Position numbers and translations under genes: made by a program. The notes beneath the pieces are model-generated. The model did no database searches. It was not told where the DNA came from and saw nothing but the letters and a program-made list of their open reading frames with translations. From Sulfurimonas sp. (GTDB lineage Bacteria; Campylobacterota; Campylobacteria; Campylobacterales; Sulfurimonadaceae), in contig NZ_JALXBK010000024.1 of the NCBI RefSeq assembly GCF_026991475.1, forward strand, positions 1 to 64,000: a stretch of DNA of 64,000 nt, read 5' to 3'. Of the stretch, positions 1 to 64,000 are shown piece after piece. Within the stretch, counting starts at the first letter, position 1; each line of letters starts with the position of its first letter.

Positions 1-2
1 TT

Positions 3-446
3 AAGAAACATCCACTCTTTGGAGTAGGTACAGGAGATTCAATGGATGAAATTGAACGGAATGTACCTAAAAAGTATTCTGGTATTCATGCAATGCCTCA
101 TGAACATAATCAATTTTTGAGCGTATTTGTCTCTCTCGGTATTGTGGGATTATTGTTTTTTTTAAATATATATTATCAGATATTTAAGTACAATCAACCA
201 GACAAAGAGCTACGCTTTATAATGATCTTTTCTACATTGGCAGTAACATTTGGTATTTTAACTACACAATTTAATTTAAGATTTTTTATGCCATTATGGA
301 TTGTGATGCTTAGCATTACAATGATTGATAAGAAACGAAGGACGATATCCGCAGATATTAATGATAAGCGTGTAAATAAAGAAATAGTAATAACGGCAAT
401 TCTTGTCTTTGTATGTGTATCAATTTTAAAATATAAATTACATTAA
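3..446 (+). CDS. O-antigen ligase/polymerase-like membrane protein, 3' part only
   Basis: The open frame enters from the left edge of the window, so the N-terminal part is missing. The visible part reads HPLFGVGTG, then a HEHNQFL motif and a GIVGLL membrane segment. This is the arrangement of the periplasmic loop and following helices in WaaL/Wzy-type O-antigen ligases and polymerases (Wzy_C family), which move lipid-linked glycans in the periplasm. At least two more hydrophobic segments follow, the last at the C-terminus. An internal ATG at 42 is unlikely to be the true start because the family motif begins before it. The gene converges on a glycosyltransferase and overlaps its 3' end by 9 bases. 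Ligase versus polymerase cannot be decided from this fragment. Confidence 0.75.
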   Translation, partial: KKHPLFGVGTGDSMDEIERNVPKKYSGIHAMPHEHNQFLSVFVSLGIVGLLFFLNIYYQIFKYNQPDKELRFIMIFSTLAVTFGILTTQFNLRFFMPLWIVMLSITMIDKKRRTISADINDKRVNKEIVITAILVFVCVSILKYKLH

Positions 447-1529
447 TAAAGAGATATATTCTTCGGCTTCACGCTTAGGGGAGAAGACTTTTTTAGCAAT
501 TAAAATATTTTTTTCAGCTAATTTTTTTTCTTCTGTAATATTTTTAACAATGTATAGAAGTCTTTCTTTAAGAGCACTTAAATCTTGATCTTTAACAAGA
601 TGAATATGAAAACCCATTTCTCCAAAATTACTTATGGCCGTATTATCAAAAGCTAGTACTATAATACCATGGGAAATTGACTCCATCATAACATTACCAT
701 ATCCCTCATCTGGAGTTGGAAAGAGAAAAATATCATGTTCTCTATATTTTTCATAAATATTATTTGTAAATCCATTAATGTGTATATGATTTTTATATGA
801 TATAGAATTTAGGAGACTCTCTAATTGTTCTTTGTATTTTTGATCGTGAGGACCATAATTATTAAATATAAAGTCTATTTCATTATCATATAGTATCTTG
901 CAAGCGAGAATAGCTTTATCAATACCTTTACCTGATGTTACTCTTCCTGCATGTAATATTCTTATTTGTTGAGATGGAGTTCTCTCTTTCATGCAAAGTT
1001 TATTAGCTAAAGAGGGAACGATGACTTTTACTTTTGTATTTTTTCCAAATGGAATAATATATTCAATATTTCCTAACATATATTTAGAAATAGCTACATG
1101 CCATACAACTTTAGAATATACTAATTTATGAAACCAATCTTTTTTTGGGTGAGATTTAATTGTTCCATGCCTAACAATTAAATTTATATCTAAGCCTAAA
1201 AAAGCAAAATATAATGATTTCATTTCAGAAGCACCAACAAATATTACATTCTTAATATGTTTTTGTTGTAAAATTTTTCTAACTCCTGATATAATACCTG
1301 GACTCATCATTGTTGTTGAAAAATTTATTGTTTCAAATTCAATTGACGAATAATCAGGATTATTTAGACATTCATTATGTATAAAAGTATCCTGTTTTAT
1401 TATGTAAGTTACATCAATATATGTGCCTAATATTTTTGCTAATTTTGTAGCAGCTAACTCCATTCCACCAGTATGATGAGATAAACATATAACTGCTGTG
1501 GGCTTTTTTTCCTGATTTATATTATTCAT
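438..1529 (-). CDS. Glycosyltransferase family 4 (GT-B fold)
   Basis: A 363-residue protein with the GT-B layout: an N-terminal acceptor domain with a Gly-rich SHHTGGMELAA loop and a C-terminal Rossmann-like domain. The latter has ILHAGRVTSGKGID and a PTPDEGYGNVMMESISHG stretch, the usual EX7E nucleotide-sugar binding region of GT4 enzymes. It probably adds a sugar to a lipid-linked glycan at the cytoplasmic side of the inner membrane; donor and acceptor are not predictable. The start ATG lies inside the last codons of a broken dehydrogenase reading frame upstream, with which it is probably co-transcribed. The C-terminus overlaps the O-antigen ligase gene on the other strand. Base composition is very AT-rich, as is common in surface-glycan loci. 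Confidence 0.8.
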   Translation of the reverse strand: MNNINQEKKPTAVICLSHHTGGMELAATKLAKILGTYIDVTYIIKQDTFIHNECLNNPDYSSIEFETINFSTTMMSPGIISGVRKILQQKHIKNVIFVGASEMKSLYFAFLGLDINLIVRHGTIKSHPKKDWFHKLVYSKVVWHVAISKYMLGNIEYIIPFGKNTKVKVIVPSLANKLCMKERTPSQQIRILHAGRVTSGKGIDKAILACKILYDNEIDFIFNNYGPHDQKYKEQLESLLNSISYKNHIHINGFTNNIYEKYREHDIFLFPTPDEGYGNVMMESISHGIIVLAFDNTAISNFGEMGFHIHLVKDQDLSALKERLLYIVKNITEEKKLAEKNILIAKKVFSPKREAEEYISLLM

Positions 1530-1620
1530 TGCTATTAAAAATATCTCTAGTATAAATTTTTTCTTTTACATCAAGTAAATCATTTGAAAGCCCTACATAC
1601 CCAGTTCCTGCTATTTTCAT
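1522..1620 (-). pseudogene. UDP-glucose 6-dehydrogenase remnant (in-frame internal deletion)
   Basis: Thirty-two codons and a stop. The first 13 residues (MKIAGTGYVGLSN) match the start of UDP-glucose dehydrogenases, where GxGYVGLS is the NAD-binding loop. The remaining residues (DLLDVKEKIYTRDIFNSNE) match the extreme C-terminus of the same family (E. coli Ugd ends ...KDVADKVYTRDLFGSD, from memory). About 350 residues between them are gone while the frame is kept. A good SD (GGGAG) sits in the last codons of the upstream epimerase gene, two bases before the start, so the original gene was probably translationally coupled to it. The product cannot be an active enzyme. UDP-glucuronate synthesis would need another ugd elsewhere. 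Confidence 0.85.
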
Positions 1621-1622
1621 TC

Positions 1623-2516
1623 TTACTCCCAATTATTAACTCTAAGTTTATTAATATACTCTTTTAGTTTCATTTTTGGTTCCCATCCAAGTGATTTTGT
1701 CTTTTCTGTCATGACATCAGCTACCATTCTATTTCCTTTTCTCTCTGGTAGCATAATGAGTTTACCATTTTTTATGGCTTCTTCTTTTTTCATACCTAAA
1801 AACATCTCTGCAACTTCAAGGATAGAATAGGCTTCTTCATGTCCTATACCAAATTCATCACCATAACCATACTCTCCAACTTTTATCAATGCACTTATAA
1901 TATCATCAATATGAGTAAAATTTCTTTTTTGAGTTCCTGGACTTACAACTGTAAGTGGTTCTCCTTTTCTCATTTTTTCTTTGAAGAGTGCTATGAGCGT
2001 TGCATATTTTCCTGTTTCTATCTCTCGGGAGCCATAAACATTATAGAAGTAAGTAATGGCATATGGAACATTAAACCATCTTTCAAAGTTTTTTACAAGT
2101 TCAGTATTTGTTGCTTTAGTCCAAGCATAAGGACTGGCATCTCTACCTAAGCCTCCATCACCAAATTTTGTACTGCTACCTGCATATAAAATTTTACATC
2201 CAACCTTTCTAGCAAATTCAAGAACTTCAAATGTACCAATTTTATTAAGCCTATAAACTAGCTCAATATCTTCGAACGATTGCTCAACACGAGAATACTC
2301 ACCAAGATGATAAATCATATTTGGCTCAAAATCAATAAGTTTTTTAATCTCTTTTGTTTCACCTTTAATGTAAATTACACCTTCTATATGATTGCGTGTA
2401 CTACCAGTAAAATAGTTATCAAGGCTATAAACTTTATGACCTTTTTTTAATAAATTTTCACAAAGGTGACTTCCTACAAATCCGGCTCCACCTGTTACTA
2501 AGATTTTCTTTTGCAT
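1623..2516 (-). CDS. NAD-dependent nucleotide-sugar epimerase/dehydratase (extended SDR)
   Basis: A 297-residue extended short-chain dehydrogenase. The N-terminus has the NAD-binding TGGAGFVGSHL glycine motif, and the catalytic Tyr-X3-Lys is seen as YAWTK, preceded by an AGSSTKFG stretch in the position of the usual Ser/Thr. The family includes UDP-glucose 4-epimerase, UDP-glucuronate epimerase and UDP-glucuronate decarboxylase. The gene is followed at 2 bases by a deleted UDP-glucose dehydrogenase, which suggests that the original substrate may have been UDP-glucuronate, but this is inference. The protein is slightly short for the family (about 310-330). The last codons carry the SD sequence used by the downstream remnant. 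Confidence 0.8.
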   Translation of the reverse strand: MQKKILVTGGAGFVGSHLCENLLKKGHKVYSLDNYFTGSTRNHIEGVIYIKGETKEIKKLIDFEPNMIYHLGEYSRVEQSFEDIELVYRLNKIGTFEVLEFARKVGCKILYAGSSTKFGDGGLGRDASPYAWTKATNTELVKNFERWFNVPYAITYFYNVYGSREIETGKYATLIALFKEKMRKGEPLTVVSPGTQKRNFTHIDDIISALIKVGEYGYGDEFGIGHEEAYSILEVAEMFLGMKKEEAIKNGKLIMLPERKGNRMVADVMTEKTKSLGWEPKMKLKEYINKLRVNNWE

Positions 2517-2571
2517 TTTGTTCCATTTTTATAAAAGTTTTTCATTTTATCAAAAGTAAGATTAAAAAAGA

Positions 2572-2577
2572 TATAAT
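2572..2577 (+). promoter_or_regulatory. Probable -10 box for the heptosyltransferase gene
   Basis: TATAAT in an AT-rich divergent intergenic region, 23 bases before the GTG start. No convincing -35 is visible, which is usual for sigma-70 promoters in Campylobacterota. Confidence 0.4.
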
Positions 2578-2600
2578 TCTCTTTTATTTTAGGAGTTTAT

Positions 2601-3656
2601 GTGTCTGCACCATTACATGTTAAATTTAGAAGAGAGTTAAAAGTAGTAGTTGGAAATTCACTTCGTTATTTTTCTCCAAAACTTTCAAATGAAATTATTG
2701 ATTCTTTTGAAATTAAGAGTATCCTTGTAATTCGTATAAACTATCGTATAGGAAATATGCTTTTTACAACACCTCTTATTCAACAATTACAAACAAATTT
2801 TCCGAATGCAAAAATTGATGTCTTAATTGGTGCACCTTTTACAAAAAATCTTTTTACTGGATTTAAAAATGTTGAAAATATTTATGATTTTCCCCGTGCT
2901 TTATTAAAACATCCTGTAGCACTTTTCAAATATGTTAGGCAATTAAGAGCTAAAAAATATGATGTTGTTTTGAATCTTAATGGAAACTCTTCAAGTGATC
3001 GTTTGGCAACGCTTTTAGCAAAATCTACATATAAAGTTGCTTTTTGTAATGATACCACTTTTACACCAGTCAATAGATGTGTAAAGAGAGAGGACTTAGA
3101 GATTAATCATGAAGCACTTAAACCTTTGGAACTTATGAAAATTTTTGATATATCTCCAGATTATAATTTAAAGCTCTCTATTGCTTTATCTGAAAAAGAG
3201 TTGGAGCGGGGTCGTGAAGAACTTTTTAAACTATTAGGTAAAAAGAGTAATGGCAAAGTTTTTGCGATTTTTAGAAATGCCCGTTTTGATAAGCTTATTG
3301 ATGATGAATATTGGCAAGAATTAGTGCAGTCATTACAAAAAATAGATAAGAGAATTATCTTTATAGATATTCTCTCTCCAGATGTTCCTGTTAAACTCTC
3401 CAATGAAGTTGTAGCATATTCTCAAAAAGATTTACGAAAACTCGCTGCATTTATGGCTAATTTGGATGCCTTTATCTGTGGAGATACAGGACCTATGCAT
3501 TTAGCAAGTGCTAGTGGCGTACCTACAATCGCTCTGTTTAAAACAACAGCACCTACATTATATGGAACGCTCAAAGATCGTGATATATCTTTAGAAATTA
3601 AAGATATATCTGTTCAAGAGGTGGCAGTAAAGATTCTAAAGCATTTAATGCTTTAA
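2601..3656 (+). CDS. ADP-heptose:LPS heptosyltransferase-like (GT9)
   Basis: A 351-residue GT9 protein. It has the N-terminal ILVIRINYRIGNMLFTTPL loop (family form: vIR-x3-iGD-x-vl-tTP) and the C-terminal GDTGPMHLASASGVPTIALF motif that binds the ADP-heptose donor in WaaC/WaaF/WaaQ enzymes. It likely adds a heptose to the LPS inner core at the cytoplasmic face of the inner membrane. The start is GTG at 2601, five bases after AGGAG. An ATG two bases earlier opens another frame that stops after 13 codons. The 3' end overlaps the convergent sulfatase gene by 12 bases inside a hairpin. The Asp of the usual IGD loop is Asn here (IGN), which may matter for activity. Confidence 0.85.
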   Translation: MSAPLHVKFRRELKVVVGNSLRYFSPKLSNEIIDSFEIKSILVIRINYRIGNMLFTTPLIQQLQTNFPNAKIDVLIGAPFTKNLFTGFKNVENIYDFPRALLKHPVALFKYVRQLRAKKYDVVLNLNGNSSSDRLATLLAKSTYKVAFCNDTTFTPVNRCVKREDLEINHEALKPLELMKIFDISPDYNLKLSIALSEKELERGREELFKLLGKKSNGKVFAIFRNARFDKLIDDEYWQELVQSLQKIDKRIIFIDILSPDVPVKLSNEVVAYSQKDLRKLAAFMANLDAFICGDTGPMHLASASGVPTIALFKTTAPTLYGTLKDRDISLEIKDISVQEVAVKILKHLML

Positions 3657-3660
3657 TCTT
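3630..3660. terminator. Bidirectional hairpin shared by two convergent genes
   Basis: AAAGCAT-TTA-ATGCTTT forms the inner stem, and outer arms AAGATT/AATCTT extend it with a two-base bulge. The stop codons of the heptosyltransferase and the sulfatase both lie inside it. Ts follow on the plus side, so it probably ends transcription from both sides. Confidence 0.6.
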
Positions 3661-5657
3661 TTATACCAATTTTTTACGAGAAAGTCAGTTACAGCTATGC
3701 TAGCTTTTCTATATGCATCACATTTTTTCTCTATCTCATTTTTTGGAACTCCAGATTCAAATGCTCCATCAGATGTAACAATAACTCCTGCTTCATTAAT
3801 GCCACAATGCAATATACTTTTATCTAAAAGATTATTTCCTACAGCCATATACGAACTATTGGATAGTGTAAGATTGTATAGCGTTGGAAATAGATCTTTA
3901 TGTGACCCAGCTACTGATGTATCTATGGGCTTTTTAGGTTTTATACTTGAAGGAAGATATATATAAAACGGTATCTGTTTGGACTCTTGATAGAAATGAT
4001 CATATTTCATATGCCCCTCAAAAGTATTGTTGTCTGCTGTAATAACAACAACAGTATTTTTTGCTAGTGGTGAAGATTTAATCGCATCAAGAAATTTTCC
4101 AGCCATATCTAATGCGTATTGATAGTCATAGAGTCGCTTGAGAATGCCTTTGTGATCTCCTTTAAGATGTTTTGAAAGGTTTGCGTCAATAGTGAGTTTT
4201 TTTGATTTATAATCTGCATAGAGTTCAAATGGTGGATGGTTATTTGTTGTCATAGCATAGATAAATTGTGGTTTTTTGGCATCTTTTAATCTCTTGATAA
4301 TATATTTGTAGAGAAATTGATCATAAACTCCCCAGTCATGAAAATCTTTTGCTTTATTTAGATGAAGTGTTTGGGCTATTTTTACTTTTCCTTCTACATG
4401 TTCGAATCCTTGATGAGGAAAAAAGCCACCAACATTTCTCCATGATAGATCTCCTCCATAAAGATAGCGTGTCTCATATCCATTTTTTTCATAGACACGA
4501 GCAGCTGCTGTAGGAAATTGCATATTTTTAAAGATACTTTGTCCATAAGGAATGGTATTTGGGCGTGCTACTAGATTTAATAGTAAGGGTTCCATAGAGA
4601 CAATAGTACCATTGGCAGCCGAGATAAAATTTGTGAATAGAGTATCTTCTTCAAAATGTTTTTTAAGATGTCTCATAATGTCAAAATGGTCACTTTCATA
4701 CTTTAAAATTGGTGTTCCAAAACTTTCAACTTGAATAACAACGACATTTGGCTTAAGTTTTTGTATCTGTTTATTGTAAGGTGTTGTTTTCAGTAGATTT
4801 TTTTCTGGATCTTGTAGATTGATTATTTTTTTGTTTGTAACTATTTGAAATGCAGCACTTATATTGTTTTCAAATCCCATCTCTTTTACAAGATTTCTTT
4901 GTGATTTTAAACTTTTTTTATAGTAGTTTACGGCATCTATTAATGAGTAAACAGAGTTTTTTCTGACCTGATTGACAAAGTGATTGCTTGATACATCTTT
5001 AATCCAATGAGAAATTGGGAACATACCAACAGAGCCCCGAATAGCTAAAAGAGTCACTAATGCAATAGTAAAAAGGATTGAAAATTGTGTAGATATTTTA
5101 AAGGTTTTCTCTTTTTTTGACATAGGCAGGGAGAATATTTTTTTAATTATAAAGGCTAATGTAGATATATAGAGTATTGCTACTATAAAAATTTTAATGG
5201 TCGGATAATTTTTCCAAAATATTTTTAAAAGGGCAGTTGTATCATCGTTAAAAAAACCAAATATAAAGATGGAAATATGCTCATTAAAAAAAGCATAATA
5301 TCCATAATCAACAGCGAGAATAAGAGAAGCGACAACATCTATGATAAATAGATACCAAATAAATAAGGGCTTTGTAACTTTATAAGAGACTCTTCTTTGT
5401 AAAAATGTAAAGAGAATTGCCATAAGTACAATAGGTATAAAGGTGTATCCAAGAATGGATAGATCAAGTCTGCTTCCAAGCCAAAATGCACCCAAAATTT
5501 CTGAAAATGGTACATTTTTTACTGTATCAGGAGCAAATGAGAAGTAGAAAAATAGCCGAAAAAGAGACATAAAGAGAAGCATAATGAGCTGAACATAAAG
5601 AGAAGACTTAAGTAAATAAAGTATATGTTGAAATGTTATTTTTTCATTTGTTTGCAT
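3645..5657 (-). CDS. LTA-synthase/MdoB-like membrane sulfatase-fold phosphotransferase
   Basis: A 670-residue protein with about five N-terminal membrane helices (residues ~17-40, 70-88, 99-124, 152-173, 192-210) followed by a periplasmic sulfatase-fold domain from about residue 300. The motifs NVVVIQVESFG, AANGTIVSMEPLL (position of the catalytic Thr) and ITADNNTFEGHMKYDHF (metal-ligand region) match the LtaS/MdoB/phosphoethanolamine-transferase superfamily. In Gram-negative bacteria, relatives transfer phosphoglycerol or phosphoethanolamine to glycans or lipid A. The neighbouring heptosyltransferase suggests LPS or glycan decoration. The exact group transferred is not predictable. The gene is divergent from hemN. 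Confidence 0.8.
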   Translation of the reverse strand: MQTNEKITFQHILYLLKSSLYVQLIMLLFMSLFRLFFYFSFAPDTVKNVPFSEILGAFWLGSRLDLSILGYTFIPIVLMAILFTFLQRRVSYKVTKPLFIWYLFIIDVVASLILAVDYGYYAFFNEHISIFIFGFFNDDTTALLKIFWKNYPTIKIFIVAILYISTLAFIIKKIFSLPMSKKEKTFKISTQFSILFTIALVTLLAIRGSVGMFPISHWIKDVSSNHFVNQVRKNSVYSLIDAVNYYKKSLKSQRNLVKEMGFENNISAAFQIVTNKKIINLQDPEKNLLKTTPYNKQIQKLKPNVVVIQVESFGTPILKYESDHFDIMRHLKKHFEEDTLFTNFISAANGTIVSMEPLLLNLVARPNTIPYGQSIFKNMQFPTAAARVYEKNGYETRYLYGGDLSWRNVGGFFPHQGFEHVEGKVKIAQTLHLNKAKDFHDWGVYDQFLYKYIIKRLKDAKKPQFIYAMTTNNHPPFELYADYKSKKLTIDANLSKHLKGDHKGILKRLYDYQYALDMAGKFLDAIKSSPLAKNTVVVITADNNTFEGHMKYDHFYQESKQIPFYIYLPSSIKPKKPIDTSVAGSHKDLFPTLYNLTLSNSSYMAVGNNLLDKSILHCGINEAGVIVTSDGAFESGVPKNEIEKKCDAYRKASIAVTDFLVKNWYKRLKH

Positions 5658-5777
5658 AAAAATCCTTAATAAAATTATTTGCTATTTTAACATATTTTAT
5701 AAGCCCTTAATCACTTTATTAGTATTTTTTAGAGATAATCGCAGTTATTAAACAAGTTTTTAAATCAATACAAATGG

Positions 5778-7151
5778 ATGAAAATGTTAGATTTTGCAAA
5801 ATTTACAAAGTACTCAAAACCTGGTCCCCGTTACACTTCTTACCCTACAGCTTTAGAATTTAAAGATGATTTTAAGTATGACGAGTATATAAATAAGTTG
5901 GAATCTCAAGATAGTAAACGTCCTTTGAGTCTCTATTTTCATCTTCCATTTTGTAAAAATGCCTGCTATTTTTGCGGATGTAATGTTGTTTTTACTTCTA
6001 AAGAAGATAAAATGGTTCGTTATATAGACTATCTTAAACGCGAACTTAAAATTCTTTCACAACATCTTGATATGAAACGCAAGGTAATTCAAATGCATTT
6101 TGGCGGAGGTACTCCGACATTCTTTTCAGCAGCGCAGCTTGATGAGATCATTAGTGAAATAAAATCTTATTTTCCTAACTTTGTAAAAGATGCCGAAATT
6201 TCATGTGAGATAGATCCTCGTCATATTAATGAAGATCAAATGAAAGTGATGGCTTCTCATGGCTTTAACCGTGTAAGTTTTGGTATTCAAGATTTTAATG
6301 AAAAAGTACAAATTGCAGTGCATCGTGTGCAACCATATAATGTTACAAAAGATGCAATGGACTTGGCGAGAAAATATAATATGCACTCAGTAAATGTAGA
6401 TTTGATTTATGGATTGCCATTTCAAACTTTAGAGACTTTTAAAGAGACACTCGCTCTTGCACTTACACTTAACCCTGATAGATTTGCAGTCTTTAACTAT
6501 GCGCATGTGCCGTGGCTTAAAAAGACAATGCGTAAGATAGATGAGACAACGCTGCCTCGTCCAGATGAGAAGCTGCAAATTATGCAGTACACCATTGATT
6601 TTTTAACTAAGAACGGCTATAAAATGATAGGGATGGATCACTTCGCAAAACCTGAAGATGAGCTTTTTAAAGCCATAGAAAAAGGCGAACTGCACAGAAA
6701 CTTTCAAGGCTATACGACTAAGGGCGGCGCAGATCTTATAGGTGTTGGTCTTACTTCCATTGGTGAAGGTGTAGATTATTATGCCCAAAACTTTAAGGAT
6801 ATGCCATCATATGAAGCTGCTATTGATGCACAGAAACTTCCATTTGAGAGAGGTGTTTCTTTAAATGAAGATGATATGATTCGTCAATATGTCATTATGG
6901 AGTTGATGAGTAACTTCAAACTAGACATTAAACGATTTGAAAAACTTTACAATGTAAATTTCCAAGAGTATTTTGCTGATGCAATAGAAGCGCTGAAACC
7001 TTTTGTAGATGACGGGCTTATAACACTTAGCAATAAAAAAATAGAGTGTTCTGAAACTGGAACACTACTTATTCGAAATATTGCTATGCCTTTTGATGCT
7101 TATATGAAACAACATGCAAGCAGCAATAAAACATTTTCTAAAACGGTGTAA
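5778..7151 (+). CDS. hemN: Oxygen-independent coproporphyrinogen III oxidase (radical SAM)
   Basis: A 457-residue radical SAM enzyme that decarboxylates coproporphyrinogen III to protoporphyrinogen IX in anaerobic haem synthesis, in the cytosol. The N-terminal GPRYTSYPTA block is typical of true HemN rather than HemW. The cluster motif is C59-x3-C63-x2-C66-x-C68; HFGGGTPTF and the C-terminal HemN_C domain follow. Start is ATG at 5778; a second ATG two codons later is possible. The next gene follows after 3 bases and is probably co-transcribed. Haem supply fits an organism with many respiratory cytochromes. Confidence 0.95.
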   Translation: MKMLDFAKFTKYSKPGPRYTSYPTALEFKDDFKYDEYINKLESQDSKRPLSLYFHLPFCKNACYFCGCNVVFTSKEDKMVRYIDYLKRELKILSQHLDMKRKVIQMHFGGGTPTFFSAAQLDEIISEIKSYFPNFVKDAEISCEIDPRHINEDQMKVMASHGFNRVSFGIQDFNEKVQIAVHRVQPYNVTKDAMDLARKYNMHSVNVDLIYGLPFQTLETFKETLALALTLNPDRFAVFNYAHVPWLKKTMRKIDETTLPRPDEKLQIMQYTIDFLTKNGYKMIGMDHFAKPEDELFKAIEKGELHRNFQGYTTKGGADLIGVGLTSIGEGVDYYAQNFKDMPSYEAAIDAQKLPFERGVSLNEDDMIRQYVIMELMSNFKLDIKRFEKLYNVNFQEYFADAIEALKPFVDDGLITLSNKKIECSETGTLLIRNIAMPFDAYMKQHASSNKTFSKTV

Positions 7152-7154
7152 GCA

Positions 7155-8438
7155 ATGAGTAAAAAGCCAGAAGATATGTTCAGTTTTGATGAAATCGCTG
7201 ATGATTGTGTAAAGTGCGGAAAGTGTATTCCTGTTTGTACTATTCATAATATAAATGCAGATGAGGTTACCTCTCCTCGTGGGTTTATTGACCTTTTGGG
7301 TGAGTATAAACGTGGGAATTTAGAGCTTGATAAGAGTGCAAAAGATATATTTGAGAGTTGTTTTTTATGTACGAACTGTGTTGAAGTTTGTCCAAAATCA
7401 CTCCCGACAGATATGATAATAGAGCAAGTGCGTAATGACATTGCCCAAAAATATGGCATAGCATGGTATAAAAAAGCATTTTTTCTACTGCTTCGTCACC
7501 GTTGGCTCAATGACCTTGCGTTTAAGATGGGTTGGGTTTTTCAAACTTGTGGATTTAAGATAAAAGCTGACATTGACTCTATGCACTCGCGTTTTAACTT
7601 TCCTATGTTAAAAGTGGACAGACTCTTGCCGAGTTTGAAAAGAACCTCTTTTTTAAATGCACATCCTGAAAATATCAACAATGGTGGTAAACGCAAGGTT
7701 GCTATATTTATTGGCTGTTTAGGAAATTACAACTTTAGAAATATTGGAGATTCGCTTTTAGAGATATTAGAGGCACTTGAGATAGATGCCTTTTTGGCAA
7801 AAAGTCAGAAGTGCTGTTCTGCACCTGCCTATTTTACAGGTGATTTTGATACGGTTGATTATAATGCAAAGTTTAACATCGAGTATTTTGAAAAATTTGC
7901 AGATGATGTTGAAGCTATTTTAGTGCCAGAAGCAACTTGTTCTGCTATGCTGAAAATTGATTATGAACACTACTTTCATGACCAGCCAGAGTGGAAAGAG
8001 AGAGCAAAAAAAGTAATGAAAAAAGTCTTTATGGCGACAGAGTGGCTCCAACACCATACAGAACTTGAAACAATTTTGGCACAAAAAGAGCAGATACCTA
8101 AAATAGTTACTTATCACGACCCCTGTCATGCAAAAAAGATGCAGGGAATCCATGAAGAGCCACGTAATCTTATTCGCCAAAATTATAAAATAGTCGAAAT
8201 GAGTGACCCAAACAGATGTTGTGGATTTGGTGGTGTGACGATGCAGAGTGAAAAGTATGAGTTTGCAAAAGCTGCAGGCGCGCCTAAAGCTGCGATGATA
8301 AAAGAGACGGGTGCCCAGATAGTAAGTGCCGAGTGTTCAGCGTGTCGTATGCAGATCAATGCTTCTATGAACTATGCAGAAGTTGATACAATATTTAAAA
8401 ACCCGATAGAGCTAATAGCTGAAGCTTTGAGAAAATAG
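7155..8438 (+). CDS. GlpC/HdrD-like Fe-S protein with CCG domains
   Basis: A 427-residue protein with two N-terminal 4Fe-4S motifs (C18, C21, C24, C28 and C69, C72, C75, C79) and two C-terminal cysteine-rich CCG-type domains (KCCSAP and NRCCGFGG). This layout is that of GlpC, GlcF and HdrD-type electron-transfer subunits, which pass electrons from a flavoprotein dehydrogenase toward quinones or disulfides. No partner flavoprotein gene is adjacent, so the substrate is unknown. It lies between hemN and lgt with 1-3 base gaps, so it is probably in their operon. Confidence 0.85.
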   Translation: MSKKPEDMFSFDEIADDCVKCGKCIPVCTIHNINADEVTSPRGFIDLLGEYKRGNLELDKSAKDIFESCFLCTNCVEVCPKSLPTDMIIEQVRNDIAQKYGIAWYKKAFFLLLRHRWLNDLAFKMGWVFQTCGFKIKADIDSMHSRFNFPMLKVDRLLPSLKRTSFLNAHPENINNGGKRKVAIFIGCLGNYNFRNIGDSLLEILEALEIDAFLAKSQKCCSAPAYFTGDFDTVDYNAKFNIEYFEKFADDVEAILVPEATCSAMLKIDYEHYFHDQPEWKERAKKVMKKVFMATEWLQHHTELETILAQKEQIPKIVTYHDPCHAKKMQGIHEEPRNLIRQNYKIVEMSDPNRCCGFGGVTMQSEKYEFAKAAGAPKAAMIKETGAQIVSAECSACRMQINASMNYAEVDTIFKNPIELIAEALRK

Positions 8439-8439
8439 A

Positions 8440-9216
8440 ATGCAACACTATTTTGTTTGGGATGCAAATCCTATTCTGTTTTCATTTGGACCTTTTCATA
8501 TTTACTGGTATGGACTTCTCTTTGCAACGGCAATTCTTGTTGGATTAGAGTTTATGAAAAGAGTTTATAGAATTGAGGGCAAAGATGAGAGTAGCATTGA
8601 ACCACTCTTTTTGTATGCAGTTGTGGGAATTGTCGTAGGTGCAAGATTGGCACACTGTTTCTTTTATGACCCTGATTACTATATGGCACACCCTATGAAA
8701 ATCTTTGCAGTATGGGAGGGTGGACTTGCCTCTCATGGTGGTGGAGCTGGTGTTCTTATTGGGCTTTACTATGGATGTAAAAAGTATAAAGTCGATTTTA
8801 TGTGGCTTATAGACAGGTTTGTTATTCCTACTGCACTTTTTGGATTTTTTGTTCGTATGGGTAACTTTATGAACTCTGAAATTTTAGGTAAACCTACAGA
8901 TGTTCCTTGGGCAATTATCTTTGCAAGAGTAGATAATTTACCTCGTCATCCTGCACAGCTTTATGAAGGATTTTCATATCTTATTATCTTTTTTATTCTT
9001 TTGTATGTTTACAAAAATTATATAAACAAGGTAAAAAAAGGGTTTATGCTTGGACTCTTTTTAGTGCTTATTTTCACTGTTCGTTTTGTAGTAGAGTTTG
9101 TAAAAGTAAGACAGGCTGATTACTCTTTGGGCATTGATTTAACAACAGGGCAACTGTTGAGTATTCCTTTTCTTATAGCAGGTGTTATATTGTTAATTCG
9201 GAGTCGTAAAAAATAG
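8440..9216 (+). CDS. lgt: Prolipoprotein diacylglyceryl transferase
   Basis: A 258-residue polytopic inner-membrane enzyme that attaches diacylglycerol from phosphatidylglycerol to the lipobox Cys of prolipoproteins. Conserved features are GLLFATAI near the N-terminus, the SHGGG loop around residue 99 and the signature RMGNFMNSE around residues 139-147, where Arg and Asn are essential in E. coli Lgt. The C-terminal TTGQLLSIPF segment is also typical. Length is normal. It starts one base after the Fe-S protein stop and its stop overlaps the start of the next gene by one base. Confidence 0.95.
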   Translation: MQHYFVWDANPILFSFGPFHIYWYGLLFATAILVGLEFMKRVYRIEGKDESSIEPLFLYAVVGIVVGARLAHCFFYDPDYYMAHPMKIFAVWEGGLASHGGGAGVLIGLYYGCKKYKVDFMWLIDRFVIPTALFGFFVRMGNFMNSEILGKPTDVPWAIIFARVDNLPRHPAQLYEGFSYLIIFFILLYVYKNYINKVKKGFMLGLFLVLIFTVRFVVEFVKVRQADYSLGIDLTTGQLLSIPFLIAGVILLIRSRKK

Positions 9217-9518
9217 TGCAAAAAGTCATACTTGCTTATTTTATTTTTATAAATGTTGCTGCGTTTATAGTTTACTGGATTGATAAACTCCTTGCTAAAT
9301 CTTCTAAACGCAGAATCTCAGAGAATGAACTCCATACTTTTGCACTTCTTGGCGGATTTTTAGGCGCAACTCTTAGTATGTACATTTTTAGGCACAAAGT
9401 AAGCAAGTCTTCTTTTTTAATTGTACATATTGTAATTATACTTTTATGGATAGTTACGCTTGTGTATTACTTTTTTGATTTTCATACACTTACTTTTATA
9501 CGCCCCTCTTTATTCTAA
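9216..9518 (+). CDS. DUF1294 small membrane protein
   Basis: A 100-residue protein with three to four hydrophobic segments. The block YWIDKLLAKSSKRRISENELHTFALLGGFLGA followed by FRHKVSK matches the DUF1294 family (DK-A-x4-RI-E-L-GG-G-RHKT/K). Its function is unknown. The GTG start overlaps the last base of the lgt stop (TAGTG), indicating translational coupling. It carries two copies of the over-represented CTGCGTTT/AAACGCAG octamer (9259 and 9306). Confidence 0.75.
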   Translation: MQKVILAYFIFINVAAFIVYWIDKLLAKSSKRRISENELHTFALLGGFLGATLSMYIFRHKVSKSSFLIVHIVIILLWIVTLVYYFFDFHTLTFIRPSLF

Positions 9519-9528
9519 TTTTGATTCT

Positions 9529-10017
9529 TTACCTTTTTGTATAGTGCTTTTTCTTATCTCTCTTTACCGAGAGTTTCCACAAATAATTTACTAAAAAATA
9601 TCCTAAGATTGAGCCAAATATAGAGTATATTGCTGTTCCAAAATAGAGTGGTATAAAAATATTGTCAAGGTTGTTTGAAAACCATGAAAGCGTCATCTCA
9701 ACTGGTTGTGGTTTCATATGAAGTAAAAAAGAACCAGTGAGATACTCCATGTAGTACATTGGTGGCATCGTAATGGGATTACTTAGCCAACACATTGCTA
9801 GTCCGATGGGAACATTGAATTTTACAAATGGAACAAAGAGTAAAACTGCCGCCATCTGCATAGGCATAGGTATGAATGCAATGAAGAGTCCTATAAGTAC
9901 ACCACGAGAAATCATTTTTCTACTTGGAGAGAGATATTCTGGTGGAATTTTAGATTTTTTTATAAAGGCACGGAGTTTCTCATGTTTTGAGGTATTTTTA
10001 AGTGTTTTTCTAAGCAT
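9529..10017 (-). CDS. DUF2062 membrane protein
   Basis: A 162-residue protein of the DUF2062 family. It has an amphipathic N-terminus, then RGVLIGLFIAFIPMPMQM, the conserved FVKFNVPIGLAMCWLSNPITMPPMYYMEYLTGS region, and a C-terminal helix. Members are inner-membrane proteins of unknown role, often near lipid or envelope genes. It converges on the DUF1294 gene with a 10-base gap and is divergent from the RNA helicase. Confidence 0.8.
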   Translation of the reverse strand: MLRKTLKNTSKHEKLRAFIKKSKIPPEYLSPSRKMISRGVLIGLFIAFIPMPMQMAAVLLFVPFVKFNVPIGLAMCWLSNPITMPPMYYMEYLTGSFLLHMKPQPVEMTLSWFSNNLDNIFIPLYFGTAIYSIFGSILGYFLVNYLWKLSVKRDKKKHYTKR

Positions 10018-10116
10018 AATTTATTACTTCTTTATATTTTTGCGAATTATATCAGCTAAGAGCTTACAAATGCTAAATATGTTAGAATAAAGTATATTAA
10101 TTTTAGGGTGAATAAA

Positions 10117-11394
10117 ATGTCTTTTGAAAAATTAGGAATATTCAAGCCGTTGCTTGATGCTGTAAATGATTTGGGTTATAAAGAACCTACACTTGTCCAA
10201 AAACGGGCTATTCCTGTGATCTTATCTAAAAAAGACATCTTTGCAACTGCACAGACAGGAACAGGAAAAACTGCTGCGTTTGCACTGCCGATTTTACAAA
10301 AACTTAGAAAACCAAGTGAGGGTAGTGGTGTGCGTGCTATTATCCTCTCACCTACGCGTGAACTTAGTATTCAAATTCATGATGATATTGTGAAATTTTC
10401 TAAGTATATGGATATAAAAACTACTATTTTAGTGGGTGGAAAAGATTTGCAAAAACAGAGAGAGCAGCTTAAGCGTGGTACAGATATAGTCATCGCAACA
10501 CCTGGGCGACTGCTTGAACATCTTGAAAATGGCTTATCTTTGCAGGATGTTAAAGTTTTCGTGCTTGATGAGGCAGATAGAATGTTAGATATGGGTTTTA
10601 CAAAAGATATTAGAAAAATCCATCCGCTTTTACCTAAACGCCATCAGACACTTCTTTTTTCTGCAACTTTTTCAGATAAGGTAAGAAAACTCTCAAAACT
10701 GATTTTGACAAAGCCTGCGTTTATAGAGACTGCAAAACATAATACGACCGTAGATACAATAAATCAAGTGGCATATTTGGTAGATACCGATAGAAAGGCA
10801 GAACTTTTAGCGTACATCATTGGATCAAGAAACTTTCCTCAGGTTTTGGTTTTTACCCGTACAAAAGCGAGTGCAGATTCCCTTGCAGAGGAGCTGAAAA
10901 AAGATGGTCTTAAGTGTGGTGTTATTCATGGTGATAAAACCAAAGCAAATCGTCTTAAAACACTCAATCAATTTAAAGATGGTCTCTTTCGTGTGCTTGT
11001 TGCAACCGACATTGCATCTCGTGGGCTTGATATTGAAGAGCTTCCTTATGTTATTAACTATGAACTCCCTTCAATTCCTGAAGATTATGTGCATCGTGTT
11101 GGACGTACTGGGCGTGCAGGGCGTGAAGGTGAAGCTATTAGTCTTATTGATATTTATGAAAAATATGAAATACGCGATGTTGAAAAACTTATAGGGGAGA
11201 AGATACCTCAAGAAGTTGTTGAAGGTTTTGAGCCAGATCCAAATATTCGCCGTAAAGATATAGATGAAGTGAAGCTAAAATCTGAACATAAAAAAGAGGC
11301 AAAAAAGTTTCAAAAAAAAGCAGAAGCAAAAAGAGTGACTGCAAAATCTCTTAAAGTGATGAAAAAGAAGAGAAAAACTACAAAAAGAGACTAA
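10117..11394 (+). CDS. DEAD-box RNA helicase, RhlE-like
   Basis: A 425-residue ATP-dependent RNA helicase with all family motifs in order: Q motif (FEKLGIFKPLLDAV...PTLVQ), Walker A AQTGTGKT, PTREL, TPGR, DEAD, SAT, ATDIASRGLD and HRVGRTGRAGR. A lysine-rich tail follows, as in the RhlE/DbpA groups that help ribosome assembly or mRNA turnover. I prefer ATG at 10117 over the in-frame GTG at 10108 because AGGGTG lies at the right distance upstream and the protein then starts MSFEKLG. It carries two copies of the CTGCGTTT octamer (10274 and 10715). Confidence 0.92.
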   Translation: MSFEKLGIFKPLLDAVNDLGYKEPTLVQKRAIPVILSKKDIFATAQTGTGKTAAFALPILQKLRKPSEGSGVRAIILSPTRELSIQIHDDIVKFSKYMDIKTTILVGGKDLQKQREQLKRGTDIVIATPGRLLEHLENGLSLQDVKVFVLDEADRMLDMGFTKDIRKIHPLLPKRHQTLLFSATFSDKVRKLSKLILTKPAFIETAKHNTTVDTINQVAYLVDTDRKAELLAYIIGSRNFPQVLVFTRTKASADSLAEELKKDGLKCGVIHGDKTKANRLKTLNQFKDGLFRVLVATDIASRGLDIEELPYVINYELPSIPEDYVHRVGRTGRAGREGEAISLIDIYEKYEIRDVEKLIGEKIPQEVVEGFEPDPNIRRKDIDEVKLKSEHKKEAKKFQKKAEAKRVTAKSLKVMKKKRKTTKRD

Positions 11395-11405
11395 AGGTTT
11401 AAGTG

Positions 11406-14400
11406 ATGAAGCGCGGTTTTTTGGTAATTTTTTTACTCTTTACTTTTTATAGTGGGCTTTTTGCGCAAACTACAAAAAATGCGACACCTTTAAAAAAAGT
11501 AACACTGCAGCTTCAATGGAAGTATTCTTTTCAATTTGCTGGCTTTATAATGGCAAAAGAGCTGGGTTACTATAAAGATGCAGGTTTGGATGTAAAGCTA
11601 CTTGAATATAATGGTGGTGATATTCGTCAAAAAATTAAAGAGCATAAAGTCCAATATTTTTTACAAAACGGTGCGCTGCTTTTTGATAAAAATAACAAAC
11701 TAATGGATGTAAAACTGCTTGCAACTTACTTTCAGCACTCTCCACTTGTTTTAGTGACGCAGCCCTCTATTAAAGATATTTCACAGTTGCGGGCTAAAAC
11801 CATTATGATGGGAGGCAATGAAATTTATGAAACCTCTCTTGATGCGCTTTTACGCTACTACGATATTAATCCTACGATTGCTAAATTTGTGCATCCTACT
11901 TTTAATCTTCAAGATTTTATACAAAAGCGCGTAGATGCTATGTCTGTATTTAAAACTGATCAAATTTATGAGCTCAAAAAAAGGGGAGTGGCTTTTAATA
12001 CTATAGACCCTATAGAGTATGGTTTTGTGACAACCGCAAATAACCTTTTTTCTTTTAACGGGTATGTGAGTAAACATAAAAAAGAGGTTAATGCCTTTTT
12101 AGATGCTACAAAAAAAGGGTGGGAGTATGCGCTTGCACATATTCAAAAGAGTGCTAAAGTCATTTATACAAAATACTCAAAACGAAAATCACTTGATGCT
12201 TTAATATATGAGGGAAAAACTACAAAGTCATTAATGTTGCAAAATCTTTATGCTATTGGAGAGATTAATGGTGAAAATTTGACTTTTATTTATCAGGAGT
12301 ACCTTAATAGAAAAGGCTTGTCTGTTAATAAAAATGATTTGCAAAATTATATTTATCAACGCTCATTGAAAAGTTCTTTTTTAACATATGCGCAACAAAA
12401 ATATTTACTAAAAAAGAAAAAAATCACTATTTGCGTTGATCCTAAATGGAAACCTTATGAGTGGATAGATAAAGATGGAAAATATAGAGGAATGGGGTCT
12501 GATTATTTCAAACTGTTTATGAAAAATATTCCTGTTCAAACGCAGCTCTACAAAACAGAGAATTGGGCAGAGAGTATAGCTGCCATTAGAGCAAAGAAGT
12601 GTGACTTATTGCCAATGGCGGGGATTACCAAAGAGCGAAAAAAGTTTCTCTCCTTTACTGCTCCTTATTATTATGCGCCTTATGTTGTTGCTACTACAAC
12701 GGATAAAAGCTTTGTAGAAAATTTTAGAGATAAACTAAGGAAAAAGTACGCCGTCATTCGTCACTCTGCAGTTCTTGATGATTTAAAGAATCTTTATGGA
12801 AATATGAATATAGTGAAAGTTGCAACGGTTGGGGATGGACTTAGACTGGTAAATGAAGGGAAAGTGTTTGGTTTTATCAATACTGCAAAAGTAATTTCAT
12901 ACTATATTCAAGAACATAATCTTGAAAATATTAAAATAGATGCAAAGCTACCTATAGGCTATAACTTGGCTATTGCTACACAAAAAAATGAAAAAATGCT
13001 TCGTAATATATTGCAGTCTGCAATTAATAGTGCTAATCCTGTAAAATTGAACCAGATTCAAAACCAATGGTCTTCTGTTGTTCTTGAATCGCGTGAGGAT
13101 TATAGACTCTTTTATGACATAGTAGGAGTTTTAATTTTGGTACTGTTTGCTCTATTTTATCGATCTGTGATTCTTAGACGAGCAAACAGTGTCCTTGAAC
13201 AGAAAGTTGATGAAAAAACAGTTGCTTTGCAAAGACTCAATGCAGAGTTGGAACAAAAGGTAGAACAAAGAACAAAAGAGCTAAAACATCAGGCATATTA
13301 TGATGCTTTGACAAATCTTCCAAACAGAGCTTTGTTTCAAGACAGACTTCATGTTGCCATTGAAAAGTCTAAACGCAGTGGGCATTTGGTAGCTCTTTAT
13401 TTTATTGATTTAGATAGATTTAAAGAGATAAATGACTCTTTGGGACATCAGGCGGGTGATGAGGTTCTTAAAGTTGTTGCAAGTAGATTGCTTAAAAATG
13501 TAAGAAAAGAGGATACTTTAGCGCGTTTAGGCGGCGATGAATTTACCTTGCTTGTTGAGCGTATAAAACACATTCCAGAATCTATTTTTATTGCTCAAAA
13601 GATGTTGGCAATATCTAAAGAACCAATTATTATTCAAGAGCATACTATTTATATATCATTAAGCGTAGGTATAACTCTGGCTCCACAAGATGCTCTTAAT
13701 GCGACAGATTTGTTAAAAAATGCAGATGCGGCTATGTACAAAGCAAAAGAAGAGGGGCGTAATAATTTTCAGTTTTATTCTCCTCAAATGAGTAAAGAAG
13801 CCTATTCTAAAATTTTAATGCAAACGAGATTACGTCAGGCAATAGAGAATGATGAATTTGAAGTATATTATCAACCACAGGTTGATGTTGTTGCCAATAA
13901 GGTGATGGGCTTTGAAGCTTTAATGAGATGGAATGATCCAAAAGAGGGAGTGATTTTACCCGATGTTTTTATGGATCTTGCTCAAGAGACTGGTCTTATA
14001 GTTGAAATAGATAAAAAAATGATAAAAGAGGCTACAAAGCAATTTGCTCTTTGGCAAAAAGAGGGACTGTGTGAGGGGAGAATCTCCATAAATCTCGCGG
14101 CTCAAGAGCTTTCTAACAAGGGATATTTAGAATTTTTGACACAGCAATTAGCGATGAATGAGTTAAAAACGCAATACTTGGAAGTTGAAATTACAGAAAA
14201 TGACATTATGCGTAATCCGCAAGAGGCAATAAGTAAGTTGCAAGAGATTCATGCTCTTGGGATTAGAATATCGGTAGATGATTTTGGAACGGGGTATTCA
14301 TCTCTTGCTTACCTCAAACGCTTTCCCATTGATAAATTAAAAATTGACCAGTCATTTATCCTTGATATACCACAAGATGATGAGGATTGTGCCATTGTAA

Positions 14401-14591
14401 AAGCTGTTATTGCGCTGGGTGAAAATCTTGGATTTACTTTAATAGCTGAGGGTGTTGAGACAAAAGAGCAAGAACACTTTTTGGTACAAAATGGCTGTCA
14501 TATTATACAAGGCTTTTTGTATGCAGAAGCATTGTCTTACTCAGATGCCGAGAAGTTTTTGAAAAAATATAAGGAAAAAATAGATGAATAA
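11406..14591 (+). CDS. GGDEF-EAL protein with two periplasmic solute-binding sensor domains
   Basis: About 1061 residues. Order: signal peptide; an NMT1/THI5-like solute-binding domain (~30-260, VTLQLQWKYSFQFAGFIMAKE, GYYKDAGLDV); a second type-2 periplasmic binding domain of the SBP_bac_3 type (~335-560, ITICVDPKWKPYEWID); a membrane helix (~568-590); a coiled coil; a GGDEF domain with intact GGDEF near residue 709; and an EAL domain with EALMRW near 836 and DDFGTGYSSL. Both catalytic motifs look intact, so it may both make and degrade cyclic-di-GMP in response to small periplasmic ligands. ATG at 11406 is preferred over GTG at 11403. It overlaps pepN by 8 bases. Confidence 0.9.
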   Translation: MKRGFLVIFLLFTFYSGLFAQTTKNATPLKKVTLQLQWKYSFQFAGFIMAKELGYYKDAGLDVKLLEYNGGDIRQKIKEHKVQYFLQNGALLFDKNNKLMDVKLLATYFQHSPLVLVTQPSIKDISQLRAKTIMMGGNEIYETSLDALLRYYDINPTIAKFVHPTFNLQDFIQKRVDAMSVFKTDQIYELKKRGVAFNTIDPIEYGFVTTANNLFSFNGYVSKHKKEVNAFLDATKKGWEYALAHIQKSAKVIYTKYSKRKSLDALIYEGKTTKSLMLQNLYAIGEINGENLTFIYQEYLNRKGLSVNKNDLQNYIYQRSLKSSFLTYAQQKYLLKKKKITICVDPKWKPYEWIDKDGKYRGMGSDYFKLFMKNIPVQTQLYKTENWAESIAAIRAKKCDLLPMAGITKERKKFLSFTAPYYYAPYVVATTTDKSFVENFRDKLRKKYAVIRHSAVLDDLKNLYGNMNIVKVATVGDGLRLVNEGKVFGFINTAKVISYYIQEHNLENIKIDAKLPIGYNLAIATQKNEKMLRNILQSAINSANPVKLNQIQNQWSSVVLESREDYRLFYDIVGVLILVLFALFYRSVILRRANSVLEQKVDEKTVALQRLNAELEQKVEQRTKELKHQAYYDALTNLPNRALFQDRLHVAIEKSKRSGHLVALYFIDLDRFKEINDSLGHQAGDEVLKVVASRLLKNVRKEDTLARLGGDEFTLLVERIKHIPESIFIAQKMLAISKEPIIIQEHTIYISLSVGITLAPQDALNATDLLKNADAAMYKAKEEGRNNFQFYSPQMSKEAYSKILMQTRLRQAIENDEFEVYYQPQVDVVANKVMGFEALMRWNDPKEGVILPDVFMDLAQETGLIVEIDKKMIKEATKQFALWQKEGLCEGRISINLAAQELSNKGYLEFLTQQLAMNELKTQYLEVEITENDIMRNPQEAISKLQEIHALGIRISVDDFGTGYSSLAYLKRFPIDKLKIDQSFILDIPQDDEDCAIVKAVIALGENLGFTLIAEGVETKEQEHFLVQNGCHIIQGFLYAEALSYSDAEKFLKKYKEKIDE

Positions 14592-17151
14592 ACAAGTAGT
14601 AGAGAAATTTTTGAAAGATTATAAAAAACCTGCGTTTAAAATAGAGAGTGTCCATCTTACATTTGAGCTCTTTGAAGAGGAAACGCTTGTTACCAATGTA
14701 ATGCAGATTTCTAAACTTGATGCAAGTGTAAGTGAACTGAAACTTGACACGGCAAACCTTGAACTTTTAGGGCTGCGTTTAAATGGAATGAAACTTACAG
14801 AAAATAGATATGTAGTTGATGATGATTCACTTACTATTTTAAATGTTTCAGAGAGTTTTGAGATAAAAATAGAAAATAAGATTTACCCACAAAATAATAC
14901 TGAACTAGAGGGTCTTTATAAATCTGGAGATATTTTTTGTACACAAAATGAGCCTGAGGGCTTTAGAAGTATTACTCCTTATCTTGACCGTCCTGATGTA
15001 ATGAGTGTTTTTACGACTACTGTTATTGCAGACAAAGAGAAGTACCCTGTACTTTTAAGTAATGGTAACAAAGTAGAGTGTCATGATAGTTTTGATGGCA
15101 GACATGGTGTAACTTGGCATGATCCTTTTGCAAAACCATCTTACCTTTTTGCTCTTGTTGCAGGGAATTTAGGAAGCATTGATGATACTTTTACTACGAT
15201 GAGTGGACGAGAGATTGCACTCAATATCTATTGTGATTTGGGTAATGAATCAAAATGTTTTCATGCAATGCGTTCACTTAAAGAGGCAATGAAGTGGGAT
15301 GAAGAGAGTTATGGTCGCGAGTATGATTTAGAAATTTACAATATTGTAGCAGTCGATAGTTTTAATATGGGAGCTATGGAAAATAAAGGGCTCAATATTT
15401 TTAATTCTGCCTATGTTTTAGCAGATATGGATACAGCAACTGATGCAAACTTTATGGGTATAGAGTCAGTCATTGCTCATGAGTATTTTCATAATTGGAC
15501 TGGAAATCGTATTACTTGCCGTGATTGGTTTCAGCTTACTCTTAAAGAGGGACTTACTGTTTTTCGTGATCAATGTTTCTCTGCTGATATGAACTCAAGT
15601 GCAGTGCAACGCATAGAAGATGTAAAAGCACTCCGTGAGAGGCAATTTGTAGAAGACAGCTCTCCTACTCGTCATCCAATCCAACCAAAATCGTACATCT
15701 CTATGAATAACTTTTATACAGCAACAGTTTATGAAAAAGGTGCTGAGGTTATTCGTATGATTTATACGCTTATAGGTAAAGAAAATTACCGTAAAGCTAT
15801 GGATTTATACTTTGAAACTTTTGATGCACAAGCGGTAACTACAGATGACTTTTTATGGGCTATGAGTAGTGCTAGTGCAGAGGACTTAGAGCAGTTTAAA
15901 CGATGGTATCATCAAAGTGGTACACCAAAACTCAAAGTAGAAGAGGCGTTTAGTGATGGTGTTTACAGGCTGCGTTTAAGACAGGTAATTCCAAACGCAG
16001 TTAATGGTGATAAACAGGAACCGTACTATTTTCCATTAAAAATGGGGCTTTTAGATGTTAATGGTGAGGAGATAGTGCAAAAAACGCTTAAAGTATCCAA
16101 AGAGAGTGAAGAGTTTTTATTTGAAGGCTTTACATCTAAGCCAGTTCTCTCTATAAATAGAGATTTTTCTGCTCCTTTTATAATAGAACAAGAGCAGACC
16201 AACTACGCCTTTTTAATGCAACACGATACAAATAGTTTTGTGCAGTATGAAGCAACACAAAATTTTGCCCTGCAAACTATGAATAAAATGTTAAAAGGTG
16301 AGGATATAGATGATAAATTTCTAGTAGCTTATGGTCATCTATTGGATTTAGATGTAGATTTGTTATATAAAGCACATCTGCTTGAGTTACCCTCTATAAG
16401 TGCGCTTATGCAGATGCAGGAGAAAATTGATTTTAAACTTATATATGATGTTAAAGAGAGACTTTTAAATAAAATTGTGCATACATATAAAGAGAAACTT
16501 TTAGCAATATACAGTGCAAATCATTTTCCTCTCTCAGATAGACTTGAAGCAAAAGATATTGCACAAAGGGCTATTAAAAATAGAGTGCTTAAAATTATTT
16601 CTGCCTCTAAAGATGATGAAGTGGCAGAGATGGCAAAAAAACAGTATGAAGAGTCTGTAACCATGACTGATCGCGTTGTGGCTCTTGATGTATTAGAAAA
16701 TATTCATGCTCTGTTTGCAGATGAAGCGTTAAAAGATTTTTATGAGAAATATAAAGATGAAACACTGGTTATGAATAAATACTTTGCAATCATAGCTTCA
16801 GCAGATAAAGAAGAACTTTTAGAGAGAGTAGAGAGAATGCAACTCGATAAAGTATATGATGAGAAAGTTCCAAATCTTGTGCGTTCACTTATTGGCTCAT
16901 TTTCTCGTAATCATAAACACTTTCATAAAGAGGATGGAAGTGGATATAAATTTTTAGCAAATAAGATTATTGAGATAGATAAAATCAACCCACAGATGGC
17001 TTCTGGGCTTGCTGGAGCGTTTAAAATTTATGATAAGTTGTTAGATACAAATAAAGAACTTATAAATAGAGAATTGAAACGTGTAGTTTCTACACATAAT
17101 TTATCAAATAATACATACGAGATTATTAATAAAATTTTAAAAAATAGTTAA
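14584..17151 (+). CDS. pepN: Aminopeptidase N (M1 family zinc metallopeptidase)
   Basis: An 855-residue cytosolic M1 aminopeptidase that removes N-terminal residues from peptides. The exopeptidase motif GAMEN is at about 263-267, and the zinc motif HEYFHNW, with H299, E300 and H303, is followed by the third ligand in LKEGLTVF. The C-terminal helical domain typical of PepN is present and the length is normal (870 in E. coli). It overlaps the c-di-GMP gene by 8 bases, which suggests co-transcription although no functional link is obvious. It carries four copies of the AAACGCAG/CTGCGTTT octamer, two of them 23 bases apart at 15970 and 15993. Confidence 0.95.
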   Translation: MNKQVVEKFLKDYKKPAFKIESVHLTFELFEEETLVTNVMQISKLDASVSELKLDTANLELLGLRLNGMKLTENRYVVDDDSLTILNVSESFEIKIENKIYPQNNTELEGLYKSGDIFCTQNEPEGFRSITPYLDRPDVMSVFTTTVIADKEKYPVLLSNGNKVECHDSFDGRHGVTWHDPFAKPSYLFALVAGNLGSIDDTFTTMSGREIALNIYCDLGNESKCFHAMRSLKEAMKWDEESYGREYDLEIYNIVAVDSFNMGAMENKGLNIFNSAYVLADMDTATDANFMGIESVIAHEYFHNWTGNRITCRDWFQLTLKEGLTVFRDQCFSADMNSSAVQRIEDVKALRERQFVEDSSPTRHPIQPKSYISMNNFYTATVYEKGAEVIRMIYTLIGKENYRKAMDLYFETFDAQAVTTDDFLWAMSSASAEDLEQFKRWYHQSGTPKLKVEEAFSDGVYRLRLRQVIPNAVNGDKQEPYYFPLKMGLLDVNGEEIVQKTLKVSKESEEFLFEGFTSKPVLSINRDFSAPFIIEQEQTNYAFLMQHDTNSFVQYEATQNFALQTMNKMLKGEDIDDKFLVAYGHLLDLDVDLLYKAHLLELPSISALMQMQEKIDFKLIYDVKERLLNKIVHTYKEKLLAIYSANHFPLSDRLEAKDIAQRAIKNRVLKIISASKDDEVAEMAKKQYEESVTMTDRVVALDVLENIHALFADEALKDFYEKYKDETLVMNKYFAIIASADKEELLERVERMQLDKVYDEKVPNLVRSLIGSFSRNHKHFHKEDGSGYKFLANKIIEIDKINPQMASGLAGAFKIYDKLLDTNKELINRELKRVVSTHNLSNNTYEIINKILKNS

Positions 17152-17171
17152 AAAAATGATTTTTCCCTAAG

Positions 17172-17210
17172 ATAAGTCCCTATTATAAGCTGATATAAAC
17201 CTGACTTATA
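17172..17210. promoter_or_regulatory. Inverted ATAAGTC/GACTTAT element upstream of the sqr-like gene
   Basis: ATAAGTC at 17172-17178 and GACTTATA at 17203-17210 form a perfect 7-bp inverted pair with centres about 31 bases apart, roughly three helical turns. They lie 55-95 bases upstream of a TATAAT box. Related copies occur before psrA1 (32964-33028). It could be an operator for a sulfur-responsive regulator; this is inference. Confidence 0.35.
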
Positions 17211-17264
17211 AAATATATTTTAAAATATAATTGGTTAATAGTGTAGAATTTTGATAGAATTATT

Positions 17265-17270
17265 TATAAT
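17265..17270 (+). promoter_or_regulatory. Probable -10 box of the sqr-like gene
   Basis: TATAAT 22 bases before the start codon, inside a 141-base AT-rich region after pepN. An SD (GAAGGAA) precedes the ATG at 17293. Confidence 0.45.
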
Positions 17271-17292
17271 TTAAATCGAGAAGGAAAATTAT

Positions 17293-18765
17293 ATGGCAAG
17301 ATTAGTTGTATTAGGTGGTGGTGTTGCTGGTCATACAACAGCTACATTCGCTGCAAAATGGTTAGGTTCGCAACATGAAGTTGTGGTAGTTACACCAAAT
17401 AGTAAATGGAATTGGATTCCGTCTAATATTTGGGTTGGTGTCGGTCAAATGACAAAAGAGGAAGTTACTTTTGACTTAGCTCCTGTATACGCGAAAGCGG
17501 GTATTACATTTCATCAAGCAAAAGCAGTTTCAATTAATCCAGAAGGGAGTGACTCTAGTGAAAAACCTTTTGTTACAATTGAATACACAGAAGAGGGTAA
17601 AGCTGGAGAAACTGAAGTAGTTGAGTATGATTATCTAGTAAATGCTACTGGTCCAAAACTGAACTTTGATGCTACACCAGGTCTTGGTGATGGTAATGGT
17701 CAGATGGGTGACAATACAGTCTCTGTTTGTACTGCAGACCATGCCGTTCACGCTTCTCATAAACTTGCAGAAGCTATTGAAAAAATGAAAGGTGGAACTC
17801 GTCAAAAATTCTTAATTGGTACTGGTCATGGTATGTGTACATGTCAGGGTGCTGCGTTTGAGTATATCTTTAATATTGAAAATGAGCTAAGAAAATCTGG
17901 TGTTCGTGATATGGCAGATATTAAATGGATCTCAAATGAGTCATTTTTAGGTGATTTTGGTATGGGTGGACTTCATATGAAAGTTGGCGGATATGTAGTG
18001 TCTTCTAAACTTTTTGCTGAATCACTCTATGCTGAGCGTAGTATTGATTGGTTAATTGGTGCACATACTTCTAAAGTAGAAAATGGTAAAGTAGAGTATG
18101 AACTTCTTGATGGTAGCAAAGGCGAAGAAGAGTTTGACTTTGCTATGCTTATTCCACCATTTGCAGGTGTTGGCTTAAAAGCTTACGACAAAGCTGGTGA
18201 AGATATTACAGGTACAGTTTTCGCTCCAAACGGATTTATGAAAGTTGATGCTGATTATACTGCTAAGCCTTATGCAGAGTGGAAAGCTAGTGACTGGCCA
18301 AGAACATACCAAAATCCTACATACTCAAATATGTTTGCAGCTGGTATTGCTTTTGCACCACCACATCTTATTTCTAAACCAATGAAGTCTCCAAATGGAA
18401 CTCCTATTAACCCGACTCCTCCAAGAACTGGTATGCCTTCTGGTATTATTGGTAAAGCGGTTGCACACTCTGTATGTGACTTGATGACAAAAGGTGAAAA
18501 TGCTCATTTACATGAAGCTTCTATGGCTGAAATGGGTGCTGCTTGTGTTGCTTCTGCAGGTAAAGGTGTATTTACTGGTACTGCTGCAGCTATGACTGTT
18601 TATCCTGTTGTACCTGACTTTGAAAAATACCCAGGAACTGGTCGTGATACAGATTACACTTTTGGTGAAATCGGTCTTGCTGGACACTGGATTAAACATA
18701 TTTTACATTTCTTGTTTATCTATAAAGCTAAACTAAATCCAGGCTGGACTCTAATTCCAGAATAA
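17293..18765 (+). CDS. Sulfide:quinone oxidoreductase-like FAD flavoprotein
   Basis: A 490-residue FAD protein of the SQR/flavocytochrome c sulfide dehydrogenase family. The N-terminal dinucleotide fold GGGVAGHTTA (8-17) is followed by NATGP near 117-121, and candidate redox cysteines are C146, C182 and C184 (GHGMCTCQG), with another in the C-terminal third. The C-terminus has a HWIKHILHFLFIYK amphipathic helix, which in SQRs anchors the protein to the membrane near quinone. It probably oxidises sulfide or polysulfide and reduces menaquinone at the periplasmic face. No TAT or Sec signal is seen, as in several SQR types. Its SQR subtype cannot be fixed without alignment. A 52-residue membrane peptide follows in the same operon. 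Confidence 0.8.
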   Translation: MARLVVLGGGVAGHTTATFAAKWLGSQHEVVVVTPNSKWNWIPSNIWVGVGQMTKEEVTFDLAPVYAKAGITFHQAKAVSINPEGSDSSEKPFVTIEYTEEGKAGETEVVEYDYLVNATGPKLNFDATPGLGDGNGQMGDNTVSVCTADHAVHASHKLAEAIEKMKGGTRQKFLIGTGHGMCTCQGAAFEYIFNIENELRKSGVRDMADIKWISNESFLGDFGMGGLHMKVGGYVVSSKLFAESLYAERSIDWLIGAHTSKVENGKVEYELLDGSKGEEEFDFAMLIPPFAGVGLKAYDKAGEDITGTVFAPNGFMKVDADYTAKPYAEWKASDWPRTYQNPTYSNMFAAGIAFAPPHLISKPMKSPNGTPINPTPPRTGMPSGIIGKAVAHSVCDLMTKGENAHLHEASMAEMGAACVASAGKGVFTGTAAAMTVYPVVPDFEKYPGTGRDTDYTFGEIGLAGHWIKHILHFLFIYKAKLNPGWTLIPE

Positions 18766-18786
18766 AAATAAAAAGGGAGATATACT

Positions 18787-18945
18787 ATGAAAGAAGAAGA
18801 ATTAAATTTTGAAAAAGAACAATTTAGTTTAACAATGATACCAGGTAAGTTTGCTCGTTCAATGAGAACTTGTGTAATTTGGCAATTTATTAGATTTGTC
18901 ATTATTAATGTAAAGATGATTATTGTAGTTGGAAAAAGTCACTAG
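18787..18945 (+). CDS. Small (52 aa) hydrophobic protein downstream of the sqr-like gene
   Basis: A 52-codon frame with a strong SD (AAGGGAG) eight bases before the ATG, 21 bases after the flavoprotein gene and followed by a perfect hairpin. The product has a charged N-terminal half (MKEEELNFEKEQF), a middle GKFARSMRTC stretch with one Cys, and a hydrophobic C-terminal segment (VIWQFIRFVIINVKMIIVV) that could be a membrane helix. I do not recognise a family. The position suggests an accessory or anchoring peptide for the flavoprotein, which is inference. Confidence 0.7.
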   Translation: MKEEELNFEKEQFSLTMIPGKFARSMRTCVIWQFIRFVIINVKMIIVVGKSH

Positions 18946-18957
18946 TTAATTATTTTA

Positions 18958-18984
18958 TGTTGCGAAAGTTTTACTTTCGCAACA
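18958..18984 (+). terminator. Perfect 12-bp stem hairpin after the sqr-like operon
   Basis: TGTTGCGAAAGT and ACTTTCGCAACA pair perfectly around a TTT loop. There is no clean T-run afterwards (CCGCAATTTCC), so it may act as a weak intrinsic terminator, an mRNA 3' stabiliser, or a partial read-through site toward the next gene, which starts 28 bases later. Confidence 0.6.
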
Positions 18985-19012
18985 CCGCAATTTCCTTACA
19001 AAAAGGTCTCTT

Positions 19013-19828
19013 ATGGTTCGTACTATTATCCAATATCCCACACCTTTAAGCGTAGAGTATGCTACCGATGTAAGAGTGTTTGATACAGAACTATTTTCCT
19101 TGATAGAAGATCTTAAAGATACTATGAATGAAAATCATTTAGATGGATTGGCTGCTTATCAGATAGGTAATTATTTTAATGTTATACTCATTAAAAATAA
19201 CGATACTTTTATAGAGATAATAAATCCCCGTCTTATTGGACATAGTGGTAGCGTTGAGAGTGAAGAGACTACTGCTTACTATCCAAATAAAAGTGCAAAA
19301 ATTAAGCGTTTTGAGAGTGTTAGTATTGTTTATCAAGATAAAAATGGCGAAGATCAAACACTTAAAGCAAGTGGTGATTTGGCAATTTTACTCCAAAGAA
19401 AGATTGACTATACTTTTGGTGCAACCTTTATACATAAAATGTCAAAAGCAGAGAAAGAACGCTTTGAAAAAGGTATATCTCAAAAGAGTAGCGCTTCTTT
19501 AGAAAATCAAACACAGGGTGGCTACTGTCCCCGTACATTTAAAAGAGATAAAATCCTCCTCGTCTCCAACCTTCTTACAGTGTTTATTGCTCTGTTATTT
19601 GTAAGTTCATTTTTTATGCACAATAATGCAATCCTATGGAACTTACAAGTTTATAGCGCATTGGGTGTGGTAGGCTTAGATATTGTCTATTTCTTTTATG
19701 CACAGTATGAGGGAAAAAAGTATGTTTCATGTGATAGTTGTCAACTTGGAAATATTATAGGTACTGTAACTGTCTCTCTTTTGAGACTTTGTATTATTAT
19801 GCTGCTTTCATACTATTTTATTTGGTAA
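19013..19828 (+). CDS. Peptide-deformylase-like pseudoenzyme fused to a membrane domain
   Basis: A 271-residue protein. Residues 1-145 follow the peptide deformylase fold order (MVRTIIQYPTPLS, GLAAYQIG at 45-52, INPRLI). The three catalytic blocks are degraded: EGCLSxP appears as ETTAYYP (85-91), with the metal-ligand Cys replaced by Thr87, and QHEIDH appears as QRKIDY (128-133), with both His ligands and the catalytic Glu lost. It therefore cannot bind the catalytic metal in the usual way. The C-terminal ~95 residues hold three membrane helices with a CDSC pair between the second and third. It is probably co-transcribed with the hybrid kinase 6 bases downstream, so it may be a sensor or partner for it; the role is unknown. 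Confidence 0.75.
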   Translation: MVRTIIQYPTPLSVEYATDVRVFDTELFSLIEDLKDTMNENHLDGLAAYQIGNYFNVILIKNNDTFIEIINPRLIGHSGSVESEETTAYYPNKSAKIKRFESVSIVYQDKNGEDQTLKASGDLAILLQRKIDYTFGATFIHKMSKAEKERFEKGISQKSSASLENQTQGGYCPRTFKRDKILLVSNLLTVFIALLFVSSFFMHNNAILWNLQVYSALGVVGLDIVYFFYAQYEGKKYVSCDSCQLGNIIGTVTVSLLRLCIIMLLSYYFIW

Positions 19829-19834
19829 AGTATA

Positions 19835-22126
19835 ATGCAGAATAAAACTCCTATTTTATTTGCATCACAAGATGTGTTTTTAGCAAATAAATTCATAATT
19901 GTGCATCAATGGGTTGAGTATCACTCTCCAAAGAGCATTTTACAAGAGCATAATATTGATGAAGAGTATTTTATTAAAAATTATGCAAATGGTGTATTTG
20001 ACTATTTTATGGGCGTTATTTCTGGAAAAACCATTATAGGAAACTGTCCTGTTATGAAGGAACTTTTAGTCTATTTGAAGTATCGTGAAATAAGCGCAGA
20101 TGAACTTTTTGAACTCTGTAGTCATTTTAGACGCTCTATGCTTGATTTCTCTTATGATAGTAATCTTAATTCAAAACAGATTTTTGAAGAGATTTCTTAT
20201 ATTTTTGATAAAAATTTCCGTGGAATTTTAAAATTTTATACGGATGCAATTTTTCAAAAACTCATTGATGCCATACAAGAAGCCATGCTTGCTTCCCAGG
20301 CAAAAGAGTACTTCCTTTCAAATATGTCACATGAAATTAGAACGCCTTTAAATGCTATTTTAGGCTTTGTCAATCTACTTATAAATGAAGATATATCTAA
20401 AAAGCATAGAAATTATCTTAATATAATTTTAAACAGTGGTGAAAATTTACTGAGTATTATTAATGATATTTTAGACTTTTCAAAACTTAGAAGTGGTGAA
20501 TTTACAATAGAACCTAAGGTTTTTTCTTTGCATGAAGAGTTAAGCCATACAATGGAGCTTTTTGTTGCAAGTGCAAATTCTAAAGATATAACCATTATCT
20601 CTTTTATAAATCCTAATATTGCAAAAGAACTTTTTGGTGATATTTTGAGAATTAAGCAAATTCTTTCCAATTTTTTAAGTAATGCTATTAAGTTTACTCC
20701 AGAGAGTGGTGTTATAGTTGTTGAAGCAGAGTGTAATGATGGGTATCTTAAAATAAATGTTACAGATAGCGGTATAGGTATTAGTGCAGCGGAACTGACA
20801 CATATTTTTGAAGCTTTTGCTCAAGCTCAGGAGCATGTTGAGTACAATAAAAATGGAACGGGTTTAGGGCTTTCAATCTCTAATCAGCTTGCAAAACTTA
20901 TGGGTGGCAATGTTGGTGCAACTTCTATAGTAGGTGAGGGGAGTACATTTTATGTTGAAATTCCTATAGAAGTGATAAGTAATGAATGTAATATTGTTGA
21001 AGATATAAAAACATATCAAGAGTTGAAAATGGCGATTTATGCTAAAGATATGCAACTTAGTGTAAAGCATAAATCATTTATTAAATATGCTGAAGTTTTT
21101 GGAATGCAACTCGAGGTTATTGATACATTAGAAAGTAAGTGCGACATTTTTATTTTTGTACACGAAGAGCATAATGCTGCGTTTGTGCAGAAAGTGTTAG
21201 CATCTAAAAAGCATAGTATAGCGTTGATGAGTAGAGAATATGATGACTATGACAAATATAAAAGCATCAATTCTATCTGTTTTCCTCTGTACTGCTCTAA
21301 GATTCATAAAGCTTTTGATGAGTTGATAAATCCTCGTGATGATGCTGACTATGATAAAAAAATTACAAATAAGTTCAAAGGTCATATTCTTATTGCTGAG
21401 GATAATGAAGCAAATCAGGAATTGATTAAAATTATTTTGACAAAGTATGGTTTGACTTTTGATGTAGCAAATAATGGACTCGCTGCGTTTGAACTCTATA
21501 AAACAAATAAATATGATTTGATTTTGATGGATGAACAGATGCCTGTAATGGATGGAATAGAATCGGTCAGTAAAATAATAGAGTATGAAGAGTTACATGG
21601 TTTGCGACATACGCCAATTTCCGCACTTACTGCAAATGTTATAAAAGGAGCAAAAGAGCGAGGGTTACTAAGTGGATTCGATGCTTTTTTGGGTAAACCT
21701 GTCATACTTAAAGAGCTTGAGCGTCTCTTTATGTCTTATGTAAAACTCGACTCCTTTAGTATTGATAACGATGCAAAAGATGATGATAGGTTACAAAATA
21801 GTGTCATATCTGGACTAGATACACAAAAACTTTGCAAAGAGTTAATGCTTAGTAATGATGAACTGGTGATGCTTTTAACGCTCTTTCTTAAAAAGATGCG
21901 GACGACACTTCCTGATTTATGTGATGCGATTGAGTTGAAGCAGTATAAAAAAATTGCCTTACTTTGTCATAGTATAAAAGGCTCTAGTGGGAATTTTAGA
22001 CTTGAGTTATTACAAAATATTGCTGGAAAGATGGAAGTAAAAGCAAAAGAAGAAGATGAAAGTTATGATTTTATGGGGAGTTATAAAATCATAAAAGAGA
22101 AGCTAGATCAAATTAAGATAATCTAA
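19835..22126 (+). CDS. Hybrid sensor histidine kinase (HisKA-HATPase-REC-Hpt)
   Basis: A 763-residue cytosolic multidomain kinase. The N-terminal ~150 residues are helical and resemble no sensor I recognise. HisKA has the phosphoacceptor H166 in MSHEIRTPLNAILGF, and the ATPase domain has SNAIKFTP and GTGLGLSIS. A receiver domain follows with D566 in LILMDEQMPVMDG, and a C-terminal Hpt domain with H712 in CHSIKGSSGNF. All phosphorelay residues are present. There is no membrane segment, so input probably comes through a partner, possibly the deformylase-like membrane protein directly upstream. The gene converges on an OmpR-type regulator with a 22-base gap, a likely output partner. Confidence 0.92.
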   Translation: MQNKTPILFASQDVFLANKFIIVHQWVEYHSPKSILQEHNIDEEYFIKNYANGVFDYFMGVISGKTIIGNCPVMKELLVYLKYREISADELFELCSHFRRSMLDFSYDSNLNSKQIFEEISYIFDKNFRGILKFYTDAIFQKLIDAIQEAMLASQAKEYFLSNMSHEIRTPLNAILGFVNLLINEDISKKHRNYLNIILNSGENLLSIINDILDFSKLRSGEFTIEPKVFSLHEELSHTMELFVASANSKDITIISFINPNIAKELFGDILRIKQILSNFLSNAIKFTPESGVIVVEAECNDGYLKINVTDSGIGISAAELTHIFEAFAQAQEHVEYNKNGTGLGLSISNQLAKLMGGNVGATSIVGEGSTFYVEIPIEVISNECNIVEDIKTYQELKMAIYAKDMQLSVKHKSFIKYAEVFGMQLEVIDTLESKCDIFIFVHEEHNAAFVQKVLASKKHSIALMSREYDDYDKYKSINSICFPLYCSKIHKAFDELINPRDDADYDKKITNKFKGHILIAEDNEANQELIKIILTKYGLTFDVANNGLAAFELYKTNKYDLILMDEQMPVMDGIESVSKIIEYEELHGLRHTPISALTANVIKGAKERGLLSGFDAFLGKPVILKELERLFMSYVKLDSFSIDNDAKDDDRLQNSVISGLDTQKLCKELMLSNDELVMLLTLFLKKMRTTLPDLCDAIELKQYKKIALLCHSIKGSSGNFRLELLQNIAGKMEVKAKEEDESYDFMGSYKIIKEKLDQIKII

Positions 22127-22148
22127 AACTACTCCTCTATGTAGTAAC

Positions 22149-22877
22149 CTATGCCAGAAGCATTTTTGATGATGCTGTTTCAAGTTTGTTTCTGAGTCTC
22201 CAAACGAGTGTTCTTACACTATTTTCTGTTGCTCCATTCTCATCCCAAACATAGTTCATTGCCTGATCAAAGGTGACTACCACGCCAAGTTGTGCCACAA
22301 GTAGGCGTAAAAAGGCATTCTCTTTTTTTGTAAGTTTTATCTTTTTATTTTTGTAAAAAGTTTCACAAATGCTAATGTCGAGATGATAATCTTCTCCAAA
22401 AGGAACAATAGGTCTATTGCTCTCTTTTTTTGAATAAAGTAGCTTTTCCAGATTTGTTTTATCAACTTTTAAAGTATGAATGTTTTCTTCTTTTTGATTC
22501 TCAACATCAAATTTAAAAAGAGCCATTTGAATAGTGGCATGAAGCGAGTTTGGGTCAAATGGTTTTACTATGTAACCATAAGGTTCCGTCTGTTTTGCCT
22601 GCGCTATTGTGGCTTCATCACTATAAGATGTAAGATAGATAAATGGAATGTTATATTTGGCTTTGATCTCTTTTGCAAGTTCAATCCCGTCAGTACTCTC
22701 TTGGAGTGAAATATCTACAATAAGAACATCAGGATTGTGCGTTTGAATTTTATTTTTTGCCTGTTCTGGATTATCACATACTGCAACGACACTATATCCA
22801 TGTTTTTGTAGAGACATATTTAAGTTTAATGAGGTAATTTCGTCATCTTCTACTATTATTACTCGTTGTTTTTGCAT
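22149..22877 (-). CDS. Response regulator, receiver plus OmpR/PhoB-type winged helix
   Basis: A 242-residue regulator. The receiver has the acidic pocket EDD (10-12), phosphoacceptor D55 in VLIVDISLQ, and the conserved Lys in YIVKPFD. A linker leads to a C-terminal winged helix (LTKKENAFLRLLVAQLGVVVTFDQAMNYVWDENG...VRTLVWRLRNKL), typical of OmpR/PhoB. It converges on the hybrid kinase gene, and the upstream region holds direct repeats with an 11-base period, typical of this regulator class, suggesting autoregulation. Target genes are unknown. Confidence 0.88.
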   Translation of the reverse strand: MQKQRVIIVEDDEITSLNLNMSLQKHGYSVVAVCDNPEQAKNKIQTHNPDVLIVDISLQESTDGIELAKEIKAKYNIPFIYLTSYSDEATIAQAKQTEPYGYIVKPFDPNSLHATIQMALFKFDVENQKEENIHTLKVDKTNLEKLLYSKKESNRPIVPFGEDYHLDISICETFYKNKKIKLTKKENAFLRLLVAQLGVVVTFDQAMNYVWDENGATENSVRTLVWRLRNKLETASSKMLLA

Positions 22878-22942
22878 TGTATGTCCTAAATTGTGATAAA
22901 AATATATAGTGATTATATTATAACTTTTTATTATTTACAATG

Positions 22943-22986
22943 CTTGTAAGAACTTTGTAATATTATTGTTACTAAATTACACTAAT
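22943..22986. promoter_or_regulatory. Direct repeats with 11-base period upstream of the response regulator
   Basis: TTGTAA at 22944, TTGTAA at 22955, TTGTTA at 22966 and a weaker TTACAC at 22977, each exactly 11 bases apart. An inverted TTACA at 22935 precedes them. OmpR/PhoB-family proteins bind tandem half-sites with about one-turn spacing. The array lies about 65-110 bases upstream of the regulator and about 45-85 bases upstream of the GIY-YIG gene. Confidence 0.5.
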
Positions 22987-23029
22987 ATGTGATATAGTTA
23001 TACAAGAAGTCTATTTACAAGAGGTTTGT

Positions 23030-23296
23030 ATGTATTTTGTTTATATGGTGAAATGTAGTGATAATACACTCTATACTGGTATTACAACAGATTTACAAAG
23101 AAGAGTGCAAGAGCATAATGAATCTAAAAAAGGTGCAAAGTACACTCGTCTAAGAAGACCTGTTAGATTAGTCTATAGTGAAGAGTGTCAAGATCGAAGT
23201 AGTGCCTCTAAACGCGAAGCAGCAATTAAAAAACTTAAAAAAGAAGATAAATTGGGTATGATTACAGAAAAATATGGAGAATGTAATGGTATTTGA
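23030..23296 (+). CDS. GIY-YIG domain protein (UPF0213/YhbQ-like)
   Basis: An 88-residue single-domain GIY-YIG nuclease-fold protein. It has YFVYMVKCSDNTLYTGITTD (GIY and YIG positions as VYM and YTG), then the conserved R in LQRRVQEHN and KREAAIKKLKK. Members of the YhbQ group bind or cut nucleic acid but have no settled role in the cell. An SD (AAGAGG) precedes the ATG. The stop overlaps the next gene by 11 bases. Confidence 0.85.
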   Translation: MYFVYMVKCSDNTLYTGITTDLQRRVQEHNESKKGAKYTRLRRPVRLVYSEECQDRSSASKREAAIKKLKKEDKLGMITEKYGECNGI

Positions 23297-23492
23297 TTTA
23301 GAAGAAGAGTATATAGAACTTTATAAACTTTTAAAAGTGTTAGATTTAGTAAATACAGGTGGACAGGCTAAAATGATAGTTGCAGATGGCTATGTTAAAC
23401 GCAACGGAGAAACAGAGACTCGTAAACGGGCAAAGATAGTTTCTGGCGATGTTCTAATAGTTGGAGATGATGTAACTATAGAAGTAAAATAA
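23286..23492 (+). CDS. S4-domain RNA-binding protein (YbcJ-like)
   Basis: A 68-residue S4 RNA-binding domain protein: IELYKLLKVLDLVNTGGQAKMIVADGYVKRNGETETRKRAKIVSGD is the S4 fold found in YbcJ/YaaA-type small proteins. The ATG at 23286 is preferred over the in-frame ATG at 23274 because GGAG at 23276-23279 lies six bases before it. It overlaps the GIY-YIG gene by 11 bases and probably depends on it for translation. It likely binds structured RNA, perhaps rRNA. Confidence 0.85.
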   Translation: MVFDLEEEYIELYKLLKVLDLVNTGGQAKMIVADGYVKRNGETETRKRAKIVSGDVLIVGDDVTIEVK

Positions 23493-23504
23493 TTCTTCTA
23501 TAGT
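23475..23504. terminator. Hairpin across the stops of two convergent genes
   Basis: ACTATAGAAG and CTTCTATAGT pair perfectly with a 10-base loop. The stop of the S4-domain gene lies in the loop, and the 3' end of the DUF445 gene is in the second arm. It may end transcription from both sides; no strong T-run is present. Confidence 0.4.
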
Positions 23505-24208
23505 AAAAATGAACTTACAAGACCGATAAGTCCTCCAAAGACTCCTCCCCAGACAACAAGCCAATCAAGATGTTCTTTTATGAGTTTTTGGACAATCTCT
23601 TTGACCATAAGTGGTGTAAGTTCGTTTAATCTTTCATCAATGATTTTTTCAATGGAATTTAGTAAATCATTATTAAGGGTTGAATTTTGCATATGTTGCG
23701 CGAGTGTGGCATTAAAGGCTTTAGAGTTTACTATTTTAATGACAGCTGATTTCATTTTGGATGAAAATGGTTCTTTTAGGCTCTCTAAGGCACTCTCTCC
23801 TCCAAACATTCCCAGCATTCCACCAAGAGAAGACTCCATTACAGTTTTAGAAAGTGCATCAAACGCAGGTGTAAAGTCGGTCTCTTCTATAATTGGAGCT
23901 AAGTTTATCTTTTGCTCTTCATTTTGAAAAAATTTTTCAAGTTGTTCCTGTGTAAAAAACTCTTGCATTATAAGATTTTTAATAGCTTCTTTAAAGGCTT
24001 CAAAACGATTTACAATAACGCCAGAACCATATAAAAATGGTATTTTTTCAAAAAGCATATAGATGGCTAGTTGGTTTGTAAGTGCTCCTGAAAGTGCAAA
24101 AAGTCCAGTATATAAAAGAGGCTCATGGTATTTGGTAAAAGTGTATGATAGTAAAACTAATATAAACGCAGTGAAGTTGGTTATAAAACTCTTATTTAGT
24201 TGCAACAT
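23498..24208 (-). CDS. DUF445 membrane protein
   Basis: A 236-residue DUF445-family protein. It has an N-terminal membrane segment pair, with TNQLAIYMLFEKIPFLYGSGVI as the family signature region, a central helical part (FFTQEQLEKFF...), and a C-terminal membrane segment (WLVVWGGVFGGLIGLVSSFLL). Members are envelope proteins of unknown function. It carries two AAACGCAG copies (23871, 24164). A hairpin lies just upstream. Confidence 0.8.
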   Translation of the reverse strand: MLQLNKSFITNFTAFILVLLSYTFTKYHEPLLYTGLFALSGALTNQLAIYMLFEKIPFLYGSGVIVNRFEAFKEAIKNLIMQEFFTQEQLEKFFQNEEQKINLAPIIEETDFTPAFDALSKTVMESSLGGMLGMFGGESALESLKEPFSSKMKSAVIKIVNSKAFNATLAQHMQNSTLNNDLLNSIEKIIDERLNELTPLMVKEIVQKLIKEHLDWLVVWGGVFGGLIGLVSSFLL

Positions 24209-24234
24209 AAATCCTTAGGGTTTTATAAGTTATT

Positions 24235-24258
24235 AAGACTACTCTAGTGAGTAGTCTT
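24235..24258 (-). terminator. 10-bp stem hairpin between two minus-strand genes
   Basis: AAGACTACTC and GAGTAGTCTT pair perfectly around a TAGT loop, just after the cytochrome-like gene and 26 bases before the DUF445 start. It lacks a clear T-run, so it could terminate the upstream message or only stabilise its end. Confidence 0.5.
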
Positions 24259-24266
24259 GTAGAAAA

Positions 24267-24590
24267 TTAGCAAGAAGGAACGTTACCGCTGTCGCTTGCA
24301 AAGTCATGAAAGAAATCATAGTAATCTTTCATATATCTTGGTTTAAGTGCTTTGTCTTTAACTTTTGGACAAATCTTTTTAATTTCAGCTTTTAGTTTTC
24401 CAGCATTTTCAATAGCTGTCCACTCATCTTGTGTATGTTTCCCTGCGATTACACCACCATTTGCACCACAAGCTCTTTTAAGCTTTTTAGAAAATAGTTT
24501 TTGACCTTTTGCAGCATCAGCACTTGCAGCAGTTGCACCTAAAGCTAGTATTAAAGTTGCACCTAATGCAATTTTTGCGATTTTATTCAT
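24267..24590 (-). CDS. Secreted cytochrome c-like protein lacking a haem motif
   Basis: A 107-residue protein with a clear Sec signal (MNKIAKIALGATLILALGATAASADA). The mature part, KGQKLFSKKLKRACGANGGVIAGKHTQDEW, resembles class I cytochrome c (KGxxLFxxxC-x2-CHG...KHTQxEW), but the CxxCH haem motif is reduced to a single Cys41 with no following His. Two more cysteines are C74 and C107, the last residue. It cannot bind covalent haem in the usual way; C41 and C74 could form a disulfide. It may be a structural or sulfur-binding derivative of a cytochrome. A good SD (AGGAG) lies upstream. Confidence 0.7.
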   Translation of the reverse strand: MNKIAKIALGATLILALGATAASADAAKGQKLFSKKLKRACGANGGVIAGKHTQDEWTAIENAGKLKAEIKKICPKVKDKALKPRYMKDYYDFFHDFASDSGNVPSC

Positions 24591-24693
24591 AATTTTTTCT
24601 CCTTAAGTATTTGAGTCATTATATATTTTTTTATATAAAAGTAATATATATTATAAAAGTAATTTATATAATTAATCTTATAGTGTAACAATT

Positions 24694-24702
24694 TGTTATA
24701 AT
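24694..24702 (+). promoter_or_regulatory. Extended -10 (TGTTATAAT) before mrp copy 1
   Basis: TG-N-TATAAT, 41 bases before the ATG at 24744. The 24591-24743 region is otherwise only AT-rich divergent promoter DNA. An SD (TAGGAG) precedes the start. Confidence 0.5.
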
Positions 24703-24743
24703 ATCACCAAAAAATTTATTAAAAGCTTTTTAGGAGATAGTAA

Positions 24744-25820
24744 ATGCGCCAACAGATAGAAGAAATATTAAGTAAAGTCATATATCCAGGCTTTTCTAAA
24801 AATATTATGGAATTTGATTTTGTAACAGATATTAAAATAGAAGAAAAAGAGATAGTTGTTAGTTTGGATATACCATCAGCGTCTGATGAAATTGCAGAGC
24901 AGTTAACAGAAGAAATTGCAAAACGCTTGTCAACATTTAGTTCAGATATTGTAGTAAATATAGCACAACCTAAAATGCCTAGACAAACAAGTTCTGATGG
25001 TAAAAATGTTTTGCCAAATATTCAAAACTTTGTAATGGTGAGTAGTGGAAAAGGTGGTGTTGGAAAATCTACAACTACTGTTAATCTTGCGCTTGCATTG
25101 GCACAACAAGGTAAAAGAGTAGGTCTTATGGATGCAGATATTTATGGTCCTAATATTCCTCGTATGATGGGAATTGCTGATGTGCAACCAGTTTTTTTAG
25201 GTAAGACTATTAAGCCAATTCCTGCACATGGTATAAAAGTGATGTCTATTGGTTCGCTTGTAGAGCGTGGAGCTTCACTTATTTGGAAAGGTGCTATGGT
25301 TACTCAGGCGATTGAGCAGATGCTTGAAGATATTAAGTGGGGAGAGTTAGATGTTTTACTTTTTGATATGCCTCCAGGAACAGGAGATGCCCAACTCGCT
25401 CTTGCTCAGAGTCTGCCTGTAACAGCAGGTGTATGTGTTACAACACCGCAAAAAGTCTCACTTGATGATACCATAAGAAGTATGGATATGTTCACACAAC
25501 TACACATTCCTATAGCGGGTGTAGTTGAAAACATGAGTGGCTTTATATGTCCAACTTGTAATACTGAACATGATATATTTGGCAAAGGAACAACGCAGCC
25601 ACTTATAGATGCATATCAAACGCAGCTGCTTGGTGAAGTGCCAATAGAACCTGCAATTCGCGAGGGGGGAGATAGTGGACAACCTATAACTGTTATAGCG
25701 CCTAATTGTGAAACTGCTAAACGATATCAGGCAATAGCTACTAAACTTTGGGATTACCTTCAAGAAGTAAATGAGGGTGAGGGCGTTGATAACTCCTCAA
25801 TTCAGCCTACTATTTTTTAG
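24744..25820 (+). CDS. Mrp/ApbC-type Fe-S cluster carrier ATPase, copy 1
   Basis: A 358-residue protein. It has an N-terminal MIP18/DUF59-like domain (IEEILSKVIYPGFSKNI), then a deviant Walker A loop SGKGGVGKSTT near residue 101, and a MDADIYGPNIPRMMG switch. A conserved CPTC pair (C269, C272) follows NMSGFI; this CxxC bridges the Fe-S cluster in ApbC/Ind1 dimers. It probably delivers 4Fe-4S clusters to apo-enzymes. It sits next to a haem-less cytochrome-like gene and converges on the psrB2 gene, both with plausible ties to redox enzyme maturation. A second copy is at 44736, lacking the CxxC. Confidence 0.9.
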   Translation: MRQQIEEILSKVIYPGFSKNIMEFDFVTDIKIEEKEIVVSLDIPSASDEIAEQLTEEIAKRLSTFSSDIVVNIAQPKMPRQTSSDGKNVLPNIQNFVMVSSGKGGVGKSTTTVNLALALAQQGKRVGLMDADIYGPNIPRMMGIADVQPVFLGKTIKPIPAHGIKVMSIGSLVERGASLIWKGAMVTQAIEQMLEDIKWGELDVLLFDMPPGTGDAQLALAQSLPVTAGVCVTTPQKVSLDDTIRSMDMFTQLHIPIAGVVENMSGFICPTCNTEHDIFGKGTTQPLIDAYQTQLLGEVPIEPAIREGGDSGQPITVIAPNCETAKRYQAIATKLWDYLQEVNEGEGVDNSSIQPTIF

Positions 25821-25823
25821 AGC

Positions 25824-26390
25824 TTATTCAAGATAAAAGAGTTTAGGTTTTGTCTTTTTCTCTGGTTTTAAAGTAAAGTGTTTTCTCGATGAGAGCACTT
25901 TACTTATTTCACTCTCTGGGTCATCTAAATTACCAAAATATCTTAGTTTCGCAGGGCAGGTTATTTGACAGGCTGTTGTTGTTTCACCTCTGGCTAAACG
26001 AGTATCTGCGCAAAATATACACTTATCTGTTACATGGTTTTTTTCATCTACATAGCGTGCATTGTAAGGGCATGCACTCATACAAGCTCTTGTTAAATCA
26101 CACAAATCTTTATGGAGTCTGACAATTCCATTGTTATCTCTATAAATTGCTCCATTGGGGCATGCTGCCATACATGGAGCATCTTGACACTCTTGGCACT
26201 GCATCTGCATAAACTCTACTTTATCTCTATCGAGATTCCAAAAATCTCCAGAAACTTTTGTCTCCTCTTGAATCCAAAGGCGATGATTTTTTGCACCTAA
26301 ATCTATACCATTTTCCTCTTTGCAAGCCACTTCGCAAGCGTGGCAGTTTATGCAGAGTTTATAGTCAAACGCCATCCCATAGTTTGCCAT
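25824..26390 (-). CDS. PsrB-like electron-transfer subunit, copy 2, with one Cys ligand replaced
   Basis: A 188-residue ferredoxin-type subunit of a DMSO-reductase-family enzyme. Four cluster regions are visible: C13xxC16xxC19xxxC23, C65/C68/C73/C77, C97/T100/C103/C107, and C124/C127 with C140-C144 near the C-terminus. In the third, the second Cys is Thr100 (CDLT instead of CILC as in copy 1 at 29955). A non-Cys residue at this place in NarH gives a 3Fe-4S cluster, so a different cluster type or potential is possible. Its start overlaps the psrA2 stop (TAATG). No membrane subunit gene follows. Confidence 0.88.
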   Translation of the reverse strand: MANYGMAFDYKLCINCHACEVACKEENGIDLGAKNHRLWIQEETKVSGDFWNLDRDKVEFMQMQCQECQDAPCMAACPNGAIYRDNNGIVRLHKDLCDLTRACMSACPYNARYVDEKNHVTDKCIFCADTRLARGETTTACQITCPAKLRYFGNLDDPESEISKVLSSRKHFTLKPEKKTKPKLFYLE

Positions 26391-28696
26391 TACAATTTCC
26401 TTAATGTTACATTTGTTTCATGCATTGTTGCACAGCCATAGATCTTTTCAAATTTATCTTCAATTATCATATTATCACTTGCACCTTTTGCATAAGCATT
26501 TGTCATCTCTTGCGAATCTATACCAAATCCATGCGGAATCCAAAGCACATTAGGTGCTATTTTATTTGTTGGATTAGCTTTGATGACGATGCTAGAGACA
26601 CTACTCATAACAACAACGCTATCTCCTGTTTTTATACCCAGTCTTTTTGCATTATTATTGTTTATCCACAAATAATTTTCTTTCTCAAAATCTTTAAGCA
26701 TAACATTGTTTGCCGTGGCACTTTGAGTTGTTGTGACATATCGTCCTGTTATGACACGAAATTCATCTTCGTGTAAATTGAAATCATAATACTTATGCCA
26801 AGTTGGCATCGCATCAAATCCTGCTTTTTCTAATTTTTTAAGGTAGGCATTAACTCTGTATTTTTTATCTATAGTATAAAATCTTTTCTCTGGAGGGTAA
26901 TACTCATAAAAATCATTAAAAAGTTCTTTTTGTTCGTCCATATAAGGGTACCAAACACCTTTTTCTTTGAGTGAATTATAGACTTCTTTGCCAAACTGTT
27001 TTGTGATGAGCCTTTTGTTCCTTTGTGTTGTATTGTAGCCGTAGAGTTCTGCCATATCATAGCCACCCTCTACAAATGCTTTGTGCAGACCATCCTCTTT
27101 TATGCTATCTTGTAGATCTTCATCATATTTGGCACTTACATGAAACAAAGGAACTGAAAGTTTTTTTCCTAATCCTTTTAAAATGTCCTGCATACTTCTA
27201 CTCTCATAGAGTGACTCTATCACCTGATTTCGCAGGGCTAAAGAGGGTTCAAGTCTGTTAAAGCTTACAACCATATCTTCACGTTCTAAGTAGGTACACT
27301 CAGGGAGAATTACATCCGCCATCATCGCGGTATCGCTTGGCATGGTGTCGAGTACAACTACTAAATCCATCATCTCAAGCATCTTTTTTGTTTTTGCAAT
27401 ATTTGGCATATTTTGCATAAGGTTATGTTTTCTGATGAACATTGCCTTTACAGGGTAGGGTGCTGTTTTACTAACTACTTTTTCTCTGAAGTTTAACCAA
27501 CTTCCACCTTTTTGTGAACCATAGACTATGCCATCTAAATCAAATCGTCCCTCGGCATTGTTATAGAGTGGCTCATTTATCTCTTCATCATTGAGTTTAA
27601 TTGGCTGTCCAAAAATGATGCCACCTTTTCTGTTTACACTCCCTGCAAGTGCATTTATAAGCACCATTGCGCGGCGAAGCTGAAAATCGTTTTGACTCCA
27701 GACACTTCGGCGACCTAAGTAGTAAAGAGGGTTCGATGCTGCAAAAAATTCTCGTGTTATTTTTTCTATTTTTTGAGAAGGAATGTGTGTTTTACTCTCA
27801 GCCCATTCTGGAGTATATTTTTGAGAGAGTATATGTGCTTTTAGTTTTTCAAAATCATCAAACTGTTCATTTACATATTTTTTATCATAAAGTTCTTCTT
27901 TAAACGCAATATACATCATACTCAAACAAAACGCCAAATCAGTTCCGGGGTAGAGTGGCAAATACTCATCTGCTTTTATAGCAGTTACAGTGCAACGAGG
28001 GTCAAGCACAACAAGTTTTTGTTTGGAGTGAATCATATCAACACTATCAGGGGTGATGAGTGATTCGTATCTGTTCGCACCACTGATAATCATATAGTCA
28101 CTCCCTGCAACATCCATTTCACCTACATCACCAATGGTGAGTTGTGTCGCTCCAAGTTTTGTATTTAGGCAGATGCTTCCTTCATCTAAAAAGTTTGCAC
28201 TTCCTAGTTTTGAGCCAAAAAATTTAATGTACTCATCTTTGTTAAAGCCCTCTCCATTACAGTATGCGATAGTAGAACGGTTGTCTTTTTGCTCATCTAT
28301 AATTTTGACTAACTTCTCTTTGATGTATTCATATGCTTCATCCCAAGTGGCTCTCTTATATTGTCCATCACCTCGATTTCCAATTCTAATGAGTGGATAT
28401 TTGAGTCTATCTTCATCATAGATTGCTTGAATACCAGCATTACCTTTTGGACAGAGCATATTGCGACTTTTTGGAAAGTTGTGGTTTGGATTGAGTTTTG
28501 TAATAAGACCATTTTCAACTCTTGCATATCCTGCACATTTATTTCTGCACATATTACAAAGGTAGGGAGTGTCTGTTGTTTTTTTATTGGATGTTTTTGT
28601 TGTTTGCCAAGGAGAAGAGAGAGCAGAAGTAGCGTAAATACAAAGAGATACGCTACCTTGTAAAAATTTTCTTCGAGAAGTTTCTATAATATTCAT
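26390..28696 (-). CDS. Polysulfide/thiosulfate reductase-like molybdopterin subunit, copy 2
   Basis: About 768 residues. A twin-arginine signal (SRRKFLQGSVS) marks periplasmic export in folded form. The N-terminal 4Fe-4S motif is CNMCRNKC plus the later MLCPKG Cys, and the molybdenum-ligand Cys is in EGSICLNTKLG. These features match the PsrA/PhsA branch of the DMSO reductase family, which reduces polysulfide or thiosulfate (or, in reverse, oxidises sulfur species). I start at ATG 28696 just before the TAT motif, not at 28714. The operon is psrA2-psrB2 without a psrC; the NrfD subunit at 28757 upstream may be shared. The exact substrate is unknown. Confidence 0.88.
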   Translation of the reverse strand: MNIIETSRRKFLQGSVSLCIYATSALSSPWQTTKTSNKKTTDTPYLCNMCRNKCAGYARVENGLITKLNPNHNFPKSRNMLCPKGNAGIQAIYDEDRLKYPLIRIGNRGDGQYKRATWDEAYEYIKEKLVKIIDEQKDNRSTIAYCNGEGFNKDEYIKFFGSKLGSANFLDEGSICLNTKLGATQLTIGDVGEMDVAGSDYMIISGANRYESLITPDSVDMIHSKQKLVVLDPRCTVTAIKADEYLPLYPGTDLAFCLSMMYIAFKEELYDKKYVNEQFDDFEKLKAHILSQKYTPEWAESKTHIPSQKIEKITREFFAASNPLYYLGRRSVWSQNDFQLRRAMVLINALAGSVNRKGGIIFGQPIKLNDEEINEPLYNNAEGRFDLDGIVYGSQKGGSWLNFREKVVSKTAPYPVKAMFIRKHNLMQNMPNIAKTKKMLEMMDLVVVLDTMPSDTAMMADVILPECTYLEREDMVVSFNRLEPSLALRNQVIESLYESRSMQDILKGLGKKLSVPLFHVSAKYDEDLQDSIKEDGLHKAFVEGGYDMAELYGYNTTQRNKRLITKQFGKEVYNSLKEKGVWYPYMDEQKELFNDFYEYYPPEKRFYTIDKKYRVNAYLKKLEKAGFDAMPTWHKYYDFNLHEDEFRVITGRYVTTTQSATANNVMLKDFEKENYLWINNNNAKRLGIKTGDSVVVMSSVSSIVIKANPTNKIAPNVLWIPHGFGIDSQEMTNAYAKGASDNMIIEDKFEKIYGCATMHETNVTLRKL

Positions 28697-28702
28697 ATGA
28701 GT

Positions 28703-28711
28703 ATTATAGCA
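28703..28711 (-). promoter_or_regulatory. Extended -10 (TGCTATAAT) six bases before psrA2
   Basis: A full TG-N-TATAAT on the minus strand ends six bases before the ATG at 28696, and no SD is visible. If used, transcription would begin at or next to the start codon, giving a leaderless or near-leaderless mRNA. Confidence 0.45.
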
Positions 28712-28715
28712 CATT

Positions 28716-28744
28716 TTAGAAGTCTCAAAAAATGAGACTTCTAA
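28716..28744 (-). terminator. Perfect 12-bp hairpin between psrC and psrA2
   Basis: On the minus strand TTAGAAGTCTCA and TGAGACTTCTAA pair around a TTTTT loop, 13 bases after the psrC stop. There is no clear T-run. It likely separates the psrABC transcript from psrA2B2 or allows partial read-through. Confidence 0.6.
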
Positions 28745-28756
28745 TAAATATAATGA

Positions 28757-29944
28757 TTAGTGATCGCCACCATCTAAGTCAAACATTTTTTGACCGAAAT
28801 AGTAGAGCATAAAGAAGATTCCAATTGCACCAAATCCAATTGCAAATTCTGCTGCACTTGGGAAGTATTCAATCCATTTTGGAGGAAGTTGATACTCTGT
28901 AAGTTTCATCATTTGAAGAGGTTTTACTTGTGTATCATGAACTAAATCATAGCGCATAAAGAAGATACCAATCATACCTATAAATGAAGCATATACATAT
29001 AGATTAATTGATTTCCATTTTGTTGTTAGCATTACTACAAAAGGAATTAACATACCACAAAGAACTTCACCATATACGAAGCCACCACTATGTAAAATAT
29101 GTTCAACTACATCTGCACGACCTGGCATACCACCATAAATACCTGTCATCATTTTCCATGTTTCAAAGAACATTAAAATAGCCAAAAGAAGTGTTTGAAT
29201 CTTAGCAAGACCTATAAGCCCTTTTTTAATCTCTTCTGGAAAATTCATTTTATATCTAAATCCATACATTAAATATGTTAAGTATATACCTGTAATAAAT
29301 GCAGTCAAGATAAAATATGTTGGATAAAAAACACCATTTGAAATAGTTCTAGCATTTAAAAATCCAAAAACACCACCAAGATTTGAGTGTGCTGCGAGAC
29401 CTACTAATAGACCAGTTAGACCAAAAATTCTAGCATTTTTCATATCGTTACGCATTAAGAAAATAAATTCTATAATCATAAATGTAAGATAAATTCCATA
29501 AAGTGTACCCATCCACCAGATAGCTGATGTAAGACCTGGACTTAAAACATTATAAATAAGCATTCTGACTGGATGACCAATTTCAAATGCAATTACAGCA
29601 AAACCAGCTAAAATAGTTACAATAGAACCAAGAATAGCTCTTTTACTCATTGCCATATAATCTTTAAAGCCAAAAACATCACCTAAAGAACCAACGATAC
29701 AAAGACCAGTTGAGCTAACAACAAAGAAAATATACATAGCAATTAAAAGACCCCATGGATGTTCTCTTGTAACATTATAAGCGTGATGAGAATGGATTAG
29801 GTACTCAATAACACCCCAGCCAAAAGCTCCAAGTAATCCAATTGTTAAAATAAACATTAAAATATTTAAAGGAGTTTTCTCAAAAGTCATAAGACTCTTT
29901 AGAGTGAAATCCTTCATAGGTATAATTTTTTTAATAAAATTCAC
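28757..29944 (-). CDS. psrC: NrfD/PsrC-type membrane quinone-interacting subunit
   Basis: A 395-residue integral membrane protein with about nine to ten helices, of the NrfD/PsrC family (for example LIHSHHAYNVTREHPWGLLIAMYIFFVVSSTG and GLTSAIWWMGTLYGIYLTF). It anchors the molybdopterin and Fe-S subunits on the periplasmic side and exchanges electrons with menaquinone. It is the third gene of psrABC; an unusually good SD (GGAGG) lies in the 10-base gap after psrB1. It may also serve the downstream psrA2B2 pair, which lacks its own copy. Confidence 0.9.
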   Translation of the reverse strand: MNFIKKIIPMKDFTLKSLMTFEKTPLNILMFILTIGLLGAFGWGVIEYLIHSHHAYNVTREHPWGLLIAMYIFFVVSSTGLCIVGSLGDVFGFKDYMAMSKRAILGSIVTILAGFAVIAFEIGHPVRMLIYNVLSPGLTSAIWWMGTLYGIYLTFMIIEFIFLMRNDMKNARIFGLTGLLVGLAAHSNLGGVFGFLNARTISNGVFYPTYFILTAFITGIYLTYLMYGFRYKMNFPEEIKKGLIGLAKIQTLLLAILMFFETWKMMTGIYGGMPGRADVVEHILHSGGFVYGEVLCGMLIPFVVMLTTKWKSINLYVYASFIGMIGIFFMRYDLVHDTQVKPLQMMKLTEYQLPPKWIEYFPSAAEFAIGFGAIGIFFMLYYFGQKMFDLDGGDH

Positions 29945-29954
29945 TTTATCCTCC

Positions 29955-30518
29955 TTATGTTAGATAAAAAAGTTTTGGTTTTGTTCCAAGATGCGCTTTA
30001 AGACTGAAATGATCTCTTGTACGAAGAAGTTCACTAATTTCACTCTCAGGGTCATCTAAATCACCAAATGTTCTTACTTTTGTAGGACAAGTATTTTGAC
30101 AAGCTGTTGTTGTCTCACCACGAGCAAGTCTTGTGTCTGAACAAAAAGTACACTTATCTACGGTCATTGTTCTTTCATCTACATATCTTGCATCATAAGG
30201 ACAAGCATTCATACAGTATGAACATAAAATACATTTATCAGCATCTACTCTTACAACTCCATTTTCATCATAGTAAGTTGCATGTGTTGGACAAACTTCT
30301 TGACAAGGTGCATCATCACATTGCTGACATTGGCTTGGTAGAAAAGATGCAGATGCCATATCTAAAAGTGGCCATGCTCCCTCTGGGTTATTGCCACCTA
30401 CCCAAATTCTATGTTTTTCTGCACCAAGTTCTACACCATTTTCCTCTTTACACGCTACTTCACATGCTTTACAGTTGATACAATTTTTGTAATCAAGTGC
30501 CATTCCATATCTTGCCAT
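29955..30518 (-). CDS. psrB: PsrB-like four-cluster ferredoxin subunit, copy 1
   Basis: A 187-residue protein with a complete cysteine set for four Fe-S clusters: C13/C16/C19/C23, C64/C67/C72/C76, C96/C99/C102/C106 and C123/C126 with C140/C144. It carries electrons between the molybdopterin subunit PsrA and membrane subunit PsrC on the periplasmic side, exported together with PsrA by its TAT signal. It starts 2 bases after psrA1. It is about 60% identical by eye to copy 2, which has Thr in place of C99. Confidence 0.9.
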   Translation of the reverse strand: MARYGMALDYKNCINCKACEVACKEENGVELGAEKHRIWVGGNNPEGAWPLLDMASASFLPSQCQQCDDAPCQEVCPTHATYYDENGVVRVDADKCILCSYCMNACPYDARYVDERTMTVDKCTFCSDTRLARGETTTACQNTCPTKVRTFGDLDDPESEISELLRTRDHFSLKAHLGTKPKLFYLT

Positions 30519-30520
30519 AA

Positions 30521-32929
30521 TTACACCTTCCTAATTTCTACATTTGTGTCATGCATTACCGCTGCACCATATACAGGCTCAATCTTATCTTCAATAAGAA
30601 GAGCATCATTTGCACCATTTCCATATGCCAATTCCATTTTTTCACTGCTTCCACCAAAACCATGAAGCATGAAGATTTGATTTGGAGCAATTTTATTTGT
30701 AGGGTATGCCATAATGGTTACTTTTCCAATAGGACTTTTTACTTCAACTTTATCTGCAAATTTAATTCCCATTTTTTCACATACTTGATTGTTGATCCAA
30801 ATATAGTTTGTAGGGATTAAATCTCTTAACATTGCATTATTCGTTGTACCACTTTGAGTAAATTGTGCATGACGACCAGTTACAAGTCTAAATTGACCTG
30901 CTGGAACACTAAATTCCATATCATCATGCCATGCTGGCATGGCATCTACACCTTTTTTTGTTAAGTTTGATAAATTACATTTAACTTTTAATTTATCACC
31001 TTGTGTTGAGTAGTGTTTTTTATTTTCAGGGTAATACTCAAATTCATTTGGATTGAGTTGTGTATGGTACTCTTCCATGTGCGGATAGTAAACACCTTTT
31101 TCATCTAAGATTTCCCATGCTTTTTTACCATATGCTTTTGTAATTCTCTCTTCATTTTGTTCATGAACAGGTTTTTCCCAAGGCTCAGCTAAATCAAAAC
31201 CATTTTCTTTGTAATATTGCTCAATCTCTGCCTTGCTCATACCTTCCGTGTCATCTTGAACATCTTCATCATATTTTAGAGTATTTTCCCAAAGAGGTTT
31301 AGATAATTTTTCAGCTAACTCTTTGTAGATAACTTCAGGAGTTTTTGTCTCATAAAGAGGCTTAATAGCTGCTTTTCTTTGAACAATTGCAGGTTCCATT
31401 CCCCCATAACTAGCTACTGGAGAAGTTCTTTCAAGGTAAGATGCTTCTGGTAAAATAACATCAGCATACATTGTAGTGTCACTTGGTAGGATGTCTATCA
31501 TAACATTCAAATCCATTTTTTTCAAAAATGCTTCTGTCTTTTTGGTATTTGGAACACCTGCCATAGGATTATGTTTTCTCATAAACATAGCTCTTAATGG
31601 ATAAGGATTCTTACCTTCAAGTACCATGTTTCTAAAGACAATCCATGAACCAGTTTTTAGTGATGGAATAGCGATGCCATCTTTGTCAAATCTAGCTTGA
31701 GCCTGTCCATAAATAGGTGCATTTACATCTTCTTTAGGAAGTTGAAGTTTTTGACCGTAAACTATACCACCTTTTTTATCTAAGTTTCCACTTAAACCTT
31801 GGAATATTGCCATAGCACGACGAAGTTGGAAGTCATTTTTAGAAAATACACTTCGGCGACCTTGATAATAGATAGGACTTCGTGCAGCCATAAATTCACG
31901 AGCTGTTTTTGTAATCTCTTTTGCAGAAATATTTGTAAGTTTTGCTGCCCATTCTGGTGTATAGTTATGAGAAAGAATATGTTGTTTATATTCGTCAAAT
32001 CCTTCTACATGTTTTGCAACAAAAGCTTTGTCATATAACTCTTCTTTAATAGTAACATAAGTTAAAGCAAGAACAAATGCCAAGTCTGTTCCCGGATTTA
32101 TTGCGTACCATCTGTCTGCTTTTACTGCAGTATTTGTAAATCTTGGATCTAAAACAATTGTTTTAAGACCTCTTCCTTTAGAACGTTTAAACATATCCAT
32201 AGTATCAGGAGTAATGATAGCTTCTGCTCTGTTAGCACCCGCGATAATAAGATAGTCAGCATTAGTTAAGTCTGCTTCACCGTAAGTACCTATAGTATTT
32301 ACATATCCACCAAGTGTAGTTTCAAGACAAATACTAACTTCATCAACATAGTTAGGAGAACCAATCTTTTCACCAACTAAAACTTCAAAACCCTCTTTTG
32401 AAAGACCTTCACCATTACAGTAACCAATTGTTGCACGGTTGTCTTTCTCTTCATCCAGAATTTGTTTGATACCTTTAAATTTATCAGTACCGTTTAAAAT
32501 GGCTTCATAAGCTTCATCCCAACTAACACGTTTATATTTTCCATCGCCTCTTTCGCCAATTCTTACCATTGGATATTTTAAACGATCTGGATCATAAAGC
32601 GTCTGAATACCAGCATTACCTCTTGGGCAAAGCATATTCCTATTTTTTGGAAAATATGGATTAGGATCTAATTTTGTAATTATTCCATCTTCAACTCTAG
32701 CTAAACCTGCACATTTATTTACACATATACCACATAAAAAAGGCACATGCTCTGCCTTCGCTGTACTTGTCTTCGTTGTAATTGTACTAGGTATCCTGCT
32801 ATTTGTTGATTTATGTTCACTAGCATTCTCACTAGAGAAAAGATTTGTAGCACTAATCGCTGACGCACCAGCAACACTTAAAGCCACACTTCCTTGAAGA
32901 AATTTTCTTCTCGAAACTTCTACACTCAT
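30521..32929 (-). CDS. psrA: Polysulfide/thiosulfate reductase molybdopterin subunit, copy 1
   Basis: About 802 residues. The TAT signal is SRRKFLQGSVALSVAGASA; the 4Fe-4S motif is CGICVNKC with MLCPRG following; the molybdenum ligand is in EVSICLETTLGG. C-terminal molydop-binding motifs (LVTGRHAQFTQSGTTNNAML) are present. It belongs to the PsrA/PhsA group: polysulfide or thiosulfate respiration with H2 or formate, or sulfur oxidation in reverse. The start is ATG 32929, five bases after GAGGAAG, rather than GTG 32935. It heads psrABC and has a promoter with TATAAGTC-type elements. Confidence 0.9.
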   Translation of the reverse strand: MSVEVSRRKFLQGSVALSVAGASAISATNLFSSENASEHKSTNSRIPSTITTKTSTAKAEHVPFLCGICVNKCAGLARVEDGIITKLDPNPYFPKNRNMLCPRGNAGIQTLYDPDRLKYPMVRIGERGDGKYKRVSWDEAYEAILNGTDKFKGIKQILDEEKDNRATIGYCNGEGLSKEGFEVLVGEKIGSPNYVDEVSICLETTLGGYVNTIGTYGEADLTNADYLIIAGANRAEAIITPDTMDMFKRSKGRGLKTIVLDPRFTNTAVKADRWYAINPGTDLAFVLALTYVTIKEELYDKAFVAKHVEGFDEYKQHILSHNYTPEWAAKLTNISAKEITKTAREFMAARSPIYYQGRRSVFSKNDFQLRRAMAIFQGLSGNLDKKGGIVYGQKLQLPKEDVNAPIYGQAQARFDKDGIAIPSLKTGSWIVFRNMVLEGKNPYPLRAMFMRKHNPMAGVPNTKKTEAFLKKMDLNVMIDILPSDTTMYADVILPEASYLERTSPVASYGGMEPAIVQRKAAIKPLYETKTPEVIYKELAEKLSKPLWENTLKYDEDVQDDTEGMSKAEIEQYYKENGFDLAEPWEKPVHEQNEERITKAYGKKAWEILDEKGVYYPHMEEYHTQLNPNEFEYYPENKKHYSTQGDKLKVKCNLSNLTKKGVDAMPAWHDDMEFSVPAGQFRLVTGRHAQFTQSGTTNNAMLRDLIPTNYIWINNQVCEKMGIKFADKVEVKSPIGKVTIMAYPTNKIAPNQIFMLHGFGGSSEKMELAYGNGANDALLIEDKIEPVYGAAVMHDTNVEIRKV

Positions 32930-32961
32930 AAGCACTTCCTCTTTGTAATTTTCTAAAATGG

Positions 32962-33028
32962 AGTATAAGTCTAAGAAAAACTTATAAAAATCATTAGATT
33001 AAGGTATGGTAATACAGATTGACTTATA
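32962..33028 (-). promoter_or_regulatory. psrABC promoter with repeated TATAAGTC/GACTTATA elements
   Basis: A TATACT -10 (minus strand, 32967-32962) lies about 33 bases before psrA1. It overlaps the inverted pair TATAAGT (32964-32970) and ACTTATA (32980-32986), and a further GACTTATA is at 33021-33028, 42 bases from the second. The same element is found before the sqr-like gene at 17172-17210. The rest of 32930-33162 holds only AT-rich DNA and the porin terminator. Confidence 0.35.
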
Positions 33029-33131
33029 AATAACTTTTATTTACGTAATAATTCTAATAAGTTGCAATTATGGGAAAAATAGATATGAAAAAAGAGAAAA
33101 AAACAAAAATTTGTGAGAAGGAGAAATAAGG

Positions 33132-33154
33132 AACAAGAGCATAAAGCTCTTGTT
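33132..33154 (-). terminator. Terminator of the DUF3373 porin gene
   Basis: AACAAGAGC and GCTCTTGTT pair perfectly around a 5-base loop, 9 bases after the porin stop. On the minus strand it is followed by CCTTATTTCT, a moderate T-rich run. Confidence 0.65.
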
Positions 33155-33162
33155 AGTAAATA

Positions 33163-34557
33163 TTAGTATTTATAGCTACAAGAAATTCTTAACTCTTGAG
33201 TACTTTTTACATCATTGTCTGCCAGAGTTGGATCAGCCCAAAATTGTTCTATATTAGATTTGTATTTATAATCCATATATGTATATCTTATCTGTGTAGA
33301 GAAGTGACCATTTTCAAATGGTAAATTCCAATAAGCTTCATATGCATTACCTCTTGTAGCAATTTTAGAACCACTCATCGTATCTTCAGCCCATGTTTCC
33401 GGTGCCCAATATTTTGAACCATAGTTATATTCTATACCTATTTGACCATTATCAGTAATTAAATCTGGAAAAATAAAACCACTCCAGAAACTATATCCAT
33501 TTTCACTGTTTTTAGTACCTTGCATTTTATAACCATCTTTAGGATCTGTTCTCGTAGCTGCAATAGAAACAAAGAGTGTACTACTATCTAAAAAATCAAT
33601 ATCTTCATCAAGTCCATCAATTTGCATTGATATTGCCGCCATGTGTTTCAGTCCTGCACCAGTTGTAGCTCCTGCTGGATTTTCTGAACTTACTAGACTC
33701 TGTTTTGATCCCATAAAATTAAATATAGCAGCATATTGAGCCATTAGATTAACTTGACCATCATTGTAAATACTCATAGGTACAACAAAAAAGTCAACAT
33801 TTTCATCTTTTGCACCTACTGCTGTGTAAGGTGTTCCCATAAAAGATGGTTGGTTGATATTTGTATATGATCTACCTAAAACAAGTTTTAAGTAAGAACC
33901 TTCGAGTCCAAAAGCATTTCCAATGCGAACCATAGCACCGTCTACTTCCATATTTGTAATATGTGCTAAAGGTGAACCTGGATTTGCTAGACCTTCTCTG
34001 TGATTAGCCAAAAATCCGTCTGTAGCTGGTCGTCTACCTGCGCTAAAACTGATAGGATGAGTACCATCAGTTAGTCTATAAACAAAGTACGCTTGTCTGA
34101 TTTTTATAATATCATCATCAGCTTTTGAACTTGCTCTCCAATTCACATTTTGAAAACGATCGTTTGTTGGCAGGTTATTGGCACCCCATGTACTATACGC
34201 TGCTAATTGTCCTCTAAAAGTCAATCTATCTGTTGGTGCTGCAACCATACCAAGCCATAAACGGTTAGTTAAAAGTGAAGAGTTTGTGACACTTTTCCCA
34301 TTTTTTAGTTTATAATCTAAATAGTTATAAGCTGTTCTAAAGTTTACATCCCACTTAATGTTATCGTTTCCATCATGTTTTTTTACTTCAATTAAGCCTC
34401 TTGCAGTCTGTTTTTGTTTTTTCTCCATTTTGTCAATTTTTTTTGTAAGTTTGTCAATTTGAGTTTGCATCGAACTTACAGTTGAATTTACATCTGATTT
34501 TGCGTAGACCGACGTAGTCAAAAAAGCTAAAACAGATAATGTAATAATTTTGTTCAT
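33163..34557 (-). CDS. DUF3373-type outer-membrane porin
   Basis: A 464-residue protein with a Sec signal (MNKIITLSVLAFLTTSVYA), then a coiled-coil segment (~25-55, MQTQIDKLTKKIDKMEKKQ) of the kind that links porins to peptidoglycan, and a long beta-rich part with alternating aromatic residues ending in SCSYKY, a C-terminal aromatic typical for BAM-dependent assembly. It resembles the DUF3373 family found mainly in Campylobacterota. It lies upstream of psrABC on the same strand with its own terminator, and may let sulfur species or nutrients cross the outer membrane. The specific cargo is unknown. Confidence 0.8.
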   Translation of the reverse strand: MNKIITLSVLAFLTTSVYAKSDVNSTVSSMQTQIDKLTKKIDKMEKKQKQTARGLIEVKKHDGNDNIKWDVNFRTAYNYLDYKLKNGKSVTNSSLLTNRLWLGMVAAPTDRLTFRGQLAAYSTWGANNLPTNDRFQNVNWRASSKADDDIIKIRQAYFVYRLTDGTHPISFSAGRRPATDGFLANHREGLANPGSPLAHITNMEVDGAMVRIGNAFGLEGSYLKLVLGRSYTNINQPSFMGTPYTAVGAKDENVDFFVVPMSIYNDGQVNLMAQYAAIFNFMGSKQSLVSSENPAGATTGAGLKHMAAISMQIDGLDEDIDFLDSSTLFVSIAATRTDPKDGYKMQGTKNSENGYSFWSGFIFPDLITDNGQIGIEYNYGSKYWAPETWAEDTMSGSKIATRGNAYEAYWNLPFENGHFSTQIRYTYMDYKYKSNIEQFWADPTLADNDVKSTQELRISCSYKY

Positions 34558-34599
34558 ACCTATCCTTAATATTAATTTCTATAAAATACTACTATTGAT

Positions 34600-34628
34600 A
34601 AGATTAAAAATAAGTTAAACTTAATCTT
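34600..34628. promoter_or_regulatory. Inverted repeat in the porin/hypothetical divergent promoter region
   Basis: AAGATTAA and TTAATCTT form a perfect 8-bp inverted repeat with a 13-base spacer, and a smaller TAAGT/ACTTA pair is nested around the second arm. A TATAAT (34634-34639) follows for the rightward gene. It could be an operator acting on both genes. Confidence 0.4.
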
Positions 34629-34661
34629 GTAATTATAATTTATTATAGAATGGGGATAAAA

Positions 34662-35135
34662 ATGGAAAAAGAGACATATAAATTGTTTGAAAATACAAAT
34701 AGTGAGAAAATCTTAGAAAAATTAGATGAAGAGTTGAAAAAGAGAAATGAGTCTCCATTTTGGAGTGATAAAGTTGTGCCATTCTCGGCAGCTATACTCT
34801 CTGTCTTGGTTCCTTTGCGTGAACAAAATTTACTTTTTACTCCTGAAGGTTTAAAAGTAGAGGTTTTAACACCTGAACTATTCTTGGATTGGAGTGATTT
34901 CTTAAGTTTGAAGAGCCTTGCGTTTACTATTGCAAAATCTAATGAAGCAAAAGAACTTGTAAGAACATCACTAACTAAAGAAGAGTGCCAGCGGTATGAG
35001 CCGATTGATTTGAAATTATTGGGTGAGTATCTTTCTAAATATAGTGTGAATTTAGAGTATGAAAATTTAGATTTTCCTATTGCAAATTACAATTTGCATC
35101 AGGGCGTTTCAAATGTTGTTAAATCTTTGCTTTAA
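34662..35135 (+). CDS. Hypothetical protein (157 aa)
   Basis: I do not recognise a family. The protein is soluble, acidic and largely helical, with FENTNSEKILEKLDEELKKRNESPFW at the start, one hydrophobic stretch (VPFSAAILSVLVPL), and a C-terminal NLHQGVSNVVKSLL helix. The ATG at 34662 is preferred over 34650 because GGGGATAAA lies right before it. It ends in a hairpin shared with a tiny convergent gene. It is divergent from the porin and may share its regulation. Confidence 0.7.
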   Translation: MEKETYKLFENTNSEKILEKLDEELKKRNESPFWSDKVVPFSAAILSVLVPLREQNLLFTPEGLKVEVLTPELFLDWSDFLSLKSLAFTIAKSNEAKELVRTSLTKEECQRYEPIDLKLLGEYLSKYSVNLEYENLDFPIANYNLHQGVSNVVKSLL

Positions 35136-35150
35136 GTGCTAGTCACTTAA
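35132..35150. terminator. Hairpin overlapping the stops of two convergent genes
   Basis: TTAAGTG and CACTTAA pair perfectly around CTAGT. The stop codon of the 157-residue gene and that of the 38-residue minus-strand frame both lie within it, which supports the small frame as a real gene. Confidence 0.5.
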
Positions 35151-35263
35151 TAAAATATGGAATAAAGAAGCCACCAAAGTAAGAAAATAACAAGACCTAA
35201 AACTGCGAATGTAACGATAATTCGCAGTGAGAGGTAAAAAAGAAATTTAAGCCAAGTCGGCAT
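35147..35263 (-). CDS. Small (38 aa) single-helix membrane protein
   Basis: A 38-codon frame whose ATG follows the rhodanese stop directly (TAAATG). The product is almost entirely one membrane helix (MPTWLKFLFYLSLRIIVTF, then VLGLVIFLLWWLLYSIFY). Its stop lies in a hairpin shared with the convergent gene. No SD is obvious, so translation would be coupled to the rhodanese gene. No family is recognised. Coding status rests on position and composition only. Confidence 0.5.
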   Translation of the reverse strand: MPTWLKFLFYLSLRIIVTFAVLGLVIFLLWWLLYSIFY

Positions 35264-35662
35264 TTATGGTCTGTATGGAACAGTCTTTATATGCAGACCT
35301 TTTGTTGCATATTCCATCCCACCTTTGAGATTTATAACATTGTATTTAAACTCTTTTGAGAGCCATGGTGCTATTATGGAAGTTCTGCTGCCTGTATGAC
35401 AAATAAGTGCAAAAGGTTTAGTAGTATCTACTTTTTTATTTAACTGTATTAAAAATTTTTTTGCATCATACTTGCCTTTTGCATTAAAAAACATAATAGG
35501 AATAGCACCTTTTAATAGCCCCGTTTCCCTCCACTCTCCTGGCGTTCTTACATCAACGATGGGAATGTTTTTGCTTAGAAAATCCTTTGTGAGATACTGG
35601 CTTGTGAGTTGTGCAAAAAGTGATGCACTTAAAAGCATAAGACTTAAAATTATTTTTTTCAA
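35264..35662 (-). CDS. Periplasmic rhodanese-like sulfurtransferase
   Basis: A 132-residue single-domain rhodanese with a Sec signal (MKKIILSLMLLSASLFA). The catalytic Cys88 lies in the loop CHTGSRTS, and the N-terminal PIVDVRTPGEW and C-terminal NLKGGMEYA motifs are typical. It may carry persulfide sulfur between periplasmic sulfur enzymes such as the psr and sqr-like systems nearby; this is inference. It starts a short operon with the 38-residue membrane peptide. It is divergent from a small hypothetical gene, whose TATAAT is at 35694-35699. Confidence 0.88.
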   Translation of the reverse strand: MKKIILSLMLLSASLFAQLTSQYLTKDFLSKNIPIVDVRTPGEWRETGLLKGAIPIMFFNAKGKYDAKKFLIQLNKKVDTTKPFALICHTGSRTSIIAPWLSKEFKYNVINLKGGMEYATKGLHIKTVPYRP

Positions 35663-35723
35663 CTGTTTTCCTTAGTTTTTGGATATTAAAGTGTATAATT
35701 ATATCAAAAATAACAGGGAACTT

Positions 35724-36095
35724 ATGGCCGCATCAAAAAAAGTAGTTGAAAATTCAAATAGATTACGTTATGTCAGAGCATTGCAACGCTTTCAAAAAAG
35801 TCTGCTTTCTTATCTTACAAATAGTGATGCCCTCACAAAAGAGAAGTATGACAAAAAGATTGAAAACGCCTTAAAACTGCTCAAGAGAGTTGAAGAGAGT
35901 CAAATTTATAAGGGAGAGCTGCAGGATTTACAAGCACATGTAAATAAAATGATTGCTTATAAAAACTCACAAACAGATATAGAGTCGATCAAAGAAGATA
36001 TTTTATACAGTGCAAATCAGCTTGAAAAGAGTAAAAATGCCAAAAGATATAAAAAAGATAAACACTCCCACTCAAAATTTCAAGATTGGGAGTAG
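35724..36095 (+). CDS. Hypothetical small helical protein (123 aa)
   Basis: Unrecognised family. The product is highly charged and helical (KVVENSNRLRYVRALQRFQKS, KKIENALKLLKRVEES, DLQAHVNKMIAYKNS), likely a coiled coil, with a Lys/His-rich tail (KKDKHSHSKFQDWE). I choose ATG 35724, five bases after AGGGA, rather than 35679, because a TATAAT at 35694-35699 lies between the two. It precedes gdhA on the same strand. Confidence 0.65.
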   Translation: MAASKKVVENSNRLRYVRALQRFQKSLLSYLTNSDALTKEKYDKKIENALKLLKRVEESQIYKGELQDLQAHVNKMIAYKNSQTDIESIKEDILYSANQLEKSKNAKRYKKDKHSHSKFQDWE

Positions 36096-36138
36096 TTGAT
36101 ATGGTACAATTTTGTACTTAATAACATAAAGGTTACTT

Positions 36139-37494
36139 ATGACACTCGCAGAAAAAGAGATTAAAAAATTTGAAAATCATAATTGTGCTGAAGATGCTCT
36201 ATTTTATCAAGCAATGGAGGAGGTGATATATTCTATTGCTCCTCTTTTGGAATCTGATGAAAAGTATGCAAAATATGCAATTTTAGAGAGATTGGTTATT
36301 CCAGATAGAATAATAAAGTTTAAAGTTACTTGGTTGGATGATAATAATAAAATTCAGGTAAATAGTGGCTTCCGTGTGCAGTTTAACAATGCTCTAGGAC
36401 CATACAAAGGGGGATTGCGTTTTCACCCTACTGTAACTGAGGGTGTTTTAAAATTTCTAGGTTTTGAACAAATTCTTAAAAATTCACTTACAGGTTTGCC
36501 TATTGGTGGGGCAAAAGGTGGGAGTGATTTTGACCCTAAGGGTAAAAGTGATTTTGAGATTATGAAATTTTGTGCTGCGTTTATGACGGAGTTACATAAG
36601 TATATAGGACCACGAATAGATGTACCAGCTGGTGATATTGGTGTTGGGGGTCGTGAAATAGGTTACCTTTTTGGAGAGTATAAAAAAATCACCTCTTCTT
36701 ATGAAGGAACATTAACAGGCAAACCATACTTTTTTGGTGGTTCTTTAATGCGTCCAGAGGCAACAGGTTATGGTGCTGTTTATTTTACACAAACAATGCT
36801 AGAGATGGAAAATAAAGAAGCACTTGAAGGTAAAATTTGTACTGTAAGTGGAGCTGGAAATGTAGCACTTCATGCCATAGAAAAACTGCAAGATATTGGT
36901 GCTGTTGTTGTGAGTTGTTCAGATTCAAGAGGGACTGTTTATGATGCTAGAGGTGTTGATTTGGCACTTTTAAAAGATATAAAACTAAAACGTCGTGCTT
37001 CACTTGAAGAGTATTGCAAAGTACATAATGAGGGCAAATATATACCGGTAGCTGAATATCCAGAAGGTGGTCATGCTGTTTGGGATATACCATGTTATGC
37101 TGCGTTTCCATGTGCCACTCAAAATGAGCTTACTGAGGTTGATGCAAAGGCTCTTATAACAAATGGATGTGTGAGTGTCACAGAGGGTGCAAATATGCCT
37201 TCAACTCCAGATGCTATAGATCTGTTGCAAACACATAAAATCTGTTTTGCACCGGCAAAGGCGGCAAATGCAGGTGGCGTCGCTGTGAGCGAATTTGAAA
37301 TGAGTCAAAATGCTTCCATGACAAAATGGAGTTATGCAAAAGTAGATGAAAAACTTAAAGAGACGATGCAAATGATATGTAAGCGTGTCTCTTTAACTGC
37401 TAAAGATTACGGAGTGGAAGGCAATTATGTGCATGGGGCTAATATTGCTGGATTTAAAAAAGTTGCAGATGCTATGATAGCGGAGGGCATATAA
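36139..37494 (+). CDS. gdhA: Glutamate dehydrogenase (probably NADP-specific)
   Basis: A 451-residue hexameric-type glutamate dehydrogenase that makes glutamate from 2-oxoglutarate and ammonium. The catalytic region is GGLRFHPTVTEGVLKFLGFEQ...LTGLPIGGAKGGSDFDPKGKSD, with PAGDIGVGGREIGYLFG and the GSGAGNV-like nucleotide motif SGAGNVALHA. Length and the C-terminal GANIAGFKKVADAM match the GdhA subgroup, usually NADP-dependent. With glnD in the same window, it belongs to nitrogen assimilation. Confidence 0.95.
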   Translation: MTLAEKEIKKFENHNCAEDALFYQAMEEVIYSIAPLLESDEKYAKYAILERLVIPDRIIKFKVTWLDDNNKIQVNSGFRVQFNNALGPYKGGLRFHPTVTEGVLKFLGFEQILKNSLTGLPIGGAKGGSDFDPKGKSDFEIMKFCAAFMTELHKYIGPRIDVPAGDIGVGGREIGYLFGEYKKITSSYEGTLTGKPYFFGGSLMRPEATGYGAVYFTQTMLEMENKEALEGKICTVSGAGNVALHAIEKLQDIGAVVVSCSDSRGTVYDARGVDLALLKDIKLKRRASLEEYCKVHNEGKYIPVAEYPEGGHAVWDIPCYAAFPCATQNELTEVDAKALITNGCVSVTEGANMPSTPDAIDLLQTHKICFAPAKAANAGGVAVSEFEMSQNASMTKWSYAKVDEKLKETMQMICKRVSLTAKDYGVEGNYVHGANIAGFKKVADAMIAEGI

Positions 37495-37499
37495 AAGTA

Positions 37500-39341
37500 A
37501 TGAATAAGCTATTTCTTTTTGTTTTAACGCTCTTAGTGCCTTTTATGCTAAACGCGGCGGTTAGATATGATCCTTTTATTGATCAACAAATAGCATTGAC
37601 ATTAAAAATGGATGATGCGAATTTAACGCAAAAAGAGATATATAAACTTGTGCAAAAGCAAGAGCATATGTATGAAGCACAGCTTGATGATTTAATGGTG
37701 AATAAAGCAGTTTATATAGAGAAACTAGGGGATTTTGGATCTAAAATATTTGCTTTACAAAAAATAATTGCTATAAATAAACGCGCAGGGAATACTTATG
37801 CAGTGTTAAGAGATGAGGTGCGGATTAAATCTTTGAAATATGTCCAAGAGCAAGAACTGCTAGTAAAAAAGATTTTACTAGCTCTTGATTTACCAAATAT
37901 GCAAGCTTATGAACAAAAGCTAAATACTCTTGTTGTTGCAGAACAAAAGTATGTATCAAGGCTCTATAGTAAAGACTATACTCCATATTTAAAACTTGAT
38001 AATAGTTCTTCTAAAATTATTAGTCAACTCCAGCAAAATATTCGTGATTTTTATGCTCTTCAGGAAATAAATACTGATTTTATAGCTTATATTTATAAGT
38101 TTGAAAATAGAATGTATAGGCTCAATAAATATTCCAAATATCATATTATAACTCTTGCAATCTATCTGCAGTCATTTGGATTAGTGCAAAAAATTGATTC
38201 TGTATTAAATATGTATGGTTTAAGTATTATGAAAATTTTAATTATACTCTTTATGACTCTGCTTATTTATATATTTAGAAAAATTATTTATACATTGATA
38301 CAAAAAAGTTTTTCTAAAATTGATATATTGGCTAAATATTCAGATATTCTTCTTTCTAAACCAAAAAAAGCTATAGAGTCTTTGCTTATTATCATTAATA
38401 TTAATATCATTATATATGTATTAAATGATTTTAGTAACAGTGAAACAGTTGCAATAGTATTTAATATAATCTATGGTATCTACTTTACAGCTATTATTTA
38501 CATCTTTATAAATGCGCTTGCTTCGATTAAGGTAAGCAGTATGGATGCAAGGCAAACAGGTGTAAAAAGTGAACTTATTAATGTTGGTCTTAAAATTATT
38601 AATTTTATTATTATACTTATAGGTGTACTGATTGTGCTTTATTTAGGAGGAGTTGATTTAACTGCAGTTCTTTCAGGTCTGGGAATAGGTGGTTTTGCAG
38701 TTGCCTTTGCTGCAAAAGATACTATATCTAATTTCTTTGGAACACTTGCGGTACTTTTTAGTGAGGTTTTTTCTCAAGGAGATTGGATAGAGATAGATGG
38801 AAAAGAAGGTGTTGTCGTTGAAATAGGTATTCGTGTAACAACTTTGCGTACATTTGATAATGCACTTATCGCAATTCCAAATGGAACTTTTGCTGCAAAA
38901 GATATTAAGAACTGGAACAAAAGAAAACTTGGACGACGCATTAAAATGTCCCTTGGCGTGAAGTATGATTCTAAAAAAGAGAATATTGTAAACGCAGTCA
39001 ATGAGATAAGAGAGATGCTTGTACTACATCCTGATATTGCAAGTAAAAATACAAAATATGAATATAAAGATTTTCGTCGTTCTGCTAAACTAGTCTCTAA
39101 AGAGGATCTGCAGGGAATTAAAAAGACACTTTTGGTCTATCTCGATGAGTTCGATTCTTCAAGTATAAATATTTTAGTTTACTGTTTTTCTAAATCTGTA
39201 GATTGGGAAGATTGGCTTAAAACAAAACAGGATGTTATGGAAAAGATTATGGATATATTTGAGAAAAATTCTCTTGAGTTTGCGTTTCCATCACTTTCTA
39301 TTTATAATGAAACGCAAAGTTCTCAAAAAGAACTTTCTTAG
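37500..39341 (+). CDS. MscS-type mechanosensitive channel with large periplasmic domain
   Basis: A 613-residue protein. It has a Sec signal (MNKLFLFVLTLLVPFMLNA), a periplasmic coiled-coil domain to ~230, about four to five membrane helices (~245-420), and the MscS pore helix and beta domain (GLGIGGFAVAFAAKDTISNFFGTLAVLF, FSQGDWIEI...GVVVEIGIRVTTLRTFDNALIAIPN). Members open under membrane tension to release solutes after osmotic downshift. It follows gdhA by 5 bases, so solute and glutamate control may be linked. The 3' end overlaps pgpA by 4 bases on the opposite strand. Confidence 0.9.
   Translation: MNKLFLFVLTLLVPFMLNAAVRYDPFIDQQIALTLKMDDANLTQKEIYKLVQKQEHMYEAQLDDLMVNKAVYIEKLGDFGSKIFALQKIIAINKRAGNTYAVLRDEVRIKSLKYVQEQELLVKKILLALDLPNMQAYEQKLNTLVVAEQKYVSRLYSKDYTPYLKLDNSSSKIISQLQQNIRDFYALQEINTDFIAYIYKFENRMYRLNKYSKYHIITLAIYLQSFGLVQKIDSVLNMYGLSIMKILIILFMTLLIYIFRKIIYTLIQKSFSKIDILAKYSDILLSKPKKAIESLLIIININIIIYVLNDFSNSETVAIVFNIIYGIYFTAIIYIFINALASIKVSSMDARQTGVKSELINVGLKIINFIIILIGVLIVLYLGGVDLTAVLSGLGIGGFAVAFAAKDTISNFFGTLAVLFSEVFSQGDWIEIDGKEGVVVEIGIRVTTLRTFDNALIAIPNGTFAAKDIKNWNKRKLGRRIKMSLGVKYDSKKENIVNAVNEIREMLVLHPDIASKNTKYEYKDFRRSAKLVSKEDLQGIKKTLLVYLDEFDSSSINILVYCFSKSVDWEDWLKTKQDVMEKIMDIFEKNSLEFAFPSLSIYNETQSSQKELS
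39316..39336. terminator. Hairpin at the mscS-like/pgpA convergent end
   Basis: AAAGTTCT and AGAACTTT pair perfectly around CAAAA, just before the overlapping stop codons. It may end the plus-strand transcript. No strong T-run is seen. Confidence 0.35.
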
Positions 39342-39847
39342 AAAAGATTTTGACTAAGGTATATCCACCCTTGCCAGAGTGCAGCTGAAGAGATACCAGC
39401 TGCAAAACCTGCTATGATGTCATCACCCATTACACCAACACCGCCCGGAGCTTCTCTGTCTATTCGCCCAATTATAGATGGTTTTGTAATATCAAAATAT
39501 CTAAAAAGTACAAATGATAAGAGTGACTCTATTAAAAAACCATTGCTTAGCGTGAGAACTTGATTTGATGCAACAGAGATTGCTGGGGCAATGCTAAGAG
39601 CAAACCACATTCCCGCAAGTTCATCAATTACAATTCTTTGGTCATCATGATTGCCTGTCTCTTGTTCATACTGGTTTATAACTTTTATGGCAATGACAGA
39701 GATAAGCAGAGCCGCTAAAAAAAGTGTTGTTGTATCGAAGTAGATTAAAATTGCCATACCTATAGGGAGTGAAACAAGTGTACCCATTGTACCAGGTGCC
39801 TTTGGTGATAGACCGCTATAACCTAAGGTTAAAAAAAACCAGTTCAT
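39338..39847 (-). CDS. pgpA: Phosphatidylglycerophosphatase A
   Basis: A 169-residue inner-membrane phosphatase that makes phosphatidylglycerol from its phosphate. Motifs: GYSGLSPKAPGTMGTL near the N-terminus; HDDQRIVIDELAGMWFA; and the C-terminal DDIIAGFAAG. Three to four membrane segments. It is the last gene of a minus-strand group with the ATP-sulfurylase-like gene, an order I recall from C. jejuni. Confidence 0.92.
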   Translation of the reverse strand: MNWFFLTLGYSGLSPKAPGTMGTLVSLPIGMAILIYFDTTTLFLAALLISVIAIKVINQYEQETGNHDDQRIVIDELAGMWFALSIAPAISVASNQVLTLSNGFLIESLLSFVLFRYFDITKPSIIGRIDREAPGGVGVMGDDIIAGFAAGISSAALWQGWIYLSQNLF

Positions 39848-39859
39848 ATATCTGTTTCC

Positions 39860-41050
39860 TTATGTAAGTGAAGTTGTTTGGTAGAGTTTCATAAGCTCTA
39901 AGTAAAAATCTTTTTCTGTATGCTCTTCTAGTAGACCTTTTACTGGAAAGGTGTCATAGTAGAGTTTTTCGACATTTTTAAATCTGTTAGGAAAAAGTTT
40001 TGAGAGTAAAAATGCTGAAATCTCTTTTCTCATTAAAACAGCAGGAGGCAAAAGTCCTGCTTCTAAAAGCTCAAGAATTGAGTCTGCATGGTAAGAGATC
40101 TGATGGTGTTGTCCATGTGGGCAAGTATTTTTACTGACAAGTGTTTTACACTCATCACAGTAGACATATTCACTTGCTACTTTTATATCAATATTAATTC
40201 CTGTAACTTTGTCAATGATGGACTTATTTGAATTACAGTCATAAAACATTCCTAAACCTGCATGATTTCGTCCAATAGTAAGTCTGTCACAACCATAATT
40301 TTTTGCAACAATGGCATCAATAATAATTTCATTATAACCAGCAAAAATATAGCTATTTTCAAGTGGAATAATAATGACTCTGTTTTTTGGTAAAAAGTTA
40401 TTTATAAAATACTCTAAAGCCTCTTTTCTCACTTCATATTGTAAGTTTGCACTATTATAAGGTTTGAGTAGAAAAATTACAAGGAGGTCTGTATCTTCAA
40501 GACTCTGGCGAATAAGTCTTTCATGCGCACGATGTAGCGGATTTGCCCCCATCATTAGAGAGCTTGTATGTTTGGCATCTATAAGTTTTTTAGCAGCTTC
40601 AATTTTTAGTTTGTTCTGATTTTTTGTTTTATGAAAAATTGTGTATTCACCACTGATAGCCCATCTTCCAATTCTTTTAATAGTAGCCATAACCCCAGGA
40701 TGCGTTAAATCATCTGTCCCATATATATGTTTTACTCTCTCTTTTGGATCAATTTGAAAGGTGTCGTTTACAATGAGTGTTGCAAATATCTCACCATCAC
40801 ATATAATAGTTACCTCTTCTTCTTTTTTAAGAGATGCAATGACCTCTTCATTTTTTTTACCAGAAGGCGCGAGTATAAAAGGAAAGGGGAATGATTGCCC
40901 ATTTATAAGTCCCGTTTGTAAGACTTCAAGTGACTCTGCTTCACTCATGAGTTTTGTTACAGGAGAGAGCAAACCTTCTTTTACAAGTTCTAAGACAGAA
41001 GCTGCCTCTTTATCAACAAAAAGGGTTTTATTTTTTCTTGATGATGTCAT
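39860..41050 (-). CDS. ATP-sulfurylase-like protein with altered active site
   Basis: A 396-residue homologue of sulfate adenylyltransferase (Sat). The fold markers are present: ANPLHRAHE, IGRNHAGLG, CDECKTLVSKNTCPHG and LLPPAVLMRKEI. The key residues differ: in Sat the first motif is QxRNPxHxxHE, but here Gln and Arg are replaced (MGANPLHRAHE), and the GRDHAG loop has Asn for Asp. It may not make APS; nucleotide binding could remain. It overlaps the upstream regulator by 23 bases and precedes pgpA, an order I recall from C. jejuni. A role in sulfate assimilation or oxidation should not be assumed. Confidence 0.8.
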   Translation of the reverse strand: MTSSRKNKTLFVDKEAASVLELVKEGLLSPVTKLMSEAESLEVLQTGLINGQSFPFPFILAPSGKKNEEVIASLKKEEEVTIICDGEIFATLIVNDTFQIDPKERVKHIYGTDDLTHPGVMATIKRIGRWAISGEYTIFHKTKNQNKLKIEAAKKLIDAKHTSSLMMGANPLHRAHERLIRQSLEDTDLLVIFLLKPYNSANLQYEVRKEALEYFINNFLPKNRVIIIPLENSYIFAGYNEIIIDAIVAKNYGCDRLTIGRNHAGLGMFYDCNSNKSIIDKVTGINIDIKVASEYVYCDECKTLVSKNTCPHGQHHQISYHADSILELLEAGLLPPAVLMRKEISAFLLSKLFPNRFKNVEKLYYDTFPVKGLLEEHTEKDFYLELMKLYQTTSLT

Positions 41051-41915
41051 ATTTCTTTCTTTTTTCCCATAAACTTTTACGGCTGATGCCTAGTTTTTTG
41101 GAAAGCTCTGTATCGGGATATTTGTCTTGATAATTAAGAACAATAAATTTTACATAATCTTCAATAGGAAGAATTTCGCCTTTATCAAAAACATTTTTTT
41201 CGCTTTCAATCTCTATGACCTTAAACGCAACATCTTCGATTTTATCGCTACTTGAAATAATGGCTTTTTTGCCTTCTAACAGAGTACAGAATTTTTGTTT
41301 GTCAGCTTTTTTGAGAGTCTGATAGTCAATAATATAGGCAATAGAATTTTGTGGAAGATTATCAATCTCTGCTAATGCTTTTGAGTTACTAAGAGAGATA
41401 AAGTGAATAGGTAGATCTTGTGATTTTGCATATTCATAGGCAAAAGCATCACTATATTTTTGAAAACTTGATGAAATGAAAAGGGGTAGTTCAATATTTT
41501 CAATGGATTGCTTATGCTCAACAGTTGAGAAATTGTGTTCAAGGTATTTTTCATACGCTTCATTTCTCTTTTTGAGTTTTTCATAATCTTGGTAATGGTC
41601 TATTTTTCTTATAAGTTCTTCTATCATAAATGGTTTGAGAATATAATCTTTTGCACCTGCTGCAAGAGGTTTTGAAACTGTGTCATTACTAATATATGAA
41701 ACCATTAAAATAACAATAGAGTGCTTGAAAGTCTCTATAACAGGATTGAAATCTTGTCCATTAATATTTGTTGAGAGCAGTACCACATCGTAGTTTTGTC
41801 CTCTTATGGCATCTTTTGTCGATGTACACATTTCACAGTTATGACCGAGTTCGCCAAGTTTTGTTGCAATACTTTGCGCTAAATATACTTCGTTTTCTAT
41901 AATTAATATCTTCAT
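41028..41915 (-). CDS. Orphan atypical response regulator, HP1021-like
   Basis: A 295-residue protein. The receiver-like domain (1-~120) lacks the phosphoacceptor Asp: the site reads DVVLLSTNI with Ser48. A middle domain of unknown type follows, then a C-terminal Fis-type HTH (ELSKKLGISRKSLWEKRKKYDI). This is the layout of HP1021 of Helicobacter pylori and Cj1608 of C. jejuni, phosphorylation-independent global regulators that bind oriC and respond to redox state. Several Cys are present (C27, C30 and one in the middle domain). The neighbours (ispDF upstream, sat-like and pgpA downstream) agree with this orthology. Confidence 0.85.
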   Translation of the reverse strand: MKILIIENEVYLAQSIATKLGELGHNCEMCTSTKDAIRGQNYDVVLLSTNINGQDFNPVIETFKHSIVILMVSYISNDTVSKPLAAGAKDYILKPFMIEELIRKIDHYQDYEKLKKRNEAYEKYLEHNFSTVEHKQSIENIELPLFISSSFQKYSDAFAYEYAKSQDLPIHFISLSNSKALAEIDNLPQNSIAYIIDYQTLKKADKQKFCTLLEGKKAIISSSDKIEDVAFKVIEIESEKNVFDKGEILPIEDYVKFIVLNYQDKYPDTELSKKLGISRKSLWEKRKKYDIIKKK

Positions 41916-41916
41916 T

Positions 41917-43041
41917 TTATCCTATTTTCTTCCAGTTAAAATATTTTAAATTGGCATTAGCAATCACACCAACACCCTCTTCTCGCCCAATAAACCCAAG
42001 CTTTTCCGTTGTTGTTGCTTTGACATTCACTCTTGCTTTGTCAATACGAAGAATATCTGCAATAATTTTTCTCATACTATCTTTATATAAGGCTAATCGT
42101 GGTTTTTGTGCAGCAATCGTAATGTCTGCGTTTACAATAACAAAACCATAATTGTAAAGTTTATCTACTACTTGAGTAAGCAGCTCTTTTGAATCAATGC
42201 CTTTATAGTTGGCATCATTATCAGGAAAAAGCATACCAATATCGCCCATTCCTGCAGCACCTAAAAGCGCATCTATAAGTGCATGAAGTGCAACATCACC
42301 ATCACTATGTGCTTTAAATCCATAATCTACATCAATTTTAAGACCGCCAAGGTACATCTCACCCTTATCATCAAAAGCGTGAACATCAAATCCATTACCA
42401 CTAAAGGTGTCATTTGATGGAGCTTGAAGGCATGGCAGTTCGTTTAAGTCATGAACAAAGGTGATTTTATGAGCATCTTCATCTCCTAAAACATACCCAC
42501 GACTGCCACCATTTGCAACAATGGCACTACTTTCATCTGTAAATTCTTCAGATCTCTCAAGTGCAGATTTTAGAACTGTTGTTTTTGAGAGTTGTGGAGT
42601 CTGTATGCGTTTCACTTTTTCTCTATCTATAGTGGCGTTTTCATAAACTATGGTATCAGTCACTTTGAGATAAGGAACAACGCAGTCATAATCTGATTTT
42701 TCTTCTATGATACGTTGGATGAGTGTTTCACTTATACACGCTCTTGCTACATCACTTACAAGCACATATGAACTCTTTACATATTTCAGTGCGTTCTTAA
42801 GAGACTGCTGTCTTGTATTACCACCCTCTACGAGAGTGTAGTCTGTATAGTTTTGCATAAAAGCAATATCATCTGATGATGAAACTATAATAATTTGTGA
42901 AAATCGCTGCGTTTGATTGAAGTTATCTGCTACAAATTGCCACAATGGTTTATAATCTATGCGTAACCATTGTTTCTTAACACCCATATCAAAACGATTA
43001 GAGCTTCCCGCTGCTAATAAAACAAGAGTTAAATCTGACAA
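41917..43041 (-). CDS. ispDF: Bifunctional IspD/IspF (MEP pathway)
   Basis: A 374-residue fusion. The N-terminal half is IspD, which makes CDP-methylerythritol (LLAAGSSNRFDMGVKKQW, SDVARACIS). The C-terminal half is IspF, which makes the cyclodiphosphate (GNGFDVHAFDDKG, AHSDGDVALHALIDALLGAAGMGDIGMLFPD). Fusion of the two non-consecutive steps is a hallmark of Campylobacterota and some Alphaproteobacteria. It gives isoprenoid precursors for menaquinone and undecaprenyl phosphate. It carries two CTGCGTTT copies (42126, 42907). Confidence 0.95.
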   Translation of the reverse strand: MSDLTLVLLAAGSSNRFDMGVKKQWLRIDYKPLWQFVADNFNQTQRFSQIIIVSSSDDIAFMQNYTDYTLVEGGNTRQQSLKNALKYVKSSYVLVSDVARACISETLIQRIIEEKSDYDCVVPYLKVTDTIVYENATIDREKVKRIQTPQLSKTTVLKSALERSEEFTDESSAIVANGGSRGYVLGDEDAHKITFVHDLNELPCLQAPSNDTFSGNGFDVHAFDDKGEMYLGGLKIDVDYGFKAHSDGDVALHALIDALLGAAGMGDIGMLFPDNDANYKGIDSKELLTQVVDKLYNYGFVIVNADITIAAQKPRLALYKDSMRKIIADILRIDKARVNVKATTTEKLGFIGREEGVGVIANANLKYFNWKKIG

Positions 43042-43225
43042 TAAGGCTCCTCTACTTAAAAAGTGTTACGAAATTATACACTTACAAAGCTTTTTTTTAT
43101 CTTGATTGTGTAAATTAGTCACTTTGAATTTCAAATATTACATAAAGAATCTTATCAATTAGTACTCTTTATATTAGATTAACTTTATTTGATTATATTT
43201 CCACTATATAAATATAAAAAATTGA

Positions 43226-44632
<1,407 letters not shown>

Positions 44633-44658
44633 ATCTTCTTTTAAAAGAAATTGATTTT

Positions 44659-44683
44659 AAATAAGACAATATTTGTCTTATTT
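44659..44683 (+). terminator. thiC terminator
   Basis: AAATAAGACA and TGTCTTATTT pair perfectly around ATATT, 27 bases after the stop. The T-rich second arm may act as the release tract. A probable -10 for mrp copy 2 (TATGAT, 44687-44692) follows at once. Confidence 0.5.
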
Positions 44684-44735
44684 AGATATGATACACTTCG
44701 AAAATGAAAAATTTTAAAAAAAGGAAATACTTTAA

Positions 44736-45896
44736 ATGACTGAAGAAAATGTAAAATCAGCACTTTCAAAAGTTATGTATCCAGGTTTTACTAAGGATAT
44801 TGTAACTTTTGGTTTTGTTAAAGATATAGTTGTAAACGGTGATGATGTTAGCGTAACTGTTGACATTACATCAAGTGCACCAGAAGTGGCACAACAAATT
44901 AAAGATGAAGCTACGGCTGAATTGATGAGAGAGGGTGCAGAGAATATTACTGTAAATGTAAAAGCACCTGTAATGCCAAGAGAGAGCTCTTCTCATGGTA
45001 AAAACATCGCTCCACAAGTAAAAAACTTTTTAATGGTTAGTTCTGGAAAAGGTGGAGTTGGTAAATCAACTACTTCTGTAAATATTGCTATTGCACTTGC
45101 ACAGCAAGGTAAAAAAGTCGGTCTTTTAGATGCAGATATTTATGGTCCAAATATTCCTCGTATGATGGGTATAGCAGATGTGAAACCTGAAGTAAATGGA
45201 AATAAAGTACTTCCAATTAAAGCATATGGTATTGAGATTATGTCTATGGGTTCACTTATGGAACAAGGACAATCTTTAATTTGGCGTGGTGCTATGATTA
45301 TGAAAGCAATCGAGCAATTCTTGCGTGATATTTTATGGTCAGAGTTAGATGTATTAGTTATTGATATGCCACCGGGAACTGGTGATGCACAACTTACACT
45401 TGCTCAGTCAGTACCTGTTACTGCTGGTCTTACTGTAACTACCCCTCAGGGCGTTTCACTTGATGACTCTCGTCGTTCACTTGATATGTTCAAAAAACTT
45501 AACATTCCTATTGCTGGTATTGTTGAGAATATGAGTGGGTTTATTGCTCCAGATACTGGTGTTGAGTATGACATCTTTGGAAAAGGAACTTCTGAGCCTA
45601 TGGCGAAAGAGTTCGATACTAAAGTAATTGCTGAAGTGCCAATTGAACCTGCTATTAGAACAGGTGGAGATGATGGAAAACCTATCACTTTTGTAGCACC
45701 AACAAGTGAATCAGCAAAACGCTATATGCAAGCTGCTGAATCTATTTGGGCAACTATTGAAGAGATTAATGCAAATGGTGGAGTAGATAATCAATCTGTT
45801 CAACCAACAACACCTCCAGGTGTAAGTGCATGTTCTACTGGCGGAAGTTCTGCTGGGTCTGCACAAAGCAGTGGCGGTGGATGTGGCTGTAGTTAG
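44736..45896 (+). CDS. mrp: Mrp/ApbC-type ATPase, copy 2, with Cys-rich tail
   Basis: A 386-residue paralogue of the gene at 24744. It has the N-terminal MIP18-like domain (VKSALSKVMYPGFTKDI), the deviant Walker A SGKGGVGKSTT and MGSLMEQGQSLIWRG. The CxxC found in copy 1 (GFICPTC) is replaced (GFIAPDT), while a Gly/Ser tail ends with cysteines (ACSTGG...GGGCGCS). So the cluster-bridging Cys, if any, are at the C-terminus. It lies in the ispDF/thiC neighbourhood like the C. jejuni mrp gene. Likely an Fe-S cluster carrier with a different chemistry or a scaffold partner. Confidence 0.9.
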   Translation: MTEENVKSALSKVMYPGFTKDIVTFGFVKDIVVNGDDVSVTVDITSSAPEVAQQIKDEATAELMREGAENITVNVKAPVMPRESSSHGKNIAPQVKNFLMVSSGKGGVGKSTTSVNIAIALAQQGKKVGLLDADIYGPNIPRMMGIADVKPEVNGNKVLPIKAYGIEIMSMGSLMEQGQSLIWRGAMIMKAIEQFLRDILWSELDVLVIDMPPGTGDAQLTLAQSVPVTAGLTVTTPQGVSLDDSRRSLDMFKKLNIPIAGIVENMSGFIAPDTGVEYDIFGKGTSEPMAKEFDTKVIAEVPIEPAIRTGGDDGKPITFVAPTSESAKRYMQAAESIWATIEEINANGGVDNQSVQPTTPPGVSACSTGGSSAGSAQSSGGGCGCS

Positions 45897-45919
45897 CCAT
45901 ATCTCCTCCATTGGTCTTC

Positions 45920-45949
45920 TTACACCTCTTTCTTGAGGTGTAACTTTTA
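45920..45949 (+). terminator. mrp copy 2 terminator
   Basis: TTACACCTC and GAGGTGTAA pair perfectly around TTTCTT, followed by CTTTTAC, 24 bases after the stop. The convergent glmS gene ends just beyond. Confidence 0.65.
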
Positions 45950-45953
45950 CACT

Positions 45954-47768
45954 TTACTCTACAGTAACACTTTTTGCAAGATTTCTCGGCATATCTACAT
46001 CATTTCCAAGACGTATAGAAATTTCTAATGAAAGAAGCTGTACAACAACCATCATTTCAAAAAATTCTAACATATAATGTCCCTGTTCTTTTGTTTTTAT
46101 AAAGTCATCTGCTTTGTCAAACTCTATTGGAGAGATGGCACAAATAGTAGAGTCTCTTGCACTTAACTCCTCTGCATTACTCTTTGATTTTTCATATAAA
46201 AGATGCTTTGGAAGTAGGGCTATAGTAAAAAGTTCAGGGTCTGCAAGTGCAATAGGACCATGTTTCATCTCTCCACTGGGATACCCCTCTGCGTGCAGAT
46301 ATGAAATCTCTTTAAGTTTTAAGGCACCCTCAAGCGCTAATGGATAGAACAGATCACGTCCAATAAAGAAAAATCCGTGACCATGCAGGTATCTTTTTGA
46401 GAGACGTTTGATGCGTTCATGCATACTATCTTCAACAATAACACTTTTTGGAATTTCTCGTAAGACACTGATTTGTTCTGCTATTTCCTCTGTTTGCATA
46501 CTATTGTTGCGTCTAGCAACATAAAGTGAAAGCATCCAAAAAACGACAACTTGCGTTGCAAATGCTTTTGTAGAAGCAACACCCTTTTCAACACCCGCAC
46601 GGGTTAAAATGCTTGCATCTGCAATTCTAACCATTGAAGAGTTATCAACATTACAAATAACCAATGTCTTGAGACCTGCGGCTTTTGCCATTTTAAGTGT
46701 TTCTAGTGTATCTGCAGTCTCTCCACTTTGTGAAATTGCAACAAAAAGTGTATCTTGTGTGAGCACAGGCTCACGATAACGCAGTTCAGATGCCACTTCT
46801 ACTGATGTTTTTATTTTTGCATGTCTCTCAAACATATATGAAGCACAAAGTGCAGAGTGGTAAGATGTACCACAGGCACAAAGTTTAATTTCATTAATGC
46901 CATCAAAAAGAGAGGTGTCAATTTCATCAAGAACTATTGCATCTTCACTTAATCGTCCAAGAAGCGTATCTGATATTACACTACTTTGTTCATAAATCTC
47001 TTTTTCCATAAAGAAGCGGTAGCCGTCTTTTTGTGCAGAGAGTTTATTGGTTGCAAGTTTTGTAAAGTGTGGCTCTTTTTTGTTGCCTTTTTTATCAAAG
47101 ATAGCAATTTCATTTGCATTCACATAGCCATAATCACCATCTTCAAAGTAGTTTACATCTGAACACTGCCCAATGAGTGGAGTGTCTGAAGATGCAAAGT
47201 ATTTTTCATTTTCTGCGTTTATTCCCATAAGCATAGGTGAACCATTTTTTGCAAAAAAGATAGTGTCATCTTCGCTTTTTGTTACAAGTAAAATAGCATA
47301 GGCACCCTCTAATTCGCTAATGGTCTTTTTAAAAGCTTCAAAACTATTTACGCTGTTTTTTTGATTTTTTTCAAATTGATGTACTATTACTTCGGTATCT
47401 GTTTGGCTTAAAAAGGTGACACCTTCATTTTGTAGCTCTTTTTTGAGTGGGGCATAATTTTCAATAATTCCATTATGAACGACAGCAGAGTTTGCTCCAA
47501 CATGAGGATGTGCATTTAATTCTGTTGGCTTGCCATGTGTTGCCCAACGTGTATGCCCAATTCCTGCAGCAAATGCATCTGTTACAAAATCTTTTGTTTT
47601 TTCTTCAAGATTTACAAGCTTTCCAACAGCTTTAAAACTGGAAAATTCTCCATCACTAAGCACTGCGATTCCCGCTGAATCATAGCCTCTATATTCAAGC
47701 TCTTTTAAGCCTTCAAGTAAAATCTCTTTTGTATTTTTTTGTCCTAAATATCCTACGATGCCGCACAT
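45954..47768 (-). CDS. glmS: Glutamine:fructose-6-phosphate aminotransferase
   Basis: A 604-residue enzyme that makes glucosamine-6-phosphate for peptidoglycan and LPS. The N-terminal glutaminase domain starts MCGIVGYLG with nucleophile Cys2, then GHTRWATHG. Two SIS isomerase domains follow (CGTSYHSALCA, SQSGETADTLE, GVASTKAFATQ, LKEISYLHAEGYPSGEMKHGP). The C-terminus DMPRNLAKSVTVE is the family ending. It starts 9 bases after glnD. Confidence 0.97.
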   Translation of the reverse strand: MCGIVGYLGQKNTKEILLEGLKELEYRGYDSAGIAVLSDGEFSSFKAVGKLVNLEEKTKDFVTDAFAAGIGHTRWATHGKPTELNAHPHVGANSAVVHNGIIENYAPLKKELQNEGVTFLSQTDTEVIVHQFEKNQKNSVNSFEAFKKTISELEGAYAILLVTKSEDDTIFFAKNGSPMLMGINAENEKYFASSDTPLIGQCSDVNYFEDGDYGYVNANEIAIFDKKGNKKEPHFTKLATNKLSAQKDGYRFFMEKEIYEQSSVISDTLLGRLSEDAIVLDEIDTSLFDGINEIKLCACGTSYHSALCASYMFERHAKIKTSVEVASELRYREPVLTQDTLFVAISQSGETADTLETLKMAKAAGLKTLVICNVDNSSMVRIADASILTRAGVEKGVASTKAFATQVVVFWMLSLYVARRNNSMQTEEIAEQISVLREIPKSVIVEDSMHERIKRLSKRYLHGHGFFFIGRDLFYPLALEGALKLKEISYLHAEGYPSGEMKHGPIALADPELFTIALLPKHLLYEKSKSNAEELSARDSTICAISPIEFDKADDFIKTKEQGHYMLEFFEMMVVVQLLSLEISIRLGNDVDMPRNLAKSVTVE

Positions 47769-47777
47769 ATAATTTCC

Positions 47778-50291
47778 TTATTTTTTACTGTTATATAATG
47801 ATTTGTAAATGTTTTCGACATTATTGCATATTTTGTTTTGTTTTTCTATTAAAAAACTATCGCGTACCTTATATTTACTGGAATGAATTTTTGCAGTAAT
47901 AACATTAATTTGTAACTCTTCGAGCTGATGCATAATATAGGCTAGTAGCCCTGTCTGATTAGAGGTGTTAATGTTGAGTTCAGCATGTGTAAGGGAGTGT
48001 TCGCAATCAAGTGTAATCTCCTCTTTTTTAATGTTTACTGATTTTAGTGGTACATCTTTTTGCATATCAAAAGCATTGTCTATAATGTCTTGAACTTCCA
48101 CTAAAACATTCTTATCAACATTTTGAATAAATTCAATTTTGAAATATTTTACCCCGTCAAAAAGGGTGAAAATTTCCATAGAAGCGACTTGTAAATGCGC
48201 AAGGGTTGCTAGTAAATAGCCAATGTTAAGCGGAATTTTTCGTAAAATTTCTATGCTTAAAGAGCCTTCATTTTTGAGACTAAAACTGTACTCTTTTGTC
48301 TCTCTTGCCAGCTTAGCGATGTGTATAATATCTTGAGGTGTGTGTTTAAAGAAGAAGAGGTTTGACTCTATTGAGAGTAGCTTCTTTTGCAGGAGAGATG
48401 GAAGCTCTTTGAACTCTTGTGCATTTTTAACACGAGACTCAATAATAACCCTTTTTCTCGCATCCGTTATTCTATTTTTGTTCTGTGCAATTTCTAGTGC
48501 ATTTGTATAAAGGTCAAAAAGAAGTTTGGAGTTAAAAGAGTTGTAAACATCGCCACCAACACCACTGATGTCAGCATATGTGAGTAAATAGAGGAGTTGT
48601 AGATTTTTTGCATCTTCTATTTTAGACATAAATTTATAGAGTGTTTTTTCATTATGTATATTTTCTTTAAAGGCGACATTGCTCATTAAAATATGGTGTT
48701 TTACTAAGGTTATAGCACGCTTAGTGAGTTCTTCACTAAGTTTAATGTGTTTAATAAACTGTAGTAGTAGTTTTGCACCTACTTCACTATGGTCTTGTTT
48801 CCTTCCTTTTCCAGTGTCATGGAAAAAAACAACGATTTTGATGAGCAGTTTTTCATCTGCGTTTAGTTCATCAAAGAGTGTTTGGAGTTGTTTCTCTTTT
48901 ATATTTTCTAGTGCTTCAACACACTTGATAGAGTGTACATCTACAGGATAGTGGTGGTAACCATCAAATTGTGGAAGGTGCATCACTTTTTTGAAATTTG
49001 GAAATAGTTCAGCAAGTACCCCTGCATCATAAAATAGTTTTAAAAAGGGTGCAATATTGCGTTTTGTAAAGAGTTGTTTTATAAGTATATATGTGTCTGC
49101 CTGAAGAGGATGTGATATTTTTGCACGGGAAAATTGGTATAAAAAACCAGCATCAAATTTGTACTTTTTATCTTCTATTTTAATAAGAAGTTTTAGTAAG
49201 GAGTTGATGTTTTGTATAGGAAGATGAAAAGAAGCATAGAGTCTTGCATTGTACTCATAAAAGCCTTTTTGTATTCTACTCTTTCTAAACGCAGCGATGT
49301 GTTGAGCATCATATATGTAAGGGCGTACCATTTTTTTGACAAATATTTGCACAAAGTTATTTATTTGCCACTGTGCTTCTAATACTTTTGTAGCAAGTTT
49401 TGTCTGCTCTTTAAATCCTAAAAGAGTACTGACTTCCGGAATGTATTGTAGTAGGAGTCTGTCCTCTTGTTTTCCTGTGATGAGATGCAGAGCACTTCTG
49501 ACTCTGTAGAGTAGTTCTAGTGCCATACGATACTCTTTATACTCTTCATCTGAAAAAACAGTACCACTGAGCTCTTTTGTGCTGTCAATTCCATAAATAG
49601 TTTTTGCCACCCAAAAAATGAGGTGAGAATCTCGAAGTCCTCCGACACTCTCTTTAATGTTTGGCTGCATAGAGCTAGGATACTTTTTACGTCTTACCTG
49701 TGCCTCTTCAATTTTAGCTATTAAAAACTTTTTTTGATTGTGAAGTCTTATTTTGTTGAGTATATTTTGTGTAGCGTGCCAAACAAAAGGAGAACCCGTA
49801 ATCAAGCGTGATTCCATAAGGGATGTTTTGATGGTTATATCTTCTGTGCTTGCCTTAAATAAATCGCTTACTTCATGAACACGATGTCCTAGTTTCATAC
49901 CCGCATCAAGCGCAAGATAGAAGAGCTTTTCTATGATTAGTTGCGTGTTATAGCCATCTACCTCTTCATAAACGATGAGCAGGTCAATGTCACTATGAAC
50001 ACTCAACTGTTCACGTCCATAGCTGCCAAGCGCAACAATGGCTATGGGAATAGAACTACGCATAGGTAAAAAGTTACCAAAAGTTCTACGCAAGACTGTT
50101 TTGTACATTAAACTGATGATAGAGTCGAGTTTTTTTGTATGACGCACTAAAAAATCTTTGCCTTGATTTTTTTCAAAAAGTTGAGGAAGGGAGTCTTTGT
50201 ACTCTTTTATATACTGTTTAAAAAGTTTTGAGAGTTCAAAATCAGAGCCATTTTTTTCTATAATATTTTCTATCTCTAGTAATAAATTCAT
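47778..50291 (-). CDS. glnD: PII uridylyltransferase/uridylyl-removing enzyme
   Basis: About 837 residues. It controls PII proteins in response to glutamine. Order: nucleotidyltransferase domain (ALGSYGREQLSVHSDIDLLIVYE, so GSX10DxD), GlnE-like linker, HD domain (VVFFHDTGKGRKQDHSEVGA), and C-terminal ACT repeats. I prefer ATG 50291 (MNLLLEIENII) over 50333, whose extra 14 residues are not family-like. It forms a pair with glmS, linking nitrogen status and amino-sugar supply; gdhA is also in the window. Confidence 0.93.
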   Translation of the reverse strand: MNLLLEIENIIEKNGSDFELSKLFKQYIKEYKDSLPQLFEKNQGKDFLVRHTKKLDSIISLMYKTVLRRTFGNFLPMRSSIPIAIVALGSYGREQLSVHSDIDLLIVYEEVDGYNTQLIIEKLFYLALDAGMKLGHRVHEVSDLFKASTEDITIKTSLMESRLITGSPFVWHATQNILNKIRLHNQKKFLIAKIEEAQVRRKKYPSSMQPNIKESVGGLRDSHLIFWVAKTIYGIDSTKELSGTVFSDEEYKEYRMALELLYRVRSALHLITGKQEDRLLLQYIPEVSTLLGFKEQTKLATKVLEAQWQINNFVQIFVKKMVRPYIYDAQHIAAFRKSRIQKGFYEYNARLYASFHLPIQNINSLLKLLIKIEDKKYKFDAGFLYQFSRAKISHPLQADTYILIKQLFTKRNIAPFLKLFYDAGVLAELFPNFKKVMHLPQFDGYHHYPVDVHSIKCVEALENIKEKQLQTLFDELNADEKLLIKIVVFFHDTGKGRKQDHSEVGAKLLLQFIKHIKLSEELTKRAITLVKHHILMSNVAFKENIHNEKTLYKFMSKIEDAKNLQLLYLLTYADISGVGGDVYNSFNSKLLFDLYTNALEIAQNKNRITDARKRVIIESRVKNAQEFKELPSLLQKKLLSIESNLFFFKHTPQDIIHIAKLARETKEYSFSLKNEGSLSIEILRKIPLNIGYLLATLAHLQVASMEIFTLFDGVKYFKIEFIQNVDKNVLVEVQDIIDNAFDMQKDVPLKSVNIKKEEITLDCEHSLTHAELNINTSNQTGLLAYIMHQLEELQINVITAKIHSSKYKVRDSFLIEKQNKICNNVENIYKSLYNSKK

Positions 50292-50391
50292 AGTTTTTAT
50301 CTTATTTTTTTGTTTATTATACAGTAGTAACATAAATTTGATATAATCGCAGGCTCGAACTATTAAAATGATTTTATAAGATGGATTTATA

Positions 50392-50682
50392 ATGACAATA
50401 ACAAAGAGTGTAACCTTTATAGCAAAAGAGGGGCATGAAGAAAAAATGAAAGAGTTGCTTAGTGCAATGGTAGCACCAAGTAAGGCAGAACGTGGGTGTC
50501 TTTTTTATGAGATTTTTCAGTATGAAAATGAGAGAAGAAGATTTATGGCAGTAGAGACTTGGGAAGATGAAGCGGCACTCAATGGGCATAAAAACTCTGC
50601 ACATTACGCTGTGTATAAATCATTTTATGAGCCATACTGTGAAGAGAAATATACAGATGAACTAGAAGTATTGGGGGAGTAA
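50392..50682 (+). CDS. ABM-fold monooxygenase/isomerase-like protein (YgiN/LsrG type)
   Basis: A 96-residue dimeric alpha-beta barrel protein (antibiotic biosynthesis monooxygenase fold): VTFIAKEGHEEKMKELLSAM, ERGCLFYEIFQYEN and HKNSAHYAVYK. Members include quinol monooxygenases and LsrG, the phospho-AI-2 isomerase. The family alone does not decide the function, but the next two genes are an aldolase and an LsrK-like AI-2 kinase, so an LsrG-like role is possible. The stop overlaps the next start by one base (TAATG). Confidence 0.75.
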   Translation: MTITKSVTFIAKEGHEEKMKELLSAMVAPSKAERGCLFYEIFQYENERRRFMAVETWEDEAALNGHKNSAHYAVYKSFYEPYCEEKYTDELEVLGE

Positions 50683-51857
50683 TGGATAATTTATGGAGTA
50701 ATAAAGAAGCGGGGAAATGTAAGAGTAATTTGGACTTGAGAGTCTATACATCAAATCTTTTGGGGGCAAATGATGAGTTGGTGCTTCATGGGGGAGGCAA
50801 TACATCTGTAAAAGGGGATATAGATGGTATTGATATTTTACATGTGAAGGGGAGCGGATGGAATCTTGCCGACATCAAGGCTGAGGGCTTTGCTCCTGTG
50901 CGTTTGGATGCGCTTTTAGAGATGGCAAAGCAAGAGTCTCTGCGTGATACTGAAATGGTGCAAGGACAAAAAGAGGCGATGATGAGAACATCTGCGCCAA
51001 ATCCTTCAGTAGAAGCAATACTTCACGCTATTATTCCTTACAAATTTGTGGATCATACACATGCTGATGCTATTGTTACCATCTCCAACGCAGTAAGTGG
51101 CAAAGGAAATATTGCAAAGCTTTATCCTAACTTTTTAATAGTAGATTATGTGATGCCGGGCTTTGATTTGGCGCACAGAGTGTATGAACTTACGAAAGAG
51201 AAGAACTGGGATGAGATCGAGGGCATAATTTTGCATAATCACGGTATTTTTACCTTTGCAAATGATGCAAAAGAGTCTTACACAAAAATGATAGATGCAG
51301 TAACAAAAGCGGAGCAGTTTTTGGATGAGAATGCAACAGTGGAAATAGTGCATAAATATGTGCACAGTGATTGTGACATCGGGCGTGTTGTCAAGACTTT
51401 GAGTGAGTATAAGGGACATGATGTGCACATTGCAATAAATCAGACGCCTTTAGCAGCTTTTTATGCTTCTCATGAAAATTTAAGAGAGTTCGCCTCTCGC
51501 GGTGTTTTGACACCGGAGCATATCATTAGAACAAAAAGAGTACCGCTTATTATGGAAGATACAGATCTCATAGGTGGACTTGATAGATATGTAGCAGAGT
51601 ATAAAGAGTACTTTAATAAGTATGCAACTGATGAGGTGATGCTCAATCCTGCACCCAACTATATGATTATTAAAAATCTTGCAGTGGTTTGTTTTGGGCG
51701 TTCTCGTGAGGAGGCGAAGGTGATTTATGACATTGTTGAGCATACAATGTTGGCGGTACTTCGTGCAGATAAACTTGGTGGTTATAAAAGTATAAGTGAG
51801 AAAGAGAGTTTTGCAATGGAGTACTGGGAGCTAGAGCAGGCGAAATTGAAAAAGTAA
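50682..51857 (+). CDS. Class II aldolase (rhamnulose-1-phosphate aldolase-type domain)
   Basis: A 391-residue zinc aldolase of the class II/adducin family. It resembles the N-terminal aldolase part of bifunctional rhamnulose-phosphate aldolase/dehydrogenases (SNLLGANDELVLHGGGNTSVK, VKGSGWNLADI, EGFAPVRLD) but lacks the dehydrogenase part. The metal site includes HTHADAI and ILHNHGIFTF. It would split a phosphorylated ketose or diketone into DHAP and a small aldehyde or acid. It is coupled by one-base overlaps to the ABM gene upstream and the kinase downstream. Substrate is not predictable; phospho-DPD, 5-deoxyribulose-1-P or rhamnulose-1-P are candidates. Confidence 0.82.
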   Translation: MDNLWSNKEAGKCKSNLDLRVYTSNLLGANDELVLHGGGNTSVKGDIDGIDILHVKGSGWNLADIKAEGFAPVRLDALLEMAKQESLRDTEMVQGQKEAMMRTSAPNPSVEAILHAIIPYKFVDHTHADAIVTISNAVSGKGNIAKLYPNFLIVDYVMPGFDLAHRVYELTKEKNWDEIEGIILHNHGIFTFANDAKESYTKMIDAVTKAEQFLDENATVEIVHKYVHSDCDIGRVVKTLSEYKGHDVHIAINQTPLAAFYASHENLREFASRGVLTPEHIIRTKRVPLIMEDTDLIGGLDRYVAEYKEYFNKYATDEVMLNPAPNYMIIKNLAVVCFGRSREEAKVIYDIVEHTMLAVLRADKLGGYKSISEKESFAMEYWELEQAKLKK

Positions 51858-53428
51858 TGGGAAAAAAAGAGTACCTACTGGCAATAGATGCAGGCACTGG
51901 CAGCGTGCGTGCTGTGATTTTCGATACAAAGGGCAATCAAATTGCCGTAGGACAAAATGAGTGGACACATCTTGAAGAAGAGGGTGTTGCAAACTCTATG
52001 CGTTTTGATTATGAGCAAAATTGGCTGCTTGTGTGTGATGCAATTCACTCAGCCATAAACGCAGCAAATGTAAACGCAGCAGATATTTTGGCACTCAGCG
52101 CTACGAGTATGCGTGAGGGAATCGTCCTTTATGACCGTGAGGGCAAAGAGCTGTGGGCAGTTGCAAATGTAGATGCAAGAGCTTCAGAGGAAGTGAAGTA
52201 TTTAAAAGAGCATTTTGATGGTTTGGAAGAGGAATTTTATGCACTCTCAGGACAGACCTTTGCACTTGGTGCACTGCCGCGACTGCTATGGTTAAAAAAT
52301 AACCGACCAGACATTTATGAAAAAGTAGCAAGAATATCTATGATAGGTGACTGGATACTTGCTAAACTGTGTGGCGTGATAGCGAGTGACCCGAGTAATG
52401 GCGGAACGACAGGCGTGTTTTCTCTCTCTAAACGCAGATGGGTAAGTGAGATGGCAAGAGAAGTCGGACTCAAAGATGATATTTTTCCTGAAGTGTTAGA
52501 GGTAGGCACACCTATGGCAAAGGTAAGCCAAAAATCTGCACAAGAGAGTGGACTCTCATCAGAAACACTTGTTGTAATGGGTGGCGGTGATGTACAGCTT
52601 GGTTCTGCAGGACTTGGTGTAGTTGAAGCAGGGCAGGTGGCTGTACTTGGCGGCTCTTTTTGGCAGCAGGTGGTAAATATTCCCTCCCAAACACAGCCAC
52701 CCAAAGATATGAGCGTGAGGGTCAATCCTCATGTCATTGCAGGACTCTCTCAGGCTGAGGGTATTACCTTTTTTAGCGGACTTGTGATGCGCTGGTTTCG
52801 TGATGCTTTTTGTGAACTTGAAAAAGAAGAAGCTGCCAAACGCAGCTGTGATGTCTATGAGATACTGGAAGAAAAAGCAGCAAAAGTTCCTGTGGGTTCG
52901 TACGAAATACTTCCGATATTTTCAGATGTGATGCGTTACTCAAAATGGTACCACGCGGCACCTAGCTTTTTAAACCTCTCTCTAAACGCAGCAGAGTGTA
53001 ACCGTGCTTCAATGTTTCGCAGTTTAGAAGAAAACGCAGCAATAGTCTCAAGCCTTAACTTAGAAAAAATAGAAGCCTTTAGCAATGTAAAGATAGAGAG
53101 TATAGTATTCGCCGGTGGAGCGAGTAAAGGTGCTTTGTGGTCACAGATACTTAGTGATGTAAGCGGATACAGTGTGAAAATTCCAAAAGTACGTGAAGCA
53201 ACGGCACTTGGTGCTGCAATGGCTGCTGGAGTAGGGTGTGGCGTTTATGATAATCTCGTAAACGCAGCCAAAGAGCTTGTGGTGTGGGAGAAAACATACA
53301 AGCCAAATATGGAGAATAAAAAGATATATGACAGATTAAAAATTAAGTGGCAAAAGGCTTATGAAGCACAATTAAAGTTGGTTGATGATAATATCACGAC
53401 TTCAATGTGGAAAGCTCCCGGACTATAA
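51857..53428 (+). CDS. lsrK: LsrK-like autoinducer-2 kinase (FGGY family)
   Basis: A 523-residue FGGY kinase very close to E. coli LsrK by eye: LAIDAGTGSVRAVIFDTKGN, SATSMREGIVLYD, NVDARASEEV, GGGDVQLGSAGLGVV, LGGSFWQQVVNIP, YHAAPSFLNLS and the identical ending W-K-A-P-G-L. LsrK phosphorylates the quorum signal AI-2 (DPD) in the cytosol. No lsrACDB transporter or lsrR is seen here, so the source of substrate is unclear. It contains seven copies of the AAACGCAG octamer, the densest cluster in the window. It precedes mqnE by 8 bases. Rhamnulokinase or deoxyribulokinase activity remains possible. Confidence 0.85.
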   Translation: MGKKEYLLAIDAGTGSVRAVIFDTKGNQIAVGQNEWTHLEEEGVANSMRFDYEQNWLLVCDAIHSAINAANVNAADILALSATSMREGIVLYDREGKELWAVANVDARASEEVKYLKEHFDGLEEEFYALSGQTFALGALPRLLWLKNNRPDIYEKVARISMIGDWILAKLCGVIASDPSNGGTTGVFSLSKRRWVSEMAREVGLKDDIFPEVLEVGTPMAKVSQKSAQESGLSSETLVVMGGGDVQLGSAGLGVVEAGQVAVLGGSFWQQVVNIPSQTQPPKDMSVRVNPHVIAGLSQAEGITFFSGLVMRWFRDAFCELEKEEAAKRSCDVYEILEEKAAKVPVGSYEILPIFSDVMRYSKWYHAAPSFLNLSLNAAECNRASMFRSLEENAAIVSSLNLEKIEAFSNVKIESIVFAGGASKGALWSQILSDVSGYSVKIPKVREATALGAAMAAGVGCGVYDNLVNAAKELVVWEKTYKPNMENKKIYDRLKIKWQKAYEAQLKLVDDNITTSMWKAPGL

Positions 53429-53436
53429 GGTAAAAA

Positions 53437-54474
53437 ATGAAAAATAGAATAAATTTTGAAGATGCGCTAAAACTTTATGAAAAAGATATATTTGAACTTG
53501 GCACTTTAGCTGATGCAAAGCGTCAAGAACTTCACGGTAAAAAGACCTACTTTAACATCAATCGTCACATTAATCCTACGAATATTTGTGCGGATGTATG
53601 TAAATTTTGTGCTTACTCGGCAAATAGGAAAAATCCAAATCCCTACACGATGAGTCATGAAGAGATTTTAGAAATTGTAAAAGAGGTGGACTCTCACGGT
53701 GCAAAAGAGATACACATCGTCTCTGCGCACAATCCTAATGTACCCATTGAGTGGTATCTTGGAATATTTAAGAAGATAAAAGATGCATACCCTCATCTGC
53801 ATATAAAAGCGCTGACCGCTGCTGAGGTTGATTTTCTTTCGCGTCATCATGGGCTCACTTATGATGAGGTACTTGACTTGATGGTGGAAAATGGTGTAGA
53901 CTCTATGCCTGGTGGTGGTGCTGAGATATTTGATGAGAAGGTACGTGACTTTATATGTAAAGGAAAAGTGACTTCTGATCAGTGGTTTGAAATACATAGA
54001 AAATGGCATGAACGCGGAAAAAAATCAAATGTTACAATGCTCTTTGGTCACATCGAATCACGTGAGAATCGCATAGACCATATGATGCGTATCCGTGATT
54101 TGCAAGATAAAACAGGCGGGTTTAACTGTTTCATACCGCTTGTCTATCAGACAGAAAATAACTACCTCAAAATCGACAAACCTGTCACTGCAAATGAGAT
54201 TTTAAAAACAATGGCAATTTCACGACTTGTGCTTGATAATGTACCAAACTTAAAAGCTTACTGGGTAACTTCTACTGTAAACCTTGCCCTTGTCGCTCAA
54301 GAGTTCGGTGCAAATGACCTTGATGGAACGATAGAAAAAGAGTCTATCAACTCCGCTGCTGGTGCAAAAAGTGCCAATGGTGTGCAGCTTGAAGATTTTA
54401 CGGCACTTATTCGTAACAGCGGCTTTATTCCAGTAGAGCGTGACAGCCTTTACAATGAGATAAAGGTCTGGTAG
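53437..54474 (+). CDS. mqnE: Aminofutalosine synthase (futalosine menaquinone pathway)
   Basis: A 345-residue radical SAM enzyme. The cluster motif is C51-x3-C55-x2-C58 in RHINPTNICADVCKFCAYS, the MqnE signature, followed by GGGAEIFDEKVRDFIC and YWVTSTVNLALVAQEFGANDLDGT. It joins the adenosyl radical to carboxyvinyl-benzoate to make aminofutalosine, the route to menaquinone in Campylobacterota. The neighbours (kinase, aldolase) are not known menaquinone genes. MqnE consumes SAM without releasing methionine and deoxyadenosine in the usual way. Confidence 0.93.
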   Translation: MKNRINFEDALKLYEKDIFELGTLADAKRQELHGKKTYFNINRHINPTNICADVCKFCAYSANRKNPNPYTMSHEEILEIVKEVDSHGAKEIHIVSAHNPNVPIEWYLGIFKKIKDAYPHLHIKALTAAEVDFLSRHHGLTYDEVLDLMVENGVDSMPGGGAEIFDEKVRDFICKGKVTSDQWFEIHRKWHERGKKSNVTMLFGHIESRENRIDHMMRIRDLQDKTGGFNCFIPLVYQTENNYLKIDKPVTANEILKTMAISRLVLDNVPNLKAYWVTSTVNLALVAQEFGANDLDGTIEKESINSAAGAKSANGVQLEDFTALIRNSGFIPVERDSLYNEIKVW

Positions 54475-55287
54475 TTGGAGATAACTGTTGTTATCCCGAC
54501 CTATAATCGTTATGAATTTTTAAAGCGGGCACTTGCTTCGGTATTTGCTCAAACGCAGCAAGTCGATGAAATTATCGTTGTTGATGATGGCTCGACTGAC
54601 AACAGTGCACAAATTGCAAAAGATTTCCCCTCCATTACTTACATTTATCAAGAAAATCGTGGCGTTTCAGCTGCAAGAAATGCAGGCATCAAAAAAGCAA
54701 AAAATGAGTGGATAGCATTTTTGGATTCAGATGATGCATGGCATCCTCAAAAGATTGAAGAGCAAACGCAGTTTCATAAAAACAATAGCGATATTTTGAT
54801 GAGTTATACTGATGAGTGCTGGATTCGAGATGGTAAAGAGGTGAAAATTCCTAAAAAGTATGCAAAAGTAGGTGGGGAGATATTTCAGGCGTGTCTCTCT
54901 CACTGCATCATTGCTCCTTCTGCTGTGCTTATACACAAATCTCTTTTTGAGAAATATGGCACTTTTGATGAAGAGTTGGAGGTGTGTGAAGATTATGACC
55001 TGTGGCTTCGCACTGCGTTTAGCGAAAAAATCGGGCTTGTAAATAAGAAACTCATCACAAAATATGCAGGACATTCTGGGCAGTTGAGCTTTAAACACTG
55101 GGGTATGGATAGATTTCGCACGCAGGCATTAGAAAAACTTTTGAAAAACTGCCAAGAAGAAGAGAAGTGTGAATGGGTACGTCAGGAGTTACTTAAAAAG
55201 TATGCGCTTTTACTTAAAGGTGCCCGAAAATATGATAAAATGGCAGATATTAAATTTTATGAAAAAAGAGTTGAGAACTTACAATGA
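54475..55287 (+). CDS. Glycosyltransferase family 2
   Basis: A 270-residue GT-A enzyme: VVIPTYNRYEFLKRALASVFAQT, IIVVDDGSTDNS, and the DxD region FLDSDDAW, with the acceptor-site ED in CEDYDLW. It probably adds a sugar to LPS or a lipid-linked glycan. It begins directly after the mqnE stop with a TTG start (AAAGG about 8 bases before), and its end overlaps pgi by 4 bases. Donor and acceptor unknown. Confidence 0.85.
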   Translation: MEITVVIPTYNRYEFLKRALASVFAQTQQVDEIIVVDDGSTDNSAQIAKDFPSITYIYQENRGVSAARNAGIKKAKNEWIAFLDSDDAWHPQKIEEQTQFHKNNSDILMSYTDECWIRDGKEVKIPKKYAKVGGEIFQACLSHCIIAPSAVLIHKSLFEKYGTFDEELEVCEDYDLWLRTAFSEKIGLVNKKLITKYAGHSGQLSFKHWGMDRFRTQALEKLLKNCQEEEKCEWVRQELLKKYALLLKGARKYDKMADIKFYEKRVENLQ

Positions 55288-56510
55288 CCTATGAACACAA
55301 TTTTAACCCTACGATTTCAGATAAAGATGTTTTTACACAAATAGTAAAAGAAAAAGAGGATATAGGTTACTATAACCTTCCTTTTCAAGATACCACTGCG
55401 TTTAAAGAGTATGCTAAAGAGGTGAAGCAGACAAATGTCGTTGTAATCGGAATTGGCGGGAGTAGTTTGGGGACATATGCAATATATAAATACCTCAAGC
55501 ACTCACGAGATTTGAGTAAAAAGCTCTTTTTTCTTGAGACGACTGACCCTATTGACATTAAATCGAAGTTAGAGAATATTGATCTAGAAGATACACTCTT
55601 CATTGTCATCTCAAAGTCAGGAACAACGGTCGAGACGGTCTCTATTTTTAAATATATCAACTCGCTTGTGACCTGTGATTCTTCAAATACCGTGGTCATC
55701 ACAGAGTATGATTCAAAACTCAATGCCTATGCAAAAATACATAGAATGAAGCGTTTTGAGATTCCTAAGAATGTGGGTGGTCGTTTTTCTGTTTTCTCAG
55801 CTGTCGGGCTGCTTCCTTTAGCTATTGTTGGCATAGATATTGATGAACTACTACGAGGTGCACAAGAGACGCACAATGACTTCTTTGGTGGAATGTGGAG
55901 TGAGAGTAAAAAGCTTGAAACGAACGAGAGACTGCTGAAAAAAGCGAGATTTTTAGTAGAGTATAAGAACAGTTTTAACATAAATGTTGTATTTTCCTAC
56001 TCTTCAAGACTTGAAGGCTTTAACAAGTGGTATATTCAACTTTGGGGTGAGAGCCTTGGAAAGATTGACATAAACAACACACATCAAGGGCTTACTCCTG
56101 TGGGAATTATAGGGCCAATAGACCAGCACTCATTTTTACAGCTCATTATTCAAGGACGACGAGATAAAACTGTAACGGTGATAAAAGTAGAGAACTTTGA
56201 TAATGACCTCAAAATTCCAGCGATAACACTCGATGGATTAGAAGAACTTGACTACCTGAACAATTTAGAGTTCTCTTCACTCATAAAATCTCAAGCAGAT
56301 GCGACAATAGAGTCCATAAACGCAGTGGGTGATATTCCATGTGATGTAATAAGCATAGATGGAGTATGTGAGAGTTCTATTGCTAGTTTGATGTATGAGT
56401 ATGAACTGCTCACATCTTTAGTTGGAAAATTTATGTATATAAATACGTATGACCAGCCAGGTGTTGAGAGTGGGAAGATTATTTTAAAGAAGAATCTTGG
56501 GAATAAATAA
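55284..56510 (+). CDS. pgi: Glucose-6-phosphate isomerase
   Basis: A 408-residue isomerase with two SIS domains: VVIGIGGSSLGTYAIYKYL, VISKSGTTVETVSIF, NVGGRFSVFSAVGLLPLA and GESLGKIDIN. It is the short form seen in Campylobacterota rather than the ~550-residue E. coli type. It interconverts glucose-6-P and fructose-6-P. With glmS (fructose-6-P to amino sugar) and rmlA (glucose-1-P to dTDP-glucose) nearby, it may feed the glycan pathways. It overlaps the GT2 gene by 4 bases. Confidence 0.92.
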   Translation: MTYEHNFNPTISDKDVFTQIVKEKEDIGYYNLPFQDTTAFKEYAKEVKQTNVVVIGIGGSSLGTYAIYKYLKHSRDLSKKLFFLETTDPIDIKSKLENIDLEDTLFIVISKSGTTVETVSIFKYINSLVTCDSSNTVVITEYDSKLNAYAKIHRMKRFEIPKNVGGRFSVFSAVGLLPLAIVGIDIDELLRGAQETHNDFFGGMWSESKKLETNERLLKKARFLVEYKNSFNINVVFSYSSRLEGFNKWYIQLWGESLGKIDINNTHQGLTPVGIIGPIDQHSFLQLIIQGRRDKTVTVIKVENFDNDLKIPAITLDGLEELDYLNNLEFSSLIKSQADATIESINAVGDIPCDVISIDGVCESSIASLMYEYELLTSLVGKFMYINTYDQPGVESGKIILKKNLGNK

Positions 56511-56536
56511 ATTTTTAAAAAGAAAGGAATAGCATT

Positions 56537-57421
56537 GTGAAAGGCATAATACTAGCCGGAGGTAGCGGAACACGCCTCTACCCCATCACAAAAGGTGTAA
56601 GCAAACAGCTTGTGCCTATCTATGATAAACCGATGATCTATTATCCACTCTCTGTGCTTATGTTGTCAGGCATAAAAGAGGTGCTTATTATTTCAACTTC
56701 CACTGACTTACCAAGATTTGAACAGCTTCTTGGTGATGGAAGTGAAATTGGGATGCAATTTTCATATGTAGTGCAACCCTCTCCAGATGGATTGGCTCAA
56801 GCTTTTATACTTGGAGAAGAGTTTATAGGTGATGATGATGTTTGTCTTGTCTTAGGTGACAATATCTTTTATGGTCACGGACTAACAGAACTTCTTGCAC
56901 AGTCTGTAAAAAATGTACAAGATGAGCATAAAGCTACAGTATATGGATACTATGTAAGAGATGCAGAGCGCTACGGTGTTGCTGAATTTGATAAAGAGGG
57001 CAATGTAATTTCCATCGAAGAAAAACCAACAAAGCCTAAAAGTAATTATGCGGTAGTTGGTCTTTACTTTTACCCTAATGATGTCGTACAAAAAGCAAAA
57101 AATGTAAAACCAAGTGAAAGAGGAGAGTTAGAGATAACAACACTCAATCAAGACTACTTACACGAGCAAAGACTCAAAGTTGAACTTATGGGTAGAGGTT
57201 ATGCGTGGTTGGACACAGGAACTCATGAGTCACTCTTAGAAGCTAGTATGTTCATACAAACTATTGAAAATCGTCAAGGTCTTAAAGTGGCTTGTATAGA
57301 AGAGATAGCTTACGAAATGGGTTACATCTCAAAAGAGAAGCTCTTAGAACTGGCTCAACCACTTAAAAAGAATCAATATGGTCAATATTTGATCAACCGG
57401 GCTAATCAGGATGTAAAATAA
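56537..57421 (+). CDS. rfbA: Glucose-1-phosphate thymidylyltransferase
   Basis: A 294-residue enzyme, first step of dTDP-L-rhamnose synthesis. N-terminal [37 protein letters not shown] is the nucleotide-binding signature; [11 protein letters not shown] and [14 protein letters not shown] follow. The start is GTG at 56537 after AGAAAGGAAT. The next gene overlaps by one base. Confidence 0.96.
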
Positions 57422-57996
57422 TGCAATTCACAAGAACAGCAATAGAAAATGTAATTATCATAGATCCAAAAGTTCATGGAGATGAGCGCGGCTATTTTGT
57501 AGAAACTTTTCGCGCAGATAAACTAGAAGAGTTTTTAGGGTATAAAATAGACTTCTGTCAGGACAATGAAAGTAAAAGTTCAAGAGGTGTCCTTCGTGGT
57601 TTGCACTACCAACTCCATCCTGCAGCACAAACAAAACTTGTTCGTGTTATTCAAGGAAGAGTACTTGATGTAGCAGTGGACATTAGAAAAGGAAGTCTTA
57701 CTTTTGGTAAGCATGTGAGCGTAGAGCTGAGTGGTGAGAACAAACGCCAGCTTTTAGTGCCTCGCGGTTTCGCTCATGCATTTGTAGTGCTTGAAGATGA
57801 TACTGTATTTGCTTATAAAGTAGATAACTACTACTCTCCTGAGAATGACAGAGGAATACTCTTTAGTGATGAAGCTTTAGATATTGATTGGGGCATTCCA
57901 AAAGAAGAACTAAAACTCTCTGCAAAAGATCAACTGCAGCCAAAGCTCGCGGAGACTGATGATATATTTGACTATAAAGTAAACTACTATGCCTAA
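57421..57996 (+). CDS. rfbC: dTDP-4-dehydrorhamnose 3,5-epimerase
   Basis: A 191-residue cupin-type epimerase (RmlC), third step of the pathway: DERGYFVETFRAD, DNESKSSRGVLRGLHYQ with the catalytic His, VPRGFAHAFVVLEDDTVFAYKVDNYY. Normal length. It overlaps rfbD by 8 bases. Confidence 0.95.
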   Translation: MQFTRTAIENVIIIDPKVHGDERGYFVETFRADKLEEFLGYKIDFCQDNESKSSRGVLRGLHYQLHPAAQTKLVRVIQGRVLDVAVDIRKGSLTFGKHVSVELSGENKRQLLVPRGFAHAFVVLEDDTVFAYKVDNYYSPENDRGILFSDEALDIDWGIPKEELKLSAKDQLQPKLAETDDIFDYKVNYYA

Positions 57997-58855
57997 TATT
58001 TTAGTAACAGGAAGTAAAGGACAAGTAGGTTCAGAGCTTCAAGAACTTGCAGGTTCTTATGAGTATAACTTCTTTTTTACAGATAGAGACTCTTTAGATA
58101 TTACAGACAAAGAGAGTATAGCTGCGTTTGTAAAAAACAACAGTATTGACACTATTATAAACGCAGCGGCATATACCGCTGTAGATAGAGCTGGAGAAGA
58201 TGCAGTAAACGCAGATAAAGTGAACCATCTTGCTACACAATACTTAGCAGAGATTGCAAAAGAGCAAAACATCAAACTCATTCATATCTCAACTGATTAT
58301 GTCTTTGATGGCAAAAACTACAAACCATATAATGAAAATGATGTGACAAATCCTAACGGAGTTTATGGTGCTACAAAACTTGCAGGTGAAAAGACAATGC
58401 AAGCAATAAATCCTCAAAACTCCATCATCATTAGAACCTCTTGGGTGTACAGCAGCTTTGGTGCAAACTTTGTAAAGACTATGCTACGTTTAGGTAAAGA
58501 GAGAGATTCGCTTGGTGTCATATTTGACCAAGTGGGAACACCGACATATGCAAGAGATTTGGCAAAAGCTATTTTAGATATTCTTCCACAAGTAAATAGT
58601 GAAAGAGTAGAGATATATAATTACTCAAATGAGGGAGTACTTAGCTGGTATGACTTTGCAAAAGAGATAATGCGTATGGCAAAATTGGAGTGTCAAATCA
58701 ATCCTATAGAAACAAAAGAGTACCCAACTCCTGCGATAAGACCTCATTATAGTCTACTTAATAAAGCAAAAATCAAAAAAGTATTTGACCTTGATATTCC
58801 ATACTGGAAAGATAGCTTAGATGCGTGTTTAAGAACTTTAGGAGAGAGAAGATAA
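57989..58855 (+). CDS. rfbD: dTDP-4-dehydrorhamnose reductase
   Basis: A 288-residue SDR (RmlD) that makes dTDP-L-rhamnose with NAD(P)H: NILVTGSKGQVGSEL, the STDYVFDG motif, YGATKLAGE with the YxxxK pair, and TSWVYSSFGANFVKTM. Three octamer copies (58122, 58159, 58207) lie in the first 220 bases. It is followed by rfbB with a one-base gap. Confidence 0.95.
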   Translation: MPNILVTGSKGQVGSELQELAGSYEYNFFFTDRDSLDITDKESIAAFVKNNSIDTIINAAAYTAVDRAGEDAVNADKVNHLATQYLAEIAKEQNIKLIHISTDYVFDGKNYKPYNENDVTNPNGVYGATKLAGEKTMQAINPQNSIIIRTSWVYSSFGANFVKTMLRLGKERDSLGVIFDQVGTPTYARDLAKAILDILPQVNSERVEIYNYSNEGVLSWYDFAKEIMRMAKLECQINPIETKEYPTPAIRPHYSLLNKAKIKKVFDLDIPYWKDSLDACLRTLGERR

Positions 58856-58856
58856 T

Positions 58857-59918
58857 ATGTTTAACAACAATAATAAAACAATTTTAGTAACAGGCTGTAC
58901 AGGCTTTATAGGGAGTAACTTTGTACCATATTTCATGGATAAATATGAAAATTACAATATAGTAAATCTCGACCTTTTGACCTATGCAGGAAACCTTGAA
59001 AACCTTACAGAAGTAGAAAAAAATCCTAGATATAGGTTTATAAAAGGTGATATTTGTAACCGTGAACTTGTTGAGTTTATATTTGATGAGTATGACATTA
59101 GAGGTGTGATTCACTTTGCGGCGGAATCTCATGTCGATAACTCCATAAAAAATCCTGGAGTATTCATTGAGACAAATGTCAATGGTACTTTTACTCTGCT
59201 TGATGTAGCAAAGAAAAAGTGGATGGAAAAGCCATTTACTTATAAAAATGAGTATAAAAACTGTAGATTTCATCATATAAGTACTGATGAAGTTTATGGA
59301 ACGCTGGGTGAGACTGATCTTTTTACAGAAGAAACACCTTATGCACCTAACTCTCCATACTCAGCTTCTAAAGCAAGCTCAGATATGATAGTACGAAGCT
59401 ACCAAGAGACTTATGGACTTAATACTGTCATAACAAACTGCTCAAACAACTATGGCCCAAAACAACATGATGAGAAACTTATTCCGACTATCATCCGTAA
59501 ATGTTTAGCAGGCGAATCTATTCCTATCTATGGAGATGGCAAGAACATAAGAGACTGGCTCTATGTTCTTGATCACTGTAAAGGGATTGATTTGGTTTAC
59601 CATACAGGTAAAGAGGGTAATGTTTATAACATCGGTGGTAGAAATGAGAGAACGAATCTACAAATCGTAGATGCCATTACAAGTATACTTGATGAAAAAG
59701 TACCACCAAAACAAAGAATAGGAAAAGAGAGCTATAAAGAGCTCATAACTTTCGTAGAAGATAGAGCTGGACATGATAGACGCTATGCGATAGATGCTAC
59801 AAAACTGGAAAATGAGCTTGGTTGGAAGGCTGATGAGAATTTTGAAAGTGGGATTGTTAAGACTATTGAGTGGTATTTAGCAAAATATAAGACAACAAAA
59901 TCTAATTGTAACTTTTAG
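58857..59918 (+). CDS. rfbB: dTDP-glucose 4,6-dehydratase
   Basis: A 353-residue extended SDR (RmlB), second step of dTDP-rhamnose synthesis: ILVTGCTGFIGSNFV, HFAAESHVDNS, STDEVYGTLGE, YSASKASSD and RDWLYVLDHCKGI. It is complete and ends the rmlACDB operon. No AAACGCAG copies are found beyond 58214, so this gene is the first without one before the glycan region. Confidence 0.96.
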   Translation: MFNNNNKTILVTGCTGFIGSNFVPYFMDKYENYNIVNLDLLTYAGNLENLTEVEKNPRYRFIKGDICNRELVEFIFDEYDIRGVIHFAAESHVDNSIKNPGVFIETNVNGTFTLLDVAKKKWMEKPFTYKNEYKNCRFHHISTDEVYGTLGETDLFTEETPYAPNSPYSASKASSDMIVRSYQETYGLNTVITNCSNNYGPKQHDEKLIPTIIRKCLAGESIPIYGDGKNIRDWLYVLDHCKGIDLVYHTGKEGNVYNIGGRNERTNLQIVDAITSILDEKVPPKQRIGKESYKELITFVEDRAGHDRRYAIDATKLENELGWKADENFESGIVKTIEWYLAKYKTTKSNCNF

Positions 59919-59940
59919 ATAGTGTCAAATTCTTTACCTT

Positions 59941-61260
59941 TCATTTTGCTCCCACTTTAGCAAGTACTACTTTGATAGTTTTTATCAATATTACAAAATC
60001 AGCCCACAATGACCAGTTTTTTATGTACCAAACTTCTAGCTCATTTCTCTCTTTGAATGTAAGATTATTTCTACCACTTACTTGCCACAGTCCTGTTATC
60101 CCTGGTCTTACTTTAAGTATAAAGTGTTTATTATCACCAAGTTTCTTAGATTCATTTAGCATATATGGTCTTGGACCAATCAAACTCATATCTGCTTTAA
60201 GAACATTAATGATTTGAGCTAATTCATCCAAAGAGGTGGTTCGTAGAAACTTGCCTACTTTTGTGATGCGAGGGTCATTCTTGTATTTATGAAACTCTTT
60301 GTAATATTCGACTTCTTCAGGATGAGTAGTAAGGTATTCTCTCAGTAAATTTTCAGAATTTTCATACATTGTTCTGTATTTATAACACAAAAAGATCTTG
60401 TTATTTTTTCCTAATCTCTCTTGTCTAAAAAGTATACTCCCTTTAGAATCCAATTTAATGGCAAAGGTTATAACAGTGTGAATGATTAAAAAGAGAGGTA
60501 AAATTATCAGTGCAACAAAGAGATCAAATCCATTTTTAATCCAAATATTTCTTTTTATCAAAAGCTTATTTTGTATCTGTATTGTATTGTACCTGATGTT
60601 AGAGTACTCCATAATATTTGAGTTTGCAAAATTGATGCTTGTGACATATGGCACGACATAGACTTCGCCATTGTCATCCAAATACTTTTCTATCTTTGCA
60701 TTCATCTTTTCAAGTTCAAGAGATTTTGACGAGATTATGACCATATCATAGTTATTTTGAGAGGGTTTCATCCCGAGATACCAATTCTTTTCAAATTCGT
60801 TTTTTAAAATAGTAACTTGAGTTGCATCCCCGATGATAAGTACGCGCTTTTTAAAAAATGAAAAATTGTAAATAACTCTTTTTGTTAGCCTTTTTGCAAT
60901 AGGAAGCAGCAACATAGCAAATAAAAAATAGAGCGTAATAAAAAGACGAGAATATTCCAAAGAAGTTTTTTGCAAAGTCAAAAGTGCCAATACTATAAAA
61001 TACGCCAAAAAAAGTGATTTTAGTACCCTATAGGTTTCTTGCCAAAAATCATATTGCAGAGTATAAATTTTTTCATAAAACATAATGGCGACAGTAATGA
61101 TGATTACAAATGAAAATCTTTGCAATGAAAGCTCATTAAACACAGGGACACCTGTATTACTGAGTTCAACTCTTACATATTGGGTAAGATAAAAAATGCC
61201 AACAAGTAAAAGGATGTCAATAATAATAATAGCAGAGTTTAAAAAATATTTTTTTATCAT
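59941..61260 (-). CDS. Undecaprenyl-phosphate sugar phosphotransferase (WbaP/WcaJ-like)
   Basis: A 439-residue initiating enzyme that transfers a sugar-1-phosphate to undecaprenyl phosphate, starting a surface glycan. Four N-terminal membrane helices, a Rossmann-like middle region, a fifth hydrophobic segment (~255-275), then the catalytic C-terminal domain: LGKNNKIFLCYKYRTMY, TSLDELAQIINVLKADMSLIGPRP and VRPGITGLWQVSGRN. The sugar (glucose or galactose type) is uncertain. Its start overlaps a 24-codon frame (ATGA). Confidence 0.9.
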   Translation of the reverse strand: MIKKYFLNSAIIIIDILLLVGIFYLTQYVRVELSNTGVPVFNELSLQRFSFVIIITVAIMFYEKIYTLQYDFWQETYRVLKSLFLAYFIVLALLTLQKTSLEYSRLFITLYFLFAMLLLPIAKRLTKRVIYNFSFFKKRVLIIGDATQVTILKNEFEKNWYLGMKPSQNNYDMVIISSKSLELEKMNAKIEKYLDDNGEVYVVPYVTSINFANSNIMEYSNIRYNTIQIQNKLLIKRNIWIKNGFDLFVALIILPLFLIIHTVITFAIKLDSKGSILFRQERLGKNNKIFLCYKYRTMYENSENLLREYLTTHPEEVEYYKEFHKYKNDPRITKVGKFLRTTSLDELAQIINVLKADMSLIGPRPYMLNESKKLGDNKHFILKVRPGITGLWQVSGRNNLTFKERNELEVWYIKNWSLWADFVILIKTIKVVLAKVGAK

Positions 61261-61331
61261 TTTCTTGTACTTAATCTTTCGATATTCTTAATTCTAATAT
61301 CGCCAACTCCTTTGTTCTTCTCTTTACTCAT
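61257..61331 (-). CDS. 24-codon frame bridging hepT-like and sugar transferase genes
   Basis: A 24-codon frame (MSKEKNKGVGDIRIKNIERL...) linked by ATGA overlaps to the HEPN gene before it and the sugar transferase after it. This double coupling is unusual by chance but the frame is short. No family is recognised. It may be a decayed gene end or a translation-coupling leader. Confidence 0.3.
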   Translation of the reverse strand: MSKEKNKGVGDIRIKNIERLSTRK

Positions 61332-61708
61332 AGTTGAGTCTTTGATTTTATTGTTTGATATATATCTATTAATATATCTTTTTTATAATACAATTTATTT
61401 ATAACTTCAGATGTTTCTTCAGGGTCATCGTCATAATTATGCGCTAAATCATTCCTGTCATCTCTTAATTCTCTCCATATATTAACATCAACCAACAATT
61501 CTAGTTTTTCTTCAATAGCATCTTGAAGTTTAGAAAATCTAAACAAAAACTGATCAATAGATTCAACTTCATCATCTGATAAATTCAAATACTTATCTTT
61601 ATCCAATGGCATAATAGATTGCATTTTTGTTGATGCACTTTGAATTCTGATGATATGTTTATCGCATTCATTAAAAATTTTGAGAAGTTTTTGTTTATAT
61701 ATATTCAT
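61328..61708 (-). CDS. HEPN-domain protein, HepT-like toxin
   Basis: A 126-residue all-helical protein. The segment RNDLAHNY (R85, H90, Y92) matches the RX4HXY motif of HEPN ribonucleases such as HepT. Its start overlaps the upstream nucleotidyltransferase gene by 4 bases. The pair is probably a toxin-antitoxin system in which the nucleotidyltransferase modifies or restrains this RNase. It sits in a glycan locus and is not obviously linked to glycan synthesis. I read orthology as moderate because the rest of the sequence is divergent. Confidence 0.7.
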   Translation of the reverse strand: MNIYKQKLLKIFNECDKHIIRIQSASTKMQSIMPLDKDKYLNLSDDEVESIDQFLFRFSKLQDAIEEKLELLVDVNIWRELRDDRNDLAHNYDDDPEETSEVINKLYYKKDILIDIYQTIKSKTQL

Positions 61709-62001
61709 AATTTTATACCCTTTTGTAATGCTTCTTTTTCTATTGGTCTTGAAGTATCTCTAGATATAATGATATCAATCTTTTGTTCACCGATTTTATC
61801 TTCTAATTTTAAGCGAAATTTACTTTTTTTAACCATCATATCTTTTATTTGTAATGGACTTGAGAGTTTAATATACAAATCAATGTCACCACCTTTTTTA
61901 TCGTCATCGATACGACTACCAAAAAGGTAAATATCCCCATTTTGAAATATATCTTTAAATGTATCTTTTATAGCATCTACTTCATAAGTTGATAATCGCA
62001 C
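61705..62001 (-). CDS. MNT-type nucleotidyltransferase, MntA-like antitoxin
   Basis: A 98-residue minimal nucleotidyltransferase: GSRIDDDKKGGDIDLYI gives the GSX9DxD motif (S29, D39, D41) and KIDIIISRD the third acidic residue. MntA enzymes add AMP to the HepT Tyr and so neutralise it. GTG start at 62001 seven bases after AAGGA. The order is MNT first then HEPN. Confidence 0.78.
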   Translation of the reverse strand: MRLSTYEVDAIKDTFKDIFQNGDIYLFGSRIDDDKKGGDIDLYIKLSSPLQIKDMMVKKSKFRLKLEDKIGEQKIDIIISRDTSRPIEKEALQKGIKL

Positions 62002-62057
62002 CTTTGATCCTTATACTTTATACTCTTTTGTATTATATAATATTTTAGGTAATTTTG

Positions 62058-63164
62058 CTAAAGAGTGTCATTTATTAGCTTTGAAGAAACAAAATCCTTC
62101 ATTTCTTGCTTAAATCTAATTGTCGCATAAGACTCAGCACTTTTAGCTATGCTATAGGCATCAAACTTTAAGCTTTCAAATCGCTCTACTGCATTTACTA
62201 TGTCTTCAACTCTTTGATTTTTAAAGTGTACACCATTAAGCTCATCTACAACTGTTTCTGCTGTCCCTCCATCATTTAAAGCTATGACAGGAGTGCCACA
62301 AGCCATGGCTTCTATAGGAACTATGCCAAAGTCTTCTACTGCGGCATAAACAAAAGCTTTTGCTCTTTGCATGAAGTCAACCATAATATGGTCATCACAA
62401 TATCCTAAAACAGTTATATTTTTTCCTGCAATTTTTTGAATATCTTCAAGCTCTTCACCTGCACCAATGACAACAAGTTTCTTATCTGACATAGTATTAA
62501 AAGCTTCTACAATCAGCTTTGTTTTTTTGTATGGCACCAACCTTGAAGCAGTCAGATAAAACTCTTCTTTTTGTTTATAGAGACTAAATTTTTCAATATC
62601 TACTGGTGGATATATCACTTTTGCATCTTTGTTGTAAATTTTTTTTATTCTTTTTTGTACAAATTTAGAATTTGCTATGAAATAATCCACTCTATAAACA
62701 GTAGCTAAATCCCATTTACGGATGTATTTTAATGTTTGTTGTACCAAAAACTTTTTAGGTTGAGAGAGATTTGAGGTGTATTCATCATAGAGATCCCAAG
62801 CATAACGAATGGGCGTATGACAGTAGCAGATATGTAGCTGTTGCTGTTTAACACTCTTTTTAACTCCCTTAGCTACTGCCCAAGAAGAAGAGATAATAAG
62901 ATCATAATTTGACAAATCAAAACTCTCGATGGCTTTTGGGAAAAGTGGAAGATAGTTTCTAAAATGCTTTTTTGCAAATGGAAGCTTTTGTATAAATGAA
63001 GTTTTGGCATATTTGCCACTTAAAACAATATTTCGCTCTTTTTCATCTAAAAAATCGACTAAACTAAATACATCTGCATTAGGATAAATGTCTAAAATTG
63101 CTTTTAAGACCTTTTCTGCTCCGGCATTAGTTACTAGCCAGTCATGTACTATTGCAATTTTCAA
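62058..63164 (-). CDS. Glycosyltransferase family 4
   Basis: A 368-residue GT4 (GT-B fold): N-terminal KIAIVHDWLVTNAGAEKVLKAIL, a middle SSSWAVAKGVKK and the C-terminal FVYAAVEDFGIVPIEAMACGTPVIALNDGG motif that binds the nucleotide sugar. It likely extends a surface glycan. It overlaps the preceding GT4 gene by 4 bases, so the two are co-translated. Confidence 0.9.
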   Translation of the reverse strand: MKIAIVHDWLVTNAGAEKVLKAILDIYPNADVFSLVDFLDEKERNIVLSGKYAKTSFIQKLPFAKKHFRNYLPLFPKAIESFDLSNYDLIISSSWAVAKGVKKSVKQQQLHICYCHTPIRYAWDLYDEYTSNLSQPKKFLVQQTLKYIRKWDLATVYRVDYFIANSKFVQKRIKKIYNKDAKVIYPPVDIEKFSLYKQKEEFYLTASRLVPYKKTKLIVEAFNTMSDKKLVVIGAGEELEDIQKIAGKNITVLGYCDDHIMVDFMQRAKAFVYAAVEDFGIVPIEAMACGTPVIALNDGGTAETVVDELNGVHFKNQRVEDIVNAVERFESLKFDAYSIAKSAESYATIRFKQEMKDFVSSKLINDTL

Positions 63165-64000
63165 CTTTTTAATACCTTTTCAAATATTTTCATATGCTCT
63201 TGTGCAGCTTTTTCCCATGTAAACTGTTTAGCTCTTTTGAGACTTTTACCTATCATCTCTTGCTGCAACTTTTTATCATTTAACACTATTTGTATTTTTT
63301 CTGCTATATCATTCACATTATTAGGATCACAATACACAACAGCTTCTCCACCAACTTCTGGAAGTGAAGTGGTATTTGAACATACAACAGGGGTACCACA
63401 AGCCATTGCCTCAAGTACAGGTAAGCCAAAACCTTCATAAAATGATGGAAAAATAAATAGCATAGACTCATTGTATATTTTTACTAACTCATCATTAGAA
63501 ACATCACTTTTAAATTTTATATGTGGATTTGATTCAGAGGTAGCTATTAATATTTTTGTTGCATCATCAAGTGCAAAATTTGATGCAAATTTTCCAACCA
63601 TCAATAGAGTATATTCATTGCTATCAAGCATCGTATATGCTTTTAAAACATTACTAAAATTTTTTCTTTCGTTCATACTTCCTACATAGAGTATTTGTTT
63701 TGTCTTTTTAATATTTAATCTTTTAAAACTATGTTCCACACCAAGATAAATAACTTCAATTTTTTCTTTTGCAAATGGATAATACTTTTTTATTTCATTT
63801 TTTGAACTTTGAGATACTGTAATGATTTTATCTGCTCTTTTTATGTTAAGGGGAATAATAAACTTATAATATAGTCTAAAAAAAGTAGAAAAACTCTTGG
63901 GATGTGTCTCAAAAGCAACATCATGAATAGTAAGCACAAGTTTTTTATTTTTTGAAATAACAATAGGGGCAACATTTGCAGGGCAAAAAAGTACATTACC
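63161..64000 (-). CDS. Glycosyltransferase family 4, 5' part cut by the window edge
   Basis: At least 279 residues of a GT4 enzyme. The frame is open to the window end (it reads GNVLFCPANVAPIVISKNKK before LVLTIHDVAF), so the true start lies outside; the GTG at 63937 is only internal. Motifs: TVSQSSKNEIKKYYP, ILYVGSMNERKNFSNVLKAY and PSFYEGFGLPVLEAMACGTPVVCS. It probably acts in the same glycan pathway as the GT4 gene that follows, with which it overlaps by 4 bases. Confidence 0.9.
   Translation of the reverse strand, partial: GNVLFCPANVAPIVISKNKKLVLTIHDVAFETHPKSFSTFFRLYYKFIIPLNIKRADKIITVSQSSKNEIKKYYPFAKEKIEVIYLGVEHSFKRLNIKKTKQILYVGSMNERKNFSNVLKAYTMLDSNEYTLLMVGKFASNFALDDATKILIATSESNPHIKFKSDVSNDELVKIYNESMLFIFPSFYEGFGLPVLEAMACGTPVVCSNTTSLPEVGGEAVVYCDPNNVNDIAEKIQIVLNDKKLQQEMIGKSLKRAKQFTWEKAAQEHMKIFEKVLKS

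Follow-up and report, generated by a model that had tools for sequence, protein, structure and literature searches.

A three-gene operon of Sulfurimonas sp., found in a window of 64,000 nucleotides (the whole stretch of DNA that was analysed), very probably serves to process autoinducer-2 (AI-2) that the cell's own LuxS has produced; a class II aldolase would act in place of LsrF, and the operon would work without an importer. The observations behind this proposal are the identities of the genes, their conserved catalytic residues, their co-inheritance and their synteny, both with luxS and with genes for lsr transport. A different way of disposing of AI-2 had been suggested in the first-pass annotation of this DNA, and that suggestion is now supported by the co-inheritance of the genes with a true LsrK, by their adjacency to luxS in genus g26, and by the presence of the aldolase in alphaproteobacterial lsr loci that lack LsrF.

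Results

Organisation of the locus and identity of its proteins

The three genes of the trio lie on the forward strand, and the coordinates of their open reading frames confirm the one-base overlaps noted in the first-pass annotation, with the motif TAATG at both joints (ABM/aldolase and aldolase/LsrK). The features of the locus are as follows:

50392–50682, + strand: ABM-fold protein, 96 aa, proposed phospho-AI-2 isomerase or protector (PF03992, 57 bits)
50682–51857, + strand: class II aldolase, 391 aa, proposed LsrF replacement cleaving phospho-HPD (PF00596, 72 bits)
51857–53428, + strand: autoinducer-2 kinase LsrK, 523 aa (NF008187, 867.4 bits, cut-off 528)
53437–54474, + strand: mqnE, aminofutalosine synthase, a neighbour judged to lie outside the function (TIGR03700, 486 bits, cut-off 435)
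47778–50333, − strand: glnD, divergent upstream neighbour marking a conserved Sulfurimonas slot (TIGR01693, 398.6 bits, below cut-off)
50318–50347, + strand: weak promoter-like site (TATACA, 18 nt, TATAAT, preceded by TG)

A gap of 8 bp separates lsrK from mqnE, and the glnD gene order upstream of the trio is shared with relatives. The promoter-like site overlaps both the start of the divergent glnD and the gap 5′ of the ABM gene; in the region upstream of that gene, such sites are no commoner than in its shuffled versions. No LsrR gene was seen beside the trio.

By family, the kinase is a true LsrK and is predicted to phosphorylate DPD. It exceeds the LsrK equivalog cut-off (867 versus 528 bits) and shares 56% identity with E. 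coli LsrK across 521 aa, which bears out its earlier description as a close LsrK homologue, while the rhamnulokinase profile gives 51 bits against a cut-off of 528 and the xylulokinase profile 194 against 380. The positions named around the substrate and ATP sites of the E. coli enzyme (T21, S23, F312, R322, F325 and T456, E. coli numbering; PMC8028047) are conserved in the trio kinase in a six-sequence alignment. Across 298 Campylobacterota genomes, LsrK scores are bimodal, 35 genomes falling at 732–888 bits and the next FGGY kinase at 225 bits. LsrK had no match among the viral contigs scanned.

The second protein corresponds to the aldolase half of a PRK08324-type aldolase/SDR. It scores 437 bits with NF006196, of the 831 bits needed for a full-length member, and stops after the aldolase half, so that the SDR half is absent; the homology to RhaD-type bifunctional enzymes (PRK08324, TIGR02632) extends over the whole aldolase half, with a TIGR02632 score of 207 bits. 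Catalytic Glu111, His125, His127 and His187 and the GGGNTS loop at 37–42 are invariant in the alignment, providing the general base (Glu111), three metal-ligand histidines and the phosphate-binding loop of a class II aldolase, and these strict motifs are intact in 91 of 96 homologues. In the earlier term 'zinc aldolase', zinc itself was an assumption; DrdA, the aldolase of the DHAP shunt, prefers Mn (PMC6079011). A sequence-profile search for a full-length relative of solved structure yielded just 3m4r, which covers the N-terminal domain of a homologue from an archaeon. An AlphaFold2 (AF2) model (pLDDT 93.6) matches an archaeal homologue, fuculose-phosphate aldolases (FucA) and DrdA (6btd, 6btg). 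In the aldolase tree, SDR-fused and stand-alone types fall apart.

The ABM protein is LsrG-like in its predicted fold only, and the name LsrG is not appropriate for it. Its AF2 model (pLDDT 96.9) finds E. coli LsrG (3qmq) at rank 10 with a TM score of 0.91, PA3566 being the best structural match and many other ABM proteins matching as well. With the LsrG family NF007791 the protein scores 30.9 bits, under the cut-off of 135, and its identity to E. coli LsrG is 30% over 69 aa. The LsrG-like fold first ascribed to it stands, as a resemblance of fold alone.

Genome content of the host

The content of the host genome was assessed by targeted searches, with LsrB as the representative of an importer. 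LsrB had no match genome-wide, in agreement with the earlier view of a trio without Lsr transport genes. The earlier remark that an aldolase stands where LsrF would be fits the genome-wide search for an LsrF orthologue, which yielded at best a hit of 22.9 bits with 30% identity over about half of the protein. There was no match to TIGR00512 (MtnA). The host does carry luxS, on a different contig from the trio, and luxS was found in 56 of 60 genomes searched.

Co-inheritance of the trio in Campylobacterota

The three genes are co-inherited across the phylum, and their arrangement is thus non-random. Of 298 Campylobacterota genomes, each at least 90% complete, 35 have an LsrK above its cut-off. 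The aldolase was found in exactly these 35 and nowhere among the remaining 263, even though it lies on a different contig from lsrK in 10 of the 35; the ABM protein (at least 88 bits) was found in 34 of these genomes and in 0 of the 263 (next best 46 bits). At least six genera hold both states, the trio genes having been gained or lost together. In a second sample, made up of poorer, fragmentary assemblies of relatives, LsrK occurred without a detected aldolase in four genomes (G014, G022, G037 and G054), in three of which lsrK sits at a contig end, and the aldolase occurred without LsrK in two (G017 and G059).

The survey of the trio against luxS that the first-pass annotation had proposed gave luxS in all 35 LsrK-positive genomes, compared with 254 of 298 overall (p = 0.003, relatedness ignored); since luxS is near universal in the phylum, this count alone is weak evidence. 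MtnA was present in 14 of the 298 genomes; LsrK and the aldolase are both absent from four of these, so the aldolase tracks LsrK and not MtnA.

Gene neighbourhoods in Campylobacterota

The lsrK loci on genome contigs represent the best 80 matches, all from Campylobacterota; for other phyla, plasmid records served as the sample. The order ABM–aldolase–LsrK is repeated in several families (L117, L121, L125, L128), and among the 53 listed loci with at least 4 kb available upstream of lsrK, the aldolase was present in 43 and the ABM protein in 41. The trio genes adjoin luxS in genus g26 (L113–L115), and the same flanking genes enclose luxS in the host genome, there without the trio (L082).

Two further genes recur at these loci. 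mqnE is nearby in 35 of the 80 lsrK loci among the matches listed; it occupies the same slot without lsrK in genome G012 (L143), and trio loci of other families lack it (L117, L121, L125, L127). Its adjacency is conserved synteny, mostly of one lineage, and the mqnE neighbour, earlier taken to favour a DHAP shunt, fails as an argument for it. A second SAM synthetase gene, metK2, is found in the lsrK–mqnE locus of part of Sulfurimonas, adjoins luxS in G050 (L116), and occupies the mqnE slot in G012 (L143). A strong metK–lsrK link, which we had considered, is weakened by this last case, in which the slot is held without lsrK; metK2 therefore marks a SAM-related locus and is not strictly tied to lsrK.

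lsr loci of other bacteria

Plasmids of Sinorhizobium meliloti, Ensifer canadensis, Thalassospira marina and Alloyangia pacifica carry two-sided lsr loci. One side holds an LsrR-type regulator, lsrK and ABM/LsrG; the other consists of lsrA, lsrC, lsrD, lsrB and a class II aldolase, which fills the slot after lsrB that belongs to lsrF. No LsrF was found in these S. meliloti-type plasmid loci. The same arrangement, again with no LsrF, is seen in Roseateles XES5 (an unverified record). Three loci that carry no annotation, from Shinella zoogloeoides, Sinorhizobium sp. C101 and Tritonibacter mobilis, have LsrK, LsrG, LsrB and the aldolase in matching positions, likewise without LsrF, and in Roseicitreum a rearranged lsr locus, which also lacks LsrF, contains the aldolase and LsrG. 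Conversely, the lsr loci of E. coli, Enterobacter and Lacticaseibacillus contain LsrF and no such aldolase. A cupin gene lies 3′ of lsrK in Lacticaseibacillus; in Sulfurospirillum and others, the gene after lsrK encodes a related cupin (36% identity).

For S. meliloti, an lsr locus on pSymB had been described before (PMC2561040). Apart from the paper on the E. coli LsrF structure, no literature combining lsr, class II aldolases and rhizobia was evident to us, and earlier notice is possible. Like the trio, these alphaproteobacterial loci combine LsrK, an ABM protein and a homologous class II aldolase in the absence of LsrF. They differ in possessing LsrACDB and an LsrR-type regulator, in having an ABM protein that is a true LsrG relative (42% identity to E. 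coli), and in the sequence of the aldolase, which is 34–38% identical to that of the trio (37% for the rhizobial one). With the E. coli and Salmonella system (LsrACDB, LsrR, LsrK, LsrF, LsrG), the trio has in common an LsrK orthologue, a protein of predicted LsrG fold and a putative C–C cleaving enzyme; unlike that system, it belongs to a genome in which neither LsrB nor LsrF was found and a class II metal aldolase would replace the class I-fold CoA thiolase LsrF, its ABM protein falls under the LsrG cut-off, and its host has luxS, making AI-2 presumably endogenous. lsrB was also reported absent from the epsilon-proteobacteria examined previously (Helicobacter, Campylobacter; PMC2561040).

Fused aldolases and the DHAP shunt

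Most genomes without the aldolase next to lsrK carry an SDR-fused aldolase elsewhere, typically after an APH-type (MtnK-like) kinase and MtnA (L133–L137). An MtnK-like kinase, MtnA and an aldolase form the arrangement of the DHAP shunt (PMC6079011). In two sister Sulfurimonas loci (L183, L226), LsrK, MtnK, MtnA, the fused aldolase and metK2 are encoded on one strand. We had considered LsrK as a replacement for MtnK and dropped this idea, both being present in one operon there; LsrK is therefore no substitute for MtnK and MtnA.

The state of the SDR half follows the presence of MtnA. Its catalytic Tyr-x-x-x-Lys motif (YSVAK) is kept in the fused aldolases of all seven MtnA-positive relatives and lost in all four LsrK-positive relatives without intact MtnA (G024, G025, G026, G043), whose losses lie in the SDR half while the aldolase motifs are intact; most LsrK genomes have a stand-alone aldolase and no SDR at all. 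As the SDR is lost where LsrK stays without MtnA, this pattern suggests that the SDR processes an aldehyde formed in the 5-deoxyribose branch, whereas no aldehyde requiring it would arise in the LsrK branch.

Relative to the DHAP shunt (DrdK/MtnK, DrdI/MtnA, DrdA; PMC6079011), the trio would likewise use a class II aldolase on a 1-phosphorylated 5-deoxy C5 compound to form DHAP, as proposed here, and the shunt is joined with lsrK in one operon in some sister species. The host, however, has no MtnA, its kinase is of the FGGY type (LsrK) and not MtnK, and its aldolase is of the PRK08324 type and not the short FucA type.

Other explanations for the trio

A broader salvage function, which extends the AI-2 explanation rather than competing with it, has in our estimate an even chance of being correct: the aldolase would accept both phospho-AI-2 and 5-deoxyribulose 1-phosphate in relatives, with the AI-2 branch alone in the host. 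It is favoured by several LsrK-positive genomes in which the SDR-fused aldolase of a DHAP-shunt operon is the sole member of its family, and by the decay of the SDR half where MtnA is gone and LsrK kept; against this, the dual use is read from gene content only, and the fused and stand-alone aldolases are separate in the tree.

We consider it unlikely that the trio serves only the salvage of 5-deoxyribose or methylthioribose, in which the kinase would act on 5-deoxyribulose and the aldolase would release DHAP and acetaldehyde, clearing the radical SAM by-product 5′-deoxyadenosine. The same aldolase family does accompany MtnK (APH) and MtnA in relatives (L133–L137), LsrK, MtnK, MtnA, the aldolase and metK do share single operons (L183, L226), and the modelled fold of the trio aldolase resembles DrdA. 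Yet the host lacks MtnA, the trio includes no known aldose–ketose isomerase, the aldolase is absent from four MtnA-positive genomes, and the alphaproteobacterial lsr loci with this aldolase point to AI-2 and not to 5-deoxyribose. The salvage of 5-deoxyribose offered by the first-pass annotation thus applies to relatives that use the aldolase family with MtnK and MtnA, and not to the host genome.

Ordinary catabolism of rhamnulose, fuculose, xylulose or a similar sugar, with the trio acting as a plain FGGY kinase and class II aldolase pair, is very improbable; the aldolase half has relatives among the RhaD-type bifunctional enzymes, but the kinase lies far over the LsrK cut-off and far under those of rhamnulokinase and xylulokinase, no recurring sugar isomerase or sugar transporter stands next to lsrK in the neighbourhoods examined, and rhaA or rhaI, whose presence had been named beforehand as refuting the first-pass proposal, was not seen with the trio in them. 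A part in menaquinone (futalosine) biosynthesis, suggested by mqnE near those 35 of the 80 listed lsrK loci, is scarcely credible given that the association is mostly of one lineage, missing at four trio loci, and that mqnE keeps its slot without lsrK in G012.

Discussion

We propose the following route for AI-2 processing by the trio, the reactions and their order being predicted from gene identity, residues, co-inheritance and synteny. LuxS would generate DPD in the cytoplasm and, as no importer is recognisable, the substrate would be this DPD of the cell's own, which LsrK would phosphorylate at C5. In the known lsr pathway, LsrG converts P-DPD to P-HPD; the ABM protein would probably carry out the same isomerisation, or may shield the reactive dione. 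The class II aldolase would then split the isomerised phosphate between C2 and C3, yielding DHAP and replacing the CoA-dependent LsrF.

P-HPD would stand one two-electron oxidation above 5-deoxyribulose 1-phosphate, and the same cleavage would give DHAP and acetate in place of acetaldehyde. Because P-HPD is the oxidised counterpart of this DHAP-shunt substrate, a retro-aldol to DHAP and acetate appears the most likely outcome, and a metal-assisted retro-aldol of the hydrated methyl ketone (a hydrolytic retro-Claisen reaction) would need no CoA. We place acetate as the specific product at a little under an even chance. For E. coli LsrF, the products are reported to be DHAP and acetyl-CoA (PMC7828210), and the fate of AI-2 in bacteria lacking LsrF, for example several Clostridium, is described there as undetermined.

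More tentatively still, we suggest a CoA-independent breakdown of AI-2 to DHAP and acetate by an aldolase shared with the 5-deoxyribose branch, which would also end uptake in the Alphaproteobacteria that lack LsrF. A specific candidate enzyme is now available for the lsr systems of these bacteria, and AI-2 breakdown would be tied to the DHAP shunt through a common aldolase family. For AI-2 in Campylobacterota, our findings suggest by-product salvage rather than signal import; if this proposal is true, one type of Campylobacterota operon recycles two by-products of SAM, LuxS-derived DPD and 5-deoxyribose.

Class II aldolases in related lsr loci

In alphaproteobacterial lsr loci (L233-L236, L238, L241-L243; L-numbers denote loci from other genomes), the lsrF slot is occupied by a class II aldolase and LsrF is absent. 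Among aldolases fused to an SDR half, this half has degenerated in genomes without intact MtnA, and in one relative (G026) an MtnA remnant of 22 residues lies immediately downstream of lsrK.

Fused aldolases with decayed SDR half:
L061:2946-4553
L065:10129-12000
L131:98-1747
L138:7350-9059

Variable neighbours of the lsrK locus

In many Sulfurimonas, the lsrK-mqnE locus holds metK2, a divergent second SAM synthetase scoring ~365 bits against TIGR01034, versus ~600 for the usual enzyme; some genomes carry metK2 alone, and the Sulfurimonas genome studied here only the usual type. The combined lsrK/aldolase/metK locus encloses a gene for a NIT-PAS-HD protein, a putative c-di-GMP phosphodiesterase sensor in L065, with a 771-aa gene in the matching position of L226; the domains were read from the L065 gene only. 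Five Sulfurimonas genomes encode a membrane protein of the glycine transporter family (PF03458), a possible transporter, at their lsrK locus, in most cases directly after lsrK. The interval separating mqnE from the ABM gene frequently carries unrelated inserted genes, such as those for an AAA ATPase and a DUF3226 protein found together, a pattern like that of an insertion hot spot.

metK2: L055:3874-5073 (-); also L051, L053, L054, L061, L064, L077, L183, L226
NIT-PAS-HD protein: L065:7789-10107
PF03458 membrane protein: L057:9112-9753; also L054, L058, L059, L079
Inserts between ABM gene and mqnE: L060:8627-10107; L051:2270-4898; L052:9809-11633

A small cupin gene recurrently follows lsrK directly in several Campylobacterota families.

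Small cupin after lsrK:
L071:3473-3880
L118:9241-9615
L120:2433-2804
L072:3713-4081

The encoded protein is a relative (36% identity) of the cupin that follows lsrK in a Lacticaseibacillus lsr operon, and is possibly an alternative phospho-AI-2 isomerase.
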